Below are positions 1-64,000 of a DNA stretch of 64,000 nt, piece after piece. The notes beneath the pieces were generated by a model, which was not told where the DNA came from, searched no databases, and saw nothing but the letters and a program-made list of their open reading frames with translations. The first letter of the stretch is position 1; every line of letters begins with the position of its first letter. The position numbers and the translations under genes are program-made. The DNA lies in assembly GCF_013204825.1 (NCBI RefSeq), contig NZ_JABMKV010000001.1, positions 248,001 to 312,000 on the forward strand, given 5' to 3'. The stretch comes from Pedobacter boryungensis. Its GTDB lineage: Bacteria > Bacteroidota > Bacteroidia > Sphingobacteriales > Sphingobacteriaceae.

Positions 1-1
1 C

Positions 2-109
2 GCAGTTTTAACAGAAGATCAGAAAAAAGCTTACAAAGCATGGCAAGATGAAATGAAAGCTGCTAGAGAAAAAGCAATGAAAGAAAGACAAGGCGGTGGC
101 GGTCAATAA
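2..109 (+). CDS. C-terminal end of an LTxxQ-motif (Spy/CpxP-like) protein, partial
   Basis: An open frame enters from the left edge and stops at TAA 107-109, leaving 35 residues. The visible part contains LTEDQ, which fits the LTxxQ motif of Spy/CpxP-type periplasmic proteins. It is followed by a very Lys/Glu/Ala-rich amphipathic helix and a GGGGQ tail. Small periplasmic or surface proteins with this composition are common in Bacteroidota, but the body of the gene and any signal peptide lie outside the window, so the family call is tentative. A strong terminator follows 21 bases downstream, so this is the last gene of its transcript. Confidence 0.5.
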   Translation, partial: AVLTEDQKKAYKAWQDEMKAAREKAMKERQGGGGQ

Positions 110-130
110 TTAAACCATCACATTTTATAA

Positions 131-163
131 ATAACAAAAGCGACTTAGGGTCGCTTTTGTTAT
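131..163 (+). terminator. Rho-independent terminator after the left-edge gene
   Basis: A perfect 14-bp stem (131-144 with 150-163) surrounds a 5-base loop TTAGG. The stem ends in an A-rich left arm and a T-rich right arm, so it can work in either direction. It separates the partial left-edge gene from maf. Confidence 0.85.
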
Positions 164-183
164 TTTAGCGCAAATTTAAAACA

Positions 184-753
184 ATGTACCAGCAGCAACA
201 CTCTATTATATTAGCCTCAAAATCTCCACGCCGTCAAGAATTAATGAGATTGATTGGCTTAGAATTTACTATTGAATTGAAAGAAGTAGATGAAAGCTAT
301 CCCGAAGGATTAACGCCTGCACAAGTTGCAGTGCATATTTCAGAGCAAAAGGCAAAAGCATTCGGAAATGCAGAACATAAAATTGTAATTACTGCTGACA
401 CTATTGTTGCCTTAGACGGTGAAATTCTAGGCAAGCCAACCGATAAAGCACATGCACAGGAAATGTTGCGTAAACTATCTGGTCGCACACACGAAGTGTA
501 TACAGGTGTAACTTTAATTAAGGATCATAAACTAGTATCATTTTATGATTTAACTCAAGTGCATTGTAAAGAAGTGAGCGACGAAGAAATAGACTTCTAT
601 ATTGATAATTACCAACCATATGATAAAGCTGGTGCTTATGGCGTACAAGATTGGTGGGGATTAGTAGTTGTTAAACGCATTGAAGGCTCATACACTAATG
701 TAATGGGTTTGCCAACAGAGAAATTATATCAAGCACTAGAAAATTTAAAATAA
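184..753 (+). CDS. maf: Maf family nucleotide pyrophosphatase
   Basis: 189 residues, the usual Maf length. The N-terminus has the family signature SPRRQELM (residues 14-21), and TADTIV near residue 70 carries the conserved Asp of the active site. Maf proteins hydrolyse non-canonical or pyrimidine nucleoside triphosphates to monophosphates (dTTP/UTP pyrophosphatase, or m7GTP in some members) and have been linked to septum formation. The ATG at 184 is the first start after the terminator and places the conserved N-terminal strand correctly. The stop codon directly abuts the stop of the convergent ppx gene with no base between. Which nucleotide is preferred cannot be read from the sequence. Confidence 0.93.
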   Translation: MYQQQHSIILASKSPRRQELMRLIGLEFTIELKEVDESYPEGLTPAQVAVHISEQKAKAFGNAEHKIVITADTIVALDGEILGKPTDKAHAQEMLRKLSGRTHEVYTGVTLIKDHKLVSFYDLTQVHCKEVSDEEIDFYIDNYQPYDKAGAYGVQDWWGLVVVKRIEGSYTNVMGLPTEKLYQALENLK

Positions 754-1659
754 TTAGGCTTTCAAACTCTGCAAAACACCCATTTTCAAATCATAAGTAG
801 AAAGTTTTATCTTTTTAATATCGAGTTCGTTCAAAATATAATTAGTTAACAAACTTGCCATAACAATCATATCTACACGAAGTGGAATTAAACCTTTCAT
901 GTTTGCACGTTCAGCATGAGTAGCCTTAATTAAATTATTAGCCAATTCAGTGTAAGCAGGGAAAGAAATGGTAGTTGTACTAATTTTACTAATATCAATC
1001 TTTGGCGAAATCATTCCTGCAAAAGTTTCAAATGCACCAGCAGAGCCAATTAATGTTTTAGGTTTATACTCATGGCAAATTACTTTAAGTGCCTTTAACT
1101 CTTCATCTAAATGAGATATTATGGCTTTTTGATCAGTCACATTAATTGGATCAGACTTAAAAAATCGTTGCATCAACCTAGCTGCGCCAATATTATAACT
1201 CTTTTTCCATACCAGCGTATTTTCATCACATAATATGAACTCCGTACTACCGCCCCCAATATCCATAATTAAAGATTTCCCTTTAATAGCCCCACTCCAT
1301 TTTACACCTTCGTAAATATATTGTGCTTCCTCATCACCATCAATAATATCAATTTCAATATTAGCCTGTTCCTTTGCAGCCTTTACAAAATCTAAACCGT
1401 TTTTCGCACTGCGAACACCAGAAGTTGCCGTTGCCTTAATAACATCAACATCATGTTTATCCAACTCCGCTCTAAATTCTTTTAAGCAAGTTATGCCTCG
1501 TTTAAATGCCGCGGGAATGATCGAGTTGTTTGCAGTAATGTTTTCCCCTAATTTTACAGGCTGATTGGTTTTATAAAGTACATGAATTTCACTTGCACTC
1601 TGCTCAGCAATTATCAAATGAAAAGTATTAGTCCCTAAATCTATTACAGCTAACTTCAT
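754..1659 (-). CDS. Ppx/GppA-family phosphatase (exopolyphosphatase-like), short form
   Basis: 301 residues. The actin-like ATPase fold signatures of the Ppx/GppA family are visible: VIDLGTNTFHLII at residues 5-17 (phosphate 1 motif) and MDIGGGSTEF around residue 130 (phosphate 2 motif). The family degrades polyphosphate and/or (p)ppGpp. At about 300 residues this protein has only the two N-terminal ribonuclease-H-like domains and lacks the C-terminal HD-like domain of the roughly 500-residue E. coli enzymes. Short forms of this kind are common in Bacteroidota. It is convergent with maf, the stops abutting, and no kinase (ppk) gene is nearby. Polyphosphatase against pppGpp phosphatase activity cannot be decided from sequence. 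Confidence 0.88.
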   Translation of the reverse strand: MKLAVIDLGTNTFHLIIAEQSASEIHVLYKTNQPVKLGENITANNSIIPAAFKRGITCLKEFRAELDKHDVDVIKATATSGVRSAKNGLDFVKAAKEQANIEIDIIDGDEEAQYIYEGVKWSGAIKGKSLIMDIGGGSTEFILCDENTLVWKKSYNIGAARLMQRFFKSDPINVTDQKAIISHLDEELKALKVICHEYKPKTLIGSAGAFETFAGMISPKIDISKISTTTISFPAYTELANNLIKATHAERANMKGLIPLRVDMIVMASLLTNYILNELDIKKIKLSTYDLKMGVLQSLKA

Positions 1660-1737
1660 ATTAATTTAACGGCTAATGCTATAACGTAGTACCATCTAAT
1701 TCATTTTTTTGACCTATTCCCATGCCTACAAAAACTG

Positions 1738-3069
1738 TTAGTTTTTATATGTAAACCACTTAAACATCTCCTTAAATGTGGTTTTCTTACCGTACATTAA
1801 AATACCAACCCTATAAATTCTGCTTGCAATCCAAACCGTTCCAATAAAACCAGCAACTAAAATTACCATACTTAAAGCAAGCTCCCAATTAGGCACACCA
1901 TAAGGTAAACGTACAACCATGGCAATAGGAGAGGTAAATGGAATCATCGAAAGCCAAAAAGCAATATTTCCATAAGGGTCATTTGTAACCACACTTAATG
2001 ATAAAGCGTAGCCCAATAACAATGGCATCATTACAGGCATCATAAACTGCTGGGTTTCGGTTTCACTATCAACCGCAGAACCAATGGCTGCATACAAAGC
2101 ACTATAAAACAAATATCCACCAATAAAGAAAAAGATAAATACCGAAACAATTTTACCAAAATCAAGCCCTGCTAAACTTTTCTGAATATCCATCATAGGC
2201 CCATGCGCCGCCGAAACTGCAGGTGTGCCAGTCGTAATCTGACTTCCGTTCTGTGCAGATGCCGCTATTTTTTTAACATCAGCCTTATCAACTAAAACAG
2301 TTACAGCAACAGTACTAATCGTAAGTGTTAAAACAATCCACAAAATAAATTGCGTTAACCCCACTAAAGCAATACCAATAATTTTGCCCATCATTAATTG
2401 AAATGGCTTTACCGAAGAAATCATCACCTCAATAATTCTGCTCGTTTTCTCTTCAATAACGCCACGCATTACCTGTATGCCATATAGCATAATGAACATA
2501 AACATTAATATCCCGGCAATAAATGCAATAATTGTACTTGCTCCAGCACTGCTTGATTCTTCTTTTCCTGTATCAGCAATCTTTTTCGTTTCAATATCAA
2601 CCGATGTTTTCAACTGATCTAAATCACTTTGTGCAATGCCAGATTCTTTTAGCTTTTGGTTACGAATTAACTCCTCAATATCTTTCGAAATTCTACTATT
2701 TAATGATAATCCTGCCTGTTTTGAACCAAACAATTCAACTCCCTTTGGCGCTTTCAAATCAAATTCCGGTAAATACAAAACATAATCATAGTCAGATTTT
2801 TTCAAAGATTTCTTCATCTCATCCAAACCCTTGTTTACATAATCATACTCAATGTTTTTGTCTGATGATAGCTGATCTTTCAAAGTCTTATTCACACTAA
2901 CTACCGCAATTTTATCATGCGTATCACTAATGCCTTTATAAGTGAAATAACCAATCAAACCATAAATTCCTGCAATTAAAAGCGGAGTTAAAAAAGTCAT
3001 AATAATGAACGATTTTTTCTTCACTCTCGATAAATATTCTCTGCGTATAATGAGTAAAATCTTATTCAT
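1738..3069 (-). CDS. ABC-2 type transporter permease (NatB-like)
   Basis: About 443 residues from the chosen start. One N-terminal membrane segment (about residues 20-40) is followed by a soluble domain of about 130 residues and then five or six membrane helices in the C-terminal half, the layout of ABC-2 family exporter permeases of the NatB/YhaP group. A longer reading would begin with TTG at 3093. I prefer the ATG at 3069, which overlaps the stop of the upstream ATPase gene by eight bases, because MNKILLIIRREYL is the typical N-terminus. It forms an operon with the ATPase at 3062-3973. The substrate is unknown; NatAB-type exporters move Na+ or are implicated in antibiotic and envelope stress. 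Confidence 0.88.
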   Translation of the reverse strand: MNKILLIIRREYLSRVKKKSFIIMTFLTPLLIAGIYGLIGYFTYKGISDTHDKIAVVSVNKTLKDQLSSDKNIEYDYVNKGLDEMKKSLKKSDYDYVLYLPEFDLKAPKGVELFGSKQAGLSLNSRISKDIEELIRNQKLKESGIAQSDLDQLKTSVDIETKKIADTGKEESSSAGASTIIAFIAGILMFMFIMLYGIQVMRGVIEEKTSRIIEVMISSVKPFQLMMGKIIGIALVGLTQFILWIVLTLTISTVAVTVLVDKADVKKIAASAQNGSQITTGTPAVSAAHGPMMDIQKSLAGLDFGKIVSVFIFFFIGGYLFYSALYAAIGSAVDSETETQQFMMPVMMPLLLGYALSLSVVTNDPYGNIAFWLSMIPFTSPIAMVVRLPYGVPNWELALSMVILVAGFIGTVWIASRIYRVGILMYGKKTTFKEMFKWFTYKN

Positions 3070-3973
3070 AATTTTGTCTTTTAACTTTGTCAATAAAAAT
3101 ATCGTTCATGGTTGGTATCACCTCATCAAGTCTATGAATAGCAACATGAGGCAATAATAAACTTAAAACCTCATTAGCAGTTTTATCTTGCTGCAATTGC
3201 ACTTTAATTAAAGTTTTTCCTTTTACATTCTCAGTTTGTAAAACCTCAAAAATCCCTTTGGCACTAGCCGCATTATACTCACCCTCATATTCAACCCAGT
3301 ACGTATTATTACGATAAGTGGCTTTAATTTCGTCCACACCACCATCCAAAATCTTCTTAGACCTATCAATTAAAGCAATATGATCGCAAAGTTCCTCCAC
3401 ACTTTCCATTCTATGCGTAGAAAAAATGAAAGTAGCACCCTGCTTATTCAATTCTAAAATCTCATTTTTGATAATATCAGCATTAACAGGGTCAAAACCA
3501 GAAAAAGGCTCATCCAAAATAATTAATTCAGGTTGGTGCAAAATAGTAGCCACAAACTGTACCTTTTGTTGCATACCCTTGCTTAAATCCTCAACCTTTT
3601 TGTTCCACCAGCCTGCCATTTCAAGCTTTTCGAACCAAAATTTAATCCGTTTAGTAGCCTCAGCAGTGCTTAAACCTTTTAATTTAGATAAGTATAAAAC
3701 TTGTTCGCCAATTTCCATTTTCTTGTATAAACCCCGTTCCTCGGGTAAGTAACCAATTTGCGAAATATGATTAGCATTCAACCGCTCACCATTAAAAAGA
3801 ACTTCTCCGCTGTCAGGTGCAGTAATTTGAGTAATAATTCTAATTAAAGAAGTTTTGCCAGCACCATTAGGACCTAAAAGTCCAAAAATCTTACCTCTTT
3901 CTATCTCCAAGCTAACTTGGTCTAAGGCACGGTGCGATGCATATTGTTTTACAATATTTTTTACGCTTAGCAT
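3062..3973 (-). CDS. ABC transporter ATP-binding protein (NatA-like)
   Basis: 303 residues with a full nucleotide-binding domain: Walker A GPNGAGKTSL near residue 34, ABC signature LSKGMQQK, Walker B LIILDEPFSG, and the switch His in FSTHRME. The roughly 80-residue C-terminal extension after the ATPase core is typical of ABC-2 exporters (DUF4162-like). It is the first gene of a two-gene operon with the permease, their coding regions overlapping. No regulator is adjacent. The combination marks an export system, but the cargo cannot be inferred. Confidence 0.93.
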   Translation of the reverse strand: MLSVKNIVKQYASHRALDQVSLEIERGKIFGLLGPNGAGKTSLIRIITQITAPDSGEVLFNGERLNANHISQIGYLPEERGLYKKMEIGEQVLYLSKLKGLSTAEATKRIKFWFEKLEMAGWWNKKVEDLSKGMQQKVQFVATILHQPELIILDEPFSGFDPVNADIIKNEILELNKQGATFIFSTHRMESVEELCDHIALIDRSKKILDGGVDEIKATYRNNTYWVEYEGEYNAASAKGIFEVLQTENVKGKTLIKVQLQQDKTANEVLSLLLPHVAIHRLDEVIPTMNDIFIDKVKRQNYE

Positions 3974-4116
3974 TTACGATGTTGTTTAGTTAGTAAATAT
4001 AAGATGCGTACGATTAAAAAATGTTACTATTAATCTTTAGAAAACAACTTTCAGTATTAACTATTGCGGCAAGTTATGGCTAGGTAATACTAATGTTATA
4101 ACGGCTAACTAAACGT

Positions 4117-4160
4117 GAATAAAAAAAGCCTCCCGTTATATCAGGAGGCTTTTTTTATTC
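4117..4160 (-). terminator. Terminator at the end of grpE-dnaJ
   Basis: A perfect 17-bp stem (4117-4133 with 4144-4160) with a 10-base loop has A/T runs on both sides. The right arm overlaps the last codons and stop of dnaJ, so the coding sequence itself contributes to the hairpin. Confidence 0.85.
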
Positions 4161-5324
4161 AAAATATTCTTTCATTTTATCAAAGAAACTTTTGTCGTTT
4201 TTACCAGGTTGGGGCTTAAAGTTAGGAGATTCTCTTAAACGCTCTAAAATGGCTCTTTCTTCACTGCTTAACGCCTTCGGAGTCCAAATATTCACATGAA
4301 TAATCTCATCTCCACGATGATATGAGTTGATTTCAGGAATACCCTTACCTTTTAAGCGTAATAACTTTCCACTTTGTGTACCAGGCTCAATTTTAATTTT
4401 TGCCTTTCCATCAATAGTTGGAACTTCAGCACTATATCCCAAAGCAGCATCAATAATGCTTACATGTAAATCGTACACAATATTGTTGCCTTCACGCTTT
4501 AATGTATCATGAGGCAATTCTTCAATTAAGATAATTAAATCGCCAGGTACACCGCCATTTGGCGCAGCGTTACCTTTACCAGCCATGCTCAATTGCATAC
4601 CTTCACTTACTCCAGCAGGAATATTTATAGTAATTGTTTCTTCACCACGTGTAGTTCCTTCACCATGACAAACATTACACTTAGCAGTAATCTGTTGTCC
4701 GCTACCATGACAAGTAGGGCAGGTTGCAGTAGTTTGCATCTGTCCTAAAATAGTATTAGTTACTCTACGAACTGCACCACTACCACCGCAAGTTTTACAA
4801 GTACTTACAGACGATTTATCTTTCGCACCACTACCATCGCAAGTTTTACAGGTAATTTGTTTATTAACTTTTATCTTTTTCTCCGCACCATTTGCAATCT
4901 CTTCAAGCGTTAATTTAACCTTAATACGTAAATTACTGCCTTTAGCTACTCTACGACCGCCACCACCACGAGATTGTTGACCACCGCCAAAGAAACTATC
5001 AAACGGGCTGCCGCCACCACCACCGAAAATATCGCCAAATTGACTAAAGATATCTTCCATGTTCATGCCACCACCACCGTAACCACCGCCGCCTGCGCCA
5101 CCAACACCTGCATGACCATATTGATCATAACGTTGTTTTTTCTCCGGACTACTTAAAATCTCGTATGCCTCAGCTGCTTCCTTAAATTTGTCTTCAGCAA
5201 CTTTGTCATCAGGGTTTTTATCAGGGTGGTATTTAATAGCTAACTTGCGGTAAGCCTTCTTAATTTCCTCTGCCGATGCATTTTTGGCTACGCCAAGTAT
5301 ATCGTAAAAATCTCTTTTGCTCAT
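4155..5324 (-). CDS. dnaJ: Chaperone DnaJ (type I Hsp40)
   Basis: 389 residues with all type I features in order: J domain (residues 1-70) with the HPD triad, a long Gly/Phe-rich linker (about 75-125), four zinc-binding CxxCxGxG repeats ([32 protein letters not shown], about 155-225), then the C-terminal substrate-binding domains. DnaJ delivers unfolded clients to DnaK and stimulates its ATPase. It sits one base downstream of grpE on the same strand, so the two co-chaperones are co-transcribed. dnaK is not in the window. No CIRCE element is visible ahead of the pair. Confidence 0.97.
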
Positions 5325-5325
5325 C

Positions 5326-5907
5326 TTAACTACCTACTACCACTTTTGCAAAGCGAATTACTTTGTCGTTTAGCGTATATCCTTTTTCTAATTCATCAAC
5401 TACTTTACCTTTTAAATCATCAGATGGTGCAGGTATTTTAGTAATTGCTTCGTGTATATCAGTATCAAAATCAGTATGAATGCTTTCTACTTCTTTTAAT
5501 CCTTTTTGGCTTAAAATGCTTTTCAGTTTAGTTTGAACTAACATAATACCATCACGAATGGCACCCACTTCTGTAGCATTTTCAGTTGCTTTAAGTGCAC
5601 GTTCAAAATCATCTAAAACAGGTAACAGCGAAACCACTACATCTTTACCAGCTGTTTGCAATAACTCTACACGTTCTTTTTGCGTACGACGTTTATAATT
5701 GTCAAATTCAGCAAACAAGCGTAAGTATTTATCGTTCAAAGCTGCATTTTCTTGCTGCAATTTTTCTTCTGCAGAAAGTTCTGCTACAGGTTCTGTAGAT
5801 GCGCTATCTGTAACTTGAGTTTCTTCGCTCTGTGCGTTTTCTGCTTCTTGCTCTACCTCGTTATTATTAATAACTGGTTCTTCTTCCTTTTTCTTCTTAT
5901 TAAACAT
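5326..5907 (-). CDS. grpE: Nucleotide exchange factor GrpE
   Basis: 193 residues from the ATG at 5907. The open frame extends 22 codons further upstream, but [11 protein letters not shown] is the typical start. A charged disordered N-terminus (to about residue 60) leads into a long coiled coil containing [12 protein letters not shown], then the beta domain ending [12 protein letters not shown]. GrpE releases ADP from DnaK and acts as a thermosensor in the Hsp70 cycle. It is followed after one base by dnaJ. The 168 bases before the start hold the ftsE terminator hairpin but no clear heat-shock operator. Confidence 0.95.
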
Positions 5908-5982
5908 GTTGTATACTCGTGTTTTTTCCCAAAGGGATTCCTTTGAAATGTTCAAACTCAAAAGTTTTGCCAATACAAAAAA

Positions 5983-6031
5983 TCAGCCATGCTGTCAGTT
6001 TTAATTAGGTATTACTGAACAGAATGGCTGA
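5983..6031 (-). terminator. Hairpin terminator downstream of ftsE
   Basis: An imperfect inverted repeat (TCAGCCATGCTGTCAG at 5983-5998 against 6015-6031, one mismatch and one bulge) is followed on the minus strand by six Ts. It lies between the end of ftsE and grpE and probably separates the two transcripts. Confidence 0.6.
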
Positions 6032-6075
6032 CTGACTGACAATGAAATTTATGATGTCAATTTAAATTTAATTCA

Positions 6076-6759
6076 TTACACTATTTGCGCATCTTCATGC
6101 ACAACACCGCCCTCACATTTAATAATACGAGAAGGGAAAGTGCGAATGATATGATAATCGTGAGTTGCCATTAAAACAGCGGTACCACTTTGGCTAATTT
6201 GCTTTAACAACAATACAATTTCTTCAGATGTATCTGGATCTAAGTTTCCAGTTGGTTCATCGGCCAATATAATTTCAGGATTATTTAACAATGCTCTAGC
6301 AATTACAACACGTTGTTGCTCACCACCAGACATTTCATGAGGCATTTTTTTAATTTTAGAACGTAAGCCAACTTTCTCTAACACATCTTTAATGCGTTCG
6401 TTAATTAAATTTTTATCGTCCCAACCAGTTGCCTTTAAAACAAACTCTAAATTTTGCTCTACAGTTCTATCACTTAACAATTGAAAATCTTGAAATACGA
6501 TACCAAGTTTTCTGCGTAAGTATGGCACATCTTTATCAGCTAGATTTTTTAAATCGAAGCCTGCAATTGTACCGCTACCATTGCCAATGTGTAAATCGCC
6601 ATAAATTATTTTTAACAAACTACTTTTTCCAGAACCTGTTTGTCCAATTAAAAAAACAAATTCGCCTTTGGCTATGTCCAAATTTACATTTGATAAGACC
6701 AAGTGTTTTTGTTGAAAAACATCAACATTTTGTAAGTTGATAACTATGTTTTCTGCCAT
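6076..6759 (-). CDS. ftsE: FtsE-like cell-division ABC ATPase
   Basis: 227 residues. Walker A is GQTGSGKSSL near residue 38, the signature is MSGGEQQR, and Walker B is ILADEPTGNLD. This set is typical of the FtsE/LolD/MacB branch, and the length and absence of extensions fit FtsE. With the membrane protein FtsX, FtsE controls periplasmic murein hydrolases at the septum. No ftsX is adjacent; instead the gene is preceded by a 67-residue reading frame two bases upstream. The gene could alternatively be another short ATPase of the same branch, but the GQTGSGKSSLLK sequence favours FtsE. Confidence 0.85.
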   Translation of the reverse strand: MAENIVINLQNVDVFQQKHLVLSNVNLDIAKGEFVFLIGQTGSGKSSLLKIIYGDLHIGNGSGTIAGFDLKNLADKDVPYLRRKLGIVFQDFQLLSDRTVEQNLEFVLKATGWDDKNLINERIKDVLEKVGLRSKIKKMPHEMSGGEQQRVVIARALLNNPEIILADEPTGNLDPDTSEEIVLLLKQISQSGTAVLMATHDYHIIRTFPSRIIKCEGGVVHEDAQIV

Positions 6760-6761
6760 GT

Positions 6762-6965
6762 TTAAATATCTAATTTCGTAACCTGTCCGAAAGGTAAATC
6801 ATTAATAATGTTCATAATGTAAGGTAGTTTATCCCCAAACCCTAATTTCTCTAAAGATTTATCAGGGCGATCTACTCTAAAGTAAGCTAATAACGTAAAC
6901 TTCTCATCTCTTAGCTGTACGTAATCGGGTATTTTGGCAATGCCTTTTACTTTTATGATATACAT
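6762..6965 (-). CDS. Small conserved-looking protein upstream of ftsE
   Basis: 67 residues with no signal peptide and no membrane segment. I do not recognise a family. It ends two bases before ftsE and so is translationally linked to it. A perfect TAnnTTTG box (6971-6978) lies five bases before its ATG, so the pair probably starts as a leaderless transcript. The sequence mixes beta-type stretches (MYIIKVKGIA, FTLLAYFRV) with a helical end, suggesting a small folded domain. Linkage to a division ATPase is suggestive only. Confidence 0.7.
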   Translation of the reverse strand: MYIIKVKGIAKIPDYVQLRDEKFTLLAYFRVDRPDKSLEKLGFGDKLPYIMNIINDLPFGQVTKLDI

Positions 6966-6970
6966 TTGTC

Positions 6971-6978
6971 CAAAAATA
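6971..6978 (-). promoter_or_regulatory. -7 promoter box for the small gene-ftsE pair
   Basis: TATTTTTG on the minus strand is a perfect match to the Bacteroidota TAnnTTTG box. It ends only five bases before the ATG at 6965, implying a leaderless or nearly leaderless mRNA. Confidence 0.5.
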
Positions 6979-7014
6979 ACATTTCTAGCCGATAATCGAA
7001 TTGAAATAATCGAT

Positions 7015-8949
7015 TTATCTGGTTAATAAAACCCAACCAGAATATATTTTGAAATCATCATTCAAATAAAGAGTATAATAATACACACCGGTAGGTAGGG
7101 TTTTGCCGTTAGATTTTCCATCCCAAGGCTGTGCATTTGTACTTTCGTAAACCTGTTGCCCATTTCTGTTTACTACTTTTAATTTTGGATTTGTAAATGC
7201 AGCAATCGCCGGAATATTCCAAGTGTCATTAATTCCATCGCCATTTGGTGTAAACGTATTTGGTATTTCTATTTTGGGATAAACTTTTATGAAAACTTCG
7301 TCTGTACTTATATTACAATTTGATTTTACTGTTAGTGTATAAGTGATATCATTGGGAGGTGTTGCAATTGGATTAAGTTTGGTTGGATCATCTAAATAGT
7401 CAGCTGGTGACCATTCATATATAATGTTATCGCCTGTGGCATTTCCTTTTAAAGTAAGTGATTGGCCAAATAATAATTTTCTATCTTCTCCAGCATTGGC
7501 TGATGCATTTTTTAGGACAGTAATAGCTACTTCTTTAGTTGTAGAGCAAGTTCCATTTGAAACTGTTACCGTATATGTTGTGGTTTGTTTTGGAGTAGCT
7601 GTTGGGTTTGCAATATTAGGATTTGATAAGCCGTTAGCGGGTAGCCACGTGTATATTGTGCCTCCGCTTGCTTCTAGTTCTACACTTTCATTTTCGCAAA
7701 TTGTAGCGCTTGCAATGTTAGTACTTGCATTCACTACAGGTAAAACCTGCACTTGTGTCTGGCTTGTATTTGAACAACCTGATGCATTGAAAACAGTAAC
7801 TGTGTATACTCCAGCTGAATTTAGGTTTACATTTGGGATAACTGGGTTTTGAATTGTAGAATTAAAACCATTTGGGCCAGTCCAATTAAATGAAACCCCT
7901 TGATCTACATTTAGCTGAACAGCTGAACCTACACAAGCCGCACCACTATTACTAGCGGTTGGAGAAGGTTTATCATTGACATTGATTGTTAAGATAGCTG
8001 AAGAAGTTCTACAATTTACTGAATTGATATTTGGTCGCTCGGCTGCAGATAAGCGATATTTATAGCCTCCAACAATAGCATTTGTAATATTTATAGTAGT
8101 TTGAGTTCCGTTTTCTCCAGGAATGTCTGTCCAAGTTGTGCCATTTAATACCTGCCATTGATATACTGGGTCATTATACCCAGCAGAAACATTTGCAGCA
8201 AGATTGTAACTTCCACTTTGCCCAACACATAATTCTGCGCTAATGCCAGCATTATTAATTGTAGGGGTTATAGTTGGTCCACAAGCCCTAAAAGTGATAT
8301 CGTCTAAAGCTAAGTCATTTCCATTTCCACCTGGGCCGTTATTAATCATTTTTAATACAATATCAGCGTTACTAGCTGTTGTAAATGTAGTAGCATATTG
8401 TTTCCATGTAGCAGTTGTGCTTTCTAAAATATCTCCAGTATCATATTTTTTTAAAACAGTTCCGTTTGTGGTTTCTATTTGAAAAGTAACATTAGGTTTA
8501 ATACCTGAATAGTTTAAAATATTAATAATCCATGCCGCAAATTCGTAAGTTGTACCTGGGCATAAACCAGTAATCGTAGTTTGATAAAAAATACCTGGAT
8601 TGTTTGATGCATTAACAACCATCATGTAACCGTTTGCATCATTTGGGGTATGATTTGTGATTTGGAACCAACCATTTCCGCTACTGTGCATTCCAAAAGT
8701 ATTTTGAGAAATAGCATAATCGCCATCATTTGGTGTTCCAGTTACAAAATTATAATTATTTGTGCCACTAGGTAGGGCAGGACCAAATGCACTGGCACCT
8801 CTTCCAAAATCAATATTAATTACAGGATCACCTAAAGTGCCATTGCAAACTTGAGCGTTGATTTTTGAGATTGAAAAGAATAAAATAATTGCAATAAAAT
8901 ACTTGCCAAATGTTTGTTTCAAATTGCGATTTGATAAAATTTTAAACAA
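7015..8949 (-). CDS. Secreted multidomain protein with T9SS type B sorting domain
   Basis: 644 residues. A signal peptide ends near residue 33 (INAQ). A carbohydrate-binding-like beta-sandwich follows (about 40-220), then several Ig/PKD-like repeats with Cys pairs. The C-terminal region is the classic gliding-motility (CHU_C) domain: IPNTFTPNGDGINDTW, NRNGQQVYES, PWDGKSNGK, LPTGVYYYTL. This tail directs export through the type IX secretion system and attachment to the outer surface. The only start in frame after the preceding stop is TTG at 8949. No T9SS machinery gene is present here. The likely role is adhesion or a structural surface protein; no catalytic motif is seen. Confidence 0.88.
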   Translation of the reverse strand: MFKILSNRNLKQTFGKYFIAIILFFSISKINAQVCNGTLGDPVINIDFGRGASAFGPALPSGTNNYNFVTGTPNDGDYAISQNTFGMHSSGNGWFQITNHTPNDANGYMMVVNASNNPGIFYQTTITGLCPGTTYEFAAWIINILNYSGIKPNVTFQIETTNGTVLKKYDTGDILESTTATWKQYATTFTTASNADIVLKMINNGPGGNGNDLALDDITFRACGPTITPTINNAGISAELCVGQSGSYNLAANVSAGYNDPVYQWQVLNGTTWTDIPGENGTQTTINITNAIVGGYKYRLSAAERPNINSVNCRTSSAILTINVNDKPSPTASNSGAACVGSAVQLNVDQGVSFNWTGPNGFNSTIQNPVIPNVNLNSAGVYTVTVFNASGCSNTSQTQVQVLPVVNASTNIASATICENESVELEASGGTIYTWLPANGLSNPNIANPTATPKQTTTYTVTVSNGTCSTTKEVAITVLKNASANAGEDRKLLFGQSLTLKGNATGDNIIYEWSPADYLDDPTKLNPIATPPNDITYTLTVKSNCNISTDEVFIKVYPKIEIPNTFTPNGDGINDTWNIPAIAAFTNPKLKVVNRNGQQVYESTNAQPWDGKSNGKTLPTGVYYYTLYLNDDFKIYSGWVLLTR

Positions 8950-9011
8950 AGTAGCGATTTTTTATAGTCTATTAGATATAGATTAACGTTGTTGTGTTAA
9001 TGTCGTGGTAA

Positions 9012-10031
9012 TTATAGTTTTTGCAAAAACTCAATTGTATTTACATTATCTGCGTAATCCCATAATTTAGGATTTTGACTTTGTCCAAATCCAATTTTTT
9101 CTTTATTAATTTCCAATGGGAGATTAGAAACTACACATTGAATTTGTTCATCTTGGGCGTTTAATTTTGCTTCTACATCTTTAATAGAATTATATTCTTC
9201 ATAAAACAGAACAGCCAAAGGCGATACAAAAGTTTCATCTTCCTTCACTAAAATAAAACCGTTATCATAATGTTTTACACCATTTACTAAGTAAATTGAT
9301 TTATTATAATCGTAATTATTGTTGTATTTAAAATGATTAATAATAGGTTGATATTTTTCAATCGGTTCAAAGAAATTCTTCAAATCATAATTTTCTGGAA
9401 CATAAATTTTAGAGACATTTCTACAACCTAACCCAAAATAATCAAAAATATCGTGACCTAGACTTTCTAATTCTGCTGTACTTTCTTCTCCATTTAAAAC
9501 GGCCACGCTATTTCTATTTTTACGAATGATATTGGGTACTTTACCAAAATAATAATCGAAGTATCTAGAAGTATTATTACTTCCAGTGGCAATAATTGCA
9601 TCAAAATCTTTTAATCGCTCTGCATATGTTATATGATTTGCGAGTGATGATTCAAAGGAAATTAATTGTTTTAATAATGCAGGTAATAATTTATCGTCAG
9701 AAGACGACATTTTAATCATGGCGATATTTCCTGTTGCTAAAACACAAAGTACATCATGAAAACCAACTAAAGGAATATTGCCAGCTAAAATTAACCCTAC
9801 TTTTTTAGGATACTCACTAAATTGGATACTTTCAAACCATTGCTCTAAATCATTGTTATTAAGCATATTGCTCAAAGATTGAAGCGATTTACCTACTTCC
9901 TCTGGAGTAAACCAAGCATTGCTATGGCTAGCTGATTGTACGATCGCATTGAATTCTGAACTTGGGTTATCCATAAATTCGCTTAGCTTTTTTAACGCAA
10001 TACTAAATTTTCCTTTGGTAAGTGATGACAT
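9012..10031 (-). CDS. Acyl-CoA reductase (LuxC-like)
   Basis: 339 residues from ATG 10031. The open frame runs 20 codons further, but the upstream part overlaps the promoter of the divergent ferredoxin. The protein has the aldehyde-dehydrogenase-like fold of the LuxC family: VGLILAGNIPLVGFHDV near residue 85, and GLGCRNVSKI around 200 carrying the Cys expected for the acyl-thioester. LuxC enzymes reduce fatty acyl-CoA to aldehyde. No luxE/luxD or luciferase gene is nearby, so bioluminescence is not suggested; stand-alone copies are frequent in Bacteroidota. It is divergent from a 2x[4Fe-4S] ferredoxin, which could be an electron donor, but that is inference. Confidence 0.82.
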   Translation of the reverse strand: MSSLTKGKFSIALKKLSEFMDNPSSEFNAIVQSASHSNAWFTPEEVGKSLQSLSNMLNNNDLEQWFESIQFSEYPKKVGLILAGNIPLVGFHDVLCVLATGNIAMIKMSSSDDKLLPALLKQLISFESSLANHITYAERLKDFDAIIATGSNNTSRYFDYYFGKVPNIIRKNRNSVAVLNGEESTAELESLGHDIFDYFGLGCRNVSKIYVPENYDLKNFFEPIEKYQPIINHFKYNNNYDYNKSIYLVNGVKHYDNGFILVKEDETFVSPLAVLFYEEYNSIKDVEAKLNAQDEQIQCVVSNLPLEINKEKIGFGQSQNPKLWDYADNVNTIEFLQKL

Positions 10032-10060
10032 ATTTAGAACTATTATAAATGAATATGTGT

Positions 10061-10068
10061 TATATTTG
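10061..10068 (+). promoter_or_regulatory. -7 promoter box of the ferredoxin gene
   Basis: TATATTTG is a perfect TAnnTTTG box 41 bases before the ferredoxin ATG. No convincing -33 TTTG is present at the usual distance. Confidence 0.55.
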
Positions 10069-10108
10069 CAGTGCAAAGTTAAACTTAGCAATAGATTTAT
10101 ACGAAGAC

Positions 10109-10459
10109 ATGGCGATTAAAATAACAGATGAATGTATTAATTGTGGAGCATGTGAGCCAGAATGCCCAAATAATGCAATTTACGACGCAGGTACAGCCTG
10201 GAGATTTTCTGATGGTACTAATTTAGATGGTATTATTGATTTTGGCGGACAACAAATAGATGCTACTGCTTCGCAAGAAGCTGTTTCTGATGAAGTTTAT
10301 TATATAGTATCTGATAAATGTACAGAATGTAAAGGTTTCCATGATGAACCACAGTGTGCGGCAGTTTGTCCTGTAGATTGTTGTGTTGATGATGAAGACG
10401 TTCGTGAAACTGAAGAGGAATTGTTAGCTAAAAAGGCTTGGTTACACCAAGAAGGTTAG
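10109..10459 (+). CDS. 4Fe-4S dicluster ferredoxin
   Basis: 116 residues from ATG 10109. An earlier in-frame ATG at 10049 lies upstream of the -7 box at 10061, so it is not used by that promoter. Two cluster-binding motifs are visible: CINCGACEPECP near the N-terminus and CTECKG...CAAVCPVDCC in the second half, with an insertion of about 45 residues between them and extra spacing inside the second motif (Alvin/Chromatium-type ferredoxin). It carries electrons at low potential in the cytoplasm. The monocistronic gene ends in a strong bidirectional terminator. Confidence 0.92.
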   Translation: MAIKITDECINCGACEPECPNNAIYDAGTAWRFSDGTNLDGIIDFGGQQIDATASQEAVSDEVYYIVSDKCTECKGFHDEPQCAAVCPVDCCVDDEDVRETEEELLAKKAWLHQEG

Positions 10460-10500
10460 ATTATATTTTTCTAGCATCAGGCAAATTCAAAAAATATTAT

Positions 10501-10542
10501 TATAAAAAAAGAGATGCAATTTATTGCATCTCTTTTTTTATA
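10501..10542. terminator. Bidirectional terminator between ferredoxin and usp
   Basis: A perfect 20-bp inverted repeat (10501-10520 with 10523-10542) has a core GAGATGCAAT and A7/T7 runs on either side. It serves the two convergent genes. Confidence 0.9.
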
Positions 10543-10572
10543 AGCTAAATTAACCTATCATTTAGGTTTGAG

Positions 10573-11016
10573 TTAATCTTTATTAGGTACAATTAAGACC
10601 GGACATGCAGCTTTTCTGGCCACGTGTTCTGCTACACTTCCCATTAAAAAATGGTATAAGCCACTTCTTCCATGTGTGCCAATAACAATTAACTCAGCAC
10701 CCCATTCTTCGGCTTGTTGAATAATGCCATGTGTTGCTGTATCTAAACTTGTTAGATAAGTTGTTGGAATTGAATTACCATGTTTATTTGATATTTCCTT
10801 AAGTAAGGTGTGACTATTTTCCTCACTATTATCATACATCTCCATAAATACAGGAGCTAGTGTGAAATCTGAATTTACGGTTGCGGGAGCTGGCTCAATA
10901 ATATTTAAGAGCGCTACTTCTGCACCAAATTTTGTTGCCATTTCGTATCCAGCTTTTGCTGCTTTTTCAGAGCATGTACTGTTATCTACAGCAATTAATA
11001 TTTTTTTGAAATTCAT
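10573..11016 (-). CDS. Universal stress protein (UspA family)
   Basis: 147 residues, one Usp domain. The ATP-binding type signature is present: GTHGRSGLYHFLMGSVAEHV fits G-x2-G-x9-G-S near residues 117-136. The N-terminal strand KILIAVDNS is standard. Usp proteins accumulate under starvation and other stress and often bind ATP. The gene stands alone, convergent with the ferredoxin and divergent from the NlpC/P60 gene. Confidence 0.93.
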   Translation of the reverse strand: MNFKKILIAVDNSTCSEKAAKAGYEMATKFGAEVALLNIIEPAPATVNSDFTLAPVFMEMYDNSEENSHTLLKEISNKHGNSIPTTYLTSLDTATHGIIQQAEEWGAELIVIGTHGRSGLYHFLMGSVAEHVARKAACPVLIVPNKD

Positions 11017-11085
11017 GGCTCAGTGTTTAAGTACATAAAAATAACAAATAAAAAATGTAAATGTTCATGTTGTGATGTTAATCAC

Positions 11086-11093
11086 TATTTTTG
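11086..11093 (+). promoter_or_regulatory. -7 promoter box of the NlpC/P60 gene
   Basis: TATTTTTG is a perfect TAnnTTTG match and ends 15 bases before ATG 11109. It overlaps the alternative TTG start at 11091, which argues for the ATG. Confidence 0.55.
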
Positions 11094-11108
11094 GATATAG
11101 ATTTATAT

Positions 11109-11888
11109 ATGGATAATTACCACGTTTGCCGAATTGCTGTTGCACCATTAAGAAAAGAGCCATCTGATAGAAGTGAAATTGTATCTCAATTATTATTTGG
11201 TGATAGAGTTAAAGTTTTAGAAAAAACTGAAAAATGGTGCTTAATTAAAACCAATCATGATAATTATGAAGGTTGGATGGACTATAAGCAATTACAAAAG
11301 ATTTCTAATTTGCAGTTCACTGCTGATAATGACCATGTTTACGTTACTCCAGTACAGTTAAATAATACTTTAATTGCTAGTGATAGAAGTGCTTATTATT
11401 TAAGTCCAGGTAGTACTTTACCTTTTTACGAAAATGGTTTTTGTTATTTAGGAGATGAAAAATTTGAATTAAAATTCACTCCATTACTTCCTAATAAGAC
11501 AAATTTTAAAGTAAATGTTGAAAAAACAGCTAAGTTTTTTGAAAATTCACCTTATTTATGGGGTGGTAGGACATTATTTGGTATTGATTGCTCTGGTTTT
11601 GTACAAACGGTTTATAAATTAAATGGACTTCAACTCAGAAGAGATGCTTCTCAACAGGCTGAAGAAGGCGAATTGGTAGATTTTCTATCTTCAGCTCAAT
11701 TAGGAGACTTAGCTTTTTTTGATAATGAGGATGGAAAAATTACACACGTAGGATTAATGTTGGGTAACGATAAAATTATTCACGCTGCGGGAAAAGTAAG
11801 GATAGATCCAATTGATGATCAGGGGATTTATAATGCAGAATTAGGCAGATATACACACAAATTGAGGATTATAAAGAGGTTCATTTAG
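11109..11888 (+). CDS. SH3-domain NlpC/P60 peptidoglycan endopeptidase (YkfC-like)
   Basis: 259 residues from ATG 11109. The first about 130 residues read as two bacterial SH3-like domains (MDNYHVCRIAVAPLRKEPS..., then the HVYVTPVQL segment). The C-terminal NlpC/P60 domain has the catalytic triad context: Cys in GIDCSGFVQ, His in ITHVGLMLG, and a third polar His in IIHAAGKV. This architecture matches YkfC-type gamma-D-glutamyl-L-diamino acid endopeptidases, which cleave murein peptides. No signal peptide is visible, so it probably acts on recycled muropeptides in the cytoplasm, as known for YkfC relatives. Monocistronic. Confidence 0.9.
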   Translation: MDNYHVCRIAVAPLRKEPSDRSEIVSQLLFGDRVKVLEKTEKWCLIKTNHDNYEGWMDYKQLQKISNLQFTADNDHVYVTPVQLNNTLIASDRSAYYLSPGSTLPFYENGFCYLGDEKFELKFTPLLPNKTNFKVNVEKTAKFFENSPYLWGGRTLFGIDCSGFVQTVYKLNGLQLRRDASQQAEEGELVDFLSSAQLGDLAFFDNEDGKITHVGLMLGNDKIIHAAGKVRIDPIDDQGIYNAELGRYTHKLRIIKRFI

Positions 11889-11946
11889 AGAAGGTGGAAG
11901 TTTTTTGGTCGGAAAGCCAGAAAGGAATGTTACTATTTTAAACTTT

Positions 11947-12597
11947 CTATCCCATTAACTCTTTCATCAATTTATCGAAATTAGTTTTAAGTTCGGCTAA
12001 TTCTTCTTCAACTTTAATTAACCGCTCTTCTAAATTATTGGTAGTTTTAGGACTCTCATCTGCAATATATTCTTCTTCGAAAGTTTCGATATCACCAGCA
12101 AACAAATGCATATAACGTTGCTCTTTTTGCCCTGGTTTACGAGGCAATTGTTTAATATATGCAGGTTGTTCTGTAGCTAATTTTTCTAGAACTTGTTGAA
12201 CTTCTTCTAAAGTTTCAAATTCATATAACCTTCCAGAATTGGTATTGATTTCGCCAGGAGTTTGAGGTCCTCGTAAAAATAATAAGCACATCACTGCAAC
12301 TTCCGAAGGTAAAAGAGGAAACACAATGGCGAAATTATGTTTGTATTTGATATTTCTGATAGAACCACCAGTTGCTGTAGAAATTAATCCCGCAATTTTT
12401 AATGAATTAAGAGCAGTAGTTATAGTAGATTCATCGTATTGAACAACAGGTTTACGAGATGTTTTTTGATTACATGCCGCTGCTAACCCATTCAAAGTCA
12501 TTGGATAATAATCTGGAGTAGTTTTGCATTTTTCCATCAAAGCGCCCAAAACTCTTATTTGCGCAGCATCTAAAACCGGTAAATTTTTCGTGTCCAT
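11947..12597 (-). CDS. YceH-like (DUF480) protein
   Basis: 216 residues. The N-terminal half matches the DUF480 double winged-helix family: VLGALMEKCKTTPDYYPMTL at about 15-34 and NQKTSRKPVVQYDE near 45. The C-terminus is acidic and ends in a short coiled coil (LEERLIKVEEELAEL). YceH proteins are widespread in Proteobacteria and Bacteroidota, with a DNA-binding-like fold but no settled function. The gene is flanked by NlpC/P60 (convergent) and the WD40 gene (same strand, 59-base gap). Confidence 0.85.
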   Translation of the reverse strand: MDTKNLPVLDAAQIRVLGALMEKCKTTPDYYPMTLNGLAAACNQKTSRKPVVQYDESTITTALNSLKIAGLISTATGGSIRNIKYKHNFAIVFPLLPSEVAVMCLLFLRGPQTPGEINTNSGRLYEFETLEEVQQVLEKLATEQPAYIKQLPRKPGQKEQRYMHLFAGDIETFEEEYIADESPKTTNNLEERLIKVEEELAELKTNFDKLMKELMG

Positions 12598-12656
12598 AGG
12601 GGTTAAAGATATAGTAATTTGACAAAATTTAAAACGATTAGCAATTTTTCAATTCC

Positions 12657-13556
12657 CTAATCTTCCATTTCCCAAACCATTACTTTTCGATCATCTCCTG
12701 TAGAAATCAAGTATTTTCCATCATTACTCCAGATAATCTTATTGATAGAATGTGTATGTCCAACACCAACTTTTTCTAAACTCAAAATTTTATACAATTT
12801 AAAGTTTTCAGCATCCCAAATTTTAATGCTTTTATCTTGACTACTTGTTGCAAAATAGGGTAGCGTTGGATGAAAAGCAATGTTGTAAATGCTAAACAAA
12901 TGTGCTGGAATAGTTTGTGTTAACTCGTAATTGGGTAAATTCCATATATTCAATTGTGCATCTCGGCTTCCAGAAATTAAATATTTCCCAGTAGGATGAT
13001 AAGCTAAAGAAGTGATAGCAAGTTTATGAGCTTCTAAAGTTTGCTTTAAACTATAATCTTCTAAGTTATAAATGCGAATTAAATGATCTTTACAACCAAA
13101 GGCGATTTCACTTTCGTCCGGAGAAATAGCAATGCACCTAACAGTATCATAAGCTACTTGAAAACGGTAAATTTCCGCAAAATCTTTTAATGACCAAACT
13201 GCTACAGTACCATCTTCACTTGCGCTTAATAGTTCATTTTTAGTTTGGATAGTTTTTAGATCAAAAATAGGTTTTGCATGAGCATTTACACGAGCTATAA
13301 CTTTTTGTTCTATAAAATCGTACACATTAAATGCGCCACTTCTTTCGCCAATAAATAATTGATTATTGTAATTGTGTAGCACGTAAACAGAGCTCTGAAC
13401 AGGTACTTTAACCATTACAAATGCCATTTTTTTAAGTGACCATTCCACAACTCCCTTGTCATTTCCAGCACTAAAAAATATACCAGCTTTATCAGAATTT
13501 GCTAAAGCATACACTGGGTTTTGATGACCGGGAAAAGTATGGAGGTGTTTGAGCAT
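12657..13556 (-). CDS. WD40 repeat protein
   Basis: 299 residues almost entirely of WD40 repeats, about seven blades, recognisable by repeated GH...D...W units such as LISGSRDAQLNIWNL, FATSSQDKSIKIWDA and YLISTGDDRKVMVWEM. This makes one closed beta-propeller with no other domain and no signal peptide, so it is probably a cytoplasmic scaffold for protein contacts. The partner is unknown. It lies 27 bases downstream of hisIE on the same strand and no terminator lies between, so read-through from the histidine operon is possible. Confidence 0.88.
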   Translation of the reverse strand: MLKHLHTFPGHQNPVYALANSDKAGIFFSAGNDKGVVEWSLKKMAFVMVKVPVQSSVYVLHNYNNQLFIGERSGAFNVYDFIEQKVIARVNAHAKPIFDLKTIQTKNELLSASEDGTVAVWSLKDFAEIYRFQVAYDTVRCIAISPDESEIAFGCKDHLIRIYNLEDYSLKQTLEAHKLAITSLAYHPTGKYLISGSRDAQLNIWNLPNYELTQTIPAHLFSIYNIAFHPTLPYFATSSQDKSIKIWDAENFKLYKILSLEKVGVGHTHSINKIIWSNDGKYLISTGDDRKVMVWEMED

Positions 13557-13583
13557 TTTTTGTGTTAAAATTACTAAACAGCT

Positions 13584-14171
13584 TTATTTATGTCTTTTTT
13601 CTAAATTCTTAGCAATATCTTGAATAGATAATCCTTTTTCTTTTAATAAAAATAACAAGTGAAAAACAAGATCTGATGATTCACCAATTAAATCTTCTTC
13701 GGTTTCTGCCAAAGCTGCGATAACAGTTTCAACTCCTTCTTCTCCAACTTTTTGCGCAATTTTATTTAATCCTTTTTTACGCATTTTATTAATGTATGAA
13801 CCTTCAACAGGATTTTCATATCTGTCATTAATAATGTTTTCAAGTTCGAAAATAAAGTTCTGATTGTAATCTGTTTTAAAACAGCTTCTGCTTCCTGTAT
13901 GACAAGTTGGTCCAACGGGATTTACTTTGATTAGTAGGGTATCATCATCACAATCGATATGAATAGATTTTACAAAAAGAAAATTTCCACTTTCCTCACC
14001 TTTAGTCCATAATCGGTTTTTAGAGCGAGAATAGAAAGTTACTTTGTTCTCAGTTTGAGTTTTTTCAAATGCTTCTGCATTCATATAACCCAACATCAAA
14101 ACCTCTAATGTTTGGTCATCTTGTATTACAACCGGAACTAAACCGTCTCCTTTATCAAAATCTATTTTCAT
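13584..14171 (-). CDS. hisIE: Bifunctional phosphoribosyl-AMP cyclohydrolase / phosphoribosyl-ATP pyrophosphatase
   Basis: 195 residues fusing HisI (about 1-105) and HisE (about 110-195). The HisI part shows [18 protein letters not shown] and the zinc-site region CHTGSRSCF; the HisE part shows [14 protein letters not shown] with the metal-binding Glu residues. It carries out steps two and three of histidine synthesis, pyrophosphohydrolysis of PR-ATP and ring opening of PR-AMP. It is the last gene of the operon; its ATG overlaps the hisF stop by four bases (ATGA). Confidence 0.95.
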
Positions 14172-14923
14172 ATCCTTATTGGGATGTTATTTCTTTTTAA
14201 TTCTTGTTTTAAATCTGGAATTAATATTTCTCCATAGTGAAATACCGAAGCAGCTAATGCCGCATCAACTCCAGCTTTTTGAAAAACTTCTGTAAAGTGT
14301 TCAGTTTTTCCTGCTCCGCCAGATGCAATGATGGGAATATTTATCATTTTATTGATTTTCCCAAGTAAATCACAATCAAAACCTTGTTTAGTTCCATCGT
14401 GATCCATAGAAGTTAATAAAATTTCGCCCGCTCCTAAATCTTCTGCTCTTTTAATCCAGTTTTCTGTTTCTAATTCAGTAATTAATCTACCTCCATTTAA
14501 ATGAACAATGTTTTTGCCGTTAATATGTTTAGTATCTACTGCTAAAACTACAAACTGAACACCAAATGTTTTGGCTAAATCTTCTATTAATTGTGGATTT
14601 TTAACTGCTGCAGAATTAATGCTAATTTTATCTGCACCTGCATTTAAAAGTGCTTCTGCATCTGCAATTTCGGTTATTCCTCCACCAATAGTAAAGGGAA
14701 TATTTAATTGTTTTGCAACTGATTTAACCATCTCAATCATCGTTTTACGACGTTCGTGAGTGGCTGTTATATCCAGAAATACTAATTCATCTGCACCTTG
14801 TTTTGCATATTGAGCAGCTAATTCAACGGGGTCGCCAGCATCGCGTAAATCAACAAAGTTGATACCTTTTACTGTACGTCCATCTTTTACATCAAGACAA
14901 GGAATTATTCTTTTTGATAACAT
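14168..14923 (-). CDS. hisF: Imidazole glycerol phosphate synthase, cyclase subunit
   Basis: 251 residues, a complete (beta/alpha)8 barrel. The two catalytic Asp sites are in place: [10 protein letters not shown] near residue 11 and [10 protein letters not shown] near 130. The phosphate loops GGGI and ASGGAG are also visible. HisF uses ammonia from HisH to convert PRFAR to IGP and AICAR. It lies one base downstream of hisA and overlaps hisIE by four bases. Confidence 0.97.
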
Positions 14924-14924
14924 A

Positions 14925-15674
14925 TTAGATGGAACTCAACATCTTCAAATTCCAATCTTTAATCTCTTCAATGGAAATTCTATCTTCGTAAATAGCTTTG
15001 CCAACTACCACACTTCTAATTGGATATTTTGCTAGTTCATAAATATCTTCCATCGAGCTAACACCTCCAGATGCGATTAGTTTAATCATTGGTGAGTGAT
15101 CTAGCAGCTTTTTATATAAATCAATAGCTGCACCACCCAATTTTCCATCTTTGCTAATATCAGTACACAGAAATCTGAAAAATCCTAAAGCCAAGCATTT
15201 ATCAACGTAATCCATTAGCTTAATTGGCGAACTTTCCATCCAACCAGAATATTTAATTACCTCATCTAGAACATCGATAGCAATTACAATTCTATTTGCG
15301 TAATCATTTTTTTTAGCAAAAGCCTTGCTCAAATCTGGTAAAAAATCAGGATTACTAATAGCTTGCGTGCCTACGATAACGCGATGAATTCCGGCATCTA
15401 ATAAATTATTTACTTGTTCAATTGTTCTAATTCCACCGCCATATTGAACTCGCATGTCGGTCTTTTTGATAATATCAAACAGTGTTTTTTGATTGCTAAA
15501 ATCGCCCTTAGCCCCATTTAAATCAATAATATGAATAAAGTCTGTTCCATTAGAACGATAACGTTGGATCATTTCCTCTATGGAAACATCATATTCAGTT
15601 TTTTGGTTATAATCGCCTTCGCGTAAGCGGACAACTTTTCCATCTAAAATATCTATTGCAGGGATAATGTACAT
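14925..15674 (-). CDS. hisA: ProFAR isomerase HisA
   Basis: 249 residues, a half-barrel duplication like HisF. The first catalytic Asp is in [18 protein letters not shown] at the N-terminus and the second in VIAIDVLDE around residue 130. The phosphate-binding GGI and ASGGVSS loops are present. It isomerises ProFAR to PRFAR. One-base gaps separate it from hisH upstream and hisF downstream, a tightly packed operon. Confidence 0.96.
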
Positions 15675-15675
15675 T

Positions 15676-16269
15676 TTATGAACTTAGGTTTGAGAAGTTT
15701 TTCAATAAGCGTTCTCCAGCCTCTCCAGATTTTTCTGGGTGAAACTGTACGCCATAAAAATTATCTTTTTGTATTGCTGCCGAAAATTTGTTTCCATAAT
15801 TAACAGCTGCAATATCAAAAGTAGGGTTATATTCAATAAAATAAGAATGCACAAAATAAAACTGTGTATCCACAGGAACATCCTTAAATAGTAAATTGTT
15901 TTTAAATTCTACCGTATTCCATCCCATATGTGGAATTTTAATACCTAATTCTTTATCAAAAAGTTTAGTATTTAATGGAATGATGTTCAATAAATTAGCG
16001 TTTCCTTCTTCAGAATGCTGAGTAATTAACTGCATTCCTACACAAATACCTAAAACAGGTTTTTTTAATGCTTTAATTGCGTTTACTAATCCAGTTTGTT
16101 CTAGTTTTTTCATTGCAGCTCCAGCATGTCCAACTCCAGGAATAATAATGTGGCTGTATTTTTCCAAGTCCGCCTCTGTGTTTACCATGCCATAGGCAAT
16201 GTTTTGCCTTTCTAAAGCCGCAGTTAAAGAAAAAATATTTCCCGCTCCGTAATTAACAATTCCTATCAT
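15676..16269 (-). CDS. hisH: Imidazole glycerol phosphate synthase, glutaminase subunit
   Basis: 197 residues from ATG 16269, giving the normal N-terminus MIGIVNYGAGN. The longer frame to 16323 runs back into hisB. It is a class I glutamine amidotransferase: nucleophile Cys in LGICVGMQL near residue 78, and the His-Glu pair in FHPEKSGEAG near 180. It supplies ammonia to HisF. The start lies seven bases after the hisB stop. Confidence 0.96.
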   Translation of the reverse strand: MIGIVNYGAGNIFSLTAALERQNIAYGMVNTEADLEKYSHIIIPGVGHAGAAMKKLEQTGLVNAIKALKKPVLGICVGMQLITQHSEEGNANLLNIIPLNTKLFDKELGIKIPHMGWNTVEFKNNLLFKDVPVDTQFYFVHSYFIEYNPTFDIAAVNYGNKFSAAIQKDNFYGVQFHPEKSGEAGERLLKNFSNLSS

Positions 16270-16276
16270 TTTATAG

Positions 16277-17410
16277 TTATAATAACCCTTTTGTGCTTGG
16301 TAAAACCAATTTTTCAGCATCACGTTTAACAGCCATTTTAATTGCTTTTGCGAAAGCTTTAAAAATAGCTTCTATTTTATGGTGTTCGTTTTCGCCTTCT
16401 GCTTTTATGTTCAAATTACATTTTGCTGCATCGCTAAATGATTTAAAAAAGTGGAAAAACATTTCTGTGGGCATATCTCCAACCTTTTCACGTTTAAAAT
16501 CCGCATCCCAAACAATCCAGTTTCTGCCTCCAAAATCTATAGCAACTTGTGCTAAACAATCATCCATTGGTAAACAGAAACCATAACGCTCAATACCTAA
16601 TTTATTACCTAATGCTTGTGCAAAAGCCTCGCCAAGTGCAATTCCAGTATCTTCAATTGTATGATGTTCATCAATTTGTAAATCACCATTGGCAATCACA
16701 TCTAAATTCATACTACCATGTCTAGCAATCTGATCTAACATATGGTCGAAGAAATTTAAGCCGGTTTTGATGCTTGCTTTTCCAATTCCATCTAAATCTA
16801 AACCAATAGTAATGTCTGTTTCGTTGGTTTTACGAATGTGACGTACTTTTCTTGCGCCAGCTCTTAAAAATGTATAAATATCTTCCCATTTTTGAGTTTC
16901 TAAAGCAATTACATCGGTTAATTCATCAACTTTTGCCATTCCTTCAGTACTTCCTAATTCATCGTTTTGACGTAAGAAAATAGCTTTTGCGCCTAAGTTC
17001 TTAGCTAAAATCACATCATTTAATCTATCCCCAATTACGAATGAATTTTTTAAATCATAGCCTTCACCCAAATATTTGGTTAATAAACCAGTTTGAGGTT
17101 TACGAGTAGGGGCATTGTCTTTCGCAAATGTTCTGTCTATTACAATTTCGCTAAAAACAACACCTTCATTTGCAAACGTATCTATCATGAAATTGTGCAC
17201 TGGCCAAAAATTCTCTTCAGGATTTGAAGGAGTTCCCAAACCATCCTGATTAGTTACCATTACCAAATCAAAATCTAACTCAGTTGCAATTTTAGAAAGG
17301 TAATTTAATGATCTTGGGTAAAACTTCAGCTTTGCAAAACTGTCTACTTGCTCATCTGCTGGTTCGATGTTTAATGTGCCGTCACGGTCTATAAACAGTA
17401 CTTTTTTCAT
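16277..17410 (-). CDS. hisB: Bifunctional histidinol-phosphatase / imidazoleglycerol-phosphate dehydratase
   Basis: 377 residues fusing an N-terminal HAD phosphatase (FIDRDGTLN at residues 6-14, about 1-165) to IGP dehydratase (about 180-377, with [24 protein letters not shown] and the second metal-binding HHKIEA motif). It performs steps six and eight of the pathway. This fusion is the enterobacterial-like arrangement and is common in Bacteroidota. Its start overlaps the hisC stop by one base. Confidence 0.97.
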
Positions 17411-18450
17411 TATAATTTTTCTAAAATATTTAATAATTGATTATTCTCATCAATTGTACCAATAGTAATTCTTAAACATCCTTCGCAAAGCGATACTTTT
17501 GAACGATCACGAACAATTATACCTTTATCTACCAATAAATTGTAAGTATTCAACGCATCTGTTACCTCTACCAATATAAAATTAGCATCAGATGGATAAA
17601 CTTTTTTAACGAGCGTTAGTTTAAGTAATTCAGTGCTTAATCTTTCTCGCTCTGCAACTGTAATTCTAATCCATTCATTTACTTGTTGGATATTATTTAA
17701 CGCCGCTAAAGCTAAATCTTGAGTTGCCTGATTGATATTGTACGGTGGTTTAACTTTGTTCAGAATATCAATTACTGGTCGTGAAGAAAAAGCCATTCCT
17801 AAGCGCAGAGCGGCCAATCCCCAAGCTTTAGAAAATGTTTGAAGAATGACCAAGTTTGAATATTCAGTCAATTCTTGAATAAAAGTCTTCTGTTTTGCAA
17901 AGTTGATATATGCCTCATCAATTACTACCAATCCTTTAAAGTTGGCTAAAATGGTCTCAATATCTGTTCTATTGATAGAATTTCCAGTAGGATTATTTGG
18001 TGAGCAGATAAAAATCATTTTTGTATTTCCGTCAATCGATTCTGCAATTTTGTCTAAATCCAATTGAAAATTTGGCAATAAATCAACCTTTCTAACTTCT
18101 ACATCATTGATATTTGCCGAAACTTCATACATTCCATAAGTAGGAGGAAGGATAATGACGTTGTCTTTTCCAGGATTGCAAAAAGCTCTGTATAATAAGT
18201 CGATTGCTTCATCGCTGCCGTTGCCTAAAAAAGTATTTTCTATAGGTACGCCTTTAATTTTACTAATCGCATCCTTTAAATCTAATTGTAAAGGGTCTGG
18301 ATAACGATTGTAATTTGCAGGTAGCGGCGAGCCAAAACTATTCTCATTCGCATCTAAAAAGACACTTGCTTGTCCTTTAAACTCATCTCTTGCAGTAGAA
18401 TAAGGTTTTAAGGTTTTTATATTTTCTCTTTGTAAATCTTTAATATCCAT
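17410..18450 (-). CDS. hisC: Histidinol-phosphate aminotransferase
   Basis: 346 residues, a class I/II PLP aminotransferase. Visible motifs are [11 protein letters not shown] near residue 150, VIDEAYINF around 176, the PLP lysine in [14 protein letters not shown] near 208, and the C-terminal Arg in LRITIGT. It transaminates imidazole acetol phosphate with glutamate. Its start overlaps the end of hisD by eleven bases. Confidence 0.96.
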
Positions 18451-19729
18451 TTTCTTTTAACCTAATGGTGATTGCATTTTTGTGTGCTTGTAATCCTTCA
18501 GCTTCTGCCAAAACTTCTACTGTGTTACCTATATTTTGTAAACCTTGTGCTGATAAATGTTGGAATGTGATTTTTTTCAAGAAAGTATCAACTGAAACTC
18601 CTGAAAAAGCGCTAGCAAATCCACTTGTTGGTAAAGTATGGTTTGTACCTGAAGCATAGTCCCCAGCACTTTCCGGTGTTAAATTTCCTAAAAACACTGA
18701 GCCAGCATTACTGATTAGTGGAATTAGGGGTTCAAAATTTTCAGTTGCTAAAATTAAATGCTCTGGAGCATACAAATTGCTAAATTCCATGGCTTCAGCT
18801 AAATTTTCAGCATAAACTACATAAGAGTTTTCAATTGCTTTTGAAGCGATGTCCTTTCTTGGTAAATCAATTACTTGTTTTTTAATTTCTGAAATTACGG
18901 TATCAATAATTTTTTTCGAAGTGGCAACCAACACTGTTTGACTATCAATTCCATGTTCGGCTTGGGCTAGTAAATCGGCTGCAACAAATGATGGGTTTGC
19001 AGTTTCATCAGCTATTACTAAAACCTCCGATGGGCCAGCTGGCATGTCAATAGCAACTGTGTTTTGAACTAGCTTTTTTGCCTCAGTTACGTAACGATTT
19101 CCAGGTCCAAAAATCTTGTCAACTTTAGGAACTGTTTCCGTTCCAAAAGCCATTGCTCCGACTGCTTGAGCACCACCAACTAAGTAAACTTTTTCAATGT
19201 TTAATAAGGTAGAAACGTAAGCAATATAGGTGTTAATTTTGCCGTCACTTTGGGGAGGAGAACATACCACAATTTCTTTGCAACCTGCAATTTTTGCGGG
19301 GATGCCTAGCATCAAAAAAGTGCTCGGTAAAACTGCTGTTCCACCTGGAATATATAGTCCAACTTTTTCAATTGCTCTCACTTCTCTCCAGCAGTTTACA
19401 CCTGGCATTGTTTCAATTTTAGCTTCAGTTTTTAATTGCGCTTCATGAAATTTATAGATGTTTTGGTAAGCGATATTAATGGCATTTTTTACTTCTTTTG
19501 GGATTTGTTTTGCCAGTTCGTTAAATTCTTCTTTGTCCATGAATAAGCTAGACAATTTAACATTGTCAAATTTTTCGGCATAGGAGAGAAGAGCAGAATC
19601 TCCATCAGATTTCACCGTTGAAATAATACTTTGAACCCTAGATTGAATTAAATTATCATCTTCTGCCTTGCGTGAACAAAGTTTCTCTATTTCTTGTTGA
19701 GTTAAATCTTTATAACTGTAGATTTTCAA
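18440..19729 (-). CDS. hisD: Histidinol dehydrogenase
   Basis: 429 residues, full length. Conserved segments include [14 protein letters not shown] near residue 125, [16 protein letters not shown] near 205, [12 protein letters not shown] with the catalytic Glu-His pair near 257, and YAPEHL and [15 protein letters not shown] for zinc and substrate. It oxidises histidinol to histidine in two NAD-dependent steps. It is separated from hisG by 67 bases, the largest gap within the operon. Confidence 0.97.
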
Positions 19730-19796
19730 TGCTTTATATTTTGTATTTAACTAATAGTTAATATGTAATTACTGTTTTTTAGCGCTATTTTGCTAA

Positions 19797-20648
19797 TTAT
19801 ATGATGATTTTTTCAATCGGCATTACTACAATTCCTTCTGCACCTGCTAATTTTAAGCTATTAATTTTTTCCCAAAAATCTTGCTCGGCAATTACAGAAT
19901 GCACAGCAACCCATCCTTCTTCAAACAGCGGAACTATTGTAGGACTTTTTACTCCTGGCAACAAATCCACAACAGCTTGTAAATTTTCTTTAGCTACATT
20001 TAAGACTACATATTTTGTGGCTTTTGCTTTAAGAACAGATTGTATGCGTTGTAATAATTCTAGCACTTCAGGATTTAATTCCATCCCTTTGCTAGCAATC
20101 AAAACAGCTTCTGAATCCATCACATTTTTAAATGGTTTTAAGCCGTTACTTTTCAATGTTCCGCCAGTAGAAACGATGTCAAAAATTGCATCACTTAAAC
20201 CCAAACCTGGACCAATTTCTACCGAGCCAGAGATGTTTCTAATCTGCGCATCGATGTTATTTTCTGATAAATATTTTTGAAGAATTACAGGGTAAGAAGT
20301 GGCAATTGCTTTGCCATTTAATTGCGCTAATTCGGTGATGTTACTGGTGCTTTGAACCGCAATTTTTAAGGTGCATTTTCCAAAGCCTAGCTTCTGCAAA
20401 TACGACACATTTGCACCTGCTTCTATAATTACATTTTCGCCAACAATGCCCAAATCGGCAATGCCATCTTGAACGTATTCCGGAATATCATCATCTCTTA
20501 AAAAAAGAATTTCCAAAGGGAAATTAGCAACGGTTGCTATTAATGAACTTTTGTAGTTTTCGAAAGAAAGACCACAATTTTTAAGAATTTCTACTGATTT
20601 TTCGTTTAATCTACCCGATTTTTGGATAGCAATTTTAAGTGTTTTCAC
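19797..20648 (-). CDS. hisG: ATP phosphoribosyltransferase, long form
   Basis: 283 residues. The length and the C-terminal part ending EGIVVMPIEKIII show the long HisG form with its own regulatory (ACT-like) domain for histidine feedback, so no HisZ is needed. The N-terminal half shows KIAIQKSGRLNEKS and YVQDGIADLGIVGENV, typical of periplasmic-binding-like folds. It catalyses the first, committed step of histidine synthesis. It is the first structural gene of the operon, preceded by a 160-base leader with a His-rich peptide. Confidence 0.97.
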   Translation of the reverse strand: MKTLKIAIQKSGRLNEKSVEILKNCGLSFENYKSSLIATVANFPLEILFLRDDDIPEYVQDGIADLGIVGENVIIEAGANVSYLQKLGFGKCTLKIAVQSTSNITELAQLNGKAIATSYPVILQKYLSENNIDAQIRNISGSVEIGPGLGLSDAIFDIVSTGGTLKSNGLKPFKNVMDSEAVLIASKGMELNPEVLELLQRIQSVLKAKATKYVVLNVAKENLQAVVDLLPGVKSPTIVPLFEEGWVAVHSVIAEQDFWEKINSLKLAGAEGIVVMPIEKIII

Positions 20649-20686
20649 TTTGTATAAAATTAGGAATAAGAATATTGAATCTGTTT

Positions 20687-20709
20687 AAAAACCGTTTTGC
20701 GTACAAAAC
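20687..20709 (-). terminator. Attenuator terminator candidate in the his leader
   Basis: On the minus strand GTTTTG (20709-20704), loop TACG, CAAAAC (20699-20694) is followed by GG and five Ts. It lies just downstream of the leader peptide and 39 bases before hisG. TGTACG (20705-20700) is also exactly complementary to CGTACA (20752-20747) inside the His codon run, which would give a competing structure. The stem is short and A/T-rich, so folding must be computed. Confidence 0.5.
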
Positions 20710-20715
20710 ATATAT

Positions 20716-20775
20716 CTATCTATCGCCACAATGGCGATGATGTAAATGTACGTGATGGTTTAAAACTTGGATCAT
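20716..20775 (-). CDS. hisL: Histidine operon leader peptide
   Basis: A 19-residue frame, MIQVLNHHVHLHHRHCGDR, with six His in nine residues, lies 67 bases before hisG and 40 bases after a good promoter box. A His run of this density directly ahead of a his operon is the hallmark of transcription attenuation, as in the enteric hisL. The coding run itself contains a hairpin (ATCGCCA at 20738-20732, loop TTG, TGGCGAT at 20728-20722), and a terminator-like stem follows. It should sense charged tRNA-His by ribosome stalling. Nothing similar is seen ahead of other operons in the window. Confidence 0.85.
   Translation of the reverse strand: MIQVLNHHVHLHHRHCGDR
20722..20738 (-). promoter_or_regulatory. 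Leader-peptide hairpin in the his attenuator
   Basis: A perfect 7-bp GC-rich stem with a three-base loop lies within the last His codons and the codons after them. A ribosome stalled on the His codons would cover it, so it is a candidate control stem of the attenuator. Confidence 0.5.
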
Positions 20776-20814
20776 ATATTGCTTTCTTTCCGTAATTTTG
20801 GGCAGAAGATGATG

Positions 20815-20846
20815 CAAATATAGCTTTGTTAATGTAAAATCAAAAA
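20815..20846 (-). promoter_or_regulatory. Promoter of the his operon
   Basis: The minus strand has TTTTTG (20846-20841), an 18-base spacer, and TATATTTG (20822-20815), a perfect TAnnTTTG box with a -33-like TTTG. Transcription would start near 20808, giving about 33 bases before the leader peptide and 160 before hisG. Confidence 0.65.
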
Positions 20847-20918
20847 TATATGGCATTTTATTTGAAGTGATTATAGTAACCTTACCTTAAAAACTATCAG
20901 CTAAATACTTATACTAAA

Positions 20919-22496
20919 TTGAAGAAAACGCTACTATTTATCCTTTCATGTCTATTTCTAAGTTCTTGTGGATGGTTTAAAGAAAAACCAGAAATAGCCA
21001 CATTATTGGCTAAACATTTTAAAAATAAACTTTATTATAAATTCGATACAGCATTTTATAATCCCATCTTCAGTAAAAAATTGGACGAATTGAGTAATTC
21101 TTTATCCAATCCAAAAACTACAAAAACTTTTTACATAGCTCACGAAAATAATCCCTTATTAATTACTCGATTTTACACCAATGGTGGATTAGATAGTTTG
21201 AAAAATTATATTGCAAAAAGCAAAGCTGATGGTTTTAACCCTGAAATATTTAAAATAAAAGAATTAACATCACTTTTAGAAAGATTAGATGCTAACAAAT
21301 TTAAGAGTATTGATGAAGTTTATCCACTTCTTGCTGAGTTGGAAATTAAAACGGCTGATGCTTTTTTAAGATACACCAGTTTTATCAAATATGGAATTAT
21401 TAATCCACGGAAAATATATAATCGGTATTACATTAATGTACATCGTCCCGATAGTTTGAGAATGGATTCTTTACTAAACACCACTGATTTAGTCAAGACC
21501 TTAAAGAATGCTCAACCATCTTCAAAAAGCTATTTAGATTTAAAAAAGATGTTAGCTTTTTATCGTGATAGCATTGGAAATGAAAATGATCCATCAATTA
21601 AAACCATAAAATTAAACATGGAACGCCTGCGTTGGCAGTTGCCGATTAAAACAGATGAGGTGGTTGCCGTTAACATTCCAGATTTTTCTTTGACTTGGTT
21701 TAATAAACAAGATACTTTAGCGCACATGAAAGTTTGTGTAGGTGGCAAAAGAGAAGCTACTTATGCAGAAAAAATGAAACTCTTTTTAAAGTCTGGAAAC
21801 TTAGATGATAAACCAAAAAATCATGAGACGCCACAATTAGTAAGTGTTTTTAACTCCATACAAGTAAATCCAGTTTGGAATATTCCGGTAAGTATTGCGC
21901 AAAGTGAAATTTATTGGATGGCAAGAAAAGATCCCTATTATTTATCAAATAGTAACATAAAAGTTTATTATAAAGGAAAGCAAGTTCTTGATCCTGATAC
22001 GATTCAGTGGAATAAATATGCTAGAGAAAAATTGCCATTCACCTTTAAACAAGGCTCTGGTGAAGGAAATGCTTTAGGTAAATTCAAGTTTATTTTTGAT
22101 AATAGTTCTAGTATCTACCTACATGATACCAACAACAAATATGGCTTCAAATTGGCGAATAGAGCAATTAGTCATGGTTGTGTACGTATTGAAGATCCAT
22201 TAAAATTTGCACAGTTAATGGTTAAGGATAAATATCAATACGATGAATTAAGAATGGAAGTTAATTTACCGCCTATTGACACCAATAGAAATAAACGATA
22301 TCGCAAAATATTAGCCAAAAAATCAGATACTGCAAATGTATTCCAGCTTAAACCGTCTTGGTTCTCTACAAGAAAAAATGTAGCTGTTGTAATTGGCTAT
22401 TATACAGCTTGGGCTGAAAATGGCAAAGTTCAATTTAGACCTGATGTGTATGCATATGATGGAATACTTTGGGACGCCATCAAAAAATATATGTAA
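20919..22496 (+). CDS. Lipoprotein L,D-transpeptidase (YcbB/LdtD-like), copy 1
   Basis: 525 residues from a TTG start; no ATG is available before the signal peptide. Residues 1-17 are a lipoprotein signal with lipobox LSSC and the lipidated Cys at 17. A long helical N-terminal region (about 40-230) is followed by the YkuD catalytic domain (about 245-430) with the nucleophile motif SHGCVRIEDP. L,D-transpeptidases form 3-3 cross-links in murein or attach lipoproteins to it. The architecture is that of the large YcbB family. A second copy of the same architecture follows after 39 bases, so this is a tandem duplication. Confidence 0.9.
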   Translation: MKKTLLFILSCLFLSSCGWFKEKPEIATLLAKHFKNKLYYKFDTAFYNPIFSKKLDELSNSLSNPKTTKTFYIAHENNPLLITRFYTNGGLDSLKNYIAKSKADGFNPEIFKIKELTSLLERLDANKFKSIDEVYPLLAELEIKTADAFLRYTSFIKYGIINPRKIYNRYYINVHRPDSLRMDSLLNTTDLVKTLKNAQPSSKSYLDLKKMLAFYRDSIGNENDPSIKTIKLNMERLRWQLPIKTDEVVAVNIPDFSLTWFNKQDTLAHMKVCVGGKREATYAEKMKLFLKSGNLDDKPKNHETPQLVSVFNSIQVNPVWNIPVSIAQSEIYWMARKDPYYLSNSNIKVYYKGKQVLDPDTIQWNKYAREKLPFTFKQGSGEGNALGKFKFIFDNSSSIYLHDTNNKYGFKLANRAISHGCVRIEDPLKFAQLMVKDKYQYDELRMEVNLPPIDTNRNKRYRKILAKKSDTANVFQLKPSWFSTRKNVAVVIGYYTAWAENGKVQFRPDVYAYDGILWDAIKKYM

Positions 22497-22535
22497 AATT
22501 TCAAACAAAAGCAGGCTTAATTTTATTAGGTCTAC

Positions 22536-24071
22536 ATGATAGCTAAAATTTACTCTAAATCTACCACCCAAAAATTATTTTTAGTGGGTATATTATGTTT
22601 ATTCATTTTACAATCCTGTAAGAAAAGCCATTCAGATATTGGCGCAGTAGTTTTTAAGGAAACTAGAAATAAAATCTTTAAAGACATAGAAACTGAAACC
22701 TTCGTTGAGAAATTCAAATCGACTTTTGAAAAACAAGAAAAGCAATACCGAAATCCTAAGTTTTTAAGGGCATTATATGAGTCGAATGACTTTGAGCCAG
22801 TGCTGTTAATGAAGAACTTATCAAAAGATAAATTAAAGGAAGCAGTCGCAGTTCTTAATAATTCTAACGATCATGGTTTAGATCCTGAGATATTTAAAGC
22901 TCGTGAGTTGAACGATCTTATTGAAAAAACGTATAATAAAAAGGAAATTAAAACACTTGATGAAGCATATCAAGTATTAATCGATTTAGAGCTTTCTGCA
23001 GCAAATTCACTATCAAATTATAGCAATGCTTTACAGTTTGGAATAATTAGCCCTAGAAAGATTTATGCTCAATATTATACTGCAACAAAGCGACCTGATA
23101 GTGTAAGTTTCTTGCAGATATTTCAAACTTCGGATATTAAAAACTTTTTAGATAGCATTCAGCCCAAAGACAAACAATATTTAGCATTACAAAAAGCCCT
23201 AAAAGACAAAGTCGTTTTGCCAGGAATAAGTCAGGAAGAGGCACAAAGAGTTTTACAAGTTAATCTAGAGCGATTAAGATGGAAAAATCTGCCAACCGAA
23301 GATAAATATGTTTGGGTTAATATTCCGGATTTTAGATTAGATGTAATGGAAGGCGGAAAATCTGTGTTAAATATGAAAGTATGTGTAGGTGAAGGCAGAA
23401 ATAAAAATAACACAGATAATTTAGTAGAGTACGATGAAAATGATTTGAAAAAAGACAGACCTTTTAGTAGAGAAACTCCTCAATTAAAAAGTATGATCCA
23501 TAGTGTACAAGTTAATCCAGTTTGGAACATTCCTGAAAGTATCGCTACAAATGAGATATCAAAACTGGCTGCTAAAGACCCATATTATTTATCGAATAAT
23601 AATATTGATGTTTTTGAAGACGGAAAACTTGTAGAAGACCCGGAAACTATTGATTGGTCGGATGGAAATGTTGGAAAAAAGTATTCATTTAAGCAAAGGC
23701 CTGGAGATGATAATTCTTTAGGTAAAATTAAATTTTTATTTAACAATGAAAGTAGCGTATATCTACATGATACTCCTTCAAAAGCTCCTTTTGGTTGGGA
23801 TATGAGGGCTGTAAGCCATGGTTGTGTTCGTTTAGAAAAACCACTTGAGCTGGCTGAAGCTCTATTTGGGCATGGTGATAAATATGATAAAATAAAAACA
23901 GGAATGGAAAGTGCAAATCCCGTTGCCACTGATATTGCTTTGCCGAAACAGGTACCTGTATATTTAACTTATTTTACATGCTGGGCAGATGACGCCGGGA
24001 AACTTCAATTCAGAAAAGATGTATATGGATTGGATATTGTATTATTCACTTATTTACAACGATTAGCATAA
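22536..24071 (+). CDS. Lipoprotein L,D-transpeptidase (YcbB/LdtD-like), copy 2
   Basis: 511 residues with a lipoprotein signal (ILCLFILQSC, Cys 28). The domain order is the same as in the preceding gene, and long stretches are alignable by eye: GLDPEIFKARELNDL against GFNPEIFKIKELTSL, and VNPVWNIPESIA against VNPVWNIPVSIA. The catalytic motif is SHGCVRLEKP, so both copies look active. It is anchored to a membrane by the lipid and acts on periplasmic murein. It ends at a strong terminator shared with the convergent third L,D-transpeptidase. Confidence 0.9.
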   Translation: MIAKIYSKSTTQKLFLVGILCLFILQSCKKSHSDIGAVVFKETRNKIFKDIETETFVEKFKSTFEKQEKQYRNPKFLRALYESNDFEPVLLMKNLSKDKLKEAVAVLNNSNDHGLDPEIFKARELNDLIEKTYNKKEIKTLDEAYQVLIDLELSAANSLSNYSNALQFGIISPRKIYAQYYTATKRPDSVSFLQIFQTSDIKNFLDSIQPKDKQYLALQKALKDKVVLPGISQEEAQRVLQVNLERLRWKNLPTEDKYVWVNIPDFRLDVMEGGKSVLNMKVCVGEGRNKNNTDNLVEYDENDLKKDRPFSRETPQLKSMIHSVQVNPVWNIPESIATNEISKLAAKDPYYLSNNNIDVFEDGKLVEDPETIDWSDGNVGKKYSFKQRPGDDNSLGKIKFLFNNESSVYLHDTPSKAPFGWDMRAVSHGCVRLEKPLELAEALFGHGDKYDKIKTGMESANPVATDIALPKQVPVYLTYFTCWADDAGKLQFRKDVYGLDIVLFTYLQRLA

Positions 24072-24102
24072 AAAAAAGGAGGAATTTAATTCCTCCTTTT
24101 TT
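24072..24102. terminator. Bidirectional terminator between L,D-transpeptidase genes
   Basis: A perfect 15-bp inverted repeat (24072-24086 with 24088-24102; core GGAGGAATT) has A and T runs on both sides. It sits directly after the plus-strand stop. Confidence 0.85.
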
Positions 24103-24119
24103 ATTTGTATGCAAAATAA

Positions 24120-24911
24120 TTAATCCATTAAATGTGTAGTTGAATCTACGGCAAAATTTGCAGCCAGTGTTTCATCTAGGTATTTAGAAGAATAGGTAGG
24201 AATGCTTTTGTTGATAAACAAAACTGTTTTATCTCCAATCGTATTAATTACCTCATCGGCTACTTCTGGCGCAACTGCTGGGCAGCCTTGGCTACGACCT
24301 AATCTTCCAAGAGCATTAATTGTTCCTTCGCTTACATAAGCAGCACCATGAACCACTATAGAACGGCTTCTAGCATGGTCATTAAAACCTTGATCCATTC
24401 CATCAAGTTTTAGCGATCTACCATGAATTCCTCTATAAACCTCTCCGGTTACATAGAACCCAAGACTACTACTAAATGAATCTTTAGTGTTGGAGAAGTG
24501 CGTAGCCTCATTGTCGCCACTACGTTGTCCATGAGCAACCCAAGTGTTTAATAGAATTTCTTTTTTATCTAAATCGATAATATAAAGTCTTTTGCTAACA
24601 CTAGACTGGTCAAAATCTGCAATGGTTAAAATTGATTTATCTGAAAGTTGCCCAGATTTCTTCAAATTATAAAAGCCTGTTAATGCTTTCTCGAAAATAG
24701 GAAAACTTAAACCAGCTTCTTTTAAATGTATAGCATTGTATAAGCCATTAACATGCTTCACATAAGTGCTATCCAACCCAGTAATTGTTTTGCTTTTGAC
24801 AACCTTACTTTTTATAACGGGTTCCTTTTTCTTAACTGCTTTCCATCCAGTGATGGTAAGACAAATGGCAATTGATAAAAATCCTGCGGCTCTAAAAATG
24901 TATTTTCTCAT
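24120..24911 (-). CDS. Murein L,D-transpeptidase catalytic domain family protein
   Basis: 263 residues. An N-terminal hydrophobic segment (about 8-23) gives a signal or anchor. The rest matches the family of short L,D-transpeptidase-like proteins with GRSQGCPAVAPEVADEV as the Cys motif, plus HGRSLKLDGMDQGFNDHARSRSIVVHGA upstream (positions about 165-190, Arg and His rich). It is not closely related to the two neighbouring YcbB-type copies, so the locus holds two different L,D-transpeptidase families. It is probably periplasmic and acts on murein. Confidence 0.85.
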   Translation of the reverse strand: MRKYIFRAAGFLSIAICLTITGWKAVKKKEPVIKSKVVKSKTITGLDSTYVKHVNGLYNAIHLKEAGLSFPIFEKALTGFYNLKKSGQLSDKSILTIADFDQSSVSKRLYIIDLDKKEILLNTWVAHGQRSGDNEATHFSNTKDSFSSSLGFYVTGEVYRGIHGRSLKLDGMDQGFNDHARSRSIVVHGAAYVSEGTINALGRLGRSQGCPAVAPEVADEVINTIGDKTVLFINKSIPTYSSKYLDETLAANFAVDSTTHLMD

Positions 24912-25203
24912 AATTTTTCGGTATCTCGTTCACTTAATCTTTAGGTATGAGTCTGCTTTATAGGCGTTTCTTTTTAGTTAAATTTTACTATACAAATATA
25001 CTAAATATCTATTAAATGGTTGTTAAAACATGAATAGATTGCTTTTTCATGACTAATTCAACTTACTGTTAATCAATTATTTAATATATTAAAAGCAATT
25101 TATTCCCAGAAGGAGTAGCTGATTGTTGAGTCATTAGTCAGGAAAATTTCTTTTCCACTAAGAATATAGTTAATAATATTTATATTGTATAAAATTAAAA
25201 AAG
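24912..25203. other. AT-rich divergent intergenic region
   Basis: 292 bases between two divergent genes. It is very AT-rich. I see no open frame of note, no perfect TAnnTTTG box and no strong hairpin. It presumably holds both promoters in weaker form. Confidence 0.5.
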
Positions 25204-26037
25204 ATGAAAAATATAGGTGTAGTTTTTATTTATGGCATATTACTTTTCGCATCTTGTAAACAACCAATCAAACAAGAAGAAAAAATATTTAATACGGATT
25301 CTGTTGCTACACAAAAAAGTACAAATTTAATTGGAAAACCAATCTTTTTAGCAGATTCTATTATAGAACCTTTCAGTAAGTTCTGGAAGTATTACAGTGA
25401 AAATATACAGCTTTATAAAGATTTTAAGGCAGTTGATATTAACGGAAAACCAATTACTAGAACAGTTTTACTCGAAAAGCTAACAACTGGACTTTATTTT
25501 CCATTGGCACTTTATGCTAATGGTGATACGTTGAGTTATCAATTGGCTGTGCTACCGAAAAAGGCAGATAAAAATATTTCAGCGTATATGCAACAATTTT
25601 CAAAGGAGCAATTAGCATTTTGTAAATTAGAAGGAAAACCAGTTCCAGCGTTTGATTTCAAAGATGTTAATGGAATTCATTATACTTCAGAAAATATAAA
25701 AGGAAAAATAGTTCTCTTTAAATGCTGGTTTATTAGCTGTTTGCCATGTAGACAGGAAATGCCTGCTTTGAATGAAATTGTAAAGAAATATCGAGATAGA
25801 AAAGATATATTGTTTATTAGTTTAGCTACAGATAATAAAAAAGAACTGCAGCAATTCCTTTCAACAACCAAATTTGAGTATGCAACCGTTTCAAATCAAG
25901 CTAAATACATGGCAAATCAATTGCATGTGGTAGGATATCCAACACATTTCATCATTAATAAAAAAGGAGAATTGGTAAGAATGCTTCCAGATGTTTTAAG
26001 TGTGGAAGAAGCTATTGAAAAAGAATTAGCCAAGTAA
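25204..26037 (+). CDS. TlpA-like thioredoxin-fold lipoprotein
   Basis: 277 residues. Lipoprotein signal with lipobox FASC (Cys 18). An N-terminal region of about 120 residues without known motifs is followed by a TlpA/ResA-type thioredoxin domain (about 140-277) beginning VPAFDFKDVNG and carrying the redox pair in SCLPC within KCWFISCLPCRQEMP. The cis-Pro is in VGYPTHFIINK. It should be a membrane-anchored thiol-disulfide reductase or oxidase of the periplasm, as used in cytochrome c maturation or nutrient-uptake loci. It is not clearly co-transcribed with its neighbours (53-base gap). Confidence 0.87.
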   Translation: MKNIGVVFIYGILLFASCKQPIKQEEKIFNTDSVATQKSTNLIGKPIFLADSIIEPFSKFWKYYSENIQLYKDFKAVDINGKPITRTVLLEKLTTGLYFPLALYANGDTLSYQLAVLPKKADKNISAYMQQFSKEQLAFCKLEGKPVPAFDFKDVNGIHYTSENIKGKIVLFKCWFISCLPCRQEMPALNEIVKKYRDRKDILFISLATDNKKELQQFLSTTKFEYATVSNQAKYMANQLHVVGYPTHFIINKKGELVRMLPDVLSVEEAIEKELAK

Positions 26038-26090
26038 GTTTTCATTTATCAATTCGCTAAACTCCATATTTTTTTTATCTTTGATTTTTA

Positions 26091-28127
26091 ATGAATTTCC
26101 TGTATTCGGGCTTTCTTTTTGCACTTTTTGCGGTCGCTATTCCGGTCATCATCCATTTATTCAATTTTCGGAAATTTAAAAAAGTTTATTTCAGTAATGT
26201 TGCTTTTTTGAAAGAAATTAAGGAGCAAAATTCTTCAAGAGAAAAATTAAAGAACCTACTCATATTGTGCTGTCGCATATTAGCTATTGCGTTTTTGGTC
26301 CTTGCTTTTGCTCGTCCATTTTTACCGTCTGCCACTAAAATTGATCAGAGTAAAGGGAATAGTGTAAGTATTTACCTTGATAATTCTTACAGTATGGACG
26401 CTGTGAATAAAGAGGGGAGTTTGCTTGATGAAGCCAAACGCAAAGCAAGGGAAGTAGTGAAAGCTTTTCAGATAAATGATAGATTTCAGTTATTAACGAA
26501 TGATTTTGAAGGAAAACACCAACGTTTGTTAAATGGAGATGAGGCTTTGCAAGCTATTGACGAAGTAAAAATTTCATCCGCTAGTAGAAAATTACCACAA
26601 GTACTTAACCGACAACAAAGTGTTTTTACGGGTATAAGTAATCGATTTTTATATGTGATTTCAGATTTCCAAAAAGGATTCTCGGGAGATGAAATGATAA
26701 AAACGGACGAAAACATCCATATATCTTTAGGTAAACTAAATGCTAATAACTTGCCAAATGTTGCGGTGGATAGTGTTTGGTTGTTATCGCCCATGCACCA
26801 AGTTAATGCTACAGAAAAACTAGTAGTTCAATTGCGTAATTATGGTGATGAAGAAGCTAAAAATATCCCAATAAAACTAACTATAAATAAACAGCAAAAA
26901 GCAATCAGCAGTTTAACAGTTGAGGCTGGCAAAACAAAAAGAGATACACTTTCTTTTAGTGGTTTGAGCTTAGGATGGCAAAAGGGAACAGTTAGTTTAA
27001 AGGATTTTCCTCTAACTTTTGACGATGACCTTAATTTTAGCTTTAAAGTAAATGCTGAACAAAAAATAGTAAGTATATACGGAAAAACGGATGAAAAATA
27101 TATTAAAACACTATTTGAAGCCGATTCGTATTTCAAACTAACAGAAATGCCAGAGGCGAATATTAATTATTCTTCTTTACAAGGTTATAACTTAGTGGTG
27201 TTAAATGGACTAAATTCTCCATCTAGCGGATTAGCGCAGGAACTAAAATCTTATGTTTCAAATGGCGGTTCTGTCGTTATTTTTCCGAATTTGAATGCAG
27301 AGAAAAATGTTTATACCGCTTTTTTAACGGCCTTAAATCTTCCGGCAGTTGCCGAATTAAATACTACACTAAGCAAAGTAAGTAGTATAGAATTAAAGCA
27401 CCCGTTATTTAAAGATGTATTTGAAACCTTGCCGCAAAACATAGATTTACCACAAGTAAATAGATATTTTAGCTTTTCAGAAAGTAATACTCGTAACATA
27501 GAAAATTTATTGCAATTGCCCGCTGGAAAGTTGTTTTTTGCTCGGTATCCAAGTGGCAATGGTCAAATTTATTTATCGGCTACCGATTTGGCAAATGAAG
27601 ACAGCAACTTTGCAAAACATCCTGTATTTGTACCACTAATGTATAAAATCGCCTTTGCCAGCGCTAAAGAACAACCGATTTATTATACTGCAATGAAAGA
27701 TAATGTATTGGAAACTCAAAAAATAGAGTTAGGCGCAAATCAATCTTTAAAATTAGTAGCTGATAATTTTGAAGTAATTCCAGAATTGCGACAAACAAAT
27801 GGAAAAACCTTACTGTATGTTGCTGATCAAGTTAAAAAAGCTGGTTTTTACGATGTTAAAAAAGGTGATTCGACTTTAGCTATTGTTGCTTTCAATGATA
27901 ACAGAGCAGAATCTAATATGCACTATACCTCACAAGCGGATTTGCAAAAATTGTTTGGTAAACAACAAATCACATTTTTAGATCCAAAATCTGATAGTAT
28001 TGCATCAGCTGTTGGTGCAAAAAATAATGGAACGGAGTTATGGAAACTTTGTCTAATTTTGACATTAGTTTTTTTAGCGATTGAAATAATATTGGTTCGA
28101 TTTTATCATATTCGAAAACCGAGCTAG
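26091..28127 (+). CDS. BatA-domain / VWA-like membrane protein
   Basis: 678 residues. The N-terminus is the aerotolerance regulator (BatA) domain: a membrane helix at about 5-22 with IPVIIHLFNFRKFKKV, then a second at about 57-76. A von Willebrand A-like domain follows (SIYLDNSYSM near residue 97 gives the DxSxS-type metal site), then a long periplasmic region with a glutamine-amidotransferase-like segment (residues about 340-420), and a C-terminal membrane helix (about 650-672). Such proteins are widespread in Bacteroidota, and Bat proteins are linked to oxygen and stress tolerance. It begins a long plus-strand gene run. Confidence 0.82.
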   Translation: MNFLYSGFLFALFAVAIPVIIHLFNFRKFKKVYFSNVAFLKEIKEQNSSREKLKNLLILCCRILAIAFLVLAFARPFLPSATKIDQSKGNSVSIYLDNSYSMDAVNKEGSLLDEAKRKAREVVKAFQINDRFQLLTNDFEGKHQRLLNGDEALQAIDEVKISSASRKLPQVLNRQQSVFTGISNRFLYVISDFQKGFSGDEMIKTDENIHISLGKLNANNLPNVAVDSVWLLSPMHQVNATEKLVVQLRNYGDEEAKNIPIKLTINKQQKAISSLTVEAGKTKRDTLSFSGLSLGWQKGTVSLKDFPLTFDDDLNFSFKVNAEQKIVSIYGKTDEKYIKTLFEADSYFKLTEMPEANINYSSLQGYNLVVLNGLNSPSSGLAQELKSYVSNGGSVVIFPNLNAEKNVYTAFLTALNLPAVAELNTTLSKVSSIELKHPLFKDVFETLPQNIDLPQVNRYFSFSESNTRNIENLLQLPAGKLFFARYPSGNGQIYLSATDLANEDSNFAKHPVFVPLMYKIAFASAKEQPIYYTAMKDNVLETQKIELGANQSLKLVADNFEVIPELRQTNGKTLLYVADQVKKAGFYDVKKGDSTLAIVAFNDNRAESNMHYTSQADLQKLFGKQQITFLDPKSDSIASAVGAKNNGTELWKLCLILTLVFLAIEIILVRFYHIRKPS

Positions 28128-28181
28128 TGAGCTCATAAATGCCAAAAAATAATATATGCTAATCAATAAATATAAAAATTC

Positions 28182-29447
28182 ATGAACCTCTTAGTTAAGG
28201 GAATAACCATTGCCGATCCTAACAGCGAGTTTAATCAAAAAACCTGCGATGTACGCGTTGAACAAGGAAAAATCACAGCCATTTCAAAAAATCTAACACA
28301 AACTAAAGAAGAAACTGTGTTTGAAGGAAAGGGAGCAATACTTTCTCCTGGATTTTTCGATTTAAACTGTACCATAGGCGATCCAGGTTTAGAAACCAAG
28401 GAAGATATTGAAACTGGAACTGCAGCTGGAAAAGCTGGAGGGTTTACTGGATTAGCAGTTTTGCCTAGTACCAAACCTGTCGTTCAATCAAAAGGAGAGG
28501 TAGAATATATCTTAAATAAAGCAAAAGGTAATTTGGTAGATGTTTATCCAATTGGAGCAATTAGTCGCGATTTGGAAGGCAAAGAATTAGCTGAGCTTTT
28601 TGATATGAAAAATGCAGGTGCAGTTGCTTTTTCAGAGGGAAGCAAAGCAATAAGCGATGATGGTTTTGTGAGTAGAGCATTGCAATATTGTTTAGGTTTT
28701 AATGGTCTATTAATGCTGTATCCTGAAAATAAATCTATTGCAGGCAAAGCGCAAATAAACGAAAGTAAAAATAATGTGTTGTTAGGCATGAAAGGTATTC
28801 CGGCATTGGCCGAAGAAATGCAGATTTCTAGAGATATATTTTTAGCTACTTATCACGATGCACCAATTCACATTAGCAATATTTCTACAGCTGGTTCGGT
28901 TGCAATTATCAAAAAAGCCAAAAAAGATGGAGTAAAAATTACTTGCGATGTAGCAGCACATCAATTAGTTTTCACAGAAGATTTATTAAACGATTTCGAT
29001 AGCAATTACAAAGTAAAACCACCATTACGTATCAAAGCAGATCAAAAAGCATTATTAGTTGGTTTAAAAGATGGGACAATTGATGCAATTTCTTCGCAGC
29101 ATAGACCGCATGAAATAGAGTTTAAAGATGTAGAATTTGAAATTGCAGCTTACGGTATAATCGCTTTGCAAACAGTTTTACCTTTATTATTGCAGGCAGG
29201 TTTAGATGAAACAACAATTGTAGAGAAACTCTCAATCAATCCACGTCAACTCTTAAATTTACCTGTTCCAACAATTAAAGTTGGATCAGAGGCAAACTTT
29301 ACAATTTATAACCCAACCCAAAAATGGGAATACAATTCTGCTAATAATGCATCAAAATCAAGCAATTCTCCTTTATTAGGTAAAACCTTAACAGGAAAAG
29401 TGCAATTAATTTATAATAACAAACAATATCAAACATATGAACAGTAG
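28182..29447 (+). CDS. Dihydroorotase homologue lacking metal ligands (pseudo-DHOase)
   Basis: 421 residues with the class I dihydroorotase fold and length. The catalytic metal sites are degraded. The normal DxHxH of PGFxDxHxH reads DLNCT (residues 60-64). The substrate Arg of the LREPG loop is Gly (IGDPG). HISHVST reads HISNIST, so a ligand His becomes Asn 233. TDHAPH reads SQHRPH, so the catalytic Asp becomes Gln 306. Other conserved parts such as KVKPPLR and DGTIDAI remain. Non-catalytic DHOase homologues act as structural partners of aspartate transcarbamoylase in Pseudomonas (PyrC'). A similar role here is inference; no pyrB is in the window. Automatic annotation would call it pyrC. Confidence 0.85.
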   Translation: MNLLVKGITIADPNSEFNQKTCDVRVEQGKITAISKNLTQTKEETVFEGKGAILSPGFFDLNCTIGDPGLETKEDIETGTAAGKAGGFTGLAVLPSTKPVVQSKGEVEYILNKAKGNLVDVYPIGAISRDLEGKELAELFDMKNAGAVAFSEGSKAISDDGFVSRALQYCLGFNGLLMLYPENKSIAGKAQINESKNNVLLGMKGIPALAEEMQISRDIFLATYHDAPIHISNISTAGSVAIIKKAKKDGVKITCDVAAHQLVFTEDLLNDFDSNYKVKPPLRIKADQKALLVGLKDGTIDAISSQHRPHEIEFKDVEFEIAAYGIIALQTVLPLLLQAGLDETTIVEKLSINPRQLLNLPVPTIKVGSEANFTIYNPTQKWEYNSANNASKSSNSPLLGKTLTGKVQLIYNNKQYQTYEQ

Positions 29448-30111
29448 TGTAGAACAAGCGTTAATTGCATCTTTAGATCAATTTGCCGCAGCTAATAATA
29501 TAGATTCAATTGCCATTGAGCAACGTTTAGTTGAGGTTTTTGGTAAGGACATGAATTTTCTAGAAAAAGTTGCAGAGTTTGATGAAGTTTTTGACGAGTA
29601 TTCACAATTTGATGAACTAAGGGAAGTTTATTTCGATTTATTGATGATTAATTTCTTCACTAGCGATGTAAATAAATTGGAAGAAGATTATCTTGAATCT
29701 AAAGAATGGGAAAACATTGAAGAAGAGACCATTGAGCGTGGAACTGAATTGTTGAATTTGTTATTATATATTAATGAATGTCATGATGAGGAAATTAAGC
29801 CAGGTTTAGAAGACTTTTTGAAAGAGTTTTTATTAGTTGAAGAAGATGAGTTTCAAGATGAGTTTCATATTTATGAGGATTTGATTAGTAATCAGCAATT
29901 GGCTGAAAGTAGTGTAGAAGATATTTGTAGCAATGCTGATTTATTAGAATTAAGTGAAGAAATGGAAGAGCTTTTTGTGCCTTTCATGACTTTCTTCTTG
30001 CAGCCAAATGCAAGCGAAGCCACACAAAAAGAAATACTTAAATTTAGTAACAATAAGAGTTTTGATATTGCAGTATATACTTTAATTACTAATTTTAATA
30101 AAAATAGATAA
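29437..30111 (+). CDS. Acidic hypothetical protein
   Basis: 224 residues, strikingly rich in Glu and Asp and in Leu/Phe, predicted mostly helical, with no signal peptide, membrane helix or recognised domain. It starts inside the end of the pseudo-dihydroorotase gene (11-base overlap), so translation is coupled. The repeated pattern of acidic residues with FDE/FLKEF units suggests a soluble helical-repeat or adaptor protein. I do not recognise a family. Function unknown. Confidence 0.75.
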   Translation: MNSSVEQALIASLDQFAAANNIDSIAIEQRLVEVFGKDMNFLEKVAEFDEVFDEYSQFDELREVYFDLLMINFFTSDVNKLEEDYLESKEWENIEEETIERGTELLNLLLYINECHDEEIKPGLEDFLKEFLLVEEDEFQDEFHIYEDLISNQQLAESSVEDICSNADLLELSEEMEELFVPFMTFFLQPNASEATQKEILKFSNNKSFDIAVYTLITNFNKNR

Positions 30112-30132
30112 ACCTAAACTAAACTAAATAAA

Positions 30133-30705
30133 ATGGAAACAACAGAAACTGGAGTAAACCTAAAAACTGAAGCCCTAAAAAATGGTGCTATTTGGGGCGC
30201 AATTAGTATTGTAATCTTTTTAGTAACCTGGTACATGATGCCAAGTTTAATGAGCTCATATGCTTATTCTGGTATATTAATGTTAGTGGGTATTGCTTTG
30301 GCGGTATTCTTTTGTATTGATATGAGGAAAAAAGCAGGTGGATTTTGGTCATTTGGCGAAGCGTTATGGAATATTTTCGCAATGTTCTTATTATCAATGG
30401 CAATTATGTATGTTTTTAACATCATTTTTGGAAAATACATCGATCCAACCTACCCAACTACTATGAAAGAATTGGTTATGGCTAAAACAGAAGGAACGCT
30501 TAAATCTATAGGTATGGCTGAAGCAGATATGTCTCAGGCATTAGAAAAAACTTCAGAGAATTTAGATAAACAGTTTACACCAACATTTAGCCAAGCTATA
30601 GTTGGTTTTGGTATTGCTGCGGTAGTTTACTTTATTGGTGCATTAATTTTTGCTGCTATTTTTAAAAGAAATCGTCCAGTATTTTTAGGCAGTACAGAAG
30701 AATAA
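30133..30705 (+). CDS. DUF4199 family membrane protein
   Basis: 190 residues. Four membrane helices are visible: about 17-35, 43-58, 75-96 and 150-172, with a soluble loop of about 50 residues before the last. FFCIDMRKKAGGFWSFGEAL is typical of the DUF4199 family found across Bacteroidota. Function unknown. It follows the acidic protein after 21 bases and ends before a hairpin. Confidence 0.85.
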   Translation: METTETGVNLKTEALKNGAIWGAISIVIFLVTWYMMPSLMSSYAYSGILMLVGIALAVFFCIDMRKKAGGFWSFGEALWNIFAMFLLSMAIMYVFNIIFGKYIDPTYPTTMKELVMAKTEGTLKSIGMAEADMSQALEKTSENLDKQFTPTFSQAIVGFGIAAVVYFIGALIFAAIFKRNRPVFLGSTEE

Positions 30706-30729
30706 TTAATCCTTATATTAAATTTATCA

Positions 30730-30772
30730 ACGTGCAGGTTTTGTCATATAATTTGATGAAATTTGCACGTTT
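30730..30772 (+). terminator. Hairpin after the DUF4199 gene
   Basis: AACGTGCA (30730-30737) pairs perfectly with TGCACGTT (30765-30772) across a 27-base AT-rich loop. There is only a short T run after it, so terminator activity is uncertain. Confidence 0.4.
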
Positions 30773-30779
30773 CTAATTA

Positions 30780-30865
30780 TACGTCATTGGAACGAAGGTT
30801 GGTAATAACCAAGCATGTGACAATCTGTTTAAATAACATTGTTTCATTATTCCTTCGCAAAGACG
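30780..30865. repeat. Decayed palindromic intergenic repeat (REP-like)
   Basis: The left end reads CGTCATTGGAACGAAGG and the right end TTCCTTCGCAAAGACG, partly complementary, with CAATCTG inside. This resembles the CGTCATTGCGAGG...AACGAAGCAATC palindromes scattered between genes in Bacteroidota. The arms have diverged, so it is an old copy. Confidence 0.55.
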
Positions 30866-30878
30866 ATAACGCTAAAAA

Positions 30879-31829
30879 ATGGATATATCAGTTGTAGTAC
30901 CTTTATATAACGAGGAAGAATCTTTACCAGAGTTAATCGCTTGGATAGATAAAGTGATGGTCGAAAATAATTTTTCATATGAAGCAGTTTTTGTAGACGA
31001 TGGCAGTACAGATACCTCATGGGCTGTAATTGAAGAATTGAAAAATACATACAACACCATTAAAGCAATTAAATTCAGAAGAAATTACGGTAAATCTGCA
31101 GCCTTAAATGTAGCTTTTGAAGCCTCACAAGGTGATGTAATTATTACAATGGATGCTGATTTACAAGATAGTCCAGATGAAATTCCAGAATTGTATCGTC
31201 GAATTAAAGAAGAGAATTACGATATCGTTTCAGGTTGGAAAAGAAAACGCTACGATCCCATTACTAAAACTATCCCTACAAAATTATTTAATGCCGCAAC
31301 ACGTAAAATGAGCGGTATTCAACTTAATGACTTCAATTGTGGCTTAAAAGCTTACCGAAAAGATGTGGTTAAAACCATAGAAGTATATGGCGAAATGCAC
31401 CGTTACATTCCAGTAATTGCAAAATGGGCAGGTTTTACTAAAATAGGAGAGCAGGTTGTAGAGCATAGAGCCAGAAAATATGGTACTACCAAGTTTGGTA
31501 TGAGTAGGTTCATTAATGGATTTCTAGATTTACTTTCTATCTTCTTTGTAGGGAAATTTGGAAAACGTCCTATGCACTTTTTTGGCTCGTTAGGTGTATT
31601 AAGTTTCTTTTTAGGAATAATTATGACTTTGTGGATGATTGGCGTTAAATTATATCATATAGCAGCTCATATTCCTTATAAAAGAGAAATCACTGACCAA
31701 CCTTTATTTTATATTTCTTTAGTAGCCATTATTGTTGGTTCTCAAATGTTTTTAGCAGGATTTGTTGCTGAGCTTTTATCACGCAATGCGCCAGAAAGAA
31801 ATCAATATTTAATTGAGAAAGAGATTTAA
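30879..31829 (+). CDS. GT2 glycosyltransferase (DPM1/GtrB-like)
   Basis: 316 residues. The GT-A domain shows VVVPLYNEEESLPEL at the N-terminus, FVDDGSTDTS near 45, and the metal-binding TMDADLQDSPDE near 92, all typical of polyprenyl-phosphate sugar transferases. Two membrane helices follow in the C-terminus (about 230-255 and 270-295). The family transfers a sugar from a nucleotide donor to undecaprenyl phosphate for later use outside the membrane. It is followed by a second GT2 gene 64 bases on. Confidence 0.92.
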   Translation: MDISVVVPLYNEEESLPELIAWIDKVMVENNFSYEAVFVDDGSTDTSWAVIEELKNTYNTIKAIKFRRNYGKSAALNVAFEASQGDVIITMDADLQDSPDEIPELYRRIKEENYDIVSGWKRKRYDPITKTIPTKLFNAATRKMSGIQLNDFNCGLKAYRKDVVKTIEVYGEMHRYIPVIAKWAGFTKIGEQVVEHRARKYGTTKFGMSRFINGFLDLLSIFFVGKFGKRPMHFFGSLGVLSFFLGIIMTLWMIGVKLYHIAAHIPYKREITDQPLFYISLVAIIVGSQMFLAGFVAELLSRNAPERNQYLIEKEI

Positions 31830-31893
31830 GGCGTAAGGTTTAAGGCGTATGTCCAAAACCCCTAACTTTAACCTTCAACTTATAAAATTCAAA

Positions 31894-32862
31894 ATGTTTT
31901 TCTCCATTATCATTCCACTTTATAATCGCCCACAAGAAATTGATGAGCTTTTAACTACTTTAACTGCACAAACCTATACACAGTTTGAAGTGTTGGTTAT
32001 TGAAGATGGTTCTGTAAATGATGCTGCAGCTATTGTGGCTTCTTATACAGATAAACTGGATGTTAAATATTTTGTAAAACCAAATGGCGGACAAGGTTTT
32101 GCTCGTAATTTTGGATTTGAGCGAGCTAAAGGCGATTATTTTATCATTTTCGATTCAGACTGTTTAATTCCAGAAGATTATTTAGAAATTGTAAAGAATT
32201 ATCTATTCGAACATCAGTTAGATGCGTATGGAGGTCCAGATGCTGCTCATGAAACTTTTACACCAGTTCAAAAAGCAATTAGCTACGCAATGACCTCTCC
32301 ATTTACCACAGGTGGAATTCGCGGTAATAAAAAACATATTGGACAATTTCACCCACGCAGTTTTAACATGGGTGTTTCTAGAGAAGTTTATGAAAAAGTT
32401 GGTGGTTTTATTTTAACTCGTCTAGGCGAAGATATTGAATATAGCATTCGTATTCATGAAAATGGATTTAAAATTGGATTAATACCTGCGGCGAAAGTTT
32501 TTCATAAAAGAAGAACAAGTTTTAGTCAATTTTATAAACAATTGCACTTCTTTGGCAGAGCTCGTATTAATATTTACAAACATTTTCCATCAGAATTAAA
32601 AGCAGTTCATTTTTTTCCTGCTTTATTTACTTTAGGTACGGCTTTTATGCTGTTATGCAATGTGTTTTATTCGCCATTGGCCTATATTTGTAACTTCTTT
32701 TTTGTGCTTTATTTTCTGTTGATATTTTTTCATGCATGGCAGGTTAACAAATCAATAAAAATTGCACTTTTGAGTGTTGTTGCATCGTTTATACAACTAA
32801 CGGCGTATGGCTTAGGTTTTATACAAGATTTTTTTAAAAGAATAATAGTTAAACAATCATGA
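31894..32862 (+). CDS. GT2 glycosyltransferase
   Basis: 322 residues from ATG 31894, which begins directly with the GT-A strand MFFSIIIPLYNRP. An ATG 45 bases upstream would add a short extension in a low-complexity stretch and is less likely. DXD-type motif FDSDC is near residue 85, and the acceptor-site region GEDIEYS near 185. Two C-terminal hydrophobic segments (about 245-300) suggest membrane association. Donor and acceptor are unknown. Its end overlaps the next gene by four bases. Confidence 0.88.
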   Translation: MFFSIIIPLYNRPQEIDELLTTLTAQTYTQFEVLVIEDGSVNDAAAIVASYTDKLDVKYFVKPNGGQGFARNFGFERAKGDYFIIFDSDCLIPEDYLEIVKNYLFEHQLDAYGGPDAAHETFTPVQKAISYAMTSPFTTGGIRGNKKHIGQFHPRSFNMGVSREVYEKVGGFILTRLGEDIEYSIRIHENGFKIGLIPAAKVFHKRRTSFSQFYKQLHFFGRARINIYKHFPSELKAVHFFPALFTLGTAFMLLCNVFYSPLAYICNFFFVLYFLLIFFHAWQVNKSIKIALLSVVASFIQLTAYGLGFIQDFFKRIIVKQS

Positions 32863-33737
32863 TAGATTATTTGAAGGAAAGTACTTTCGCAGTAAAAGAT
32901 GTAATTATGCAAGCGTGGAAAGTTACCCGTGATAACTATTTCTCCATTGCTACACTCTGTTTTTTGATATTCATCACCGCATTTACCTCAACTTTTATGG
33001 CCTTTTTTATGGGCGAACTGAATATTGGTATAAGAGTTTTGATGTTACTTATCTTTATCATGAGTTATTGCGTAGTAGAGTTATGTTTAATTAAATATAT
33101 TTTCAGATTGCTTGATCACCAAGAAGAAACAGATATAAAAATTATTGATACACTGCCTACAAGAACAGAAATTATAAGATTTCTAATTGGAACCGTATAT
33201 TTTGGACTAAGTATTTTTTTAGTAGGTATCTTATTGATGCCAGTACTTTATATTTTAGATTTGATTTTAAAATTTGCAGTAAATCAAGGGCTGATTAATA
33301 ATTTTACCTATGCTGGAAAAGTGATTGTGAATGTTGCAGTTGCAATTGCTATGCTAAGCATTTTCTTCACATTTATTCGAATCATTTTCTTTCCGTTTTT
33401 TATTATCGACAAACACTGTCCTCCGTTCGAATCTATTAAATTAAGTTTAGCTACCACAAAAGGTAATTTTATCAAGCTTTTATTTATTTTATTAGGTCTA
33501 GTACTAGTTCAAGCAATTGTTTTTGGCTTTTTCTATATCGTAATTGTGATGGGTTTTCGCTTAATTAATTACTTTTTTGATTACGATATCAATCAATATA
33601 TCTCTTTAATTGTTGTTGTATTTAGTTCATTTGTTATTGTGCCCTTTAGTACGGCCTTTTTTACTGTAGCTTATCGTAAAATAATGAACGAATACAGGGG
33701 CGATGAGCACCCTGATATTATACACAATATTGTTTAA
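32859..33737 (+). CDS. Polytopic membrane protein
   Basis: 292 residues with about six membrane helices (about 30-52, 60-80, 110-135, 155-180, 205-230, 240-265). No family recognised with certainty; the layout resembles uncharacterised Bacteroidota proteins with a glycerophosphodiester-type membrane domain. The ATGA overlap with the preceding glycosyltransferase indicates co-translation, so a role linked to glycan or lipid handling in the membrane is possible. Confidence 0.75.
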   Translation: MIDYLKESTFAVKDVIMQAWKVTRDNYFSIATLCFLIFITAFTSTFMAFFMGELNIGIRVLMLLIFIMSYCVVELCLIKYIFRLLDHQEETDIKIIDTLPTRTEIIRFLIGTVYFGLSIFLVGILLMPVLYILDLILKFAVNQGLINNFTYAGKVIVNVAVAIAMLSIFFTFIRIIFFPFFIIDKHCPPFESIKLSLATTKGNFIKLLFILLGLVLVQAIVFGFFYIVIVMGFRLINYFFDYDINQYISLIVVVFSSFVIVPFSTAFFTVAYRKIMNEYRGDEHPDIIHNIV

Positions 33738-33779
33738 TGGTCGTTACATTCACTTACTCTCTCATTTATACTTAAAAAT

Positions 33780-35288
33780 ATGGGATTAAAAGCAGCACTA
33801 AGTAAGCCATTTGCTGCATGGGTTGTAAAAGGCATCAACAAATGGAAAAGCAACGCTTTGAAGGCACAAAATGATGTATTTCATTCGCTTATTAAATCGG
33901 CAATGCCTACTGTTTTTGGCAAGGATCACCATTTCAATTCCATTAAAAATTACGAAGATTTTAAGTTAAATGTTCCAGTACGAGACTATGAAGGCTTAAG
34001 AACTTATATAGATAGAGTAGTTGCGGGCGAAAAAGATATCCTTTGGAGGGGTAAACCAAAATATTTTGCAAAAACCTCCGGTACTACTTCTGGTGTAAAA
34101 TATATTCCTATTTCTAAAGAATCGATGCCAGAGCATATTAAAGCTGCTCGTAATGCATTATTAACTTATATCCATGAAACTGGCAAAGCCGATTTTGTAA
34201 ACGGTAAAATGATTTTCCTACAAGGAAGCCCCATTTTGATTAAGAAGAATGGAATTAATGTAGGTCGTTTATCAGGTATTGTGGCTCATTTAGTTCCTGC
34301 ATATTTACAAAAGAATAGATTGCCATCTTACGCTACTAATTGTATTGAAGATTGGGAAGAAAAAGTGGATGCAATTGTTCATGAAACGTTGCACAAAGAT
34401 ATGACGCTCATTTCTGGTATTCCGCCTTGGGTACAAATGTACTTTGATAAATTGAGTGAGAAAACTGGGGGGAAAAAAATCAAGAATATTTTTAAGAATT
34501 TTAGTCTATTTGTGTACGGTGGCGTTAATTATGAGCCTTATCGAGCTAAAATTGAAGCAAGTATTGATCGAAAAGTCGATGCGATTGAAACCTATCCCGC
34601 ATCTGAAGGTTTTATTGCTTACCAAGATAAACAAGATGATAAAAGTTTGTTGCTTTTGGTTAAGGCAGGAATTTTTTATGAATTTATTCCAGCTGACGAA
34701 TATTACAACGAAAACCCGACTCGTTTAAGCTTGGCTGAAATAGAATTAGATAAAAATTACGCACTAATTTTAAATACAAATGCTGGTTTATGGGGTTATA
34801 GCATTGGTGATACTGTCAAATTTGTTTCTAAAAATCCGTATAAAATTTTAGTTACTGGTCGTATTAAGCATTTTATATCTGCGTTTGGAGAACATGTAAT
34901 TGGCGAAGAAGTAGAGCATGCGATTTTAACAGTAGCAAATGAAGAAGGAATAGAAATTACAGAGTTTACAGTCGCACCTCAAGTAAATCCTTCGGAGGGC
35001 GAATTGCCTTACCATGAATGGTTTGTAGAATTTGCAAATGCTCCAAAAGATATTAAAGCATTTAGTGAGAAAGTCGATCTTGCTTTGCAACAAAAAAATA
35101 TTTACTATTTTGACCTGATTGAAGGGAAAATTTTGCAGAAACTGATTATTCGGCCACTACAAAAAGATGCCTTTGTGAATTATATGCGAGCACAAGGGAA
35201 ATTAGGTGGACAAAACAAAGTTCCAAGATTAAGTAACGATAGGAAATTGGCAGAGGTTTTAGAAAAGTATATTAGAAAAGAAGGTTGA
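33780..35288 (+). CDS. GH3 (auxin-responsive promoter) family acyl-adenylating protein
   Basis: 502 residues. The ANL-type ATP motif FAKTSGTTSGVKYIP (about residues 98-112) and YPASEGFIAYQ (about 275) match the GH3 family, whose plant members conjugate amino acids to jasmonate or auxin. Bacterial members are common in Bacteroidota but their substrates are unknown. The C-terminal small domain shows TGRIKHFISAFGEHV. Its stop overlaps the TTG start of dxr by three bases, so it is translated together with dxr and rseP. Confidence 0.88.
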   Translation: MGLKAALSKPFAAWVVKGINKWKSNALKAQNDVFHSLIKSAMPTVFGKDHHFNSIKNYEDFKLNVPVRDYEGLRTYIDRVVAGEKDILWRGKPKYFAKTSGTTSGVKYIPISKESMPEHIKAARNALLTYIHETGKADFVNGKMIFLQGSPILIKKNGINVGRLSGIVAHLVPAYLQKNRLPSYATNCIEDWEEKVDAIVHETLHKDMTLISGIPPWVQMYFDKLSEKTGGKKIKNIFKNFSLFVYGGVNYEPYRAKIEASIDRKVDAIETYPASEGFIAYQDKQDDKSLLLLVKAGIFYEFIPADEYYNENPTRLSLAEIELDKNYALILNTNAGLWGYSIGDTVKFVSKNPYKILVTGRIKHFISAFGEHVIGEEVEHAILTVANEEGIEITEFTVAPQVNPSEGELPYHEWFVEFANAPKDIKAFSEKVDLALQQKNIYYFDLIEGKILQKLIIRPLQKDAFVNYMRAQGKLGGQNKVPRLSNDRKLAEVLEKYIRKEG

Positions 35289-36463
35289 AAAATATATCCA
35301 TATTAGGTAGCACAGGTTCTATTGGAACACAAGCATTGGAAGTAGTTAGGGCAAACCCTGATTTATACAAAGTTGATGTGTTAACGGCTCAGAATAATGC
35401 AGAACTTTTAATTCAGCAAGCCTTAGAATTTAAGCCAGAATTAGTGGTGATTACATGTGAAGATCATTACTTAAAAGTAAAGGAAGCACTATCAAGTGTT
35501 AATGTATTGTGTGGTGAAGATGCATTAATTGCTGCGGTTCAATTGCCACAAACTCAATTTGTACTTACTGCAATTATGGGAGCAGTAGGCTTAAAACCAA
35601 CCATTGCTGCTATTGAAGCGAAAAAAGATATCGGCCTTGCCAATAAAGAAACATTGGTGGTTGCTGGCGAATTAGTAATGCAATTGGCTAAGAAAAATGA
35701 GGTGAAGATTATTCCAGTGGATTCAGAGCATTCTGCTATATTTCAATGTTTGGTTGGCGAAGAAAATAATCCTATAGAAAAAATCTTTTTAACTGCATCT
35801 GGCGGACCATTTAGAGGTAAAGATTTAGATTTTTTAGCTAATGTTACTAAGAAAGAAGCTTTAAAACATCCAAATTGGGTGATGGGCGCAAAAATCACTA
35901 TTGATTCTGCATCATTAATGAATAAAGGATTAGAGGCAATAGAAGCAAAATGGTTATTTGATTTAACCTCAGAGCAAATTGAAGTTGTAGTACATCCGCA
36001 ATCTATTGTTCATTCGATGGTTCAATTTACAGATGGATCAATTAAAGCACAATTGGGTTTGCCCGATATGAAATTGCCCATTCATTATGCATTGGCTTAT
36101 CCACAAAGAGCAAAAAGCAATTTTGAACGGTTTAGTTTTTTAAATTATCCAGAACTTACATTTTCTGAGGCAGATACAAAAAGTTTTCGTAACCTTGACC
36201 TTGCCTTCGTAGCTATGAAAAAAGGTGGTAATATGCCTTGCATAATTAATGCAGCAAACGAAGTTGTAGTAGAAGCTTTTTTGAAAGATCATATTGGCTT
36301 CCTTGAAATGAGCGTTGTGATAGAAGAATGCATGCAAAAAATAGATTTTATTGCACAACCAACACTTAATAATTATTTAGAAACCGATAAGCAGACACGT
36401 ATATTTGCAAGTCAACTCGTAACAAAACAAAGTTTAACAAATCTAAAATCAAAAACATACTAA
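35285..36463 (+). CDS. dxr: 1-deoxy-D-xylulose-5-phosphate reductoisomerase
   Basis: 392 residues, full length. N-terminal NADPH site ILGSTGSIGTQALEV; GLANKETLVVAGE; metal- and substrate-binding segment PVDSEHSAIFQCL near 150; TASGGPFRG; and MNKGLEAIEAKWLF. It is the first committed enzyme of the MEP isoprenoid pathway. The start is TTG, overlapping the stop of the GH3 gene (TTGA). It is followed seven bases later by rseP, a dxr-rseP order seen widely in bacteria. Confidence 0.97.
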   Translation: MKNISILGSTGSIGTQALEVVRANPDLYKVDVLTAQNNAELLIQQALEFKPELVVITCEDHYLKVKEALSSVNVLCGEDALIAAVQLPQTQFVLTAIMGAVGLKPTIAAIEAKKDIGLANKETLVVAGELVMQLAKKNEVKIIPVDSEHSAIFQCLVGEENNPIEKIFLTASGGPFRGKDLDFLANVTKKEALKHPNWVMGAKITIDSASLMNKGLEAIEAKWLFDLTSEQIEVVVHPQSIVHSMVQFTDGSIKAQLGLPDMKLPIHYALAYPQRAKSNFERFSFLNYPELTFSEADTKSFRNLDLAFVAMKKGGNMPCIINAANEVVVEAFLKDHIGFLEMSVVIEECMQKIDFIAQPTLNNYLETDKQTRIFASQLVTKQSLTNLKSKTY

Positions 36464-36470
36464 ATACTAT

Positions 36471-37862
36471 ATGAACGGACTGATTATGGCGGGCCAGCTT
36501 TTGCTGGGATTATCGATACTAGTAATTTTACACGAATTAGGACATTTTTTAGCGGCACGTGCCTTCGGAATAAAAGTTGAAAAATTTTATCTTTTCTTTG
36601 ATGCTTGGGGATTTAAACTGATAAGTTTTAAAGTTGGTGATACTGAATATGGAATTGGGTGGTTGCCTTTAGGAGGCTATGTGAAAATTTCGGGAATGAT
36701 TGACGAATCAATGGATGTAGAGCAAATGGCATTACCTCCAGAACCTTGGGAATTTCGTTCTAAACCGGCTTGGCAACGCTTGATTGTGATGTTGGGAGGT
36801 ATCATTGTAAATATAATTGTAGGTATTTTCATTTTCTGGATGCTTACATTTAAATATGGTGAAACCTATATTCCAAATGATAAATTAGCAAATGGTATAC
36901 ACCCCGGTATAATAGGAGAGGAAATTGGTCTAAAAGACGGAGATAAAATTTTAGCGATTAACGGTCAAAAAGTAATTCGCTTTGAAGAATTGATTAGTTC
37001 AAAAGTTCTATTGAGTGGCCCGAAATTAACTATTTCTCGTAATGGTAAAGCTATTGATTTAAAAGTTCCTGAAACGGTTTTAAACAGCATTAGCAAACAC
37101 GGAATTGAAGAATTTGTAGAGCCAAGAATTGTTGCTCAAAAAATATCCCAAGTAGATAAACCTACAACTACAGTAGAATCTAAAGGATTTCTTAGCCGTT
37201 TGTTTTCTAAAAAAGAAGCGACAAAAGTATATACTCCAGCGTATGATGCCGGAATGAAAGTTGGTGATAGCGTAATTTCAGTTAATGGAAAACCTGTTCA
37301 TTATTTAAATGATTTTACAACAGAAGTTCAAAAATCTGCAGGAAAAACAATTGACATTAAAGTATTACGTAATGGTAATTTAGTAGATCTCACTCCAAAA
37401 GTAACAACAGATGGTACTATAGGTATTGCTATAGCAAAAGCTAAATTGCCAATTAGCCATGTCGATTATAATTTCTTTGAATCTTTAACAGTTGGTACAT
37501 CTAAAGCATGGACAACTTTTGCTGATAACGGTAAGGGAATTTGGAAAATGATAACAGGGAAAGTTAGCGCTCGTAACATTAGCAGTCCTATTGGTATCGC
37601 TAAAGTTTATGGCAGTGAGTTCGATTGGGCAAACTTCTGGCGTTTAACAGGATTAATTTCTATGGCATTAGCCTTTATGAATTTATTGCCAATTCCTGCT
37701 TTAGATGGCGGTCACGTTGTATTCTTAATTGTAGAAATGATTAAAGGAAAGCCCTTGGGTGATAAATTTATGGAACGTGCTCAAGTAGTAGGTTTCGTAA
37801 TTTTATTAAGTTTAATGGTGTTCGCCTTTGGTAACGATATCCTTAAAATATTTGGCAAATAA
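36471..37862 (+). CDS. rseP: RIP metalloprotease RseP (site-2 protease)
   Basis: 463 residues. Zinc motif HELGHFLAAR near residue 22 and the second metal-site motif IPALDGGHV near 406, with membrane helices at about 5-25, 110-130, 395-415 and 435-455. Two PDZ-like segments lie in the periplasmic region (IIGEEIGLKDGDKILAING and AGMKVGDSVISVNG). It cuts membrane-embedded anti-sigma factors or signal peptides. It is the last gene of the dxr unit, before a palindromic repeat. Confidence 0.94.
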   Translation: MNGLIMAGQLLLGLSILVILHELGHFLAARAFGIKVEKFYLFFDAWGFKLISFKVGDTEYGIGWLPLGGYVKISGMIDESMDVEQMALPPEPWEFRSKPAWQRLIVMLGGIIVNIIVGIFIFWMLTFKYGETYIPNDKLANGIHPGIIGEEIGLKDGDKILAINGQKVIRFEELISSKVLLSGPKLTISRNGKAIDLKVPETVLNSISKHGIEEFVEPRIVAQKISQVDKPTTTVESKGFLSRLFSKKEATKVYTPAYDAGMKVGDSVISVNGKPVHYLNDFTTEVQKSAGKTIDIKVLRNGNLVDLTPKVTTDGTIGIAIAKAKLPISHVDYNFFESLTVGTSKAWTTFADNGKGIWKMITGKVSARNISSPIGIAKVYGSEFDWANFWRLTGLISMALAFMNLLPIPALDGGHVVFLIVEMIKGKPLGDKFMERAQVVGFVILLSLMVFAFGNDILKIFGK

Positions 37863-37870
37863 TTTTATCA

Positions 37871-37954
37871 TTTGTCATTCTGAGCCTTCGAAGAATCTCT
37901 AAAGGAAAACTAAAGAGGTTCTTCACTAAGTTCTGGATGACAAAATCTTAAAAA
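37871..37954. repeat. Palindromic intergenic repeat (TGTCATTCTGAG type)
   Basis: The left arm begins TTTGTCATTCTGAG and runs to AGAATCTC; the right arm has AGAGGTTCTTC and ends GGATGACAAA. The arms are complementary with several mismatches around a short A-rich centre. This is a typical dispersed Bacteroidota palindrome and may double as the rseP terminator. Confidence 0.7.
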
Positions 37955-37958
37955 TAAA

Positions 37959-38483
37959 ATGAATTATTTCGAACTTTACGATTTACCAGTTAGTTTCAAC
38001 CCTGATCAGCAGATTGTAAAGCAGAAGTTTTACGAATTGAGTAAGAAATATCACCCCGATTTTTACATCAATCAAAGTCAAGAAAAACAAGACGAAGTCT
38101 TGGAACTTTCTACATTAAATAACAAAGCTTTTCAAGTATTAAAAGATCCTCAAAGGCGCTTACATTATATTCTTGAGCTAAAAGGAGAATTAGTTGAGGG
38201 AGAAAACTATACATTGCCGCAAAGCTTTTTAGTAGAAATGATGGAAGTGAATGAAGCTTTAATGGAGTTAGAATTCGATTCTAATGCAGTTAAACTGGCA
38301 GAGTTGAAAGGTCAAACTGAGCAAATAGAGAATGAGCTAGCAGCCGAATTGCAAGCTTTGACGTTAGCTTATGATGCTGACACAGAAAATCAAGAAAGTA
38401 AATTAAAAGCGATTAAAGATATTTATTATCGCAATAAGTATTTACATCGCATTAAAGAGAGTTTAAATCGTATGGGCTCTTAA
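37959..38483 (+). CDS. hscB: Fe-S assembly co-chaperone HscB
   Basis: 174 residues. A J domain (about 1-75) carries the HPD triad in KKYHPDFYIN. The C-terminal three-helix domain (about 90-174) begins LPQSFLVEMMEVNEALME, the HscB signature region for binding IscU. It stimulates the HscA/DnaK-type chaperone during iron-sulfur cluster transfer. No isc genes are next to it. DnaJ-type zinc motifs are absent, supporting the HscB call. Confidence 0.93.
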   Translation: MNYFELYDLPVSFNPDQQIVKQKFYELSKKYHPDFYINQSQEKQDEVLELSTLNNKAFQVLKDPQRRLHYILELKGELVEGENYTLPQSFLVEMMEVNEALMELEFDSNAVKLAELKGQTEQIENELAAELQALTLAYDADTENQESKLKAIKDIYYRNKYLHRIKESLNRMGS

Positions 38484-38545
38484 ATTGATAAGGTTTGCAA
38501 AGTGTAAAAAAGCAAATCAACAATTTTTATATAAATGTCATTAAG

Positions 38546-38553
38546 TACATTTG
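38546..38553 (+). promoter_or_regulatory. -7 promoter box of the DUF3817 gene
   Basis: TACATTTG, a perfect TAnnTTTG box, ends 16 bases before ATG 38570. It favours that start over the TTG-type frame beginning at 38495. Confidence 0.5.
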
Positions 38554-38569
38554 TTTCAAAGCCAAAATC

Positions 38570-38854
38570 ATGACTTCATTAAATATATTCAGAAAAGTAG
38601 CCGTAGCAGAAGGTATTTCTTATCTTCTATTGTTGTTTATTGCAATGCCCTTAAAATACTGGGCTGATATGCCATTGGCAGTTAAATATACAGGCTGGGC
38701 GCATGGTTTGCTTTTTGTGTTGTATGCTGCATACTTGGTTTTAGCTTGGCAAGAAACAAAATGGAAATTTGGTAAAGCAGTTTTAATTTTTTTAGCTTCA
38801 CTGTTACCATTTGCACCATTTATTGTAGACAAAAAGCTAGGAAAACATTCTTAG
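38570..38854 (+). CDS. DUF3817 family small membrane protein
   Basis: 94 residues from ATG 38570. Three membrane helices are visible (about 12-27, 35-57, 65-85), with VAEGISYLLLLFIAMPLKY and YTGWAHGLLFVLYAAYL typical of DUF3817 (YdzA-like). Function unknown. The stop codon overlaps the stop of the convergent sensor kinase gene (shared bases 38852-38853). Confidence 0.85.
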   Translation: MTSLNIFRKVAVAEGISYLLLLFIAMPLKYWADMPLAVKYTGWAHGLLFVLYAAYLVLAWQETKWKFGKAVLIFLASLLPFAPFIVDKKLGKHS

Positions 38855-39639
38855 ATAATAGTGTCGAGAGGGCAGCTAATCTCCATTTTAAAACCACCAT
38901 TTATATTGGTTTCAAGCATGTAAATGCCGTTAATCATTTGTATTCGACTAATAATGTTTTGCATGCCAATACCTTTCTTTTCGTTTAAAATCTCAACATC
39001 AAAGCCTTTTCCATTATCCTGATAGATAATTTCAAAATTGTTTTCTTGCTGTTTAAAGTAAATCTCAATTTTAGTAGCATCGGCATGTTTTAATGTGTTA
39101 GCAATAAGCTGGGTTATTACTCTAAATAATGCCAATTCTGCCTTCTCTGAAAGTAGTTTTTCTTCCAATTTTAATTCGTTAGAAAGTATAACTTCAATTT
39201 CACCTGTCTTATTAATCAGAGAGACAAAACCTTCAATCGAAGTGTAAAGTCCAAACATAGCTAAACCAGGAGGCGAAAGATCATGGGCAATATTTCTTAC
39301 ATCCACAATCATTTTGTCTATTAATTGTTTAGCAGGTAAAATAACTTCTTGGTCAGCTGAATTATATTGCCTCATTGCGGCATTTAACATTAATTTAATG
39401 GCAGATAATGTGCCTCCAACTTCATCATGCAAATCCTCACCAATTCGTTTGCGTTCTATTTCTTGAGAATCAATTACTGCACTTAGCAATTGCTTTTGTT
39501 GAGCAATTTCTGTTTCCTGAAACAATTTTCGTTGCTGCCATACCATGTTTTGGTTTTTAATATAGAGCAGCAAGAAAAAAGTAACCAATATAAAAATGGC
39601 TAAAACACTATAAAAAATAAGTAAATAGATGTTATCCAT
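38851..39639 (-). CDS. Sensor histidine kinase, NarL/DegS class
   Basis: 262 residues. One membrane helix at the N-terminus (about 5-27), then a HisKA_3 dimerisation helix with the phosphorylated His in ERKRIGEDLHDEVGGTL, and a HATPase domain with NTLKHADAT and DNGKGFD and GIGMQNIISRI. There is no sensory domain of its own, so the signal probably comes from partner proteins. It overlaps the upstream membrane-protein gene by eight bases. The likely partner is the LuxR-type regulator transcribed divergently at 40776. Confidence 0.92.
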   Translation of the reverse strand: MDNIYLLIFYSVLAIFILVTFFLLLYIKNQNMVWQQRKLFQETEIAQQKQLLSAVIDSQEIERKRIGEDLHDEVGGTLSAIKLMLNAAMRQYNSADQEVILPAKQLIDKMIVDVRNIAHDLSPPGLAMFGLYTSIEGFVSLINKTGEIEVILSNELKLEEKLLSEKAELALFRVITQLIANTLKHADATKIEIYFKQQENNFEIIYQDNGKGFDVEILNEKKGIGMQNIISRIQMINGIYMLETNINGGFKMEISCPLDTII

Positions 39640-40261
39640 CCTTTTTTATTAAGCTGAAAGCTTTTCCCCAAGCTAAATACATTATCATAGACATCGCACC
39701 ATGAATATTCCAAATTAAATGGTTCATCTCTTTGTTTTTAATAACAAAAGTAAAGTAGTTGGATAAGATAAAAATGATACAAACTACAGGAAAATAAACC
39801 AGAATACCCATATTAAACCAGCTACTTGGTTTTTCAATCCAGTTATCTGTAAAACCACTTTTATACAGATAAAGTAAGCAGAAAAAAGTTATTAAAATAG
39901 CTTCTAGAGGTCTGGTATATGTATTATAGGTAAAAATGCTTTGTATAAAACTGAAATTTATAATGCACAATACAGGAAAAAGTATAATGATATATAGAAG
40001 TACTTTTTTTAATAAAAGATCTACAAACAATGTTCGGAAATAGCTTAAAATAAAAACTGCTTCTACAATTGTATATAGATGCAACAAAGGCAAATTCTTC
40101 ATTCTATAGGCAATCAAAATCATTGCCGCTAAATTGATTAAGCCAGATGCTATTAAAAAATAAAAGAGAAGTTTAGGCCCAGCTTTTGCAACCTTAAAAT
40201 TAAGTATCCCAAATAGTATAGGTATCAATATACTAAGTGGGACAATATAAGTTAGAAACAT
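39632..40261 (-). CDS. Multi-pass membrane protein linked to the sensor kinase
   Basis: 209 residues, nearly all membrane: about six or seven helices with short loops and Lys/Arg-rich connections. No family recognised. It sits between a small protein gene and a kinase that lacks a sensory domain, and its coding region overlaps that kinase by eight bases. A role as the membrane sensor for the kinase is a reasonable inference, not shown by motif. Confidence 0.75.
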   Translation of the reverse strand: MFLTYIVPLSILIPILFGILNFKVAKAGPKLLFYFLIASGLINLAAMILIAYRMKNLPLLHLYTIVEAVFILSYFRTLFVDLLLKKVLLYIIILFPVLCIINFSFIQSIFTYNTYTRPLEAILITFFCLLYLYKSGFTDNWIEKPSSWFNMGILVYFPVVCIIFILSNYFTFVIKNKEMNHLIWNIHGAMSMIMYLAWGKAFSLIKKDG

Positions 40262-40267
40262 AGTTTA

Positions 40268-40681
40268 TTAAGGAACAAATAGTGGACTTTCTGGATCACA
40301 AACATCTGGACAAGGTTTTGTGAAATCATAAATTTCTGAATCATCACCAGGATTACCTAAACCTGCGTTGGTGGTAGGGATAATATCCTTTCCGTTTTTG
40401 TCTACTGCCACAATTAATGCAGTAATATCATCTTCTAGTTTTTCATCAGTTAATTTAACAGCAAAATAAGCCCTAACACCCTGAAGTGAATTTATAACAT
40501 TTCCTTCATCATCAACAGATGAGTATTTCTCAATAATTGCCATCAAATCATTTATGGGAATAAGAATGGCACGAGGAATTACAGTAGACTCTGAAGCTTG
40601 TTTAGAAAGTTGTTCTCTAAAACGAGTAACTCTGGCAACAGCTGCATTGAGAGGAATAGTTGGAACGTTAATTGGTTTCAT
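40268..40681 (-). CDS. Hypothetical soluble protein of the two-component locus
   Basis: 137 residues, soluble, no signal peptide. The N-terminus looks helical (AVARVTRFREQLSKQ), the middle has a beta-rich core (VRAYFAVKL, ITALIVAVDKNGKDI), and the C-terminus is Pro/Asp/Cys-rich with KPCPDVCDPESP. I do not recognise a family. It is the first gene of the minus-strand unit, six bases before the membrane-protein gene. Confidence 0.7.
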   Translation of the reverse strand: MKPINVPTIPLNAAVARVTRFREQLSKQASESTVIPRAILIPINDLMAIIEKYSSVDDEGNVINSLQGVRAYFAVKLTDEKLEDDITALIVAVDKNGKDIIPTTNAGLGNPGDDSEIYDFTKPCPDVCDPESPLFVP

Positions 40682-40775
40682 GATTTTTTTAAAATTTCAC
40701 TAATCTAAAAAAAAATCAACATTGTATAACTTATGCATACAAATTTTATAATTTCAGGCTTTAAAATCATCCTTA

Positions 40776-41444
40776 ATGAATATCAATATAGCAATAGCAG
40801 ACGATCAAAAACTTTTTAGAAGAGGAATGGCAGCACTTGTCAGTACTTTTCAAAATATGTCGCTAATTTTCGAAGCCGAAAGCGGTAAAGAATTGCTATC
40901 ACTCTGTGAAACTGCTGTCGTAAAACCTGATATCATATTGCTAGATCTTTCCATGCCAGAAATGAATGGATTAGATGCTTTGAAGGTATTAAAAGAGAAA
41001 TATCCCAAAATAGGCGTAATAGTTTTAACCATTCACGAAGCCGAAAATTTTATTCTTACCACAATACAAGCAGGGGCAAATGGTTATTTAGCTAAGAATG
41101 CGGAACCCGAAGAAGTAGAATTAGCCATTAGAGAAGTATATAAAAATGATTTCTATTTTACTGTACCTATGTTAGAAATGATGCGTAAAGGTTTAACGCA
41201 AAAAACAAATACAACATCCCTAGAAAATATAAATAGATTAACTAATCGCGAAAAAGAAGTATTACAATTAATCTGCAAACAATTGAGTAGTAATGAAATT
41301 GCAGAAAAACTATTTCTTAGTACGCGTACGATAGAAGGGCACAGAAATAATCTCTTATTAAAAACAGGTAGCCGCAATATAGCCGGACTTGTTTTGTATG
41401 CGCTTAAACATAAACTTTTTGAGCTAGATATAACCTCAAACTAG
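40776..41444 (+). CDS. LuxR/NarL-family response regulator
   Basis: 222 residues. Receiver domain (1-125) with the acidic pair IADDQ and phospho-Asp in ILLDLSMPEMNG near residue 58, Thr in VIVLTIHE, and Lys in YLAKNAE. C-terminal HTH (about 150-215) with LTNREKEVLQLI and STRTIEGHRNNL. It is divergent from the kinase operon and shares the 94-base region, which suggests it regulates that operon. Confidence 0.93.
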   Translation: MNINIAIADDQKLFRRGMAALVSTFQNMSLIFEAESGKELLSLCETAVVKPDIILLDLSMPEMNGLDALKVLKEKYPKIGVIVLTIHEAENFILTTIQAGANGYLAKNAEPEEVELAIREVYKNDFYFTVPMLEMMRKGLTQKTNTTSLENINRLTNREKEVLQLICKQLSSNEIAEKLFLSTRTIEGHRNNLLLKTGSRNIAGLVLYALKHKLFELDITSN

Positions 41445-41480
41445 TATGTTAAACCCAAATATAGTTTTTTCGAAAAGCAA

Positions 41481-41590
41481 AAGCTGTAGCACCTATTTGA
41501 GTAATTCCTGCTATCCACTCCAATCTTTTTTGTGCTTCGACAAGCCCAGCAAAACAAAAAAGTATTTCCGTTACTCTCAGGTTTAGTTAA
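41481..41590. repeat. Dispersed intergenic repeat with palindromic core
   Basis: The 334-base gap 41445-41778 has no gene. It contains CTGCTATCCACTCCAATC, then CTTTTTTGT (41525-41533) and its exact complement ACAAAAAAG (41554-41562) around TTCGACAAGCCCAGC, then TATTTCCGTTACTCTCAGG. This layout resembles the CTATCCG...ATTTCCGCTACTATC repeat found between genes in Flavobacteria and Sphingobacteria, here diverged. It may also terminate the response-regulator transcript. The rest of the gap is AT-rich with no other signal. Confidence 0.5.
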
Positions 41591-41778
41591 TAACATCCAG
41601 TTTCTTTAATTGAATGCGGGTATTTATACCTATATCAATGCGTAGATATACCCAATTGGTATTTTAAGCAAAACTACGTTCAAAATTTTGCTGTTAAATT
41701 GGTCATTTAGCTTCGCTAAGTAAGCAAACAAATTGAAGCAGCTAAATAAATTACTATTAATTCTAATTATTAAAAGAG

Positions 41779-42444
41779 ATGGACTATTCAGACAAAATTA
41801 AAGCATTACAAGAAAAAGCTGGTATTGAAGCAGATGGTATAGCATCTTCTAAAACATGGCTTAATATTTATTTTCTATTATTTAATTCACTGCCATATAA
41901 TATTAACGTAAGTGCAATTATTAAAGCAATACAAGAAAAGATAGAAGTAAGAGCAGATGGTTACCCTTGGACAAAAACCTGGGATGCCCTATATCAATTG
42001 TTAATTGTTAATCAACACAATGAGGTGGAAGAGATTAATTCTATTCAACAACATAATGAAATTGTACTTAATGAAATGGCAAAAGAAATGGTGCCTTTTG
42101 CTAAGGAATTATTACATCTTTCTACAGCTCAAGGTATTCAAATTAAGTTAGTTACTACCTCTACTAAAGCTACTAAAGATTTTGGACTTACTTTCAGTAT
42201 TAAAATAGTAGAGGAAGCAGAGAATGGAAATTTCATAGATAAAGACCAGTCTAAATTGTATGAAGAAGTAGCAAAATTAGGAGAATCAATAGGTCTTACA
42301 TGGTCTGGAGATTTAAGAACGTTTACAAGTCAGCAACATTTTCAATTAAGACCAGCATGGGCGGTTGCTATGAAAGAAAGTGAGATGGTAAAAGAACTTC
42401 AAAGAAGAAAACAACAGAATATCAATTTTCTAGCTTTTATTTAA
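41779..42444 (+). CDS. Protein with two short N-terminal repeats and a decayed VanY/CwlK-like domain
   Basis: 221 residues, no signal peptide. Two related N-terminal units (about 5-33 KIKALQEKAGIEADGI..TWLNI and about 43-71 IIKAIQEKIEVRADGY..TWDAL) resemble peptidoglycan-binding repeats. The C-terminal part (about 110-205) looks like the L-alanyl-D-glutamate peptidase fold (DFGLTFSIKI ... GLTWSGDLRTF ... QHFQLRPAW). The normal metal motif SxHxxGxAxD is not kept: the His position is Lys and the Asp position is Ser, while the last His (QHFQ) remains. It is probably inactive or repurposed. It sits alone between a repeat and tRNA-Leu. Confidence 0.7.
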   Translation: MDYSDKIKALQEKAGIEADGIASSKTWLNIYFLLFNSLPYNINVSAIIKAIQEKIEVRADGYPWTKTWDALYQLLIVNQHNEVEEINSIQQHNEIVLNEMAKEMVPFAKELLHLSTAQGIQIKLVTTSTKATKDFGLTFSIKIVEEAENGNFIDKDQSKLYEEVAKLGESIGLTWSGDLRTFTSQQHFQLRPAWAVAMKESEMVKELQRRKQQNINFLAFI

Positions 42445-42510
42445 TTCAGCTACGTTCATCGTAAAAGTAATCTTCCCTAATCTAGGGGCTTACAAACGCT
42501 AAAGATTATA

Positions 42511-42544
42511 AAATAAAACCCTCTTTACTTTCATAAAGAGGGTT
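42511..42544 (-). terminator. Terminator of tRNA-Leu
   Basis: An 11-bp perfect stem (42517-42527 with 42534-42544, core ACCCTCTTT) is followed on the minus strand by TTTTATTTT (down to 42511). It begins three bases beyond the tRNA 3' end. Confidence 0.8.
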
Positions 42545-42546
42545 AG

Positions 42547-42626
42547 TACCCAGCGCCGGAGTCGAACCGGCACGGTTTCCCACAGGTGTTTGAGACCAGC
42601 GCGTCTACCAATTCCGCCAGCTGGGC
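42547..42626 (-). tRNA. tRNA-Leu (anticodon CAA)
   Basis: 80 bases. Acceptor arm GCCCAGC with GCTGGGT (terminal G-U), D-arm GCGGAATTGGTAGACGC, anticodon stem CTGGT/ACCTG around loop CTCAAAC with anticodon CAA, an 11-base variable arm as expected for type II tRNA, and T-arm GCCGGTTCGACTCCGGC. CCA is not encoded. It reads UUG codons. No integrase lies nearby. Confidence 0.93.
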
Positions 42627-42848
42627 ATTTGCTTGTTCAGCGGGATGCAAATCTATAGATTACGAGACATATAAACAAACTATTTTTCTAATATTTTGTA
42701 AGCTAGAAAACTCATTCTCTCCTTTTAAGAATACTATTTTACCGTGAAATGTGCCATAACGCAAAACAACATAGCTATTTCGTTGTTAAACAAGTATCTC
42801 TCAATTTTTTATCAAGTTCTTAATTTTTAAAGCATAATATCCTGAGAT

Positions 42849-45128
42849 ATGAAAATAGCATATATTTCTACTTACCCGCCACGCGAATGTGGCTTAGCTA
42901 CCTTTAACCAAAATTTAATTAAGGCTATTTGTAGTAATTTTGACGATAAAAATCTTTTAGAAACAAGTGTTGTTATTGCCATGAACAACGCTGATGATAA
43001 AAATGAATATCAATATCCAGAAGAAGTAAAGTTTGTAATTAGACAACAAGTCCAAGAAGATTATACAGAAGCAGCTGCATTTATAAATAGCAGTGATGTT
43101 GATGCATGTATTGTACAACATGAGTTCGGAATTTATGGGGGTGAAGATGGATTATTCGTCCTTCCATTTTTAAACCAGATAGAAAAACCGATTATTTCCA
43201 TTTTACACACCGTTTTAAATTCTCCTACTTTTTTACAAAAAGCTATTATTAAAGAGGTAGCTAAAAAGTCGGCTAAGGTGATAGTAATGGGTAGCAAAGC
43301 AGTTGGTTTTTTAACTGACATTTACCAAGTGCCTGAACAAAAAATTCAGCTTGTAATGCATGGAGTACCGGATTTAGAAGCACCTATTGTTAACCCTATC
43401 AAGGATTTACCTCAATTAAAGGACAAAAAGGTGTTGTTGACATTTGGATTGATTAGCAGAAATAAAGGTTTAGAGACCGTTGTTAAGGCACTTCCCGCTA
43501 TTGTAAAGCAAAATCCGAATGCTGTGTATGTAATATTGGGTAATACACATCCTGGCGTAGTAAAAAATTCTGGCGAAGAATATCGTGAATACCTAAAAAC
43601 GTTGGCAGAAGAATTAAATGTGAGCCAGCACTTGGTGTTTATGAATAAGTTTGTAGAAGAGGAAGAATTAATCAATTACTTATCTGCTGCAGATGTTTAT
43701 ATCACACCGTATTTTAACGAGGCTCAAATTACAAGTGGCACATTGTCTTATGCGGTTGGTGCTGGGGCTGCGGTAGTTTCAACTCCATATTGGCATGCAC
43801 AAGAACTTTTAGACAAAAATCGTGGTCGTTTATTCAATTTTAAAGATCATGATGGATTAGCAAACATCGTTAATCAATTGTTAGTTGATCCTGAGATGTT
43901 AAGTACATTAAAGAAAAATGCTTATACTTTTGGATTAAGTACTAGATGGCCTAAAATTGGTAAAACATATATTTCATTAATAGAAAAAGCAGTTAAGCAT
44001 CCAGATTATAGTGATAAGATTTTAAGTCAAATTATAGATCCTGGTTTAATGCCAGAATTTAATATCGACTATGTAAAACGCTTAACAGATGATACAGGAA
44101 TTTTTCAGCATGCTAAATTTGGAATTCCAAATAGGAAGGAAGGATATTGTGTTGATGATAATTCGAGAGCTATAATTATGGCCTTAATGGCATATAAAGA
44201 GAAGAATAATGTTGAAGCTTTAGACCTTTTACCAATTTATTTGAGTTTTACTCATGATATGCAGTTGGAAGATGGAAATTTTAGGAATTTCATGAGTTTC
44301 AATCGCCAATATTTAGATGAAGAGGGAACCGACGATTCATTTGGACGTACCATTTGGGCATTAGGTTATCTTATCCATTCTGCACCAAACCGTTCTTACA
44401 TAGAGTTTGGAAGAGAACTGTTTTTTAAAGCGGTTCCACATTTTAAAAAATTAACACATTTAAGAGGAATATGTAATACAATAACAGGATTGAGTTATTA
44501 TTTGCAATCGCATCCTTATGATGAAATGATTTTAAATGAACTCAAGTCTTTAACAGATAAGTTAGTATCAGCTTATCAAACTACGCGAGGTGATGACTGG
44601 CATTGGTTTGAAGATAAAATGACTTATGATAATGCTATTTTCCCATTGGCACTTTTCCATTCTGCAGAAATAACTGGTAATGAAGAAGTGAAGGAAATCG
44701 CAAACGAATCATTACAGTATTTAGAGAAATTAACCTTTAACTTAAACTTGTTTAATCCGGTAGGTAATGATGGCTGGTACAATAGAGACAATAGAGTAAT
44801 GCCATTGTATGACCAACAAGCTATTGAAATAATGGCGATGGTCTTAATGTATCATCAGGCGTTTATTGTAACTAAAGATACTTCATATATGAAGAAAATG
44901 TTTACGAGTTATCTATGGTTCTTAGGGGAAAATTCGTTGAGAATTCCATTATATGACGCAGAAACAAAAGGTTGTGCCGATGGCTTGCATCGTGGAGGTG
45001 TAAATAGAAATCAAGGTGCAGAAAGCACATTAGCGTATTTAATATCTCACTTAACCGTTGTAAAGGCATTTAAGTATGACCAACTCTTAAGTGGAGTTAA
45101 GGAACAAAAAAGTCTGGTTTTTAAATAA
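42849..45128 (+). CDS. Two-domain protein: GT4 glycosyltransferase plus C-terminal alpha/alpha-toroid-like domain
   Basis: 759 residues. Residues 1-380 form a GT-B glycosyltransferase of the GT4 type: YISTYPPRECGLATFNQNL at the N-terminus, VLLTFGLISRNKGLETVVKALP near 195, and the donor-site region ADVYITPYFNEAQITSG near 280. The remaining 380 residues resemble an (alpha/alpha)6 barrel with acidic and aromatic motifs DDNSRA, GTDDSFGRTIWALG, DDWHWFED, GWYNRD and GAESTLAYL. It faces a GH130 gene across one terminator. The pair suggests synthesis and turnover of a mannose- or glucose-containing product; the product is unknown. Confidence 0.85.
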   Translation: MKIAYISTYPPRECGLATFNQNLIKAICSNFDDKNLLETSVVIAMNNADDKNEYQYPEEVKFVIRQQVQEDYTEAAAFINSSDVDACIVQHEFGIYGGEDGLFVLPFLNQIEKPIISILHTVLNSPTFLQKAIIKEVAKKSAKVIVMGSKAVGFLTDIYQVPEQKIQLVMHGVPDLEAPIVNPIKDLPQLKDKKVLLTFGLISRNKGLETVVKALPAIVKQNPNAVYVILGNTHPGVVKNSGEEYREYLKTLAEELNVSQHLVFMNKFVEEEELINYLSAADVYITPYFNEAQITSGTLSYAVGAGAAVVSTPYWHAQELLDKNRGRLFNFKDHDGLANIVNQLLVDPEMLSTLKKNAYTFGLSTRWPKIGKTYISLIEKAVKHPDYSDKILSQIIDPGLMPEFNIDYVKRLTDDTGIFQHAKFGIPNRKEGYCVDDNSRAIIMALMAYKEKNNVEALDLLPIYLSFTHDMQLEDGNFRNFMSFNRQYLDEEGTDDSFGRTIWALGYLIHSAPNRSYIEFGRELFFKAVPHFKKLTHLRGICNTITGLSYYLQSHPYDEMILNELKSLTDKLVSAYQTTRGDDWHWFEDKMTYDNAIFPLALFHSAEITGNEEVKEIANESLQYLEKLTFNLNLFNPVGNDGWYNRDNRVMPLYDQQAIEIMAMVLMYHQAFIVTKDTSYMKKMFTSYLWFLGENSLRIPLYDAETKGCADGLHRGGVNRNQGAESTLAYLISHLTVVKAFKYDQLLSGVKEQKSLVFK

Positions 45129-45141
45129 ACCAGACTTTTTT
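45106..45141. terminator. Bidirectional terminator between GT4 and GH130 genes
   Basis: A 15-bp perfect stem (45106-45120 with 45127-45141; core GTCTGGTTT) with a six-base loop overlaps the GT stop and has A and T runs on both sides. Confidence 0.9.
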
Positions 45142-45147
45142 TTATTG

Positions 45148-46620
45148 TTAAGGTTTTGGTGATGCCTTTAATTTATCTAACAGTGCTTTTAAATCAACTG
45201 AAGCAAATGACGAAGAGTAGTCTGATAAACCATAAGGAATAATCAAATGTTCATTATTGACAATTGACCCACAAGAATATACCACATTTGGAACATAACC
45301 TTCACGTTCGTCTGGATTTGGAATAAGTAAAGGTTCTTCTAATCTTCCAATTTCTATAGTCGGATCTTCCAGGTCTAACAAACAAGCACTTAAGCAATAC
45401 CTGCGCATTGGACCAACAGCATGGGTGATAATTAGCCAACCTTCTTCAGTTTCAATTGGAGAACCGCAATTTCCTATTTGTACAAATTCCCAATTGTATT
45501 TTGGTTCTTGTAATTTAATTGGATTTTCCCATACGTTAATTTTGTTCGAATACATGATGTAATTATTTACACCATCAATACGGGATAACATGGCGTATTT
45601 ACCATTTATTTTACGTGGGAAAAGGGCTAAGTTTTTATTCTGTGCACCATCACCAAATAGTGGACCAACTGTGAAGTCGTAAAAATCTTTAGTTTTTAAG
45701 AGTTTAGGGATAATGATATGTCCATCATAAGCGGTATATGTTGCATAATAAGTAACAGATCCATCGTCATTTATAAATTTAACAAATCTGGCATCTTCAA
45801 TTCCCTTTCTTTCAAATTCAGATATTGGGAAGATAACACGATCAGAAATATCAGTATCCATAGAGAAAATAATCTCATAATATGAATCAGATAACCATAG
45901 TACCTTTTCTAATTCTATGTCTTTTAATGGATCTGGCTCTAATTCCTGACTTTCTGCAATTACACTTTTCAGCGTTGCATAATCAAATTGATCGGCTAAT
46001 TTTTTATCTAATTCTTTTAATACATCTTCGTTAATGAGCGCAATTAAGCCTTTGTCTAAAAAGAGCTTTTTGTTATAAGATGCATTTCTTATAATTTCTG
46101 CTTCATCAATATAATTTCCCGCTGGAATTACTGTAATGTTATTATTTCTGTCGATTAAAGCTCTTCTAAATACAATTGACGAAATATGACCTTCTCCAAC
46201 TGCTCTAAAGCTTATAATTAAACGTTTTTCACCTTCTTCCAAATTACTCTGGTCTGGATCTTCAATGATAGATGGATTAAAGAATGCTGCTGATTCTATA
46301 GAGTATTCATGTGTAAAATAAGAACCAATTAAAAGACTACGATGTGTATCGAGGTCTTTATAATCAATATCCATTTTTTCGAACAAAGGCTTTAGTTTTT
46401 TGCAATGCCTTGATAAAATCTTGGTAATGTTGCGGTGTCGTTTAGAATATTCTTGTAAAAGTGGCGAAATGATATTAAAAACCTGTTCATCGGTTAGTGT
46501 CATTACTTTATTAATCACTTCTCTGCCACGCTCATCTCCATTAAAAAAAAATCTTGCAATTACTCTTTTTGGGTCTGGGTAAACTTTTACGTGTTTACGT
46601 TCTATTGGAAGTCTCATCAT
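45148..46620 (-). CDS. Glycoside hydrolase family 130 protein (mannoside phosphorylase or mannosidase)
   Basis: 490 residues. The five-bladed propeller signature of GH130 is visible: ERKGIEDARFVKF around residue 275, TAYDGHIIIPKLLKT around 300, and GNCGSPIETEEGWLIITHAVG around 390. The N-terminal extension of about 140 residues is larger than in the minimal family. GH130 enzymes are phosphorylases or hydrolases of beta-1,4- or beta-1,2-mannosides; I cannot decide which from the motifs seen by eye. There is no signal peptide, so the enzyme is cytoplasmic. It is convergent with the two-domain glycosyltransferase, probably its functional partner. Confidence 0.88.
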   Translation of the reverse strand: MMRLPIERKHVKVYPDPKRVIARFFFNGDERGREVINKVMTLTDEQVFNIISPLLQEYSKRHRNITKILSRHCKKLKPLFEKMDIDYKDLDTHRSLLIGSYFTHEYSIESAAFFNPSIIEDPDQSNLEEGEKRLIISFRAVGEGHISSIVFRRALIDRNNNITVIPAGNYIDEAEIIRNASYNKKLFLDKGLIALINEDVLKELDKKLADQFDYATLKSVIAESQELEPDPLKDIELEKVLWLSDSYYEIIFSMDTDISDRVIFPISEFERKGIEDARFVKFINDDGSVTYYATYTAYDGHIIIPKLLKTKDFYDFTVGPLFGDGAQNKNLALFPRKINGKYAMLSRIDGVNNYIMYSNKINVWENPIKLQEPKYNWEFVQIGNCGSPIETEEGWLIITHAVGPMRRYCLSACLLDLEDPTIEIGRLEEPLLIPNPDEREGYVPNVVYSCGSIVNNEHLIIPYGLSDYSSSFASVDLKALLDKLKASPKP

Positions 46621-46751
46621 ATAAAATTGATTATGCGCTTAGCTAAATAAACGATTAAGGTCTAGTTAAAAGTACTTAATAATGTACCTCAGGTTAAATA
46701 TAACAATAATTATAAGGTAATGTTTGATGCGAGTTATCTATTGAAATAGGC

Positions 46752-47489
46752 TTAAGCCTTTTCATAGCTTTGGCAAATAGGACAATAAAAAGTACGTCTG
46801 TTAGTTTTTCCTAACTGTTCTTTAATAATGGGATGGTTTTTAGGGCATACTTTTTTACTATAAGCGAGCCAATGTTTTTTAAGTGTATACTCTTTCTTCC
46901 ATCGGAGGAAATCAAAGCTGTAATTTCTAGCTTCCTTAATAAGCTCTTTTACTTTAGGCATAGAAAGTGAACCTACAGTGCATAAGGGATGTACACCAAT
47001 CCGATACAATACTTCATTTTTAATGATGTTCCCGACCCCAGCAAAAACATTCTGATCTAAAAGGATATCGCAAACCAGCACATCCTCTTTTTCCCTTAAT
47101 TTTTTTAAAGCTTTCGACTCGTTCCAATCATTAGAGAGTACATCGGATTCCCAATCATAAACTTCATTGATATCTCCTTCAATAAATTTTAATGAGCAGG
47201 TATAAAAATTCAATACATCATTTTTAAAAACTAGGCTGATTCTAGGCGTACTTTCCTTTTCTTCATTTATCCGATACGTACCAAAAAGCATGAAATGGAC
47301 TCGTAAGGCAAAATCACTAAAGCATATTAAGAAATGTTTGCCCCAGCTTTTAAATGCAATCACTTTTTGGTGAAGCAAACGATCTTTATCTAATTTAGTA
47401 TTACCTCCAACCTCTATAATTTCAGCACCTTCTAAATGGAGGTTTTCAATTAATTCTCTAAGTATAACAATAGACGGTCCTTCGGGCAT
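46752..47489 (-). CDS. Fpg/Nei family DNA glycosylase
   Basis: 245 residues. The mature N-terminus PEGP carries the catalytic Pro and Glu, and FAGVGNIIKNEVLYRIGVHP near residue 150 is the helix-two-turn-helix. The C-terminal zinc finger ends TNRRTFYCPICQ with the conserved Arg, but the first Cys pair reads C-x3-H (CPKNH) instead of CxxC. It removes oxidised bases and nicks the strand. It is the end of a minus-strand unit after the small hydrophilic gene, nine bases downstream. Nei-like rather than MutM is favoured by the missing standard MutM features, but not certain. Confidence 0.88.
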   Translation of the reverse strand: MPEGPSIVILRELIENLHLEGAEIIEVGGNTKLDKDRLLHQKVIAFKSWGKHFLICFSDFALRVHFMLFGTYRINEEKESTPRISLVFKNDVLNFYTCSLKFIEGDINEVYDWESDVLSNDWNESKALKKLREKEDVLVCDILLDQNVFAGVGNIIKNEVLYRIGVHPLCTVGSLSMPKVKELIKEARNYSFDFLRWKKEYTLKKHWLAYSKKVCPKNHPIIKEQLGKTNRRTFYCPICQSYEKA

Positions 47490-47498
47490 ATAATTTAA

Positions 47499-47675
47499 TT
47501 AGAGCGTTTCCTTGTTATTCTTCGCACTATCTCCAGATTCATTTGGTGCATCTCCAGCTTGTCCATATTTTGGTGCAGCACCTTGTCCATTCTGGTCAAA
47601 AGAAGCTTTGCCTTTAGCATCACCACTCGTTTTCTTTTGCGCTTTATCGTTTGATTTTTCAGCTTGCTTTTTCAT
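47499..47675 (-). CDS. Small hydrophilic protein (58 residues)
   Basis: 58 residues from ATG 47675 to TAA 47499-47501. The composition is extreme: Lys, Asp, Gly, Ala, Asn and Gln, with almost no hydrophobic residues (one Phe, one Tyr, one Leu), so it is disordered. The sequence holds GKASFDQNGQGAAP and KYGQAGDAPNE units. It lies 26 bases after the SDR gene and nine before the DNA glycosylase gene in a stress/repair unit, so it is probably co-expressed. It resembles small stress-linked disordered proteins in character; no family is claimed. Confidence 0.65.
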   Translation of the reverse strand: MKKQAEKSNDKAQKKTSGDAKGKASFDQNGQGAAPKYGQAGDAPNESGDSAKNNKETL

Positions 47676-47701
47676 AAATATATTTTTAATTCTTAGTGAT
47701 C

Positions 47702-48604
47702 TTAAATCGTAATTCTTCCTCCGGTAACCGGTAAAGTAGCTCCAGAAATATAACTAGCGTCATCAGAAGCTAAAAACACGTAGGCTGGTGCAACTTCAAC
47801 TGGCTGCCCTGGTCTTCCCATTGGGGTATCTTTGCCAAATTCTTCTGGATTTGGCATAGTAGATGGAATTAAGGGTGTCCAAATTGGTCCAGGCGCTACC
47901 GCATTTACTCTAATTCCTTTACCTGCAGTTAATAAAATCTGACTTAAGTTAGCAGTGAAATTTTGAATAGCAGCTTTTGTGGCTGCATAAGGCAACAATA
48001 CTAGACTAGGATTATATGCATTTACCGAGGTTGTATTAATAATGCTACTCCCTTTTTTCATGAAAGGTTCAGCAGCTTTACTTAAATAAAACATTGGGTG
48101 AATGTTCACATCAAATGTTTTTACCCATTCGTCGGCCGGTATTTCCTCTAAGCTTTCTCTTCCCATTTGGAAAGCAGCATTATTTACTAAAATGTCAATT
48201 TGTCCAAATTCTTTAACGGCAGTATCTATAATTTTTTTGCAATGACTTTCTTTTCTAATGTCGCCCTTAACCAAAATTGCTTTCTGACCGGCTTCTTCCA
48301 CATATTTAGCTGAGTCTTCAGCATCTTTAATTTCGATGTCATCTAAGTAACTAATTAGTACATCAGCACCTTCTCTTGCAAAAGCAATGGCAATAGCTTT
48401 CCCAATTCCAGAATCTCCACCGGTGATAATCGCTTTTTTGCCTTTTAATTTTCCAGAACCTTTGTATGATTTTTCTCCATGATCGGCCAAAGGTTTCATT
48501 TGATCTTCAGTTCCAGGAATGGCTTGTTTTTGTTTTGGATATGGCGGCACTGGATATTTTGTATCGGGCTGTTTAGGTGGTTCTTGTTTTTTTATCTTTT
48601 TCAT
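47702..48604 (-). CDS. SDR-family oxidoreductase (YghA/YdaD-like, general stress type)
   Basis: 300 residues from ATG 48604 (the TTG seven codons upstream is less likely). A Pro/Lys-rich N-terminal extension (PPKQPDTKYPVPPYPKQKQ) precedes the Rossmann fold: GGDSGIGKAIA cofactor loop near residue 55, NNAAFQ, the catalytic Ser in TSVNAY, and the YAATK motif. It ends in GATLPVTGG. This is the architecture of YghA/YdaD-type NADP-dependent dehydrogenases, which are general-stress proteins in Bacillus. The substrate is unknown. It leads the unit with the small protein and the DNA glycosylase. Confidence 0.9.
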   Translation of the reverse strand: MKKIKKQEPPKQPDTKYPVPPYPKQKQAIPGTEDQMKPLADHGEKSYKGSGKLKGKKAIITGGDSGIGKAIAIAFAREGADVLISYLDDIEIKDAEDSAKYVEEAGQKAILVKGDIRKESHCKKIIDTAVKEFGQIDILVNNAAFQMGRESLEEIPADEWVKTFDVNIHPMFYLSKAAEPFMKKGSSIINTTSVNAYNPSLVLLPYAATKAAIQNFTANLSQILLTAGKGIRVNAVAPGPIWTPLIPSTMPNPEEFGKDTPMGRPGQPVEVAPAYVFLASDDASYISGATLPVTGGRITI

Positions 48605-48690
48605 ATAGGTAGAATTTGATATCAAAACATCAACTTTTTAAAAAATCAGTTGACTATTTTTAAGTTTTAACATTTTTAAAATGTTTTTGT

Positions 48691-49461
48691 TTACGCTCTT
48701 TTTTTACTCCCCAAACTTTGCATCAATTGATCGTATAAGTTATCACTAGTTGCTTTTTGTGGTTTTAGTTTTTTCACAACCGCACGTTTACCTTTTGCTT
48801 TAGCTTTGATAATTTTTAATAATTCATCGCTATAAGTATCCTTAAATGCAGCGATATCGAATTTTGAACTGTATTGCGCTATTAAGGCTAAGCCGACCTC
48901 CATTTCTTTTTTGGTAATGTTAGTGTCACTTACTTTTTTGATTTCTTCTAGACTTCTTATTTCTTCTTGGAATCTAATTTTAGTGATGACAATAACATCA
49001 TCCATCGGATGGATAACACACAAATTTTCCGTGCTTCGTAGTACAAAACGTCCTATTCCTGCTTTTTTTGATTTAATTAGTGCTTGTAGCAATAGCGCAT
49101 ACGCTTTTGTTCCTTGCTTTTCTGGCTCGGTATAATAGGATGTTTCGTAATAGATAGGGTTGATGTCTTTTATGTCGACGAAATTCTCTAATTCGATGAT
49201 TTTAGTTTTTTCAGGAGCTGCTTCAGCAAAATCATGTTCATCCAAGATTACATATCTATCCTTCAAAAAATAACCACGAACAATTTTATCATATGGAACT
49301 TCTTTGCGACTATCCTCATTAATACGTTGAAATTTAATTTTCGCATGGTCGCGTTCATCTAGCATATCTAAATCTAGATTGCTGTTCTGTACCCCAGAAT
49401 AAAGTTTAACGGGAATATTTACCAAGCCAAAACCAATGGCACCTTTCCAAATAGATCTCAT
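48691..49461 (-). CDS. ku: Ku protein (bacterial NHEJ)
   Basis: 256 residues, the standard bacterial Ku length. The N-terminus MRSIWKGAIGFGLVNIPVKLYSG is diagnostic, followed by KIKFQRINEDSRKEVPYDKIVRGY. The last 30 residues are Lys-rich (KAKGKRAVVKKLKPQKA), the DNA-binding tail. Ku binds double-strand ends and recruits LigD. No ligD is in the window, so the partner must lie elsewhere if the pathway works. It sits 87 bases upstream of the SDR gene on the same strand. Confidence 0.95.
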   Translation of the reverse strand: MRSIWKGAIGFGLVNIPVKLYSGVQNSNLDLDMLDERDHAKIKFQRINEDSRKEVPYDKIVRGYFLKDRYVILDEHDFAEAAPEKTKIIELENFVDIKDINPIYYETSYYTEPEKQGTKAYALLLQALIKSKKAGIGRFVLRSTENLCVIHPMDDVIVITKIRFQEEIRSLEEIKKVSDTNITKKEMEVGLALIAQYSSKFDIAAFKDTYSDELLKIIKAKAKGKRAVVKKLKPQKATSDNLYDQLMQSLGSKKRA

Positions 49462-49532
49462 AGCATAACTTTTTAATTATAAACAGCTGTGCGATGGTAT
49501 TGTTTGTAATTAAGGCATAGTAGCTTCTGCTC

Positions 49533-50519
49533 TTAATTTAGTAGTAAAGGAACTTTTTTGTGGTATTTATTTCTGTAATCGATAGGGGTTAGGCCTGTAA
49601 TTTTCTTAAATACATCTCTAAATGCTTTGGTATCTGTATAGCCAACATCAAACATTACTTCTGTAATGTTTTTTCTGCTCGATTCAAAGCTTCGTTTTGC
49701 CGCTTCAATTTTCACCCGCTGTAAATACTCAATAACAGTGTTATTCGTGGCTTTTTTAAATCTTCGTTCAAAACTTCTTCTGCCCAAGGCTAACATTCCA
49801 GCCAGCTGATCTACCGTAATTTTATTCTGATAGTTATTATCTATAAATTCTTGTGCTTTTTTAATCTCAGGATCTTCATGTTTCTTCTGTCCTTGAAACA
49901 TCATAAATGCCAATTGACTTTCTCTGTCAATGTCAATAGCAAAATATTTTGAAGCTAGAATTGCGGTATCACGATCTGTGTATTTTTCTACTAAATAAAG
50001 TAATAAATTCCAATATGAATTAGCTCCTCCGCTAGAATATAAACCTTTTTCTTCGGTAATTATACTTCCATCCACTAAGTCAACCGCAGGGAACATTTCT
50101 CTAAAATCGGTAGCAGACAGCCAATGTGTAGAGCATTTTTTACCATCTAATAAACCTGTTGATGCCAATAAAAAAGCACCAATACATAAGGAAACCACTT
50201 CTGCACCTTTTTGGTATTGTTCAATTATCCAAGGTTGTAAATCCTTATTTAATTCGATAGCTGTTTTCATATCACCACTTAAGGCAGGAATGAAAATCAA
50301 GTCTGTTTTTGGAAGTTCGTCAATTAGCAAATCGGTATGAACCGAGAAAAGATTGTTATTTAATTTTATTTCCCTCTTTAATCCAACTAATTGAATGTTA
50401 AACATAGGTGCTTTACCGGCAGCAGCTAAAAAATCATTTACTGCCGTAAATAAATACCTTGGATCTGCGATAGCTTCTATCACAGCCGTTTCGGGAACTA
50501 AAATTGTAACATGCTTCAT
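49533..50519 (-). CDS. GlxA-family transcriptional regulator (DJ-1/PfpI plus AraC HTH)
   Basis: 328 residues. N-terminal DJ-1/PfpI domain (about 1-190) with the nucleophile-elbow Cys in VSLCIGAFLLAS near residue 120; C-terminal AraC-type double HTH (about 225-320) with LALGRRSFERRFKKAT and VMFDVGYTDTKAFRDVFKKITGLTP. Such regulators sense small metabolites, with the PfpI domain as the sensor. A perfect -7 box lies four bases before the ATG, so the mRNA may be leaderless. The divergent neighbour is a VOC protein, a possible target. Confidence 0.92.
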   Translation of the reverse strand: MKHVTILVPETAVIEAIADPRYLFTAVNDFLAAAGKAPMFNIQLVGLKREIKLNNNLFSVHTDLLIDELPKTDLIFIPALSGDMKTAIELNKDLQPWIIEQYQKGAEVVSLCIGAFLLASTGLLDGKKCSTHWLSATDFREMFPAVDLVDGSIITEEKGLYSSGGANSYWNLLLYLVEKYTDRDTAILASKYFAIDIDRESQLAFMMFQGQKKHEDPEIKKAQEFIDNNYQNKITVDQLAGMLALGRRSFERRFKKATNNTVIEYLQRVKIEAAKRSFESSRKNITEVMFDVGYTDTKAFRDVFKKITGLTPIDYRNKYHKKVPLLLN

Positions 50520-50523
50520 TAAA

Positions 50524-50531
50524 CAAATATA
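50524..50531 (-). promoter_or_regulatory. -7 promoter box of the GlxA-type regulator
   Basis: TATATTTG on the minus strand, a perfect TAnnTTTG box, lies four bases before ATG 50519. Confidence 0.5.
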
Positions 50532-50602
50532 ATCGATGTGTTTGTCGTAAACAACCCCTTCAATTGTCCTTTATGCACTATTTAGGTAGGTATTCGAGTA
50601 AT

Positions 50603-50610
50603 TATCTTTG
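50603..50610 (+). promoter_or_regulatory. -7 promoter box of the VOC gene
   Basis: TATCTTTG fits TAnnTTTG and ends 55 bases before the VOC ATG. The divergent GlxA-type regulator starts 84 bases to the left. Confidence 0.4.
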
Positions 50611-50665
50611 AATAAAACTTTATATCAATTTCGATAGACGATTTTTCAAACTAGCTTTCTACCAA

Positions 50666-51076
50666 ATGGCACATATCTATTCCTATTTAACATTTAACGG
50701 TAATTGTCGCAAGGCGATGACCTTTTATCAGAACTGTCTTGGTGGCAATCTTAGTTTTCAGACGATAGGAGAAACTACATTATCTAAAAAAATGACAGAT
50801 GAAATGAAAGGATATGTGGTTCAAGCTATGCTTACTAAAGAAGACTTGATTTTAGTGGGTACAGACTTGGTTGCAGATGAAGGACTAACTAAAGGCAATG
50901 CTGTTTCCTTGCTTTTGAATTGCAATTCTGAAGAAGAATTAACTACTTATTATGCCAAACTTTCTGTGGGTGCAAAAGCAACACAAGGAATTGAAGTTAA
51001 CTTTTGGAATACATTAGTTGCTTCAGTTACAGATGTATTTGGGAATAATTGGCTGTTAAATTATAAAAGGAATTAA
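50666..51076 (+). CDS. VOC family (PhnB/glyoxalase-like) protein
   Basis: 136 residues with two beta-alpha-beta-beta-beta units of the VOC fold: YSYLTFNGNCRKAMTFYQNCLGGNLSF at the N-terminus and NTLVASVTDVFGNNWLLNYK at the end. These match the PhnB/YjdN subgroup. No full set of metal ligands is evident, as usual for this subgroup, and the substrate is unknown. It is divergent from the GlxA-type regulator. Confidence 0.85.
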   Translation: MAHIYSYLTFNGNCRKAMTFYQNCLGGNLSFQTIGETTLSKKMTDEMKGYVVQAMLTKEDLILVGTDLVADEGLTKGNAVSLLLNCNSEEELTTYYAKLSVGAKATQGIEVNFWNTLVASVTDVFGNNWLLNYKRN

Positions 51077-51095
51077 TATAGATAATTCTCTATTA

Positions 51096-51545
51096 TTACT
51101 GTGTGGGAAAAATCATTCTTTTCTTCGAAATAACGTACGCTCCAACACCGCCAGCAACTAAAACCATTATCCAAACATAATCATCTAAAGGTAAGTTGAC
51201 ATTACAGATATCTACTGAATAATAAACGTAAGTACCGTAGCTTGCACCATCTTGATTATTCATTGGATTGACATAAGTGTTTACCCAACACTGTCTTCCT
51301 TGATCATAGATGTTGTTACTTTCGATATAATTGCATTGTTGTCCAGGACTATAATCTACACTGTAAACTTGTCCATTTCTATTATAGACTTTGTACGTAG
51401 TGCCCCAAAAATATGTACTTCCTAAGTATTGAGTAAAAACAACATCTCCAATTCTACAACCATACCCAGATACGGTAGTTGCAAATGACGTATTGCTTAA
51501 AAGAGTGAAAAGCGTTAATATAAATAGTGATCTTAAAAATCTCAT
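51096..51545 (-). CDS. Small secreted protein with CTERM-like C-terminal sorting signal
   Basis: 149 residues. Signal peptide at the N-terminus (FILTLFTLLSNTSFA, cleaved near residue 22), then a Tyr/Asn/Cys-rich region of about 95 residues with four or more Cys. The C-terminus reads LPLDDYVWIMVLVAGGVGAY followed by ISKKR: a short P-x-D motif, one hydrophobic helix and a basic tail. This tripartite tail resembles the PID-CTERM and related sorting signals of Bacteroidota, which are processed by exosortase-like enzymes. No exosortase is in the window. The mature function is unknown. Confidence 0.75.
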   Translation of the reverse strand: MRFLRSLFILTLFTLLSNTSFATTVSGYGCRIGDVVFTQYLGSTYFWGTTYKVYNRNGQVYSVDYSPGQQCNYIESNNIYDQGRQCWVNTYVNPMNNQDGASYGTYVYYSVDICNVNLPLDDYVWIMVLVAGGVGAYVISKKRMIFPTQ

Positions 51546-51725
51546 TAAAGGAACTGATTGTTATAGCCTATATCAAACAATAGCTATGCCACTTAAACTA
51601 TCAATCTGTATTATTTTTGATGTTGTAAGTTAAGCTAAAATATTTCAATGTTTAAACAATAAATATTGCTTTAAGTTTACATTAAATAATTAATCACATA
51701 AAATTAACTATTTAAAAAATATTAA

Positions 51726-51762
51726 CGGGGAAAATCGGGGAATATTCTGTCTATTTTTCCCC
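51726..51762. repeat. Two 10-bp direct repeats plus one inverted copy
   Basis: CGGGGAAAAT and CGGGGAATAT are adjacent (51726-51745) and ATTTTTCCCC (51753-51762) is an inverted near-copy. The 607-base gap 51546-52152 holds no gene; besides this repeat it has two tandem arrays listed next and otherwise AT-rich sequence. Confidence 0.7.
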
Positions 51763-51890
51763 ATTTATAATCAGTAGAAAATGGACAAGATTTGTTTTTG
51801 AGTTGTTGAGCTATTTTGTTGGTGGCTTTTAATATTTCCATGCCATAAAGAAACATTAAATTTTTAGTAAGATAAATAGGTTGAATTTAA

Positions 51891-51930
51891 ATGTCCGAAA
51901 ATGTCTGATTATGTCCTAAAATGTCAGTAA
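51891..51930. repeat. Four tandem 10-bp ATGTC repeats
   Basis: ATGTCCGAAA, ATGTCTGATT, ATGTCCTAAA and ATGTCAGTAA follow each other without gaps. The ATGTC core is invariant at exactly one helical turn, which suggests a protein-binding array on one face of the DNA. Confidence 0.8.
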
Positions 51931-51997
51931 AAAAGTAGTTTTGTTCTAGAGTTGTTCGAGGATTGTCCTAGGTTTCTTCTTCTCAAAGGGCGTTTTT

Positions 51998-52041
51998 AAG
52001 GAGAAACGTAGGAGAAGACTAGGAGGAGTATAGGAGAAATG
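51998..52041. repeat. Four tandem 11-bp TAGGAG repeats
   Basis: AAGGAGAAACG, TAGGAGAAGAC, TAGGAGGAGTA and TAGGAGAAATG follow each other. AGGAG is invariant at 11-base spacing. The array ends 111 bases before the nuclease-helicase gene. Confidence 0.8.
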
Positions 52042-52152
52042 CGGTGTGATTTTTAAAGTTTGCTAGGTAAATCTTGCTGCATTTAGAAATAAATTTTAAT
52101 GCTGGATTAAAAAGTAAAATAATATGCATCTTCATAGTCTAAATTGAATTAT

Positions 52153-54132
52153 ATGTTAACTGCCTATTACCAAGATTCGATAGAATCATTTTTGGGAAAA
52201 AATATCAAAGAAATCATTGGGCAAATAACGCTTGCAAATAAATTTGATGCCAATTCTGATACTGTTGAAGCTTGGAAACAGCAAATATTAATTTTAAAAG
52301 ATCAGTTAAAGTATTTTGTAGGAGATATCTTTTTTGAATTTTCAATTCCTAGAATGGGTAAAAGAATAGATTGTTTGCTCATTATAAAAAACGTTGTTTT
52401 TGTTATAGAATTTAAAGTAGGAGAAAGGAATTATTTGCGATATCATATTGATCAGGTTTGGGATTATGCACTTGATTTAAAAAACTTTCATAAGCCTAGC
52501 CATGATGCTGTAATTGCTCCAATACTCGTTGCTACAGAAGCAAGTTATAATTATACGGATATTATTATATCTAGTCATAATGATGATTTAATTTATCCTA
52601 TAAGAACAAATAAGCTTGAAATTAAAAACATTATAAATCAAGTTTTACTATTCTATACTGGAAAATTAGATTTAAATAGCTTAGAATATATAACTGGAAG
52701 CTACTCTCCAACACCCACAATTATTGAAGCAGCCGTAAATCTTTATAATGAACATTCAGTAAGTGAAATAACTCGTAATGATGCTGAAGCTGTTAACTTA
52801 ACTAAAACAACAAAGTCTATTTCTGATACTATCTCTTATGCTAAGCAAAACTCTAAAAAAGTAATATGCTTTGTTACAGGTGTTCCGGGAGCAGGCAAGA
52901 CATTAGTTGGTTTAAAAGTAGCAACGACTCATTTAGATAGATCTAAAGGTGATACAAGTGTTTTTTTATCTGGCAATGGTCCTTTGGTTGCTATTTTGCA
53001 AGAAGCATTAGTTAGAGATAAAGTAAAAAGAGAAAGCTTAAGAGGAAATAAAATAACAAAAGCATCCGCTAAAGAAGGTGTAAAGGCTTTTATTCAAATT
53101 ATTCATCATTATAGAGATGCATATTTGGTAGATCAAAATGCCCCTTATGATCATGTTGCTATTTTTGATGAAGCTCAAAGAGCATGGAATAAAGAGCAAA
53201 CTATTGACTTTATGCGTCGTAAGAAAAATCAACCTAATTTTAGATTTTCTGAACCTGAATATTTAATTTCTTGCTTAGATAGACATAAACATTGGGCAGT
53301 AATTATATGTTTGGTTGGTGGGGGACAGGAAATAAATAAAGGTGAAGCTGGTATTTCAGAATGGTTAAATGCGATACATGAATCATTCCCAGACTGGGAA
53401 GTGAATATCTCTCCAAATCTTAAGGATAATGAATATGATGCTTTATCAACAATAAAAAGAATAGAGGAAAAATGCATTATAAATTTTGATAAAAATCTGC
53501 ACTTAGCAGTTTCTATGCGCTCATACCGAGCGGAAAACGTATCTCTATTTGTTAAACAACTTTTAGATTTAGATATTGATAAAGCTAAATTAACATATAG
53601 TCAAATTAGTAGCAATTATCCTATTCTAATAACTAGAGAACTAAGCAAAGCAAAACAATGGCTTAAGGATAAAGCAAGAGGCACAGAAAGATATGGAATT
53701 GTTGTTTCTTCTCAGGCTCAAAGATTAAAACCTTTAGCTATAGACATCAAGTCTCCAATTGACCCAGTGCATTGGTTTCTTGATGATAAAGATGATGTTA
53801 GATCATCCTATTATTTAGAAGATGTTGCGACTGAATTTCAAGTGCAAGGCTTAGAATTAGACTGGGCATGCGTTACATGGGATGGGGATTTTAGATATTC
53901 AAAGGGGGAGTGGAAAACTTTTTCATTTGTAGGCTCAAAGTGGCAAAACATTCATAAAATTGAGAGAAAGAAATATCTATTAAACGCATATAGAGTATTA
54001 TTGACGAGGGCAAGACAGGGAATGGTTATCGTAATTCCCGAAGGGGATGTGCTTGACCATACAAGAAAGCCTGAATATTATGATTTGACTTATAATTATT
54101 TTAAATCTATTGGAGTAAAAGAATTAGAATAA
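52153..54132 (+). CDS. PD-(D/E)xK nuclease plus DUF2075 SF1 helicase fusion protein
   Basis: 659 residues from ATG 52153 (a TTG three codons earlier is possible). The N-terminal domain (about 50-190) has the nuclease-type pattern: Asp 73 in GKRIDCLLI, then Glu 86-Phe-Lys 88 in VFVIEFKVGE. The helicase part follows: Walker A GVPGAGKT (244-251), Walker B FDEAQRAW (339-346), VGGGQEIN, and late motifs TEFQVQGLELDW and NAYRVLLTRARQG. This is the Schlafen-group DUF2075 helicase with an attached nuclease. Similar nuclease-helicase fusions occur in defence islands, so defence against phage is plausible but not shown. The gene is alone, with three repeat sets upstream and a terminator downstream. Confidence 0.85.
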   Translation: MLTAYYQDSIESFLGKNIKEIIGQITLANKFDANSDTVEAWKQQILILKDQLKYFVGDIFFEFSIPRMGKRIDCLLIIKNVVFVIEFKVGERNYLRYHIDQVWDYALDLKNFHKPSHDAVIAPILVATEASYNYTDIIISSHNDDLIYPIRTNKLEIKNIINQVLLFYTGKLDLNSLEYITGSYSPTPTIIEAAVNLYNEHSVSEITRNDAEAVNLTKTTKSISDTISYAKQNSKKVICFVTGVPGAGKTLVGLKVATTHLDRSKGDTSVFLSGNGPLVAILQEALVRDKVKRESLRGNKITKASAKEGVKAFIQIIHHYRDAYLVDQNAPYDHVAIFDEAQRAWNKEQTIDFMRRKKNQPNFRFSEPEYLISCLDRHKHWAVIICLVGGGQEINKGEAGISEWLNAIHESFPDWEVNISPNLKDNEYDALSTIKRIEEKCIINFDKNLHLAVSMRSYRAENVSLFVKQLLDLDIDKAKLTYSQISSNYPILITRELSKAKQWLKDKARGTERYGIVVSSQAQRLKPLAIDIKSPIDPVHWFLDDKDDVRSSYYLEDVATEFQVQGLELDWACVTWDGDFRYSKGEWKTFSFVGSKWQNIHKIERKKYLLNAYRVLLTRARQGMVIVIPEGDVLDHTRKPEYYDLTYNYFKSIGVKELE

Positions 54133-54229
54133 TAATAGATTATTATTGATTTATAAAATTTATTTTACCTACTAAAACCAAATAGGTAATCATTTAACGA
54201 AATATATAAACAGAATGCCTAGCAAACAA

Positions 54230-54258
54230 AAAAAAGACCGAATAAATCGGTCTTTTTT
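54230..54258. terminator. Terminator between the nuclease-helicase and HPF genes
   Basis: A perfect 12-bp stem (54230-54241 with 54247-54258; core GACCGA) with loop ATAAA, preceded by an A run and followed by TTTTTTG. It serves the two convergent genes. Confidence 0.8.
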
Positions 54259-54287
54259 GTATCTATAATTGTAAATAGGAATTCGTT

Positions 54288-54605
54288 TTAAACCTTCGCC
54301 TGCAATTTACTGATTACAGTAGTTAAAGCATGTTTCAATTTCTCAGTTGCACCTTTTAAAGCAAGGTCATACGTATCACCTAAATCGCTGGCTACGATAG
54401 GTTGTTTTCCTTCAAATCTAGCTTCTAGAAAGCATTTTTTATCATTCACACCACCTTTACTTCCATTTTCGTCGCTCAAGTGGACTTCTATACGGCTGAT
54501 GTGTTCGCTATATCTTTCTAAATCTTTGTTTAATTTCTCAGTAATCTGCGATTCGTATTCGCTATGTATCGTCAAGTTTTTGTCGGCGTTCAGTTGAATA
54601 ATCAT
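54288..54605 (-). CDS. Ribosome hibernation promoting factor (HPF/RaiA family)
   Basis: 105 residues, the short HPF form. Features are VHLSDENGSKGGVNDKKCFLEARFEGKQP and the final helix DLALKGATEKLKHALT. These bind the 30S decoding centre and park ribosomes in the stationary phase. The Bacteroidota short forms often have an insertion near the middle strand, as here. Monocistronic. Confidence 0.85.
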   Translation of the reverse strand: MIIQLNADKNLTIHSEYESQITEKLNKDLERYSEHISRIEVHLSDENGSKGGVNDKKCFLEARFEGKQPIVASDLGDTYDLALKGATEKLKHALTTVISKLQAKV

Positions 54606-54734
54606 ATATAATTAGTTTTTGTGATTAATAATACTACAATAACAGCAATATAGTTGGGATGTTTTTATCATAAGTGAAAAGCCTAATGATTAAACCTAAA
54701 ACCCTCATTGATAGTGAGTAAAAAGTGCATTAAG

Positions 54735-54754
54735 ATTCCCACCTGCGTGGGAAT
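54735..54754. repeat. Small palindrome of the dispersed GGGAATGAC type
   Basis: ATTCCCAC, loop CTGC, GTGGGAAT, then GACGC. It resembles the ends of the dispersed ATTCCC.CTGCG.GGGAATGAC repeat found between bacterial genes. It is a lone half element in the 222-base gap 54606-54827, which has no gene. Confidence 0.55.
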
Positions 54755-54827
54755 GACGCAAATTCCAAAATAAATTCATTAACGATTTTTAAATTTTCTT
54801 TTTGATACAGTCTTTTAGAGGTAGGCG

Positions 54828-56603
54828 CTACAATTCACTGGTCATCTTTCCTAAAAACACTTTTTCTTCTTCATTTAAAAAAGGACTTAATTTGGCATAC
54901 ACATTAGCATGGTAGGTGTTTAACCAATCGATATGTGCTTTTTCTAATAATTCTTTTTTAACTAATGTAGTGTCAATTGGTGCAAGTGTTAAGGTTTCAA
55001 AAGCGTAAAACTCATTAAACTCATTGGTTTGGTCGGCAATGGTTAATACTAAATTTTCTATACGAATACCATGTTTGCCAGAACGGTAAATGCCAGGCTC
55101 GATAGAAGTAATCATACCTAATTCTACGGGAATAGGAGTTGCAGTAGCATTAAAGATTTGGGGTCCTTCATGTACGTTTAAGAAATAACCTACACCATGA
55201 CCTGTTCCGTGACCATAATTTAAAGCATAATCCCACATTGGTCTGCGTGTAATGGCATCAATCTGATAACCACAAGTGCCCTTTGGAAAACGAGTTTTAC
55301 AACCTTCAATCATTGCTTTTAACACTAAGGTATAATCAATTCTCTCTTCTTCAGTGTTATTTCCCATTGGAAGCACACGTGTGATATCGGTAGTTCCATA
55401 ACGATACTGACCGCCCGAATCCACTAAAAATAAGCCGTCTGATTGGATGGCTACATCACTTTCTGCTGAAGCTGCATAGTGAGGCAAAGCACCATGTGAC
55501 TTATAGCCAGCAATAGTGTTAAAACTTTCACCTATAAAACCATTTTGATTAGCTCTAAATGCTTTCAATTGAGCAGCAGCAGATAATTCTGTAATTTCTG
55601 TTTTGCCAATGGTATCCTTTACCCATTTTAAGAATTGTGTAATTGCAACACCGTCTTTAATCATTGCCCGACGTGTATTGGCAACTTCTATTTCATTTTT
55701 TACTGCTTTTAATTGTGTAGAAGGATTAGTTTCTAATATACGCTTAACAGAGGTAGGGATAAGTTTATATAATGCAAAACAGTTGCGCTTTGGATCAATT
55801 AATATTGAACTTTCAGCTGGTAAAAATTTTAAATCATTGGCAATAGAGTCGTAAGCCAAAATCTCTACACCACTTTTTGCTAAACTAGCTTTATCTGCTG
55901 CATTTAATTTATCATGTTGAATGTACAAAGTAGCCTGATTTTCAGAAATCAATGCAAAACTTAAAACTACAGGATTATAGCTTACATCAGCTCCGCGAAT
56001 ATTAAATAACCATGCTAAATCATCTAACGAGGAGATTAAATGGTATTCTGCATGATGTTTTTTTAAGGCTTCTCTAACTTTTTCTAGCTTTGAACTAACC
56101 GACTGGCCAATACATTCATCAGCTACTAAAAATGCTGGATGAGTAGGTAAGGCTGGTCTGTTTTCCCAAATTGGGCTTAGGTAATCTTTGTGTTGAAAAT
56201 TAATTTGTTTGTAGGCCAGCTCTTTGTGCAAAAGCTCTCCCAATAGGATAGAAACCAGTTTCTCATCAAAGCCAATAATAGCGCCTTTTGGTAAAGTTTC
56301 GCCAAGCCATTGGATATATTCTGGATTACCTTGGATTTTAAGTTTTACCAATTCAAAACCGCTATCTTTTAATTGCTCTTCCGCTTGTTCGAAATACCTG
56401 AAATCTGCCCATAAACCTGCAAAATCTTGTGTAATTACTACTGTACTTACAGAGCCTTTAAAGCCTGTTGTGAAAGTAATGCACTTGTAATGATCAGGTA
56501 AATATTCACTAATATGAGGGTCTGCAGAAGGAATAATGTAAGCAGCTACACCGTCAGTTTTCATTTGTTGACGGATGGCATTCAATTTTTCAGGATAAGT
56601 CAT
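54828..56603 (-). CDS. Aminopeptidase P (M24B, Xaa-Pro aminopeptidase)
   Basis: 591 residues from ATG 56603. Two N-terminal creatinase-like domains (about 1-300) precede the M24 catalytic domain with the metal ligands: LVDSGGQY then GTTDITR (two Asp), GHGTGHGVG (His), TSIEPGIYR (Glu) and GIRIENLVL (Glu). It matches the three-domain aminopeptidase P of eukaryotes and Bacteroidota. It frees the N-terminal residue ahead of proline or hydroxyproline. Its position beside the hydroxyproline operon and its regulator suggests a supply role, which is inference. Confidence 0.93.
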   Translation of the reverse strand: MTYPEKLNAIRQQMKTDGVAAYIIPSADPHISEYLPDHYKCITFTTGFKGSVSTVVITQDFAGLWADFRYFEQAEEQLKDSGFELVKLKIQGNPEYIQWLGETLPKGAIIGFDEKLVSILLGELLHKELAYKQINFQHKDYLSPIWENRPALPTHPAFLVADECIGQSVSSKLEKVREALKKHHAEYHLISSLDDLAWLFNIRGADVSYNPVVLSFALISENQATLYIQHDKLNAADKASLAKSGVEILAYDSIANDLKFLPAESSILIDPKRNCFALYKLIPTSVKRILETNPSTQLKAVKNEIEVANTRRAMIKDGVAITQFLKWVKDTIGKTEITELSAAAQLKAFRANQNGFIGESFNTIAGYKSHGALPHYAASAESDVAIQSDGLFLVDSGGQYRYGTTDITRVLPMGNNTEEERIDYTLVLKAMIEGCKTRFPKGTCGYQIDAITRRPMWDYALNYGHGTGHGVGYFLNVHEGPQIFNATATPIPVELGMITSIEPGIYRSGKHGIRIENLVLTIADQTNEFNEFYAFETLTLAPIDTTLVKKELLEKAHIDWLNTYHANVYAKLSPFLNEEEKVFLGKMTSEL

Positions 56604-56677
56604 GTGCAAATGTGATAAAGAAATAGGAAATGAAGAAATTGTTTAATCATTTCATTGTTAATTGTTAAATACTAGTA

Positions 56678-57559
56678 CTAAACTTTAAGATTTTTAAAAT
56701 AATGATTGAGATATGTTTTAGGCGCTTCGCCTTTAACAGATTTAAATACCCTATTAAAATTGGTCACGCTATTAAAACCGCAGGTGTACACCACTGTTGC
56801 AATATTTTCAAATTTGCCACTGGTTAATTTCTTGCATGCCTCATTAATTCGTAATTCATTTAAAAAGGAAACGAAGGTTTGTCGAGTGTGCCTTTTAAAA
56901 TATCTACAAAATGCTTGTGGCGTCATGTGGGCTTCTGCTGCAACTTCTTCCAAACTAATTTGACGTTCGTAATGTTGCATCAAGTAATTAAATATGTTCC
57001 CAATGCGTATACCCTCACTTTCAGAAAAGCTAGCCATTTTTGCAGTGGACAAGGTTTCTCCTTGATTTCCAATTTGATAAAGCGTTTGTAATAAGTCTAA
57101 AAATTTAATAATAACTTCTTGATTTTTAGCATACTGTACACTTAGCATGCGTTGGATAATACTTTCGGTATGTGATTCTGGAATTTTATAGCCACTTTGT
57201 TTTTGCTGTAAAAATGAAAGTAGCAATTGCATTTCAGGCAAGGCCAAAATAGGAGCTAATTTCCCATTGGGATCAAAGAAAATCATCAATGCCTGAATTT
57301 TTAAATCACTTCCTTCTTCAAAATATTCTGGATTGCTTTTAAACAAATGAGGTTGGTTTGCGCCTAATAAATAAATATCGTTCTTTCTAAACGCATGCAT
57401 ATTATTGTCCACTACTAGCGTTCCTTCGCCTTCTTTTATCCAGATTAATTGAGCTTCCTTATGGCGATGTAAATAAGGGTAAAAATGCGCCATATTATCT
57501 TCTTGTACAATAATTGTACGATCATGGGCTACAGGAATAGTGAACTGTAAAACTTTCAT
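56678..57559 (-). CDS. AraC-family regulator of the hydroxyproline operon (proposed)
   Basis: 293 residues. N-terminal cupin-like sensor domain (HRHKEAQLIWIKEGEGTLVV near residue 32) and a C-terminal AraC double HTH (about 195-288) with EVAAEAHMTPQAFCRYFKRHTRQTFVSFLNEL and VVYTCGFNSVTNFNRVFK. It is divergent from the hydroxyproline genes, with a 226-base shared region, the typical position of an activator for such an operon. Effector is unknown; hydroxyproline or its epimer is the natural guess. Confidence 0.9.
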   Translation of the reverse strand: MKVLQFTIPVAHDRTIIVQEDNMAHFYPYLHRHKEAQLIWIKEGEGTLVVDNNMHAFRKNDIYLLGANQPHLFKSNPEYFEEGSDLKIQALMIFFDPNGKLAPILALPEMQLLLSFLQQKQSGYKIPESHTESIIQRMLSVQYAKNQEVIIKFLDLLQTLYQIGNQGETLSTAKMASFSESEGIRIGNIFNYLMQHYERQISLEEVAAEAHMTPQAFCRYFKRHTRQTFVSFLNELRINEACKKLTSGKFENIATVVYTCGFNSVTNFNRVFKSVKGEAPKTYLNHYFKNLKV

Positions 57560-57760
57560 TTCAATGAATTAATCTAATATTAACTTAATTAATGAGTTAA
57601 AATAAATTATTAGGTTAAAATAAGATAAATTAAATCAATTATTTACGCTAGGTAGAAATAACTTGCTAATATTAGTTCATTCTATTAAGAAATGAACTTT
57701 AAAGTTAATATCCGTCTATTATTCATTAAATCTGGTTAAATAAGATAGTCGATCTCCTAT

Positions 57761-57768
57761 TACATTTG
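57761..57768 (+). promoter_or_regulatory. -7 promoter box of the hydroxyproline operon
   Basis: TACATTTG, a perfect TAnnTTTG box, ends 17 bases before ATG 57786. No clear -33 element lies at the usual distance, which fits activator-dependent transcription. Confidence 0.6.
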
Positions 57769-57785
57769 ACTAAACTAAATTGAAT

Positions 57786-58703
57786 ATGAAACATGTTGCT
57801 TGGCAAGGCGTTTATCCAGCGCTTTTAACTCCTTTTACAGAAAACGATACGATTGATTATCCTTTATTTCAAAAAAACTTAGATGCTCAATTGGCTGCAG
57901 GTGTAGATGGGATTATTATTTGTGGCTCTTTGGGCGAGGCTAGTACCTTGACAAAAGAAGAGAAAGCTGAATTTTTAACCTATACAGTTAAGGCGGTAAA
58001 TGGTAAAGTTCCTGTAATTATTAATGTAGCCGAGCAAATCACAAGCGTGGCTATTGCTATGGCTCAAGAAGCGGAACAATTAGGTGCTGATGGCATTATG
58101 TTATTACCGCCGTTAAAATATAAAGCAGATGATAACGAAGTGGTTACTTATTTTAAAGCCATAGCTTCTGCTATTAAATTGCCTATTTTAATTTATAATA
58201 ATCCGGTAGATTATGGGATTAAAGTAACGTTGGCAATGTTTGAAGAATTGATGCCTTATGAAAACATTCAGGCAGTAAAAGAAAGTACTCGAGATTTGGC
58301 AAATGTGACCAATATGATTAATAAATTTGGTAACAGATTTAAGATTTTAGGTGGAGTTGATACGATTTCTCTAGAGTGTTTAGTATTAGGTGCGGATGGT
58401 TTAGTAGCAGGTTTAGTGGATGCTTTTCCAGAAGAAACAGTAGCTATTTACAGATTGGTAAAAGCCAAACGATACGATGAAGCAGTTGCAATTTATAGAT
58501 GGTTTATGCCGTTGTTAGAATTAGATATTCATCCTAAATTAGTACAGTACATTAAACTCGCTGCAACTGCTGCAGGTATTGGTTCTGAATATGTAAGAGC
58601 ACCAAGACTTATGGTAAAAGGAGCAGAACGAGAACGTGTAATGAAAATTATAAATGATGCATTAGCAAGTCGCCCTCAATTACCTGATTACTTAAATTTA
58701 TAA
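57786..58703 (+). CDS. Dihydrodipicolinate synthase family protein, likely 1-pyrroline-4-hydroxy-2-carboxylate deaminase
   Basis: 305 residues from ATG 57786 (a TTG two codons earlier is possible). It is a DapA-family barrel: GGSLGEAS-like loop (CGSLGEASTL), catalytic Tyr 137 in LIYNNP and Schiff-base Lys 165 in IQAVKEST. In this neighbourhood it should deaminate 1-pyrroline-4-hydroxy-2-carboxylate to alpha-ketoglutarate semialdehyde. DapA itself is unlikely because the substrate-binding Arg near the C-terminal part is not evident. It is the first gene of the operon, ten bases before the next. Confidence 0.88.
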   Translation: MKHVAWQGVYPALLTPFTENDTIDYPLFQKNLDAQLAAGVDGIIICGSLGEASTLTKEEKAEFLTYTVKAVNGKVPVIINVAEQITSVAIAMAQEAEQLGADGIMLLPPLKYKADDNEVVTYFKAIASAIKLPILIYNNPVDYGIKVTLAMFEELMPYENIQAVKESTRDLANVTNMINKFGNRFKILGGVDTISLECLVLGADGLVAGLVDAFPEETVAIYRLVKAKRYDEAVAIYRWFMPLLELDIHPKLVQYIKLAATAAGIGSEYVRAPRLMVKGAERERVMKIINDALASRPQLPDYLNL

Positions 58704-58713
58704 AAGAACATTT

Positions 58714-60198
58714 ATGTATAACGATACCACACAGGCTGAGCTAGATCAAGTGTTAGTAAAAGCTGTAAATGCTTTTCATCAGTATAAAACATTTTCTTTG
58801 GCGCAACGTGCAAATTTTATGCGCACCATTGCTCAAGAAATAGAAGCATTAGGAGATGAATTAATTCAAACAGCTATGGCAGAAACCAACTTGCCAGAAG
58901 CACGCTTAGTTGGGGAGAGAGCAAGAACTATGTTTCAATTAACAAGTTATGCAGCGGCGGCCGAGCAAGGTAATTGGTTAGAAGCTAGTATCCATACAGC
59001 TGTGCCAGACAAAACTCCACCAAAGCCAGATTTACGCAAAATGTTAGTTCCTTTGGGGCCAGTAGTTGTATTTGGTGCTAGTAATTTTCCCTTTGCTTAC
59101 TCAACTGCAGGTGGAGATACTGCCTGTGCATTTGCTGCGGGTTGCCCGGTAATTGTTAAAGCGCATCCAGCACATGCTCAAACATCTACATTAATGGCTA
59201 ATGCGATTTTAACAGCTGCAAAGAAATGTAATATGCCCGATGGTATTTTTAGTCATGTTTATGGTGCAGGATTTGAAGTTGGAGAATACTTAGCTAAACA
59301 CGATGCTGTAAAAGCCATTGGTTTTACCGGGTCTTTTGGTGGGGGAAAAGCACTGTTTGATTGGGCAAACCAACGTAAAAATCCTATTCCTGTTTTTGCA
59401 GAAATGGGGAGTGTAAATCCAATCTTTATTTTACCAGAAAAAGTAGAATTAGAATCTGAAAGTTTAGCAAAGCAACTAGCAGGTTCTATTACCTTAGGTA
59501 TGGGGCAATTTTGCACCAATCCAGGTTTACTCATTACAATAAACAGTGAAGGTTTAGAACGCTTCATCCAACACCTGAAAAGAGAAATAAAAAGTGTAAG
59601 CCCTGCAAAAATGTTGCATCAAGGAATTGCTACAAATTACGCAGAAAAGTTAACAAAGGCATTGGCGCAAAAAGGAGTGCAATTGATTTCTCAAACTGAT
59701 GAAGAAATAGAAGAAGGCAAAGGTTTAATTACTTTAGCAACAACAAATGGGAAAACCTTTTTAGAGAACCCAATTTTGCATCAAGAGGTTTTTGGCCCAT
59801 ATTCTTTGATTGTACAATGTGCAGATGAAAAAGAATTTTTAGAAGTTGCCAAAGCATTAGAAGGACAATTGACAGCTACCTTAATGGCTACGCCAAACGA
59901 CATTAGAGCACACCAAGATTTGTTAAATTACATACAAGATATTTGCGGACGTTTTATTTTGAATAACGTACCTACAGGTGTGGATGTAAGTTTACCAATG
60001 CATCATGGTGGGCCATTTCCTGCAAGTACAGATAGTCGTTTTACATCTGTTGGTGCAGACGGCATTAAACGCTTTGCTCGCCCTTTATCTTATCAAAATT
60101 GGGATGATGAGTTTTTGCCAGATGAATTGAAAAACACAAATCCATTGCAAATTTGGAGAACAGTAAATAATGAATTAACCCGCGAACAAATTTCATGA
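58714..60198 (+). CDS. Aldehyde dehydrogenase, likely alpha-ketoglutarate semialdehyde dehydrogenase
   Basis: 494 residues. NADP-binding fold with GFTGSFGGGKALF near 203, catalytic Glu 230 in FAEMGSVNP and nucleophile Cys 267 in MGQFCTNPG. The 2,5-dioxovalerate dehydrogenase type (KGSADH) is supported by the length, by the FAEMGSVNP and GQFCTNPG motifs and by the neighbours. It gives 2-oxoglutarate, which enters the citric acid cycle. Its last bases overlap the epimerase start (ATGA). Confidence 0.9.
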   Translation: MYNDTTQAELDQVLVKAVNAFHQYKTFSLAQRANFMRTIAQEIEALGDELIQTAMAETNLPEARLVGERARTMFQLTSYAAAAEQGNWLEASIHTAVPDKTPPKPDLRKMLVPLGPVVVFGASNFPFAYSTAGGDTACAFAAGCPVIVKAHPAHAQTSTLMANAILTAAKKCNMPDGIFSHVYGAGFEVGEYLAKHDAVKAIGFTGSFGGGKALFDWANQRKNPIPVFAEMGSVNPIFILPEKVELESESLAKQLAGSITLGMGQFCTNPGLLITINSEGLERFIQHLKREIKSVSPAKMLHQGIATNYAEKLTKALAQKGVQLISQTDEEIEEGKGLITLATTNGKTFLENPILHQEVFGPYSLIVQCADEKEFLEVAKALEGQLTATLMATPNDIRAHQDLLNYIQDICGRFILNNVPTGVDVSLPMHHGGPFPASTDSRFTSVGADGIKRFARPLSYQNWDDEFLPDELKNTNPLQIWRTVNNELTREQIS

Positions 60199-61193
60199 AG
60201 AAAACATTTAGCTGTATAGATGCTCACACCTGTGGAAATCCAGTAAGAGTAGTAGCAGGTGGTGGTCCATTATTGGTAGGAAATAGTATGATGGAACGTC
60301 GCTTACATTTCATTAAGGAATACGATTGGATTCGCAAAGGATTAATGTTCGAGCCTCGTGGACATGATATGATGAGCGGAAGTATTTTATATCCGCCAAT
60401 AGATCCAACAAACGATATTGGCGTGTTGTACATTGAAACCAGCGGATGTTTACCCATGTGTGGTCATGGTACAATTGGTACAGTAACTATTGCTATTGAA
60501 GAAGGATTAGTCATTCCAAAAGTTCCTGGAAAGTTACGTTTAGAAACTCCAGCTGGTTTAGTTTTGGTAGAATATGTACAAATTGATGGAAAAGTTAAAT
60601 CCGTAAAACTCATTAACATTAAGTCATTTCTAGCCGCCGAAGGATTAACTGTGGAATGCCCAGAGTTAGGAGAATTAATAGTTGATGTGGCCTACGGTGG
60701 GAATTTCTATGCAATTGTAGATCCACAAAAAAACTTTAAAGGCTTAGAGAATTATACTGCAGATCAATTAATTAGTTGGAGTAGAACATGTCGCAAGTTG
60801 ATGAATCAAAAGTATACTTTTGTACATCCAGAAGATCCGAATATTAATGGATTAAGTCATTTTTTATGGGCAGGAGCGACAATCTCTCCTGAAGCAACAG
60901 CTAGAAATGCCGTTTTTTATGGTGATAAAGCGATCGATCGTTCACCTTGTGGTACAGGAACATCGGCCCGTATGGCGCAATGGTTTGCGAAAGGGAAATT
61001 AAAAAAAGGTGATCGATTTGTACATGAAAGTATTATTGGTTCTCAATTTATTGGCACGATAGAAGAAGAAACTACTATCAATGGTCAACCAGCAATTGTG
61101 CCAGGTATAGAAGGTTGGGCTAAAGTTACAGGGTACAATACCATTTTTATAGATGATGATGATCCATACGCACATGGTTTTCAGGTAATATAG
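60195..61193 (+). CDS. 4-hydroxyproline 2-epimerase
   Basis: 332 residues, proline-racemase family. Both catalytic cysteines are present: Cys 89 in MCGHGTIG and Cys 252 in SPCGTGTSA. Two Cys mean racemase/epimerase chemistry, while the dehydratase relatives have Thr at the second site. It turns trans-4-hydroxy-L-proline into cis-4-hydroxy-D-proline, the first step of the route. The ATG overlaps the previous stop by four bases. Confidence 0.93.
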   Translation: MKKTFSCIDAHTCGNPVRVVAGGGPLLVGNSMMERRLHFIKEYDWIRKGLMFEPRGHDMMSGSILYPPIDPTNDIGVLYIETSGCLPMCGHGTIGTVTIAIEEGLVIPKVPGKLRLETPAGLVLVEYVQIDGKVKSVKLINIKSFLAAEGLTVECPELGELIVDVAYGGNFYAIVDPQKNFKGLENYTADQLISWSRTCRKLMNQKYTFVHPEDPNINGLSHFLWAGATISPEATARNAVFYGDKAIDRSPCGTGTSARMAQWFAKGKLKKGDRFVHESIIGSQFIGTIEEETTINGQPAIVPGIEGWAKVTGYNTIFIDDDDPYAHGFQVI

Positions 61194-61232
61194 GCTTGAT
61201 GAAGTAATAATGAACCAGTGACTAATGAACTA

Positions 61233-62501
61233 ATGAACGAATCATCTCTAAAAAATAAAGGCAATATCACGATCATCGGCGCAGGAATTATCGGCTTGTG
61301 TTCTGCATATTATCTCACAAAACAAGGTTTTAAAGTAACACTTTTAGATCAAGGTGACTTACTCAACAACTGTTCTTCAGGTAACGCGGGTATGATTGTA
61401 CCAAGTCACTTCGTTCCTTTAGCAGCACCTGGAATGATTAGCAAAGGTATCAAATGGATGTTCGATAGTAAAAGTCCATTTTATGTGAAACCTTCTTTAA
61501 ACCCGAAACTGATTTCTTGGGGATTAAAATTCTGGAAATACGCCAACCAACAGCATGTAGATCGTGTTGCAGAACCCTTACGAGATTTACATTTATTGAG
61601 TAAAGAATTATATGATGAGCTTGCTAAAGAACCAGAATTGAATTTTGGTCTAGAGAAAAGGGGTATTTTAATGCTGTATAAAAATCAAGCTACAGGTGAT
61701 GAAGAAATCCATTTGGCTAAAAAAGCACAACAATTAGGGCTAGATGTAGCAATTCTAAATGCCAAAGAAACACAGGATTTAGAGCCAAATACAGAATTAG
61801 ACATCCTAGGATCAGTGCATTATCGTTGTGATGCACATCTATATCCCAATGATTTGGTAAAACAGTTGATTGCCTATTTAAAAACTAATGGTGCTGAAAT
61901 CATTACCAATTGTAAGGTTAACGGATTAGAAACTACAAATGGAGAGATTAAAACTATTCATACTTCAAGTGGAGATTTTAGAGCTGATACAGTCGTGATG
62001 ACAGGCGGTTCTTGGTTGCCAGAATTGGCCCATCAAGCTCATATGAACATTCCAATTATGCCAGGTAAAGGGTATTCTTTTATGGTTGATCCGATTAAGC
62101 AAATTCAACATCCAGCCTTGTTATTAGAAGCTAGAGTTGCAGTAACGCCAATGAATGATCAGGTACGTTTTGGTGGCACCATGGAAATTGCACCGATTAA
62201 TCACAAAGTGAATATGAATAGGGTTCAGGGTATTGTAAATTCTATCCCTCAATATTATCCAGATTACCAAGTTGCTATTCCTCAAATCGATAAAATATGG
62301 TATGGTTTCAGACCATGTTCCCCAGACGGTTTGCCTTATATCGGTTATAGTAAAAGATTGAAAAATCTCGTTGTAGCCAGTGGTCATGGGATGATGGGAG
62401 TTAGTTTAGCACCCATCACTGGTAAATTAGTTTCAGAATTAATAACAGATGCCAAATTGTCTACACCCATTACTATTTATTCGCCAAACCGATTTAATTA
62501 G
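61233..62501 (+). CDS. FAD-dependent D-amino acid oxidase/dehydrogenase, likely cis-4-hydroxy-D-proline oxidase
   Basis: 422 residues from ATG 61233 (a GTG five codons earlier is possible). FAD site TIIGAGIIGLCSAYYL at the N-terminus; DAO-type features include GNAGMIVPSHFVPLAAPG and the C-terminal GHGMMGVSLAPITGKLVSEL. It would oxidise cis-4-hydroxy-D-proline to the pyrroline acid. No partner subunits (HypO-type heterotrimers) are present, so this is a single-subunit type. It is the last gene of the operon. Confidence 0.9.
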   Translation: MNESSLKNKGNITIIGAGIIGLCSAYYLTKQGFKVTLLDQGDLLNNCSSGNAGMIVPSHFVPLAAPGMISKGIKWMFDSKSPFYVKPSLNPKLISWGLKFWKYANQQHVDRVAEPLRDLHLLSKELYDELAKEPELNFGLEKRGILMLYKNQATGDEEIHLAKKAQQLGLDVAILNAKETQDLEPNTELDILGSVHYRCDAHLYPNDLVKQLIAYLKTNGAEIITNCKVNGLETTNGEIKTIHTSSGDFRADTVVMTGGSWLPELAHQAHMNIPIMPGKGYSFMVDPIKQIQHPALLLEARVAVTPMNDQVRFGGTMEIAPINHKVNMNRVQGIVNSIPQYYPDYQVAIPQIDKIWYGFRPCSPDGLPYIGYSKRLKNLVVASGHGMMGVSLAPITGKLVSELITDAKLSTPITIYSPNRFN

Positions 62502-62583
62502 TGAGTGAATTTGATTATAAATCATCTTTGTTCCTGCTAAAATCACTTCCAATGAATTTTTTTCAAAACTCGCATTTTAATAT

Positions 62584-62591
62584 TAGCTTTG
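62584..62591 (+). promoter_or_regulatory. -7 promoter box of the Rrf2 regulator
   Basis: TAGCTTTG fits TAnnTTTG and ends seven bases before ATG 62599, so the mRNA may be leaderless. Confidence 0.45.
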
Positions 62592-62598
62592 TTTTTAT

Positions 62599-63027
62599 AT
62601 GCTATCCAAGAAAACAAAGTACGCTATAAAAGCGCTGGTAGTTTTAGGGAAGAACCTATCTCAACCACCAATGCAAATCGCTCGTATCGCAGAGGAAGAG
62701 CATATTCCAAAGAAATTTTTAGAACAAATCTTGCTAGATCTCCGCAATGCGGGATATTTATACAGTAAAAAAGGAGCTGGAGGTGGTTATAGCCTAAATA
62801 AAAATCCAGAAGATATTTACTTGGTAGATATTTTACGTATTACGGATGGTCCGATTGCAATGGTACCATGTGCCAGTTTAAAATTTTATCACAAATGTGA
62901 AGAATGCCATGATGAAGTAACTTGCGGTATTCGTAAGGCATTTATTGATGTTAGAGATGCTAGCTTAAAGGTTTTAAGCGAAACTAGCATAGCTAATATT
63001 ATCGAAAGAGAAAAGCTACCAGCCTAA
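62599..63027 (+). CDS. Rrf2-family transcriptional regulator
   Basis: 142 residues. Winged HTH with YAIKALVVLGK, IARIAEEEHIPKKFLEQILLDLRNAGYLYSKKGAGGGY, characteristic of Rrf2. Four Cys in the C-terminal half (PCASLKFYHKCEECHDEVTC, with the pattern CxxC...C) could bind an iron-sulfur cluster, but CymR-like cysteine-metabolism regulators also share the fold. It stands 147 bases before a sulfite/nitrite reductase gene and probably controls it. Confidence 0.92.
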   Translation: MLSKKTKYAIKALVVLGKNLSQPPMQIARIAEEEHIPKKFLEQILLDLRNAGYLYSKKGAGGGYSLNKNPEDIYLVDILRITDGPIAMVPCASLKFYHKCEECHDEVTCGIRKAFIDVRDASLKVLSETSIANIIEREKLPA

Positions 63028-63096
63028 ATTAAAACACTATTTATCTTGTTGAAAATTATTTTATAAATAAAGTCTACTAATTCTATGTACTTTATA

Positions 63097-63104
63097 TATA
63101 TTTG
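63097..63104 (+). promoter_or_regulatory. -7 promoter box of the sulfite/nitrite reductase gene
   Basis: TATATTTG, a perfect TAnnTTTG box. It directly abuts the first of two palindromes, so a bound repressor would cover the start site. Confidence 0.6.
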
Positions 63105-63105
63105 C

Positions 63106-63159
63106 CAAATCATTATTTGTTTTGCTTACAAATAGGTGGTCTAAAGCAAATGATATTTG
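63106..63159. promoter_or_regulatory. Twin CAAAT-N3/4-ATTTG palindromes, candidate operators
   Basis: CAAATCATTATTTG (63106-63119) and CAAATGATATTTG (63147-63159) are two palindromes with the same half-sites and centres about 40 bases apart. They also pair with each other into one long hairpin (63104-63110 with 63155-63161; 63115-63124 with 63142-63151). They lie between the -7 box and the start codon. Confidence 0.6.
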
Positions 63160-63174
63160 GCGAAAAATAACTTT

Positions 63175-64000
63175 ATGCAGAGTTTTAGAACAGAATTAGA
63201 AAATCCTATTGTAGAAAAAGATATCATCGATCTTGAAAAAAAGATTAATGATTTTCGCTCTGGTAAAATTCACGACGAACGTTTTAGGAGTTTACGCTTA
63301 GCTCGTGGTATTTACGGACAAAGACAGTCTGGAGTACAGATGGTTCGTATTAAATTGCCATTTGGTAAGGTAACTTTTAAACAATTTCTGCGCATTGCGG
63401 ATATTGCTGATGAATATGGAAGTGGAAATTTGCACCTTACAACCCGTCAGGATATACAAATTCACTATGTGAGTTTAGATAGAACGCCAGAACTTTGGGC
63501 AAAATTAGAACAAGATGATGTAACGATTAGAGAAGCATGCGGAAATACCGTCCGTAATGTAACCGCATCGCCAACTTCAGGTATAGACCCAGAAGAACCT
63601 TTTGATGTTTCGCCTTATGCACATGCCGTATTTGCCTATTTTTTGCGCAATCCTATTTGCCAGGAGATGGGTAGGAAAATCAAAATCTCATTTTCGAGTA
63701 GTGATAAGGATACAGCATTTAGTTACATTCATGATTTAGGTTTTATTCCTAAAATAAATGAAAACGGCGAACGTGGCTTTAAAGTTTTATTTGCAGGCGG
63801 ATTAGGTGCACAACCGTTTTTAGCAGCTCCAATTTATGAGTTTTTGCCAGAAGACCAGTTAATTCCTTTTTCTGAATCGGTGTTAAGAGTTTTTGACCGC
63901 TATGGTGAACGTACCAATAGAAATAAAGCTCGTTTAAAATATTTAGTCCAAAAATTAGAGATAGAAGAAGTTTTACATTTGGTTAAAGAAGAACAATTAG
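63175..64000 (+). CDS. Sulfite/nitrite reductase hemoprotein, N-terminal part
   Basis: 275 codons from ATG 63175, cut by the right edge. RGIYGQRQSGVQMVRIKLPFGK and GSGNLHLTTRQDIQIHYV match the ferredoxin-like half-domain of siroheme sulfite/nitrite reductases, and REACGNTVRNVTASP is the next conserved block. The siroheme and 4Fe-4S ligand Cys lie further right. Assimilatory sulfite reduction is favoured by the Rrf2 regulator next to it, but nitrite reduction remains possible. Confidence 0.9.
   Translation, partial: MQSFRTELENPIVEKDIIDLEKKINDFRSGKIHDERFRSLRLARGIYGQRQSGVQMVRIKLPFGKVTFKQFLRIADIADEYGSGNLHLTTRQDIQIHYVSLDRTPELWAKLEQDDVTIREACGNTVRNVTASPTSGIDPEEPFDVSPYAHAVFAYFLRNPICQEMGRKIKISFSSSDKDTAFSYIHDLGFIPKINENGERGFKVLFAGGLGAQPFLAAPIYEFLPEDQLIPFSESVLRVFDRYGERTNRNKARLKYLVQKLEIEEVLHLVKEEQL

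Follow-up and report, generated by a model that had tools for sequence, protein, structure and literature searches.

A histidine-rich leader peptide before hisG in Pedobacter and its possible translational output in the Sphingobacteriaceae

The his operon of the soil bacterium Pedobacter is preceded by a short histidine-rich reading frame whose conservation strongly supports regulation of the operon by a His-codon leader peptide. Computation revealed the conservation of this frame, the absence of an intrinsic terminator between leader and hisG, the co-variation of a basal stem, and a shift in the hisG start codon. The reading favored here, at slightly better than even confidence, is a histidine-sensing leader peptide attenuator with a translational output in the Sphingobacteriaceae, in which the sensor step has good support and the output step is one that we infer. 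Leader-peptide attenuation of the his operon is textbook transcription control and, if the favored reading is true, one family would join the same sensor to a different output while related families keep the textbook design. This would provide a natural side-by-side test of a change in attenuator output, in bacteria that mostly lack Shine-Dalgarno pairing, as well as a compact, native amino-acid switch for use in Bacteroidota genetics.

The leader frame and the his operon

All features described below are on the reverse strand of the window, the whole 64,000-nt stretch of DNA analyzed, and are given in its coordinates. The leader ORF MIQVLNHHVHLHHRHCGDR* was located at 20775..20716, 5' of hisG in the intergenic region between two divergent genes at the start of the his operon, and comprised 19 codons with His at residues 7, 8, 10, 12, 13, and 15, as the initial annotation had described. 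It was assigned as a hisL-like leader ORF from its six His codons and its conservation. The operon order was hisG (19797..20648; GTG start; Pfam PF01634 and PF08029), hisD (18440..19729; PF00815), hisC (17410..18450; PF00155 aminotransferase in his context), and hisB, encoding a HAD phosphatase and IGP dehydratase (16277..17410; PF00475 and PF13242). The closest named HisG was from P. planticolens (98% identical), and family members with small genomes (1.7-2.4 Mb; genera g6, g11, and g23) were without any hisG match. The good promoter proposed before the leader proved real by conservation and of the Bacteroidota type, with a -7 element TATATTTG (20815..20822) that recurred throughout the genus alignment and was pattern-matched in most family members. 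The TTTTTG located 18 nt before it (20841..20846) is presumably a -33-like element according to the Bacteroidota promoter consensus.

The occurrence of six His within nine residues was never matched when the intergenic stretch was shuffled 3000 times with its dinucleotides preserved (0/3000), and the His-rich frame is therefore correct and not a product of chance. Absence of such a frame from relatives, named in the initial annotation as contrary evidence, was looked for and did not occur: a His-rich short frame lay approximately 125-135 nt 5' of hisG in 59/59 loci of the same genus. His-rich frames before hisG were also present in 46/47 further loci of a family-level sample (Sphingobacteriaceae), in all 39 evaluable loci of a second Sphingobacteriaceae sample, and in 34 of the 46 loci from other Bacteroidia families in a class-wide sample, where the leader peptides were quite unlike that of Pedobacter (e.g., MTRTHHHHHLNCSEKPE). 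The core of the peptide in the Sphingobacteriaceae was HHxHxHHR, with His under selection at 5/8 core codons across the family and the first His at residue 7 in 63/91 leaders. The leader His codons changed almost only at base 3 (CAT <-> CAC) with bases 1 and 2 fixed, and the mean entropy by codon position in the family was 0.58/0.39/0.96, thus pointing to selection of the frame as a peptide-coding His run. The general mark of an attenuator, a short ORF rich in codons for the pathway product before the first pathway gene, was accordingly present.

A pattern search of the genome identified no second leader of the same pattern (one other match elsewhere, with the reversed control pattern also giving one), and a Pfam search with the leader peptide returned no family. 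The leader also gave no match to the covariance model of Rfam His_leader (RF00514), even at E<=10. An Rfam scan of the whole window matched only a tRNA and the Flavo-1 RNA motif, the latter at 41500-41588 on the reverse strand with 51 bits, above the gathering score.

The nested hairpin and the terminator question

The leader RNA of the window was predicted to form one nested hairpin (-33.5 kcal/mol, z -3.07, minimum free energy (MFE) fold). Its basal stem paired strand d (AAAATTACGGAA; 20788..20799), immediately ahead of the leader start in the 5' UTR, with strand d' (TTCCTAATTTT; 20656..20666), which covers hisG positions -18 to -8 over the translation-initiation region; d was assigned by MFE pairing with d' and by swap co-variation, and d' by the fold together with swap and position tests. 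In the second stem, the leader codons GTTTTAAACC (strand a; 20757..20766; MFE fold and swap test) paired in the MFE fold with a' (20683..20693), which holds the T run that the initial annotation had assigned to a terminator. Strand b, CGTACA in the His codons (20747..20752), paired in the MFE fold with b', TGTACG (20700..20705), which lies inside hairpin T, and the exact complementarity of the two claimed earlier was confirmed. The GC-rich hairpin reported within the His codons was likewise present as hairpin A (ATCGCCA/TGGCGAT; 20722..20738; arms 20738-20732 and 20728-20722), spanning the stretch from His codons 12-15 up to the codons that precede the stop, with a nearly invariant 6 bp stem and a variable loop across 29 Pedobacter leaders. 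Many non-Pedobacter leaders of the family carried a conserved C run (CCCC or CCTCC) in AT-rich context between a' and d' (e.g., L074 and L255-L294); no pairing partner was found for the C run in these leaders.

Hairpin T (GTTTTG-TACG-CAAAAC; 20694..20709) and the T run after it had been taken for a terminator-like element. The hairpin itself is real, since it was kept in Pedobacter with double compensatory changes in 3 of its 6 pairs, but it is weak, with at most a 6 bp AU-rich stem of about -2.9 kcal/mol. A terminator scan identified no intrinsic terminator from the leader to hisG in the window and, with a best dG <= -8 as the criterion, a strong terminator was found in 0/42 Sphingobacteriaceae leaders, window included. 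The ten family leaders with long spacers (hisG 168-388 nt away) also had no strong terminator. In contrast, the leaders of other Bacteroidia families that served as the positive control contained a strong intrinsic terminator before hisG in 30 of 34 cases (median -16 kcal/mol). Hairpin T was rejected as a terminator on these scans of the window, the 42 family leaders, and the 34 controls. The T run (20691-20687) was poorly kept, with at least 6 T of 9 in 7/24 Pedobacter and 7/51 other leaders, and in the window it sits inside GGTTTTTAAAC, a single stem strand that pairs with the leader codons at 20766-20757.

The direction of the pairing was also opposite to that proposed. In the enteric hisL leader, the partner of the His-codon strand lies outside the terminator, so that stalling of the ribosome frees an antiterminator. 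In Pedobacter, the His-codon strand pairs with the supposed terminator, so that a stalled ribosome would free the hairpin and the operon would be off in starvation. Folds computed with and without a ribosome on the His codons, as the initial annotation had suggested, ran against the hisL sense: with the footprint in place, a:a' and b:b' were lost and hairpin T stayed formed, so stalling would favor rather than disfavor termination. Hairpin T is better read as a permissive alternative hairpin; it and b:b'/a:a' (of which b:b' is weak) are mutually exclusive structures overlapping the His codons. Of the earlier interpretation, the His leader peptide was upheld by conservation across the class and termination of the enteric hisL type was not, and the system was classed as a leader-peptide attenuator that is not hisL-type because a terminator was tested for and not found.

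Co-variation of the stems and the hisG start

RNAalifold on MAFFT alignments recovered hairpins A and T in Pedobacter; as the flanking sequences could not be aligned, it missed the basal stem. Species-swap tests were used instead, in which partner strands were exchanged between species and the native duplexes compared with 5000 permutations. Side-by-side reading of the family displayed d as complementary to d' although both strands differ between genera, for example AAAGTATTGA/TCAATACTTT, TAATCAG..ACCAA/TTGGTCTGATTA, and AAAATTA(C)GGAA/TTCCTAATTTT in the window. In a set of 39 non-redundant leaders, the native d:d' pairing was better than every one of the 5000 permutations, and 0/5000 swaps were as good both for Pedobacter (n=29; native -14.2 vs swapped -11.5) and for the other Sphingobacteriaceae genera (n=62; native -9.6 vs swapped -7.8). 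The effect disappeared with a reversed d' control (not significant), leaders from other families, serving as a control, showed no d:d' signal (1143/5000), and the test was not significant within the single genera g14 and g16, the second of which has d' approximately 35-40 nt before hisG. Excess d:d' pairing was mapped on the hisG side to -25..+5 in Pedobacter and -25..-10 in other genera; on the leader side it lay, for the other genera, mostly within -10..0 relative to the leader ATG.

The a:a' stem co-varied across other genera (0/5000 swaps) and fell short of significance within Pedobacter (260/5000). For b:b' (CGTACA/TGTACG), the swap signal was weak overall (z -3.6) and not significant within groups, so that this pairing, taken by itself, is a candidate.

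The hisG start codon was TTG or GTG (UUG/GUG) in 90/91 family genomes with no in-frame ATG nearby, compared to ATG in 38/40 genomes of other families. The placement of a weak start codon next to a pairing strand is consistent with regulation of translation initiation. The start-codon correlation may have as its basis one ancestral change and its loss in three genera, and the contrasts at family level may go back to just one ancestral event. The ten long-spacer leaders, from three genera (L065, L075, and L084; L082, L083, and L130; L087, L120, L121, and L124), had hisG 168-388 nt from the leader ATG and all used an ATG start. With hisG so distant, an ATG start, and no terminator, direct masking can account for these ten loci only in part. 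L065, L075, and L084 still carry a TTGAAACC close to where hisG usually starts, which gives the look of an insertion at that point.

The swap tests, the position map, and the MFE fold agreed that the hisG start region is paired in the nested fold, and this paired state would be the repressed one. When pairing between the two sides of the ribosome was barred, the accessibility of the hisG start rose from 0.42 to 0.59 in Pedobacter (an increase in 28/29), changed little in other genera (0.58 to 0.61), and was unchanged in other families. When pairing around the stalled ribosome was allowed in an equilibrium fold, d:d' stayed closed with a mean accessibility of 0.42 vs 0.43. Simple thermodynamic opening of hisG by a stalled ribosome was consequently unsupported, and opening would therefore depend on steric or kinetic effects.

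Proposed mechanism, alternatives, and known systems

With ample charged tRNA-His, the ribosome would complete the leader and depart, and the leader RNA would then zip outward from hairpin A through b:b', a:a', and d:d'. The resulting closed nested hairpin would base pair the ribosome-binding region of the leader with that of hisG, so that hisG would be poorly translated. When histidine is short, the ribosome would stall at the first His codons (7-8), covering a and b; hairpin T would replace b:b' and a:a', the zipper would halt, and the region around the weak UUG/GUG start codon of hisG would remain available. A stall at residue 7 would probably put the back of the ribosome next to d. We infer the stalling, the closure after release, and the lowering of hisG translation by closure. 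A broader proposal, given an even chance, is that the histidine attenuator of the whole family was rewired from termination to translation, with no terminator, the leader and hisG ribosome-binding regions paired behind the leader ribosome, and a fixed UUG/GUG hisG start.

The leader could alternatively govern elongation or mRNA fate, by Rho-dependent termination or by RNase cutting the long hairpin, once the leader ribosome has left, with hisG not directly masked. This would agree with the lack of an intrinsic terminator in any tested Sphingobacteriaceae leader, including the ten with distant hisG, and with the C run after a' in many non-Pedobacter leaders, but the run is missing in the window clade and the specific basal-stem pairing with -25..+5 of hisG and the UUG/GUG start would be left unexplained, making it a rather unlikely explanation. 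Less likely again is classical hisL-type attenuation, with hairpin T and the T run as the terminator and the His-codon pairing as the antiterminator. Although the His leader, the promoter, and the covarying hairpin T are all there, TTTTTTTCC follows hairpin T in some Pedobacter species, and canonical terminator-type leaders occur in other Bacteroidia families, the short AU-rich stem (<=6 bp, about -2.9 kcal/mol) is no terminator by the scan, the T run is unconserved and in the window forms a stem strand, and the sign is wrong in that a ribosome on the His codons frees hairpin T.

Both remaining explanations appear very improbable. A d/d' inverted repeat serving as a DNA operator pair for a regulator protein, the leader being separate, is suggested by genera in which d itself is palindromic (TTATTAATAA), but the repeats are non-palindromic in most genera, change together between genera, and have one arm over the hisG start, and a:a', b:b', and hairpin A are nested inside this arrangement. 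The lowest probability of all was given to a leader peptide that does not sense histidine and is either chiefly a recruiter of ribosomes or a relic with no regulatory role. Leader genes near a start can boost downstream translation (PMC4833913), but approximately 65 nt separate the leader stop from hisG, well outside the peak at 11-14 bp given for Bacteroidetes in the same study, and the selection of His at 5/8 core codons in the family and the class-wide His-rich frames also speak against it.

The translational attenuator favored here resembles hisL of the Enterobacteriaceae (Rfam His_leader) in having a short His-rich leader before hisG, the first his gene, and alternative hairpins that overlap the His codons. 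It differs in that the Pedobacter leader is without an intrinsic terminator or Rfam match, the hisG start is non-AUG, the His-codon strand pairs with the supposed terminator, and the basal stem reaches the hisG start. In the translational attenuators of the erm and cat resistance genes, stalling of the leader ribosome makes the start of the following gene accessible, although their signal is an antibiotic and not amino-acid shortage. The classic erm and cat cases mask a Shine-Dalgarno site, and Bacteroidota mostly do not use such sites. The nearest layout was the actinobacterial LEU element before leuA, in which the ribosome-binding site of leuA is paired to a leader region and the description includes no terminator; the Leu-codon run pairs with the Shine-Dalgarno box, a pseudoknot was proposed, and Leu codon mutation reportedly had no effect (PMC1262725). 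A base stem joins the leader region and the ribosome-binding site of the first gene in both systems, whereas in Pedobacter the pairing is made by a distinct strand farther upstream, within a nested set of stems.

In outline, attenuation by leader peptides is already known from Bacteroidota. The abstract of a 2004 comparative attenuator study by Vitreschak et al. is said to mention Bacteroidetes. The Flavobacterium psychrophilum transcriptome gave clues for leader-peptide attenuation at amino-acid operons and included, upstream of hisG, a structured 5' element that is conserved among the Flavobacteriaceae and has no Rfam match (PMC9723704), which the Pedobacter leader resembles as a structured element before hisG. 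The literature searched contained no account of a his leader from Pedobacter or the Sphingobacteriaceae. The terminator-type His leaders of other Bacteroidia families have a His-rich leader at the same place before hisG and are unlike that of Pedobacter in their strong terminator (30/34), their ATG start of hisG (38/40), and their lack of d:d' co-variation. Among leaders of the other families, L136, L142, L148, and L150 displayed a terminator loop and 5' arm complementary to the strand just before hisG, as for GTTTGAGTACA and TGTACTCAAAC in L150, so that a second structure may form once termination has been escaped.
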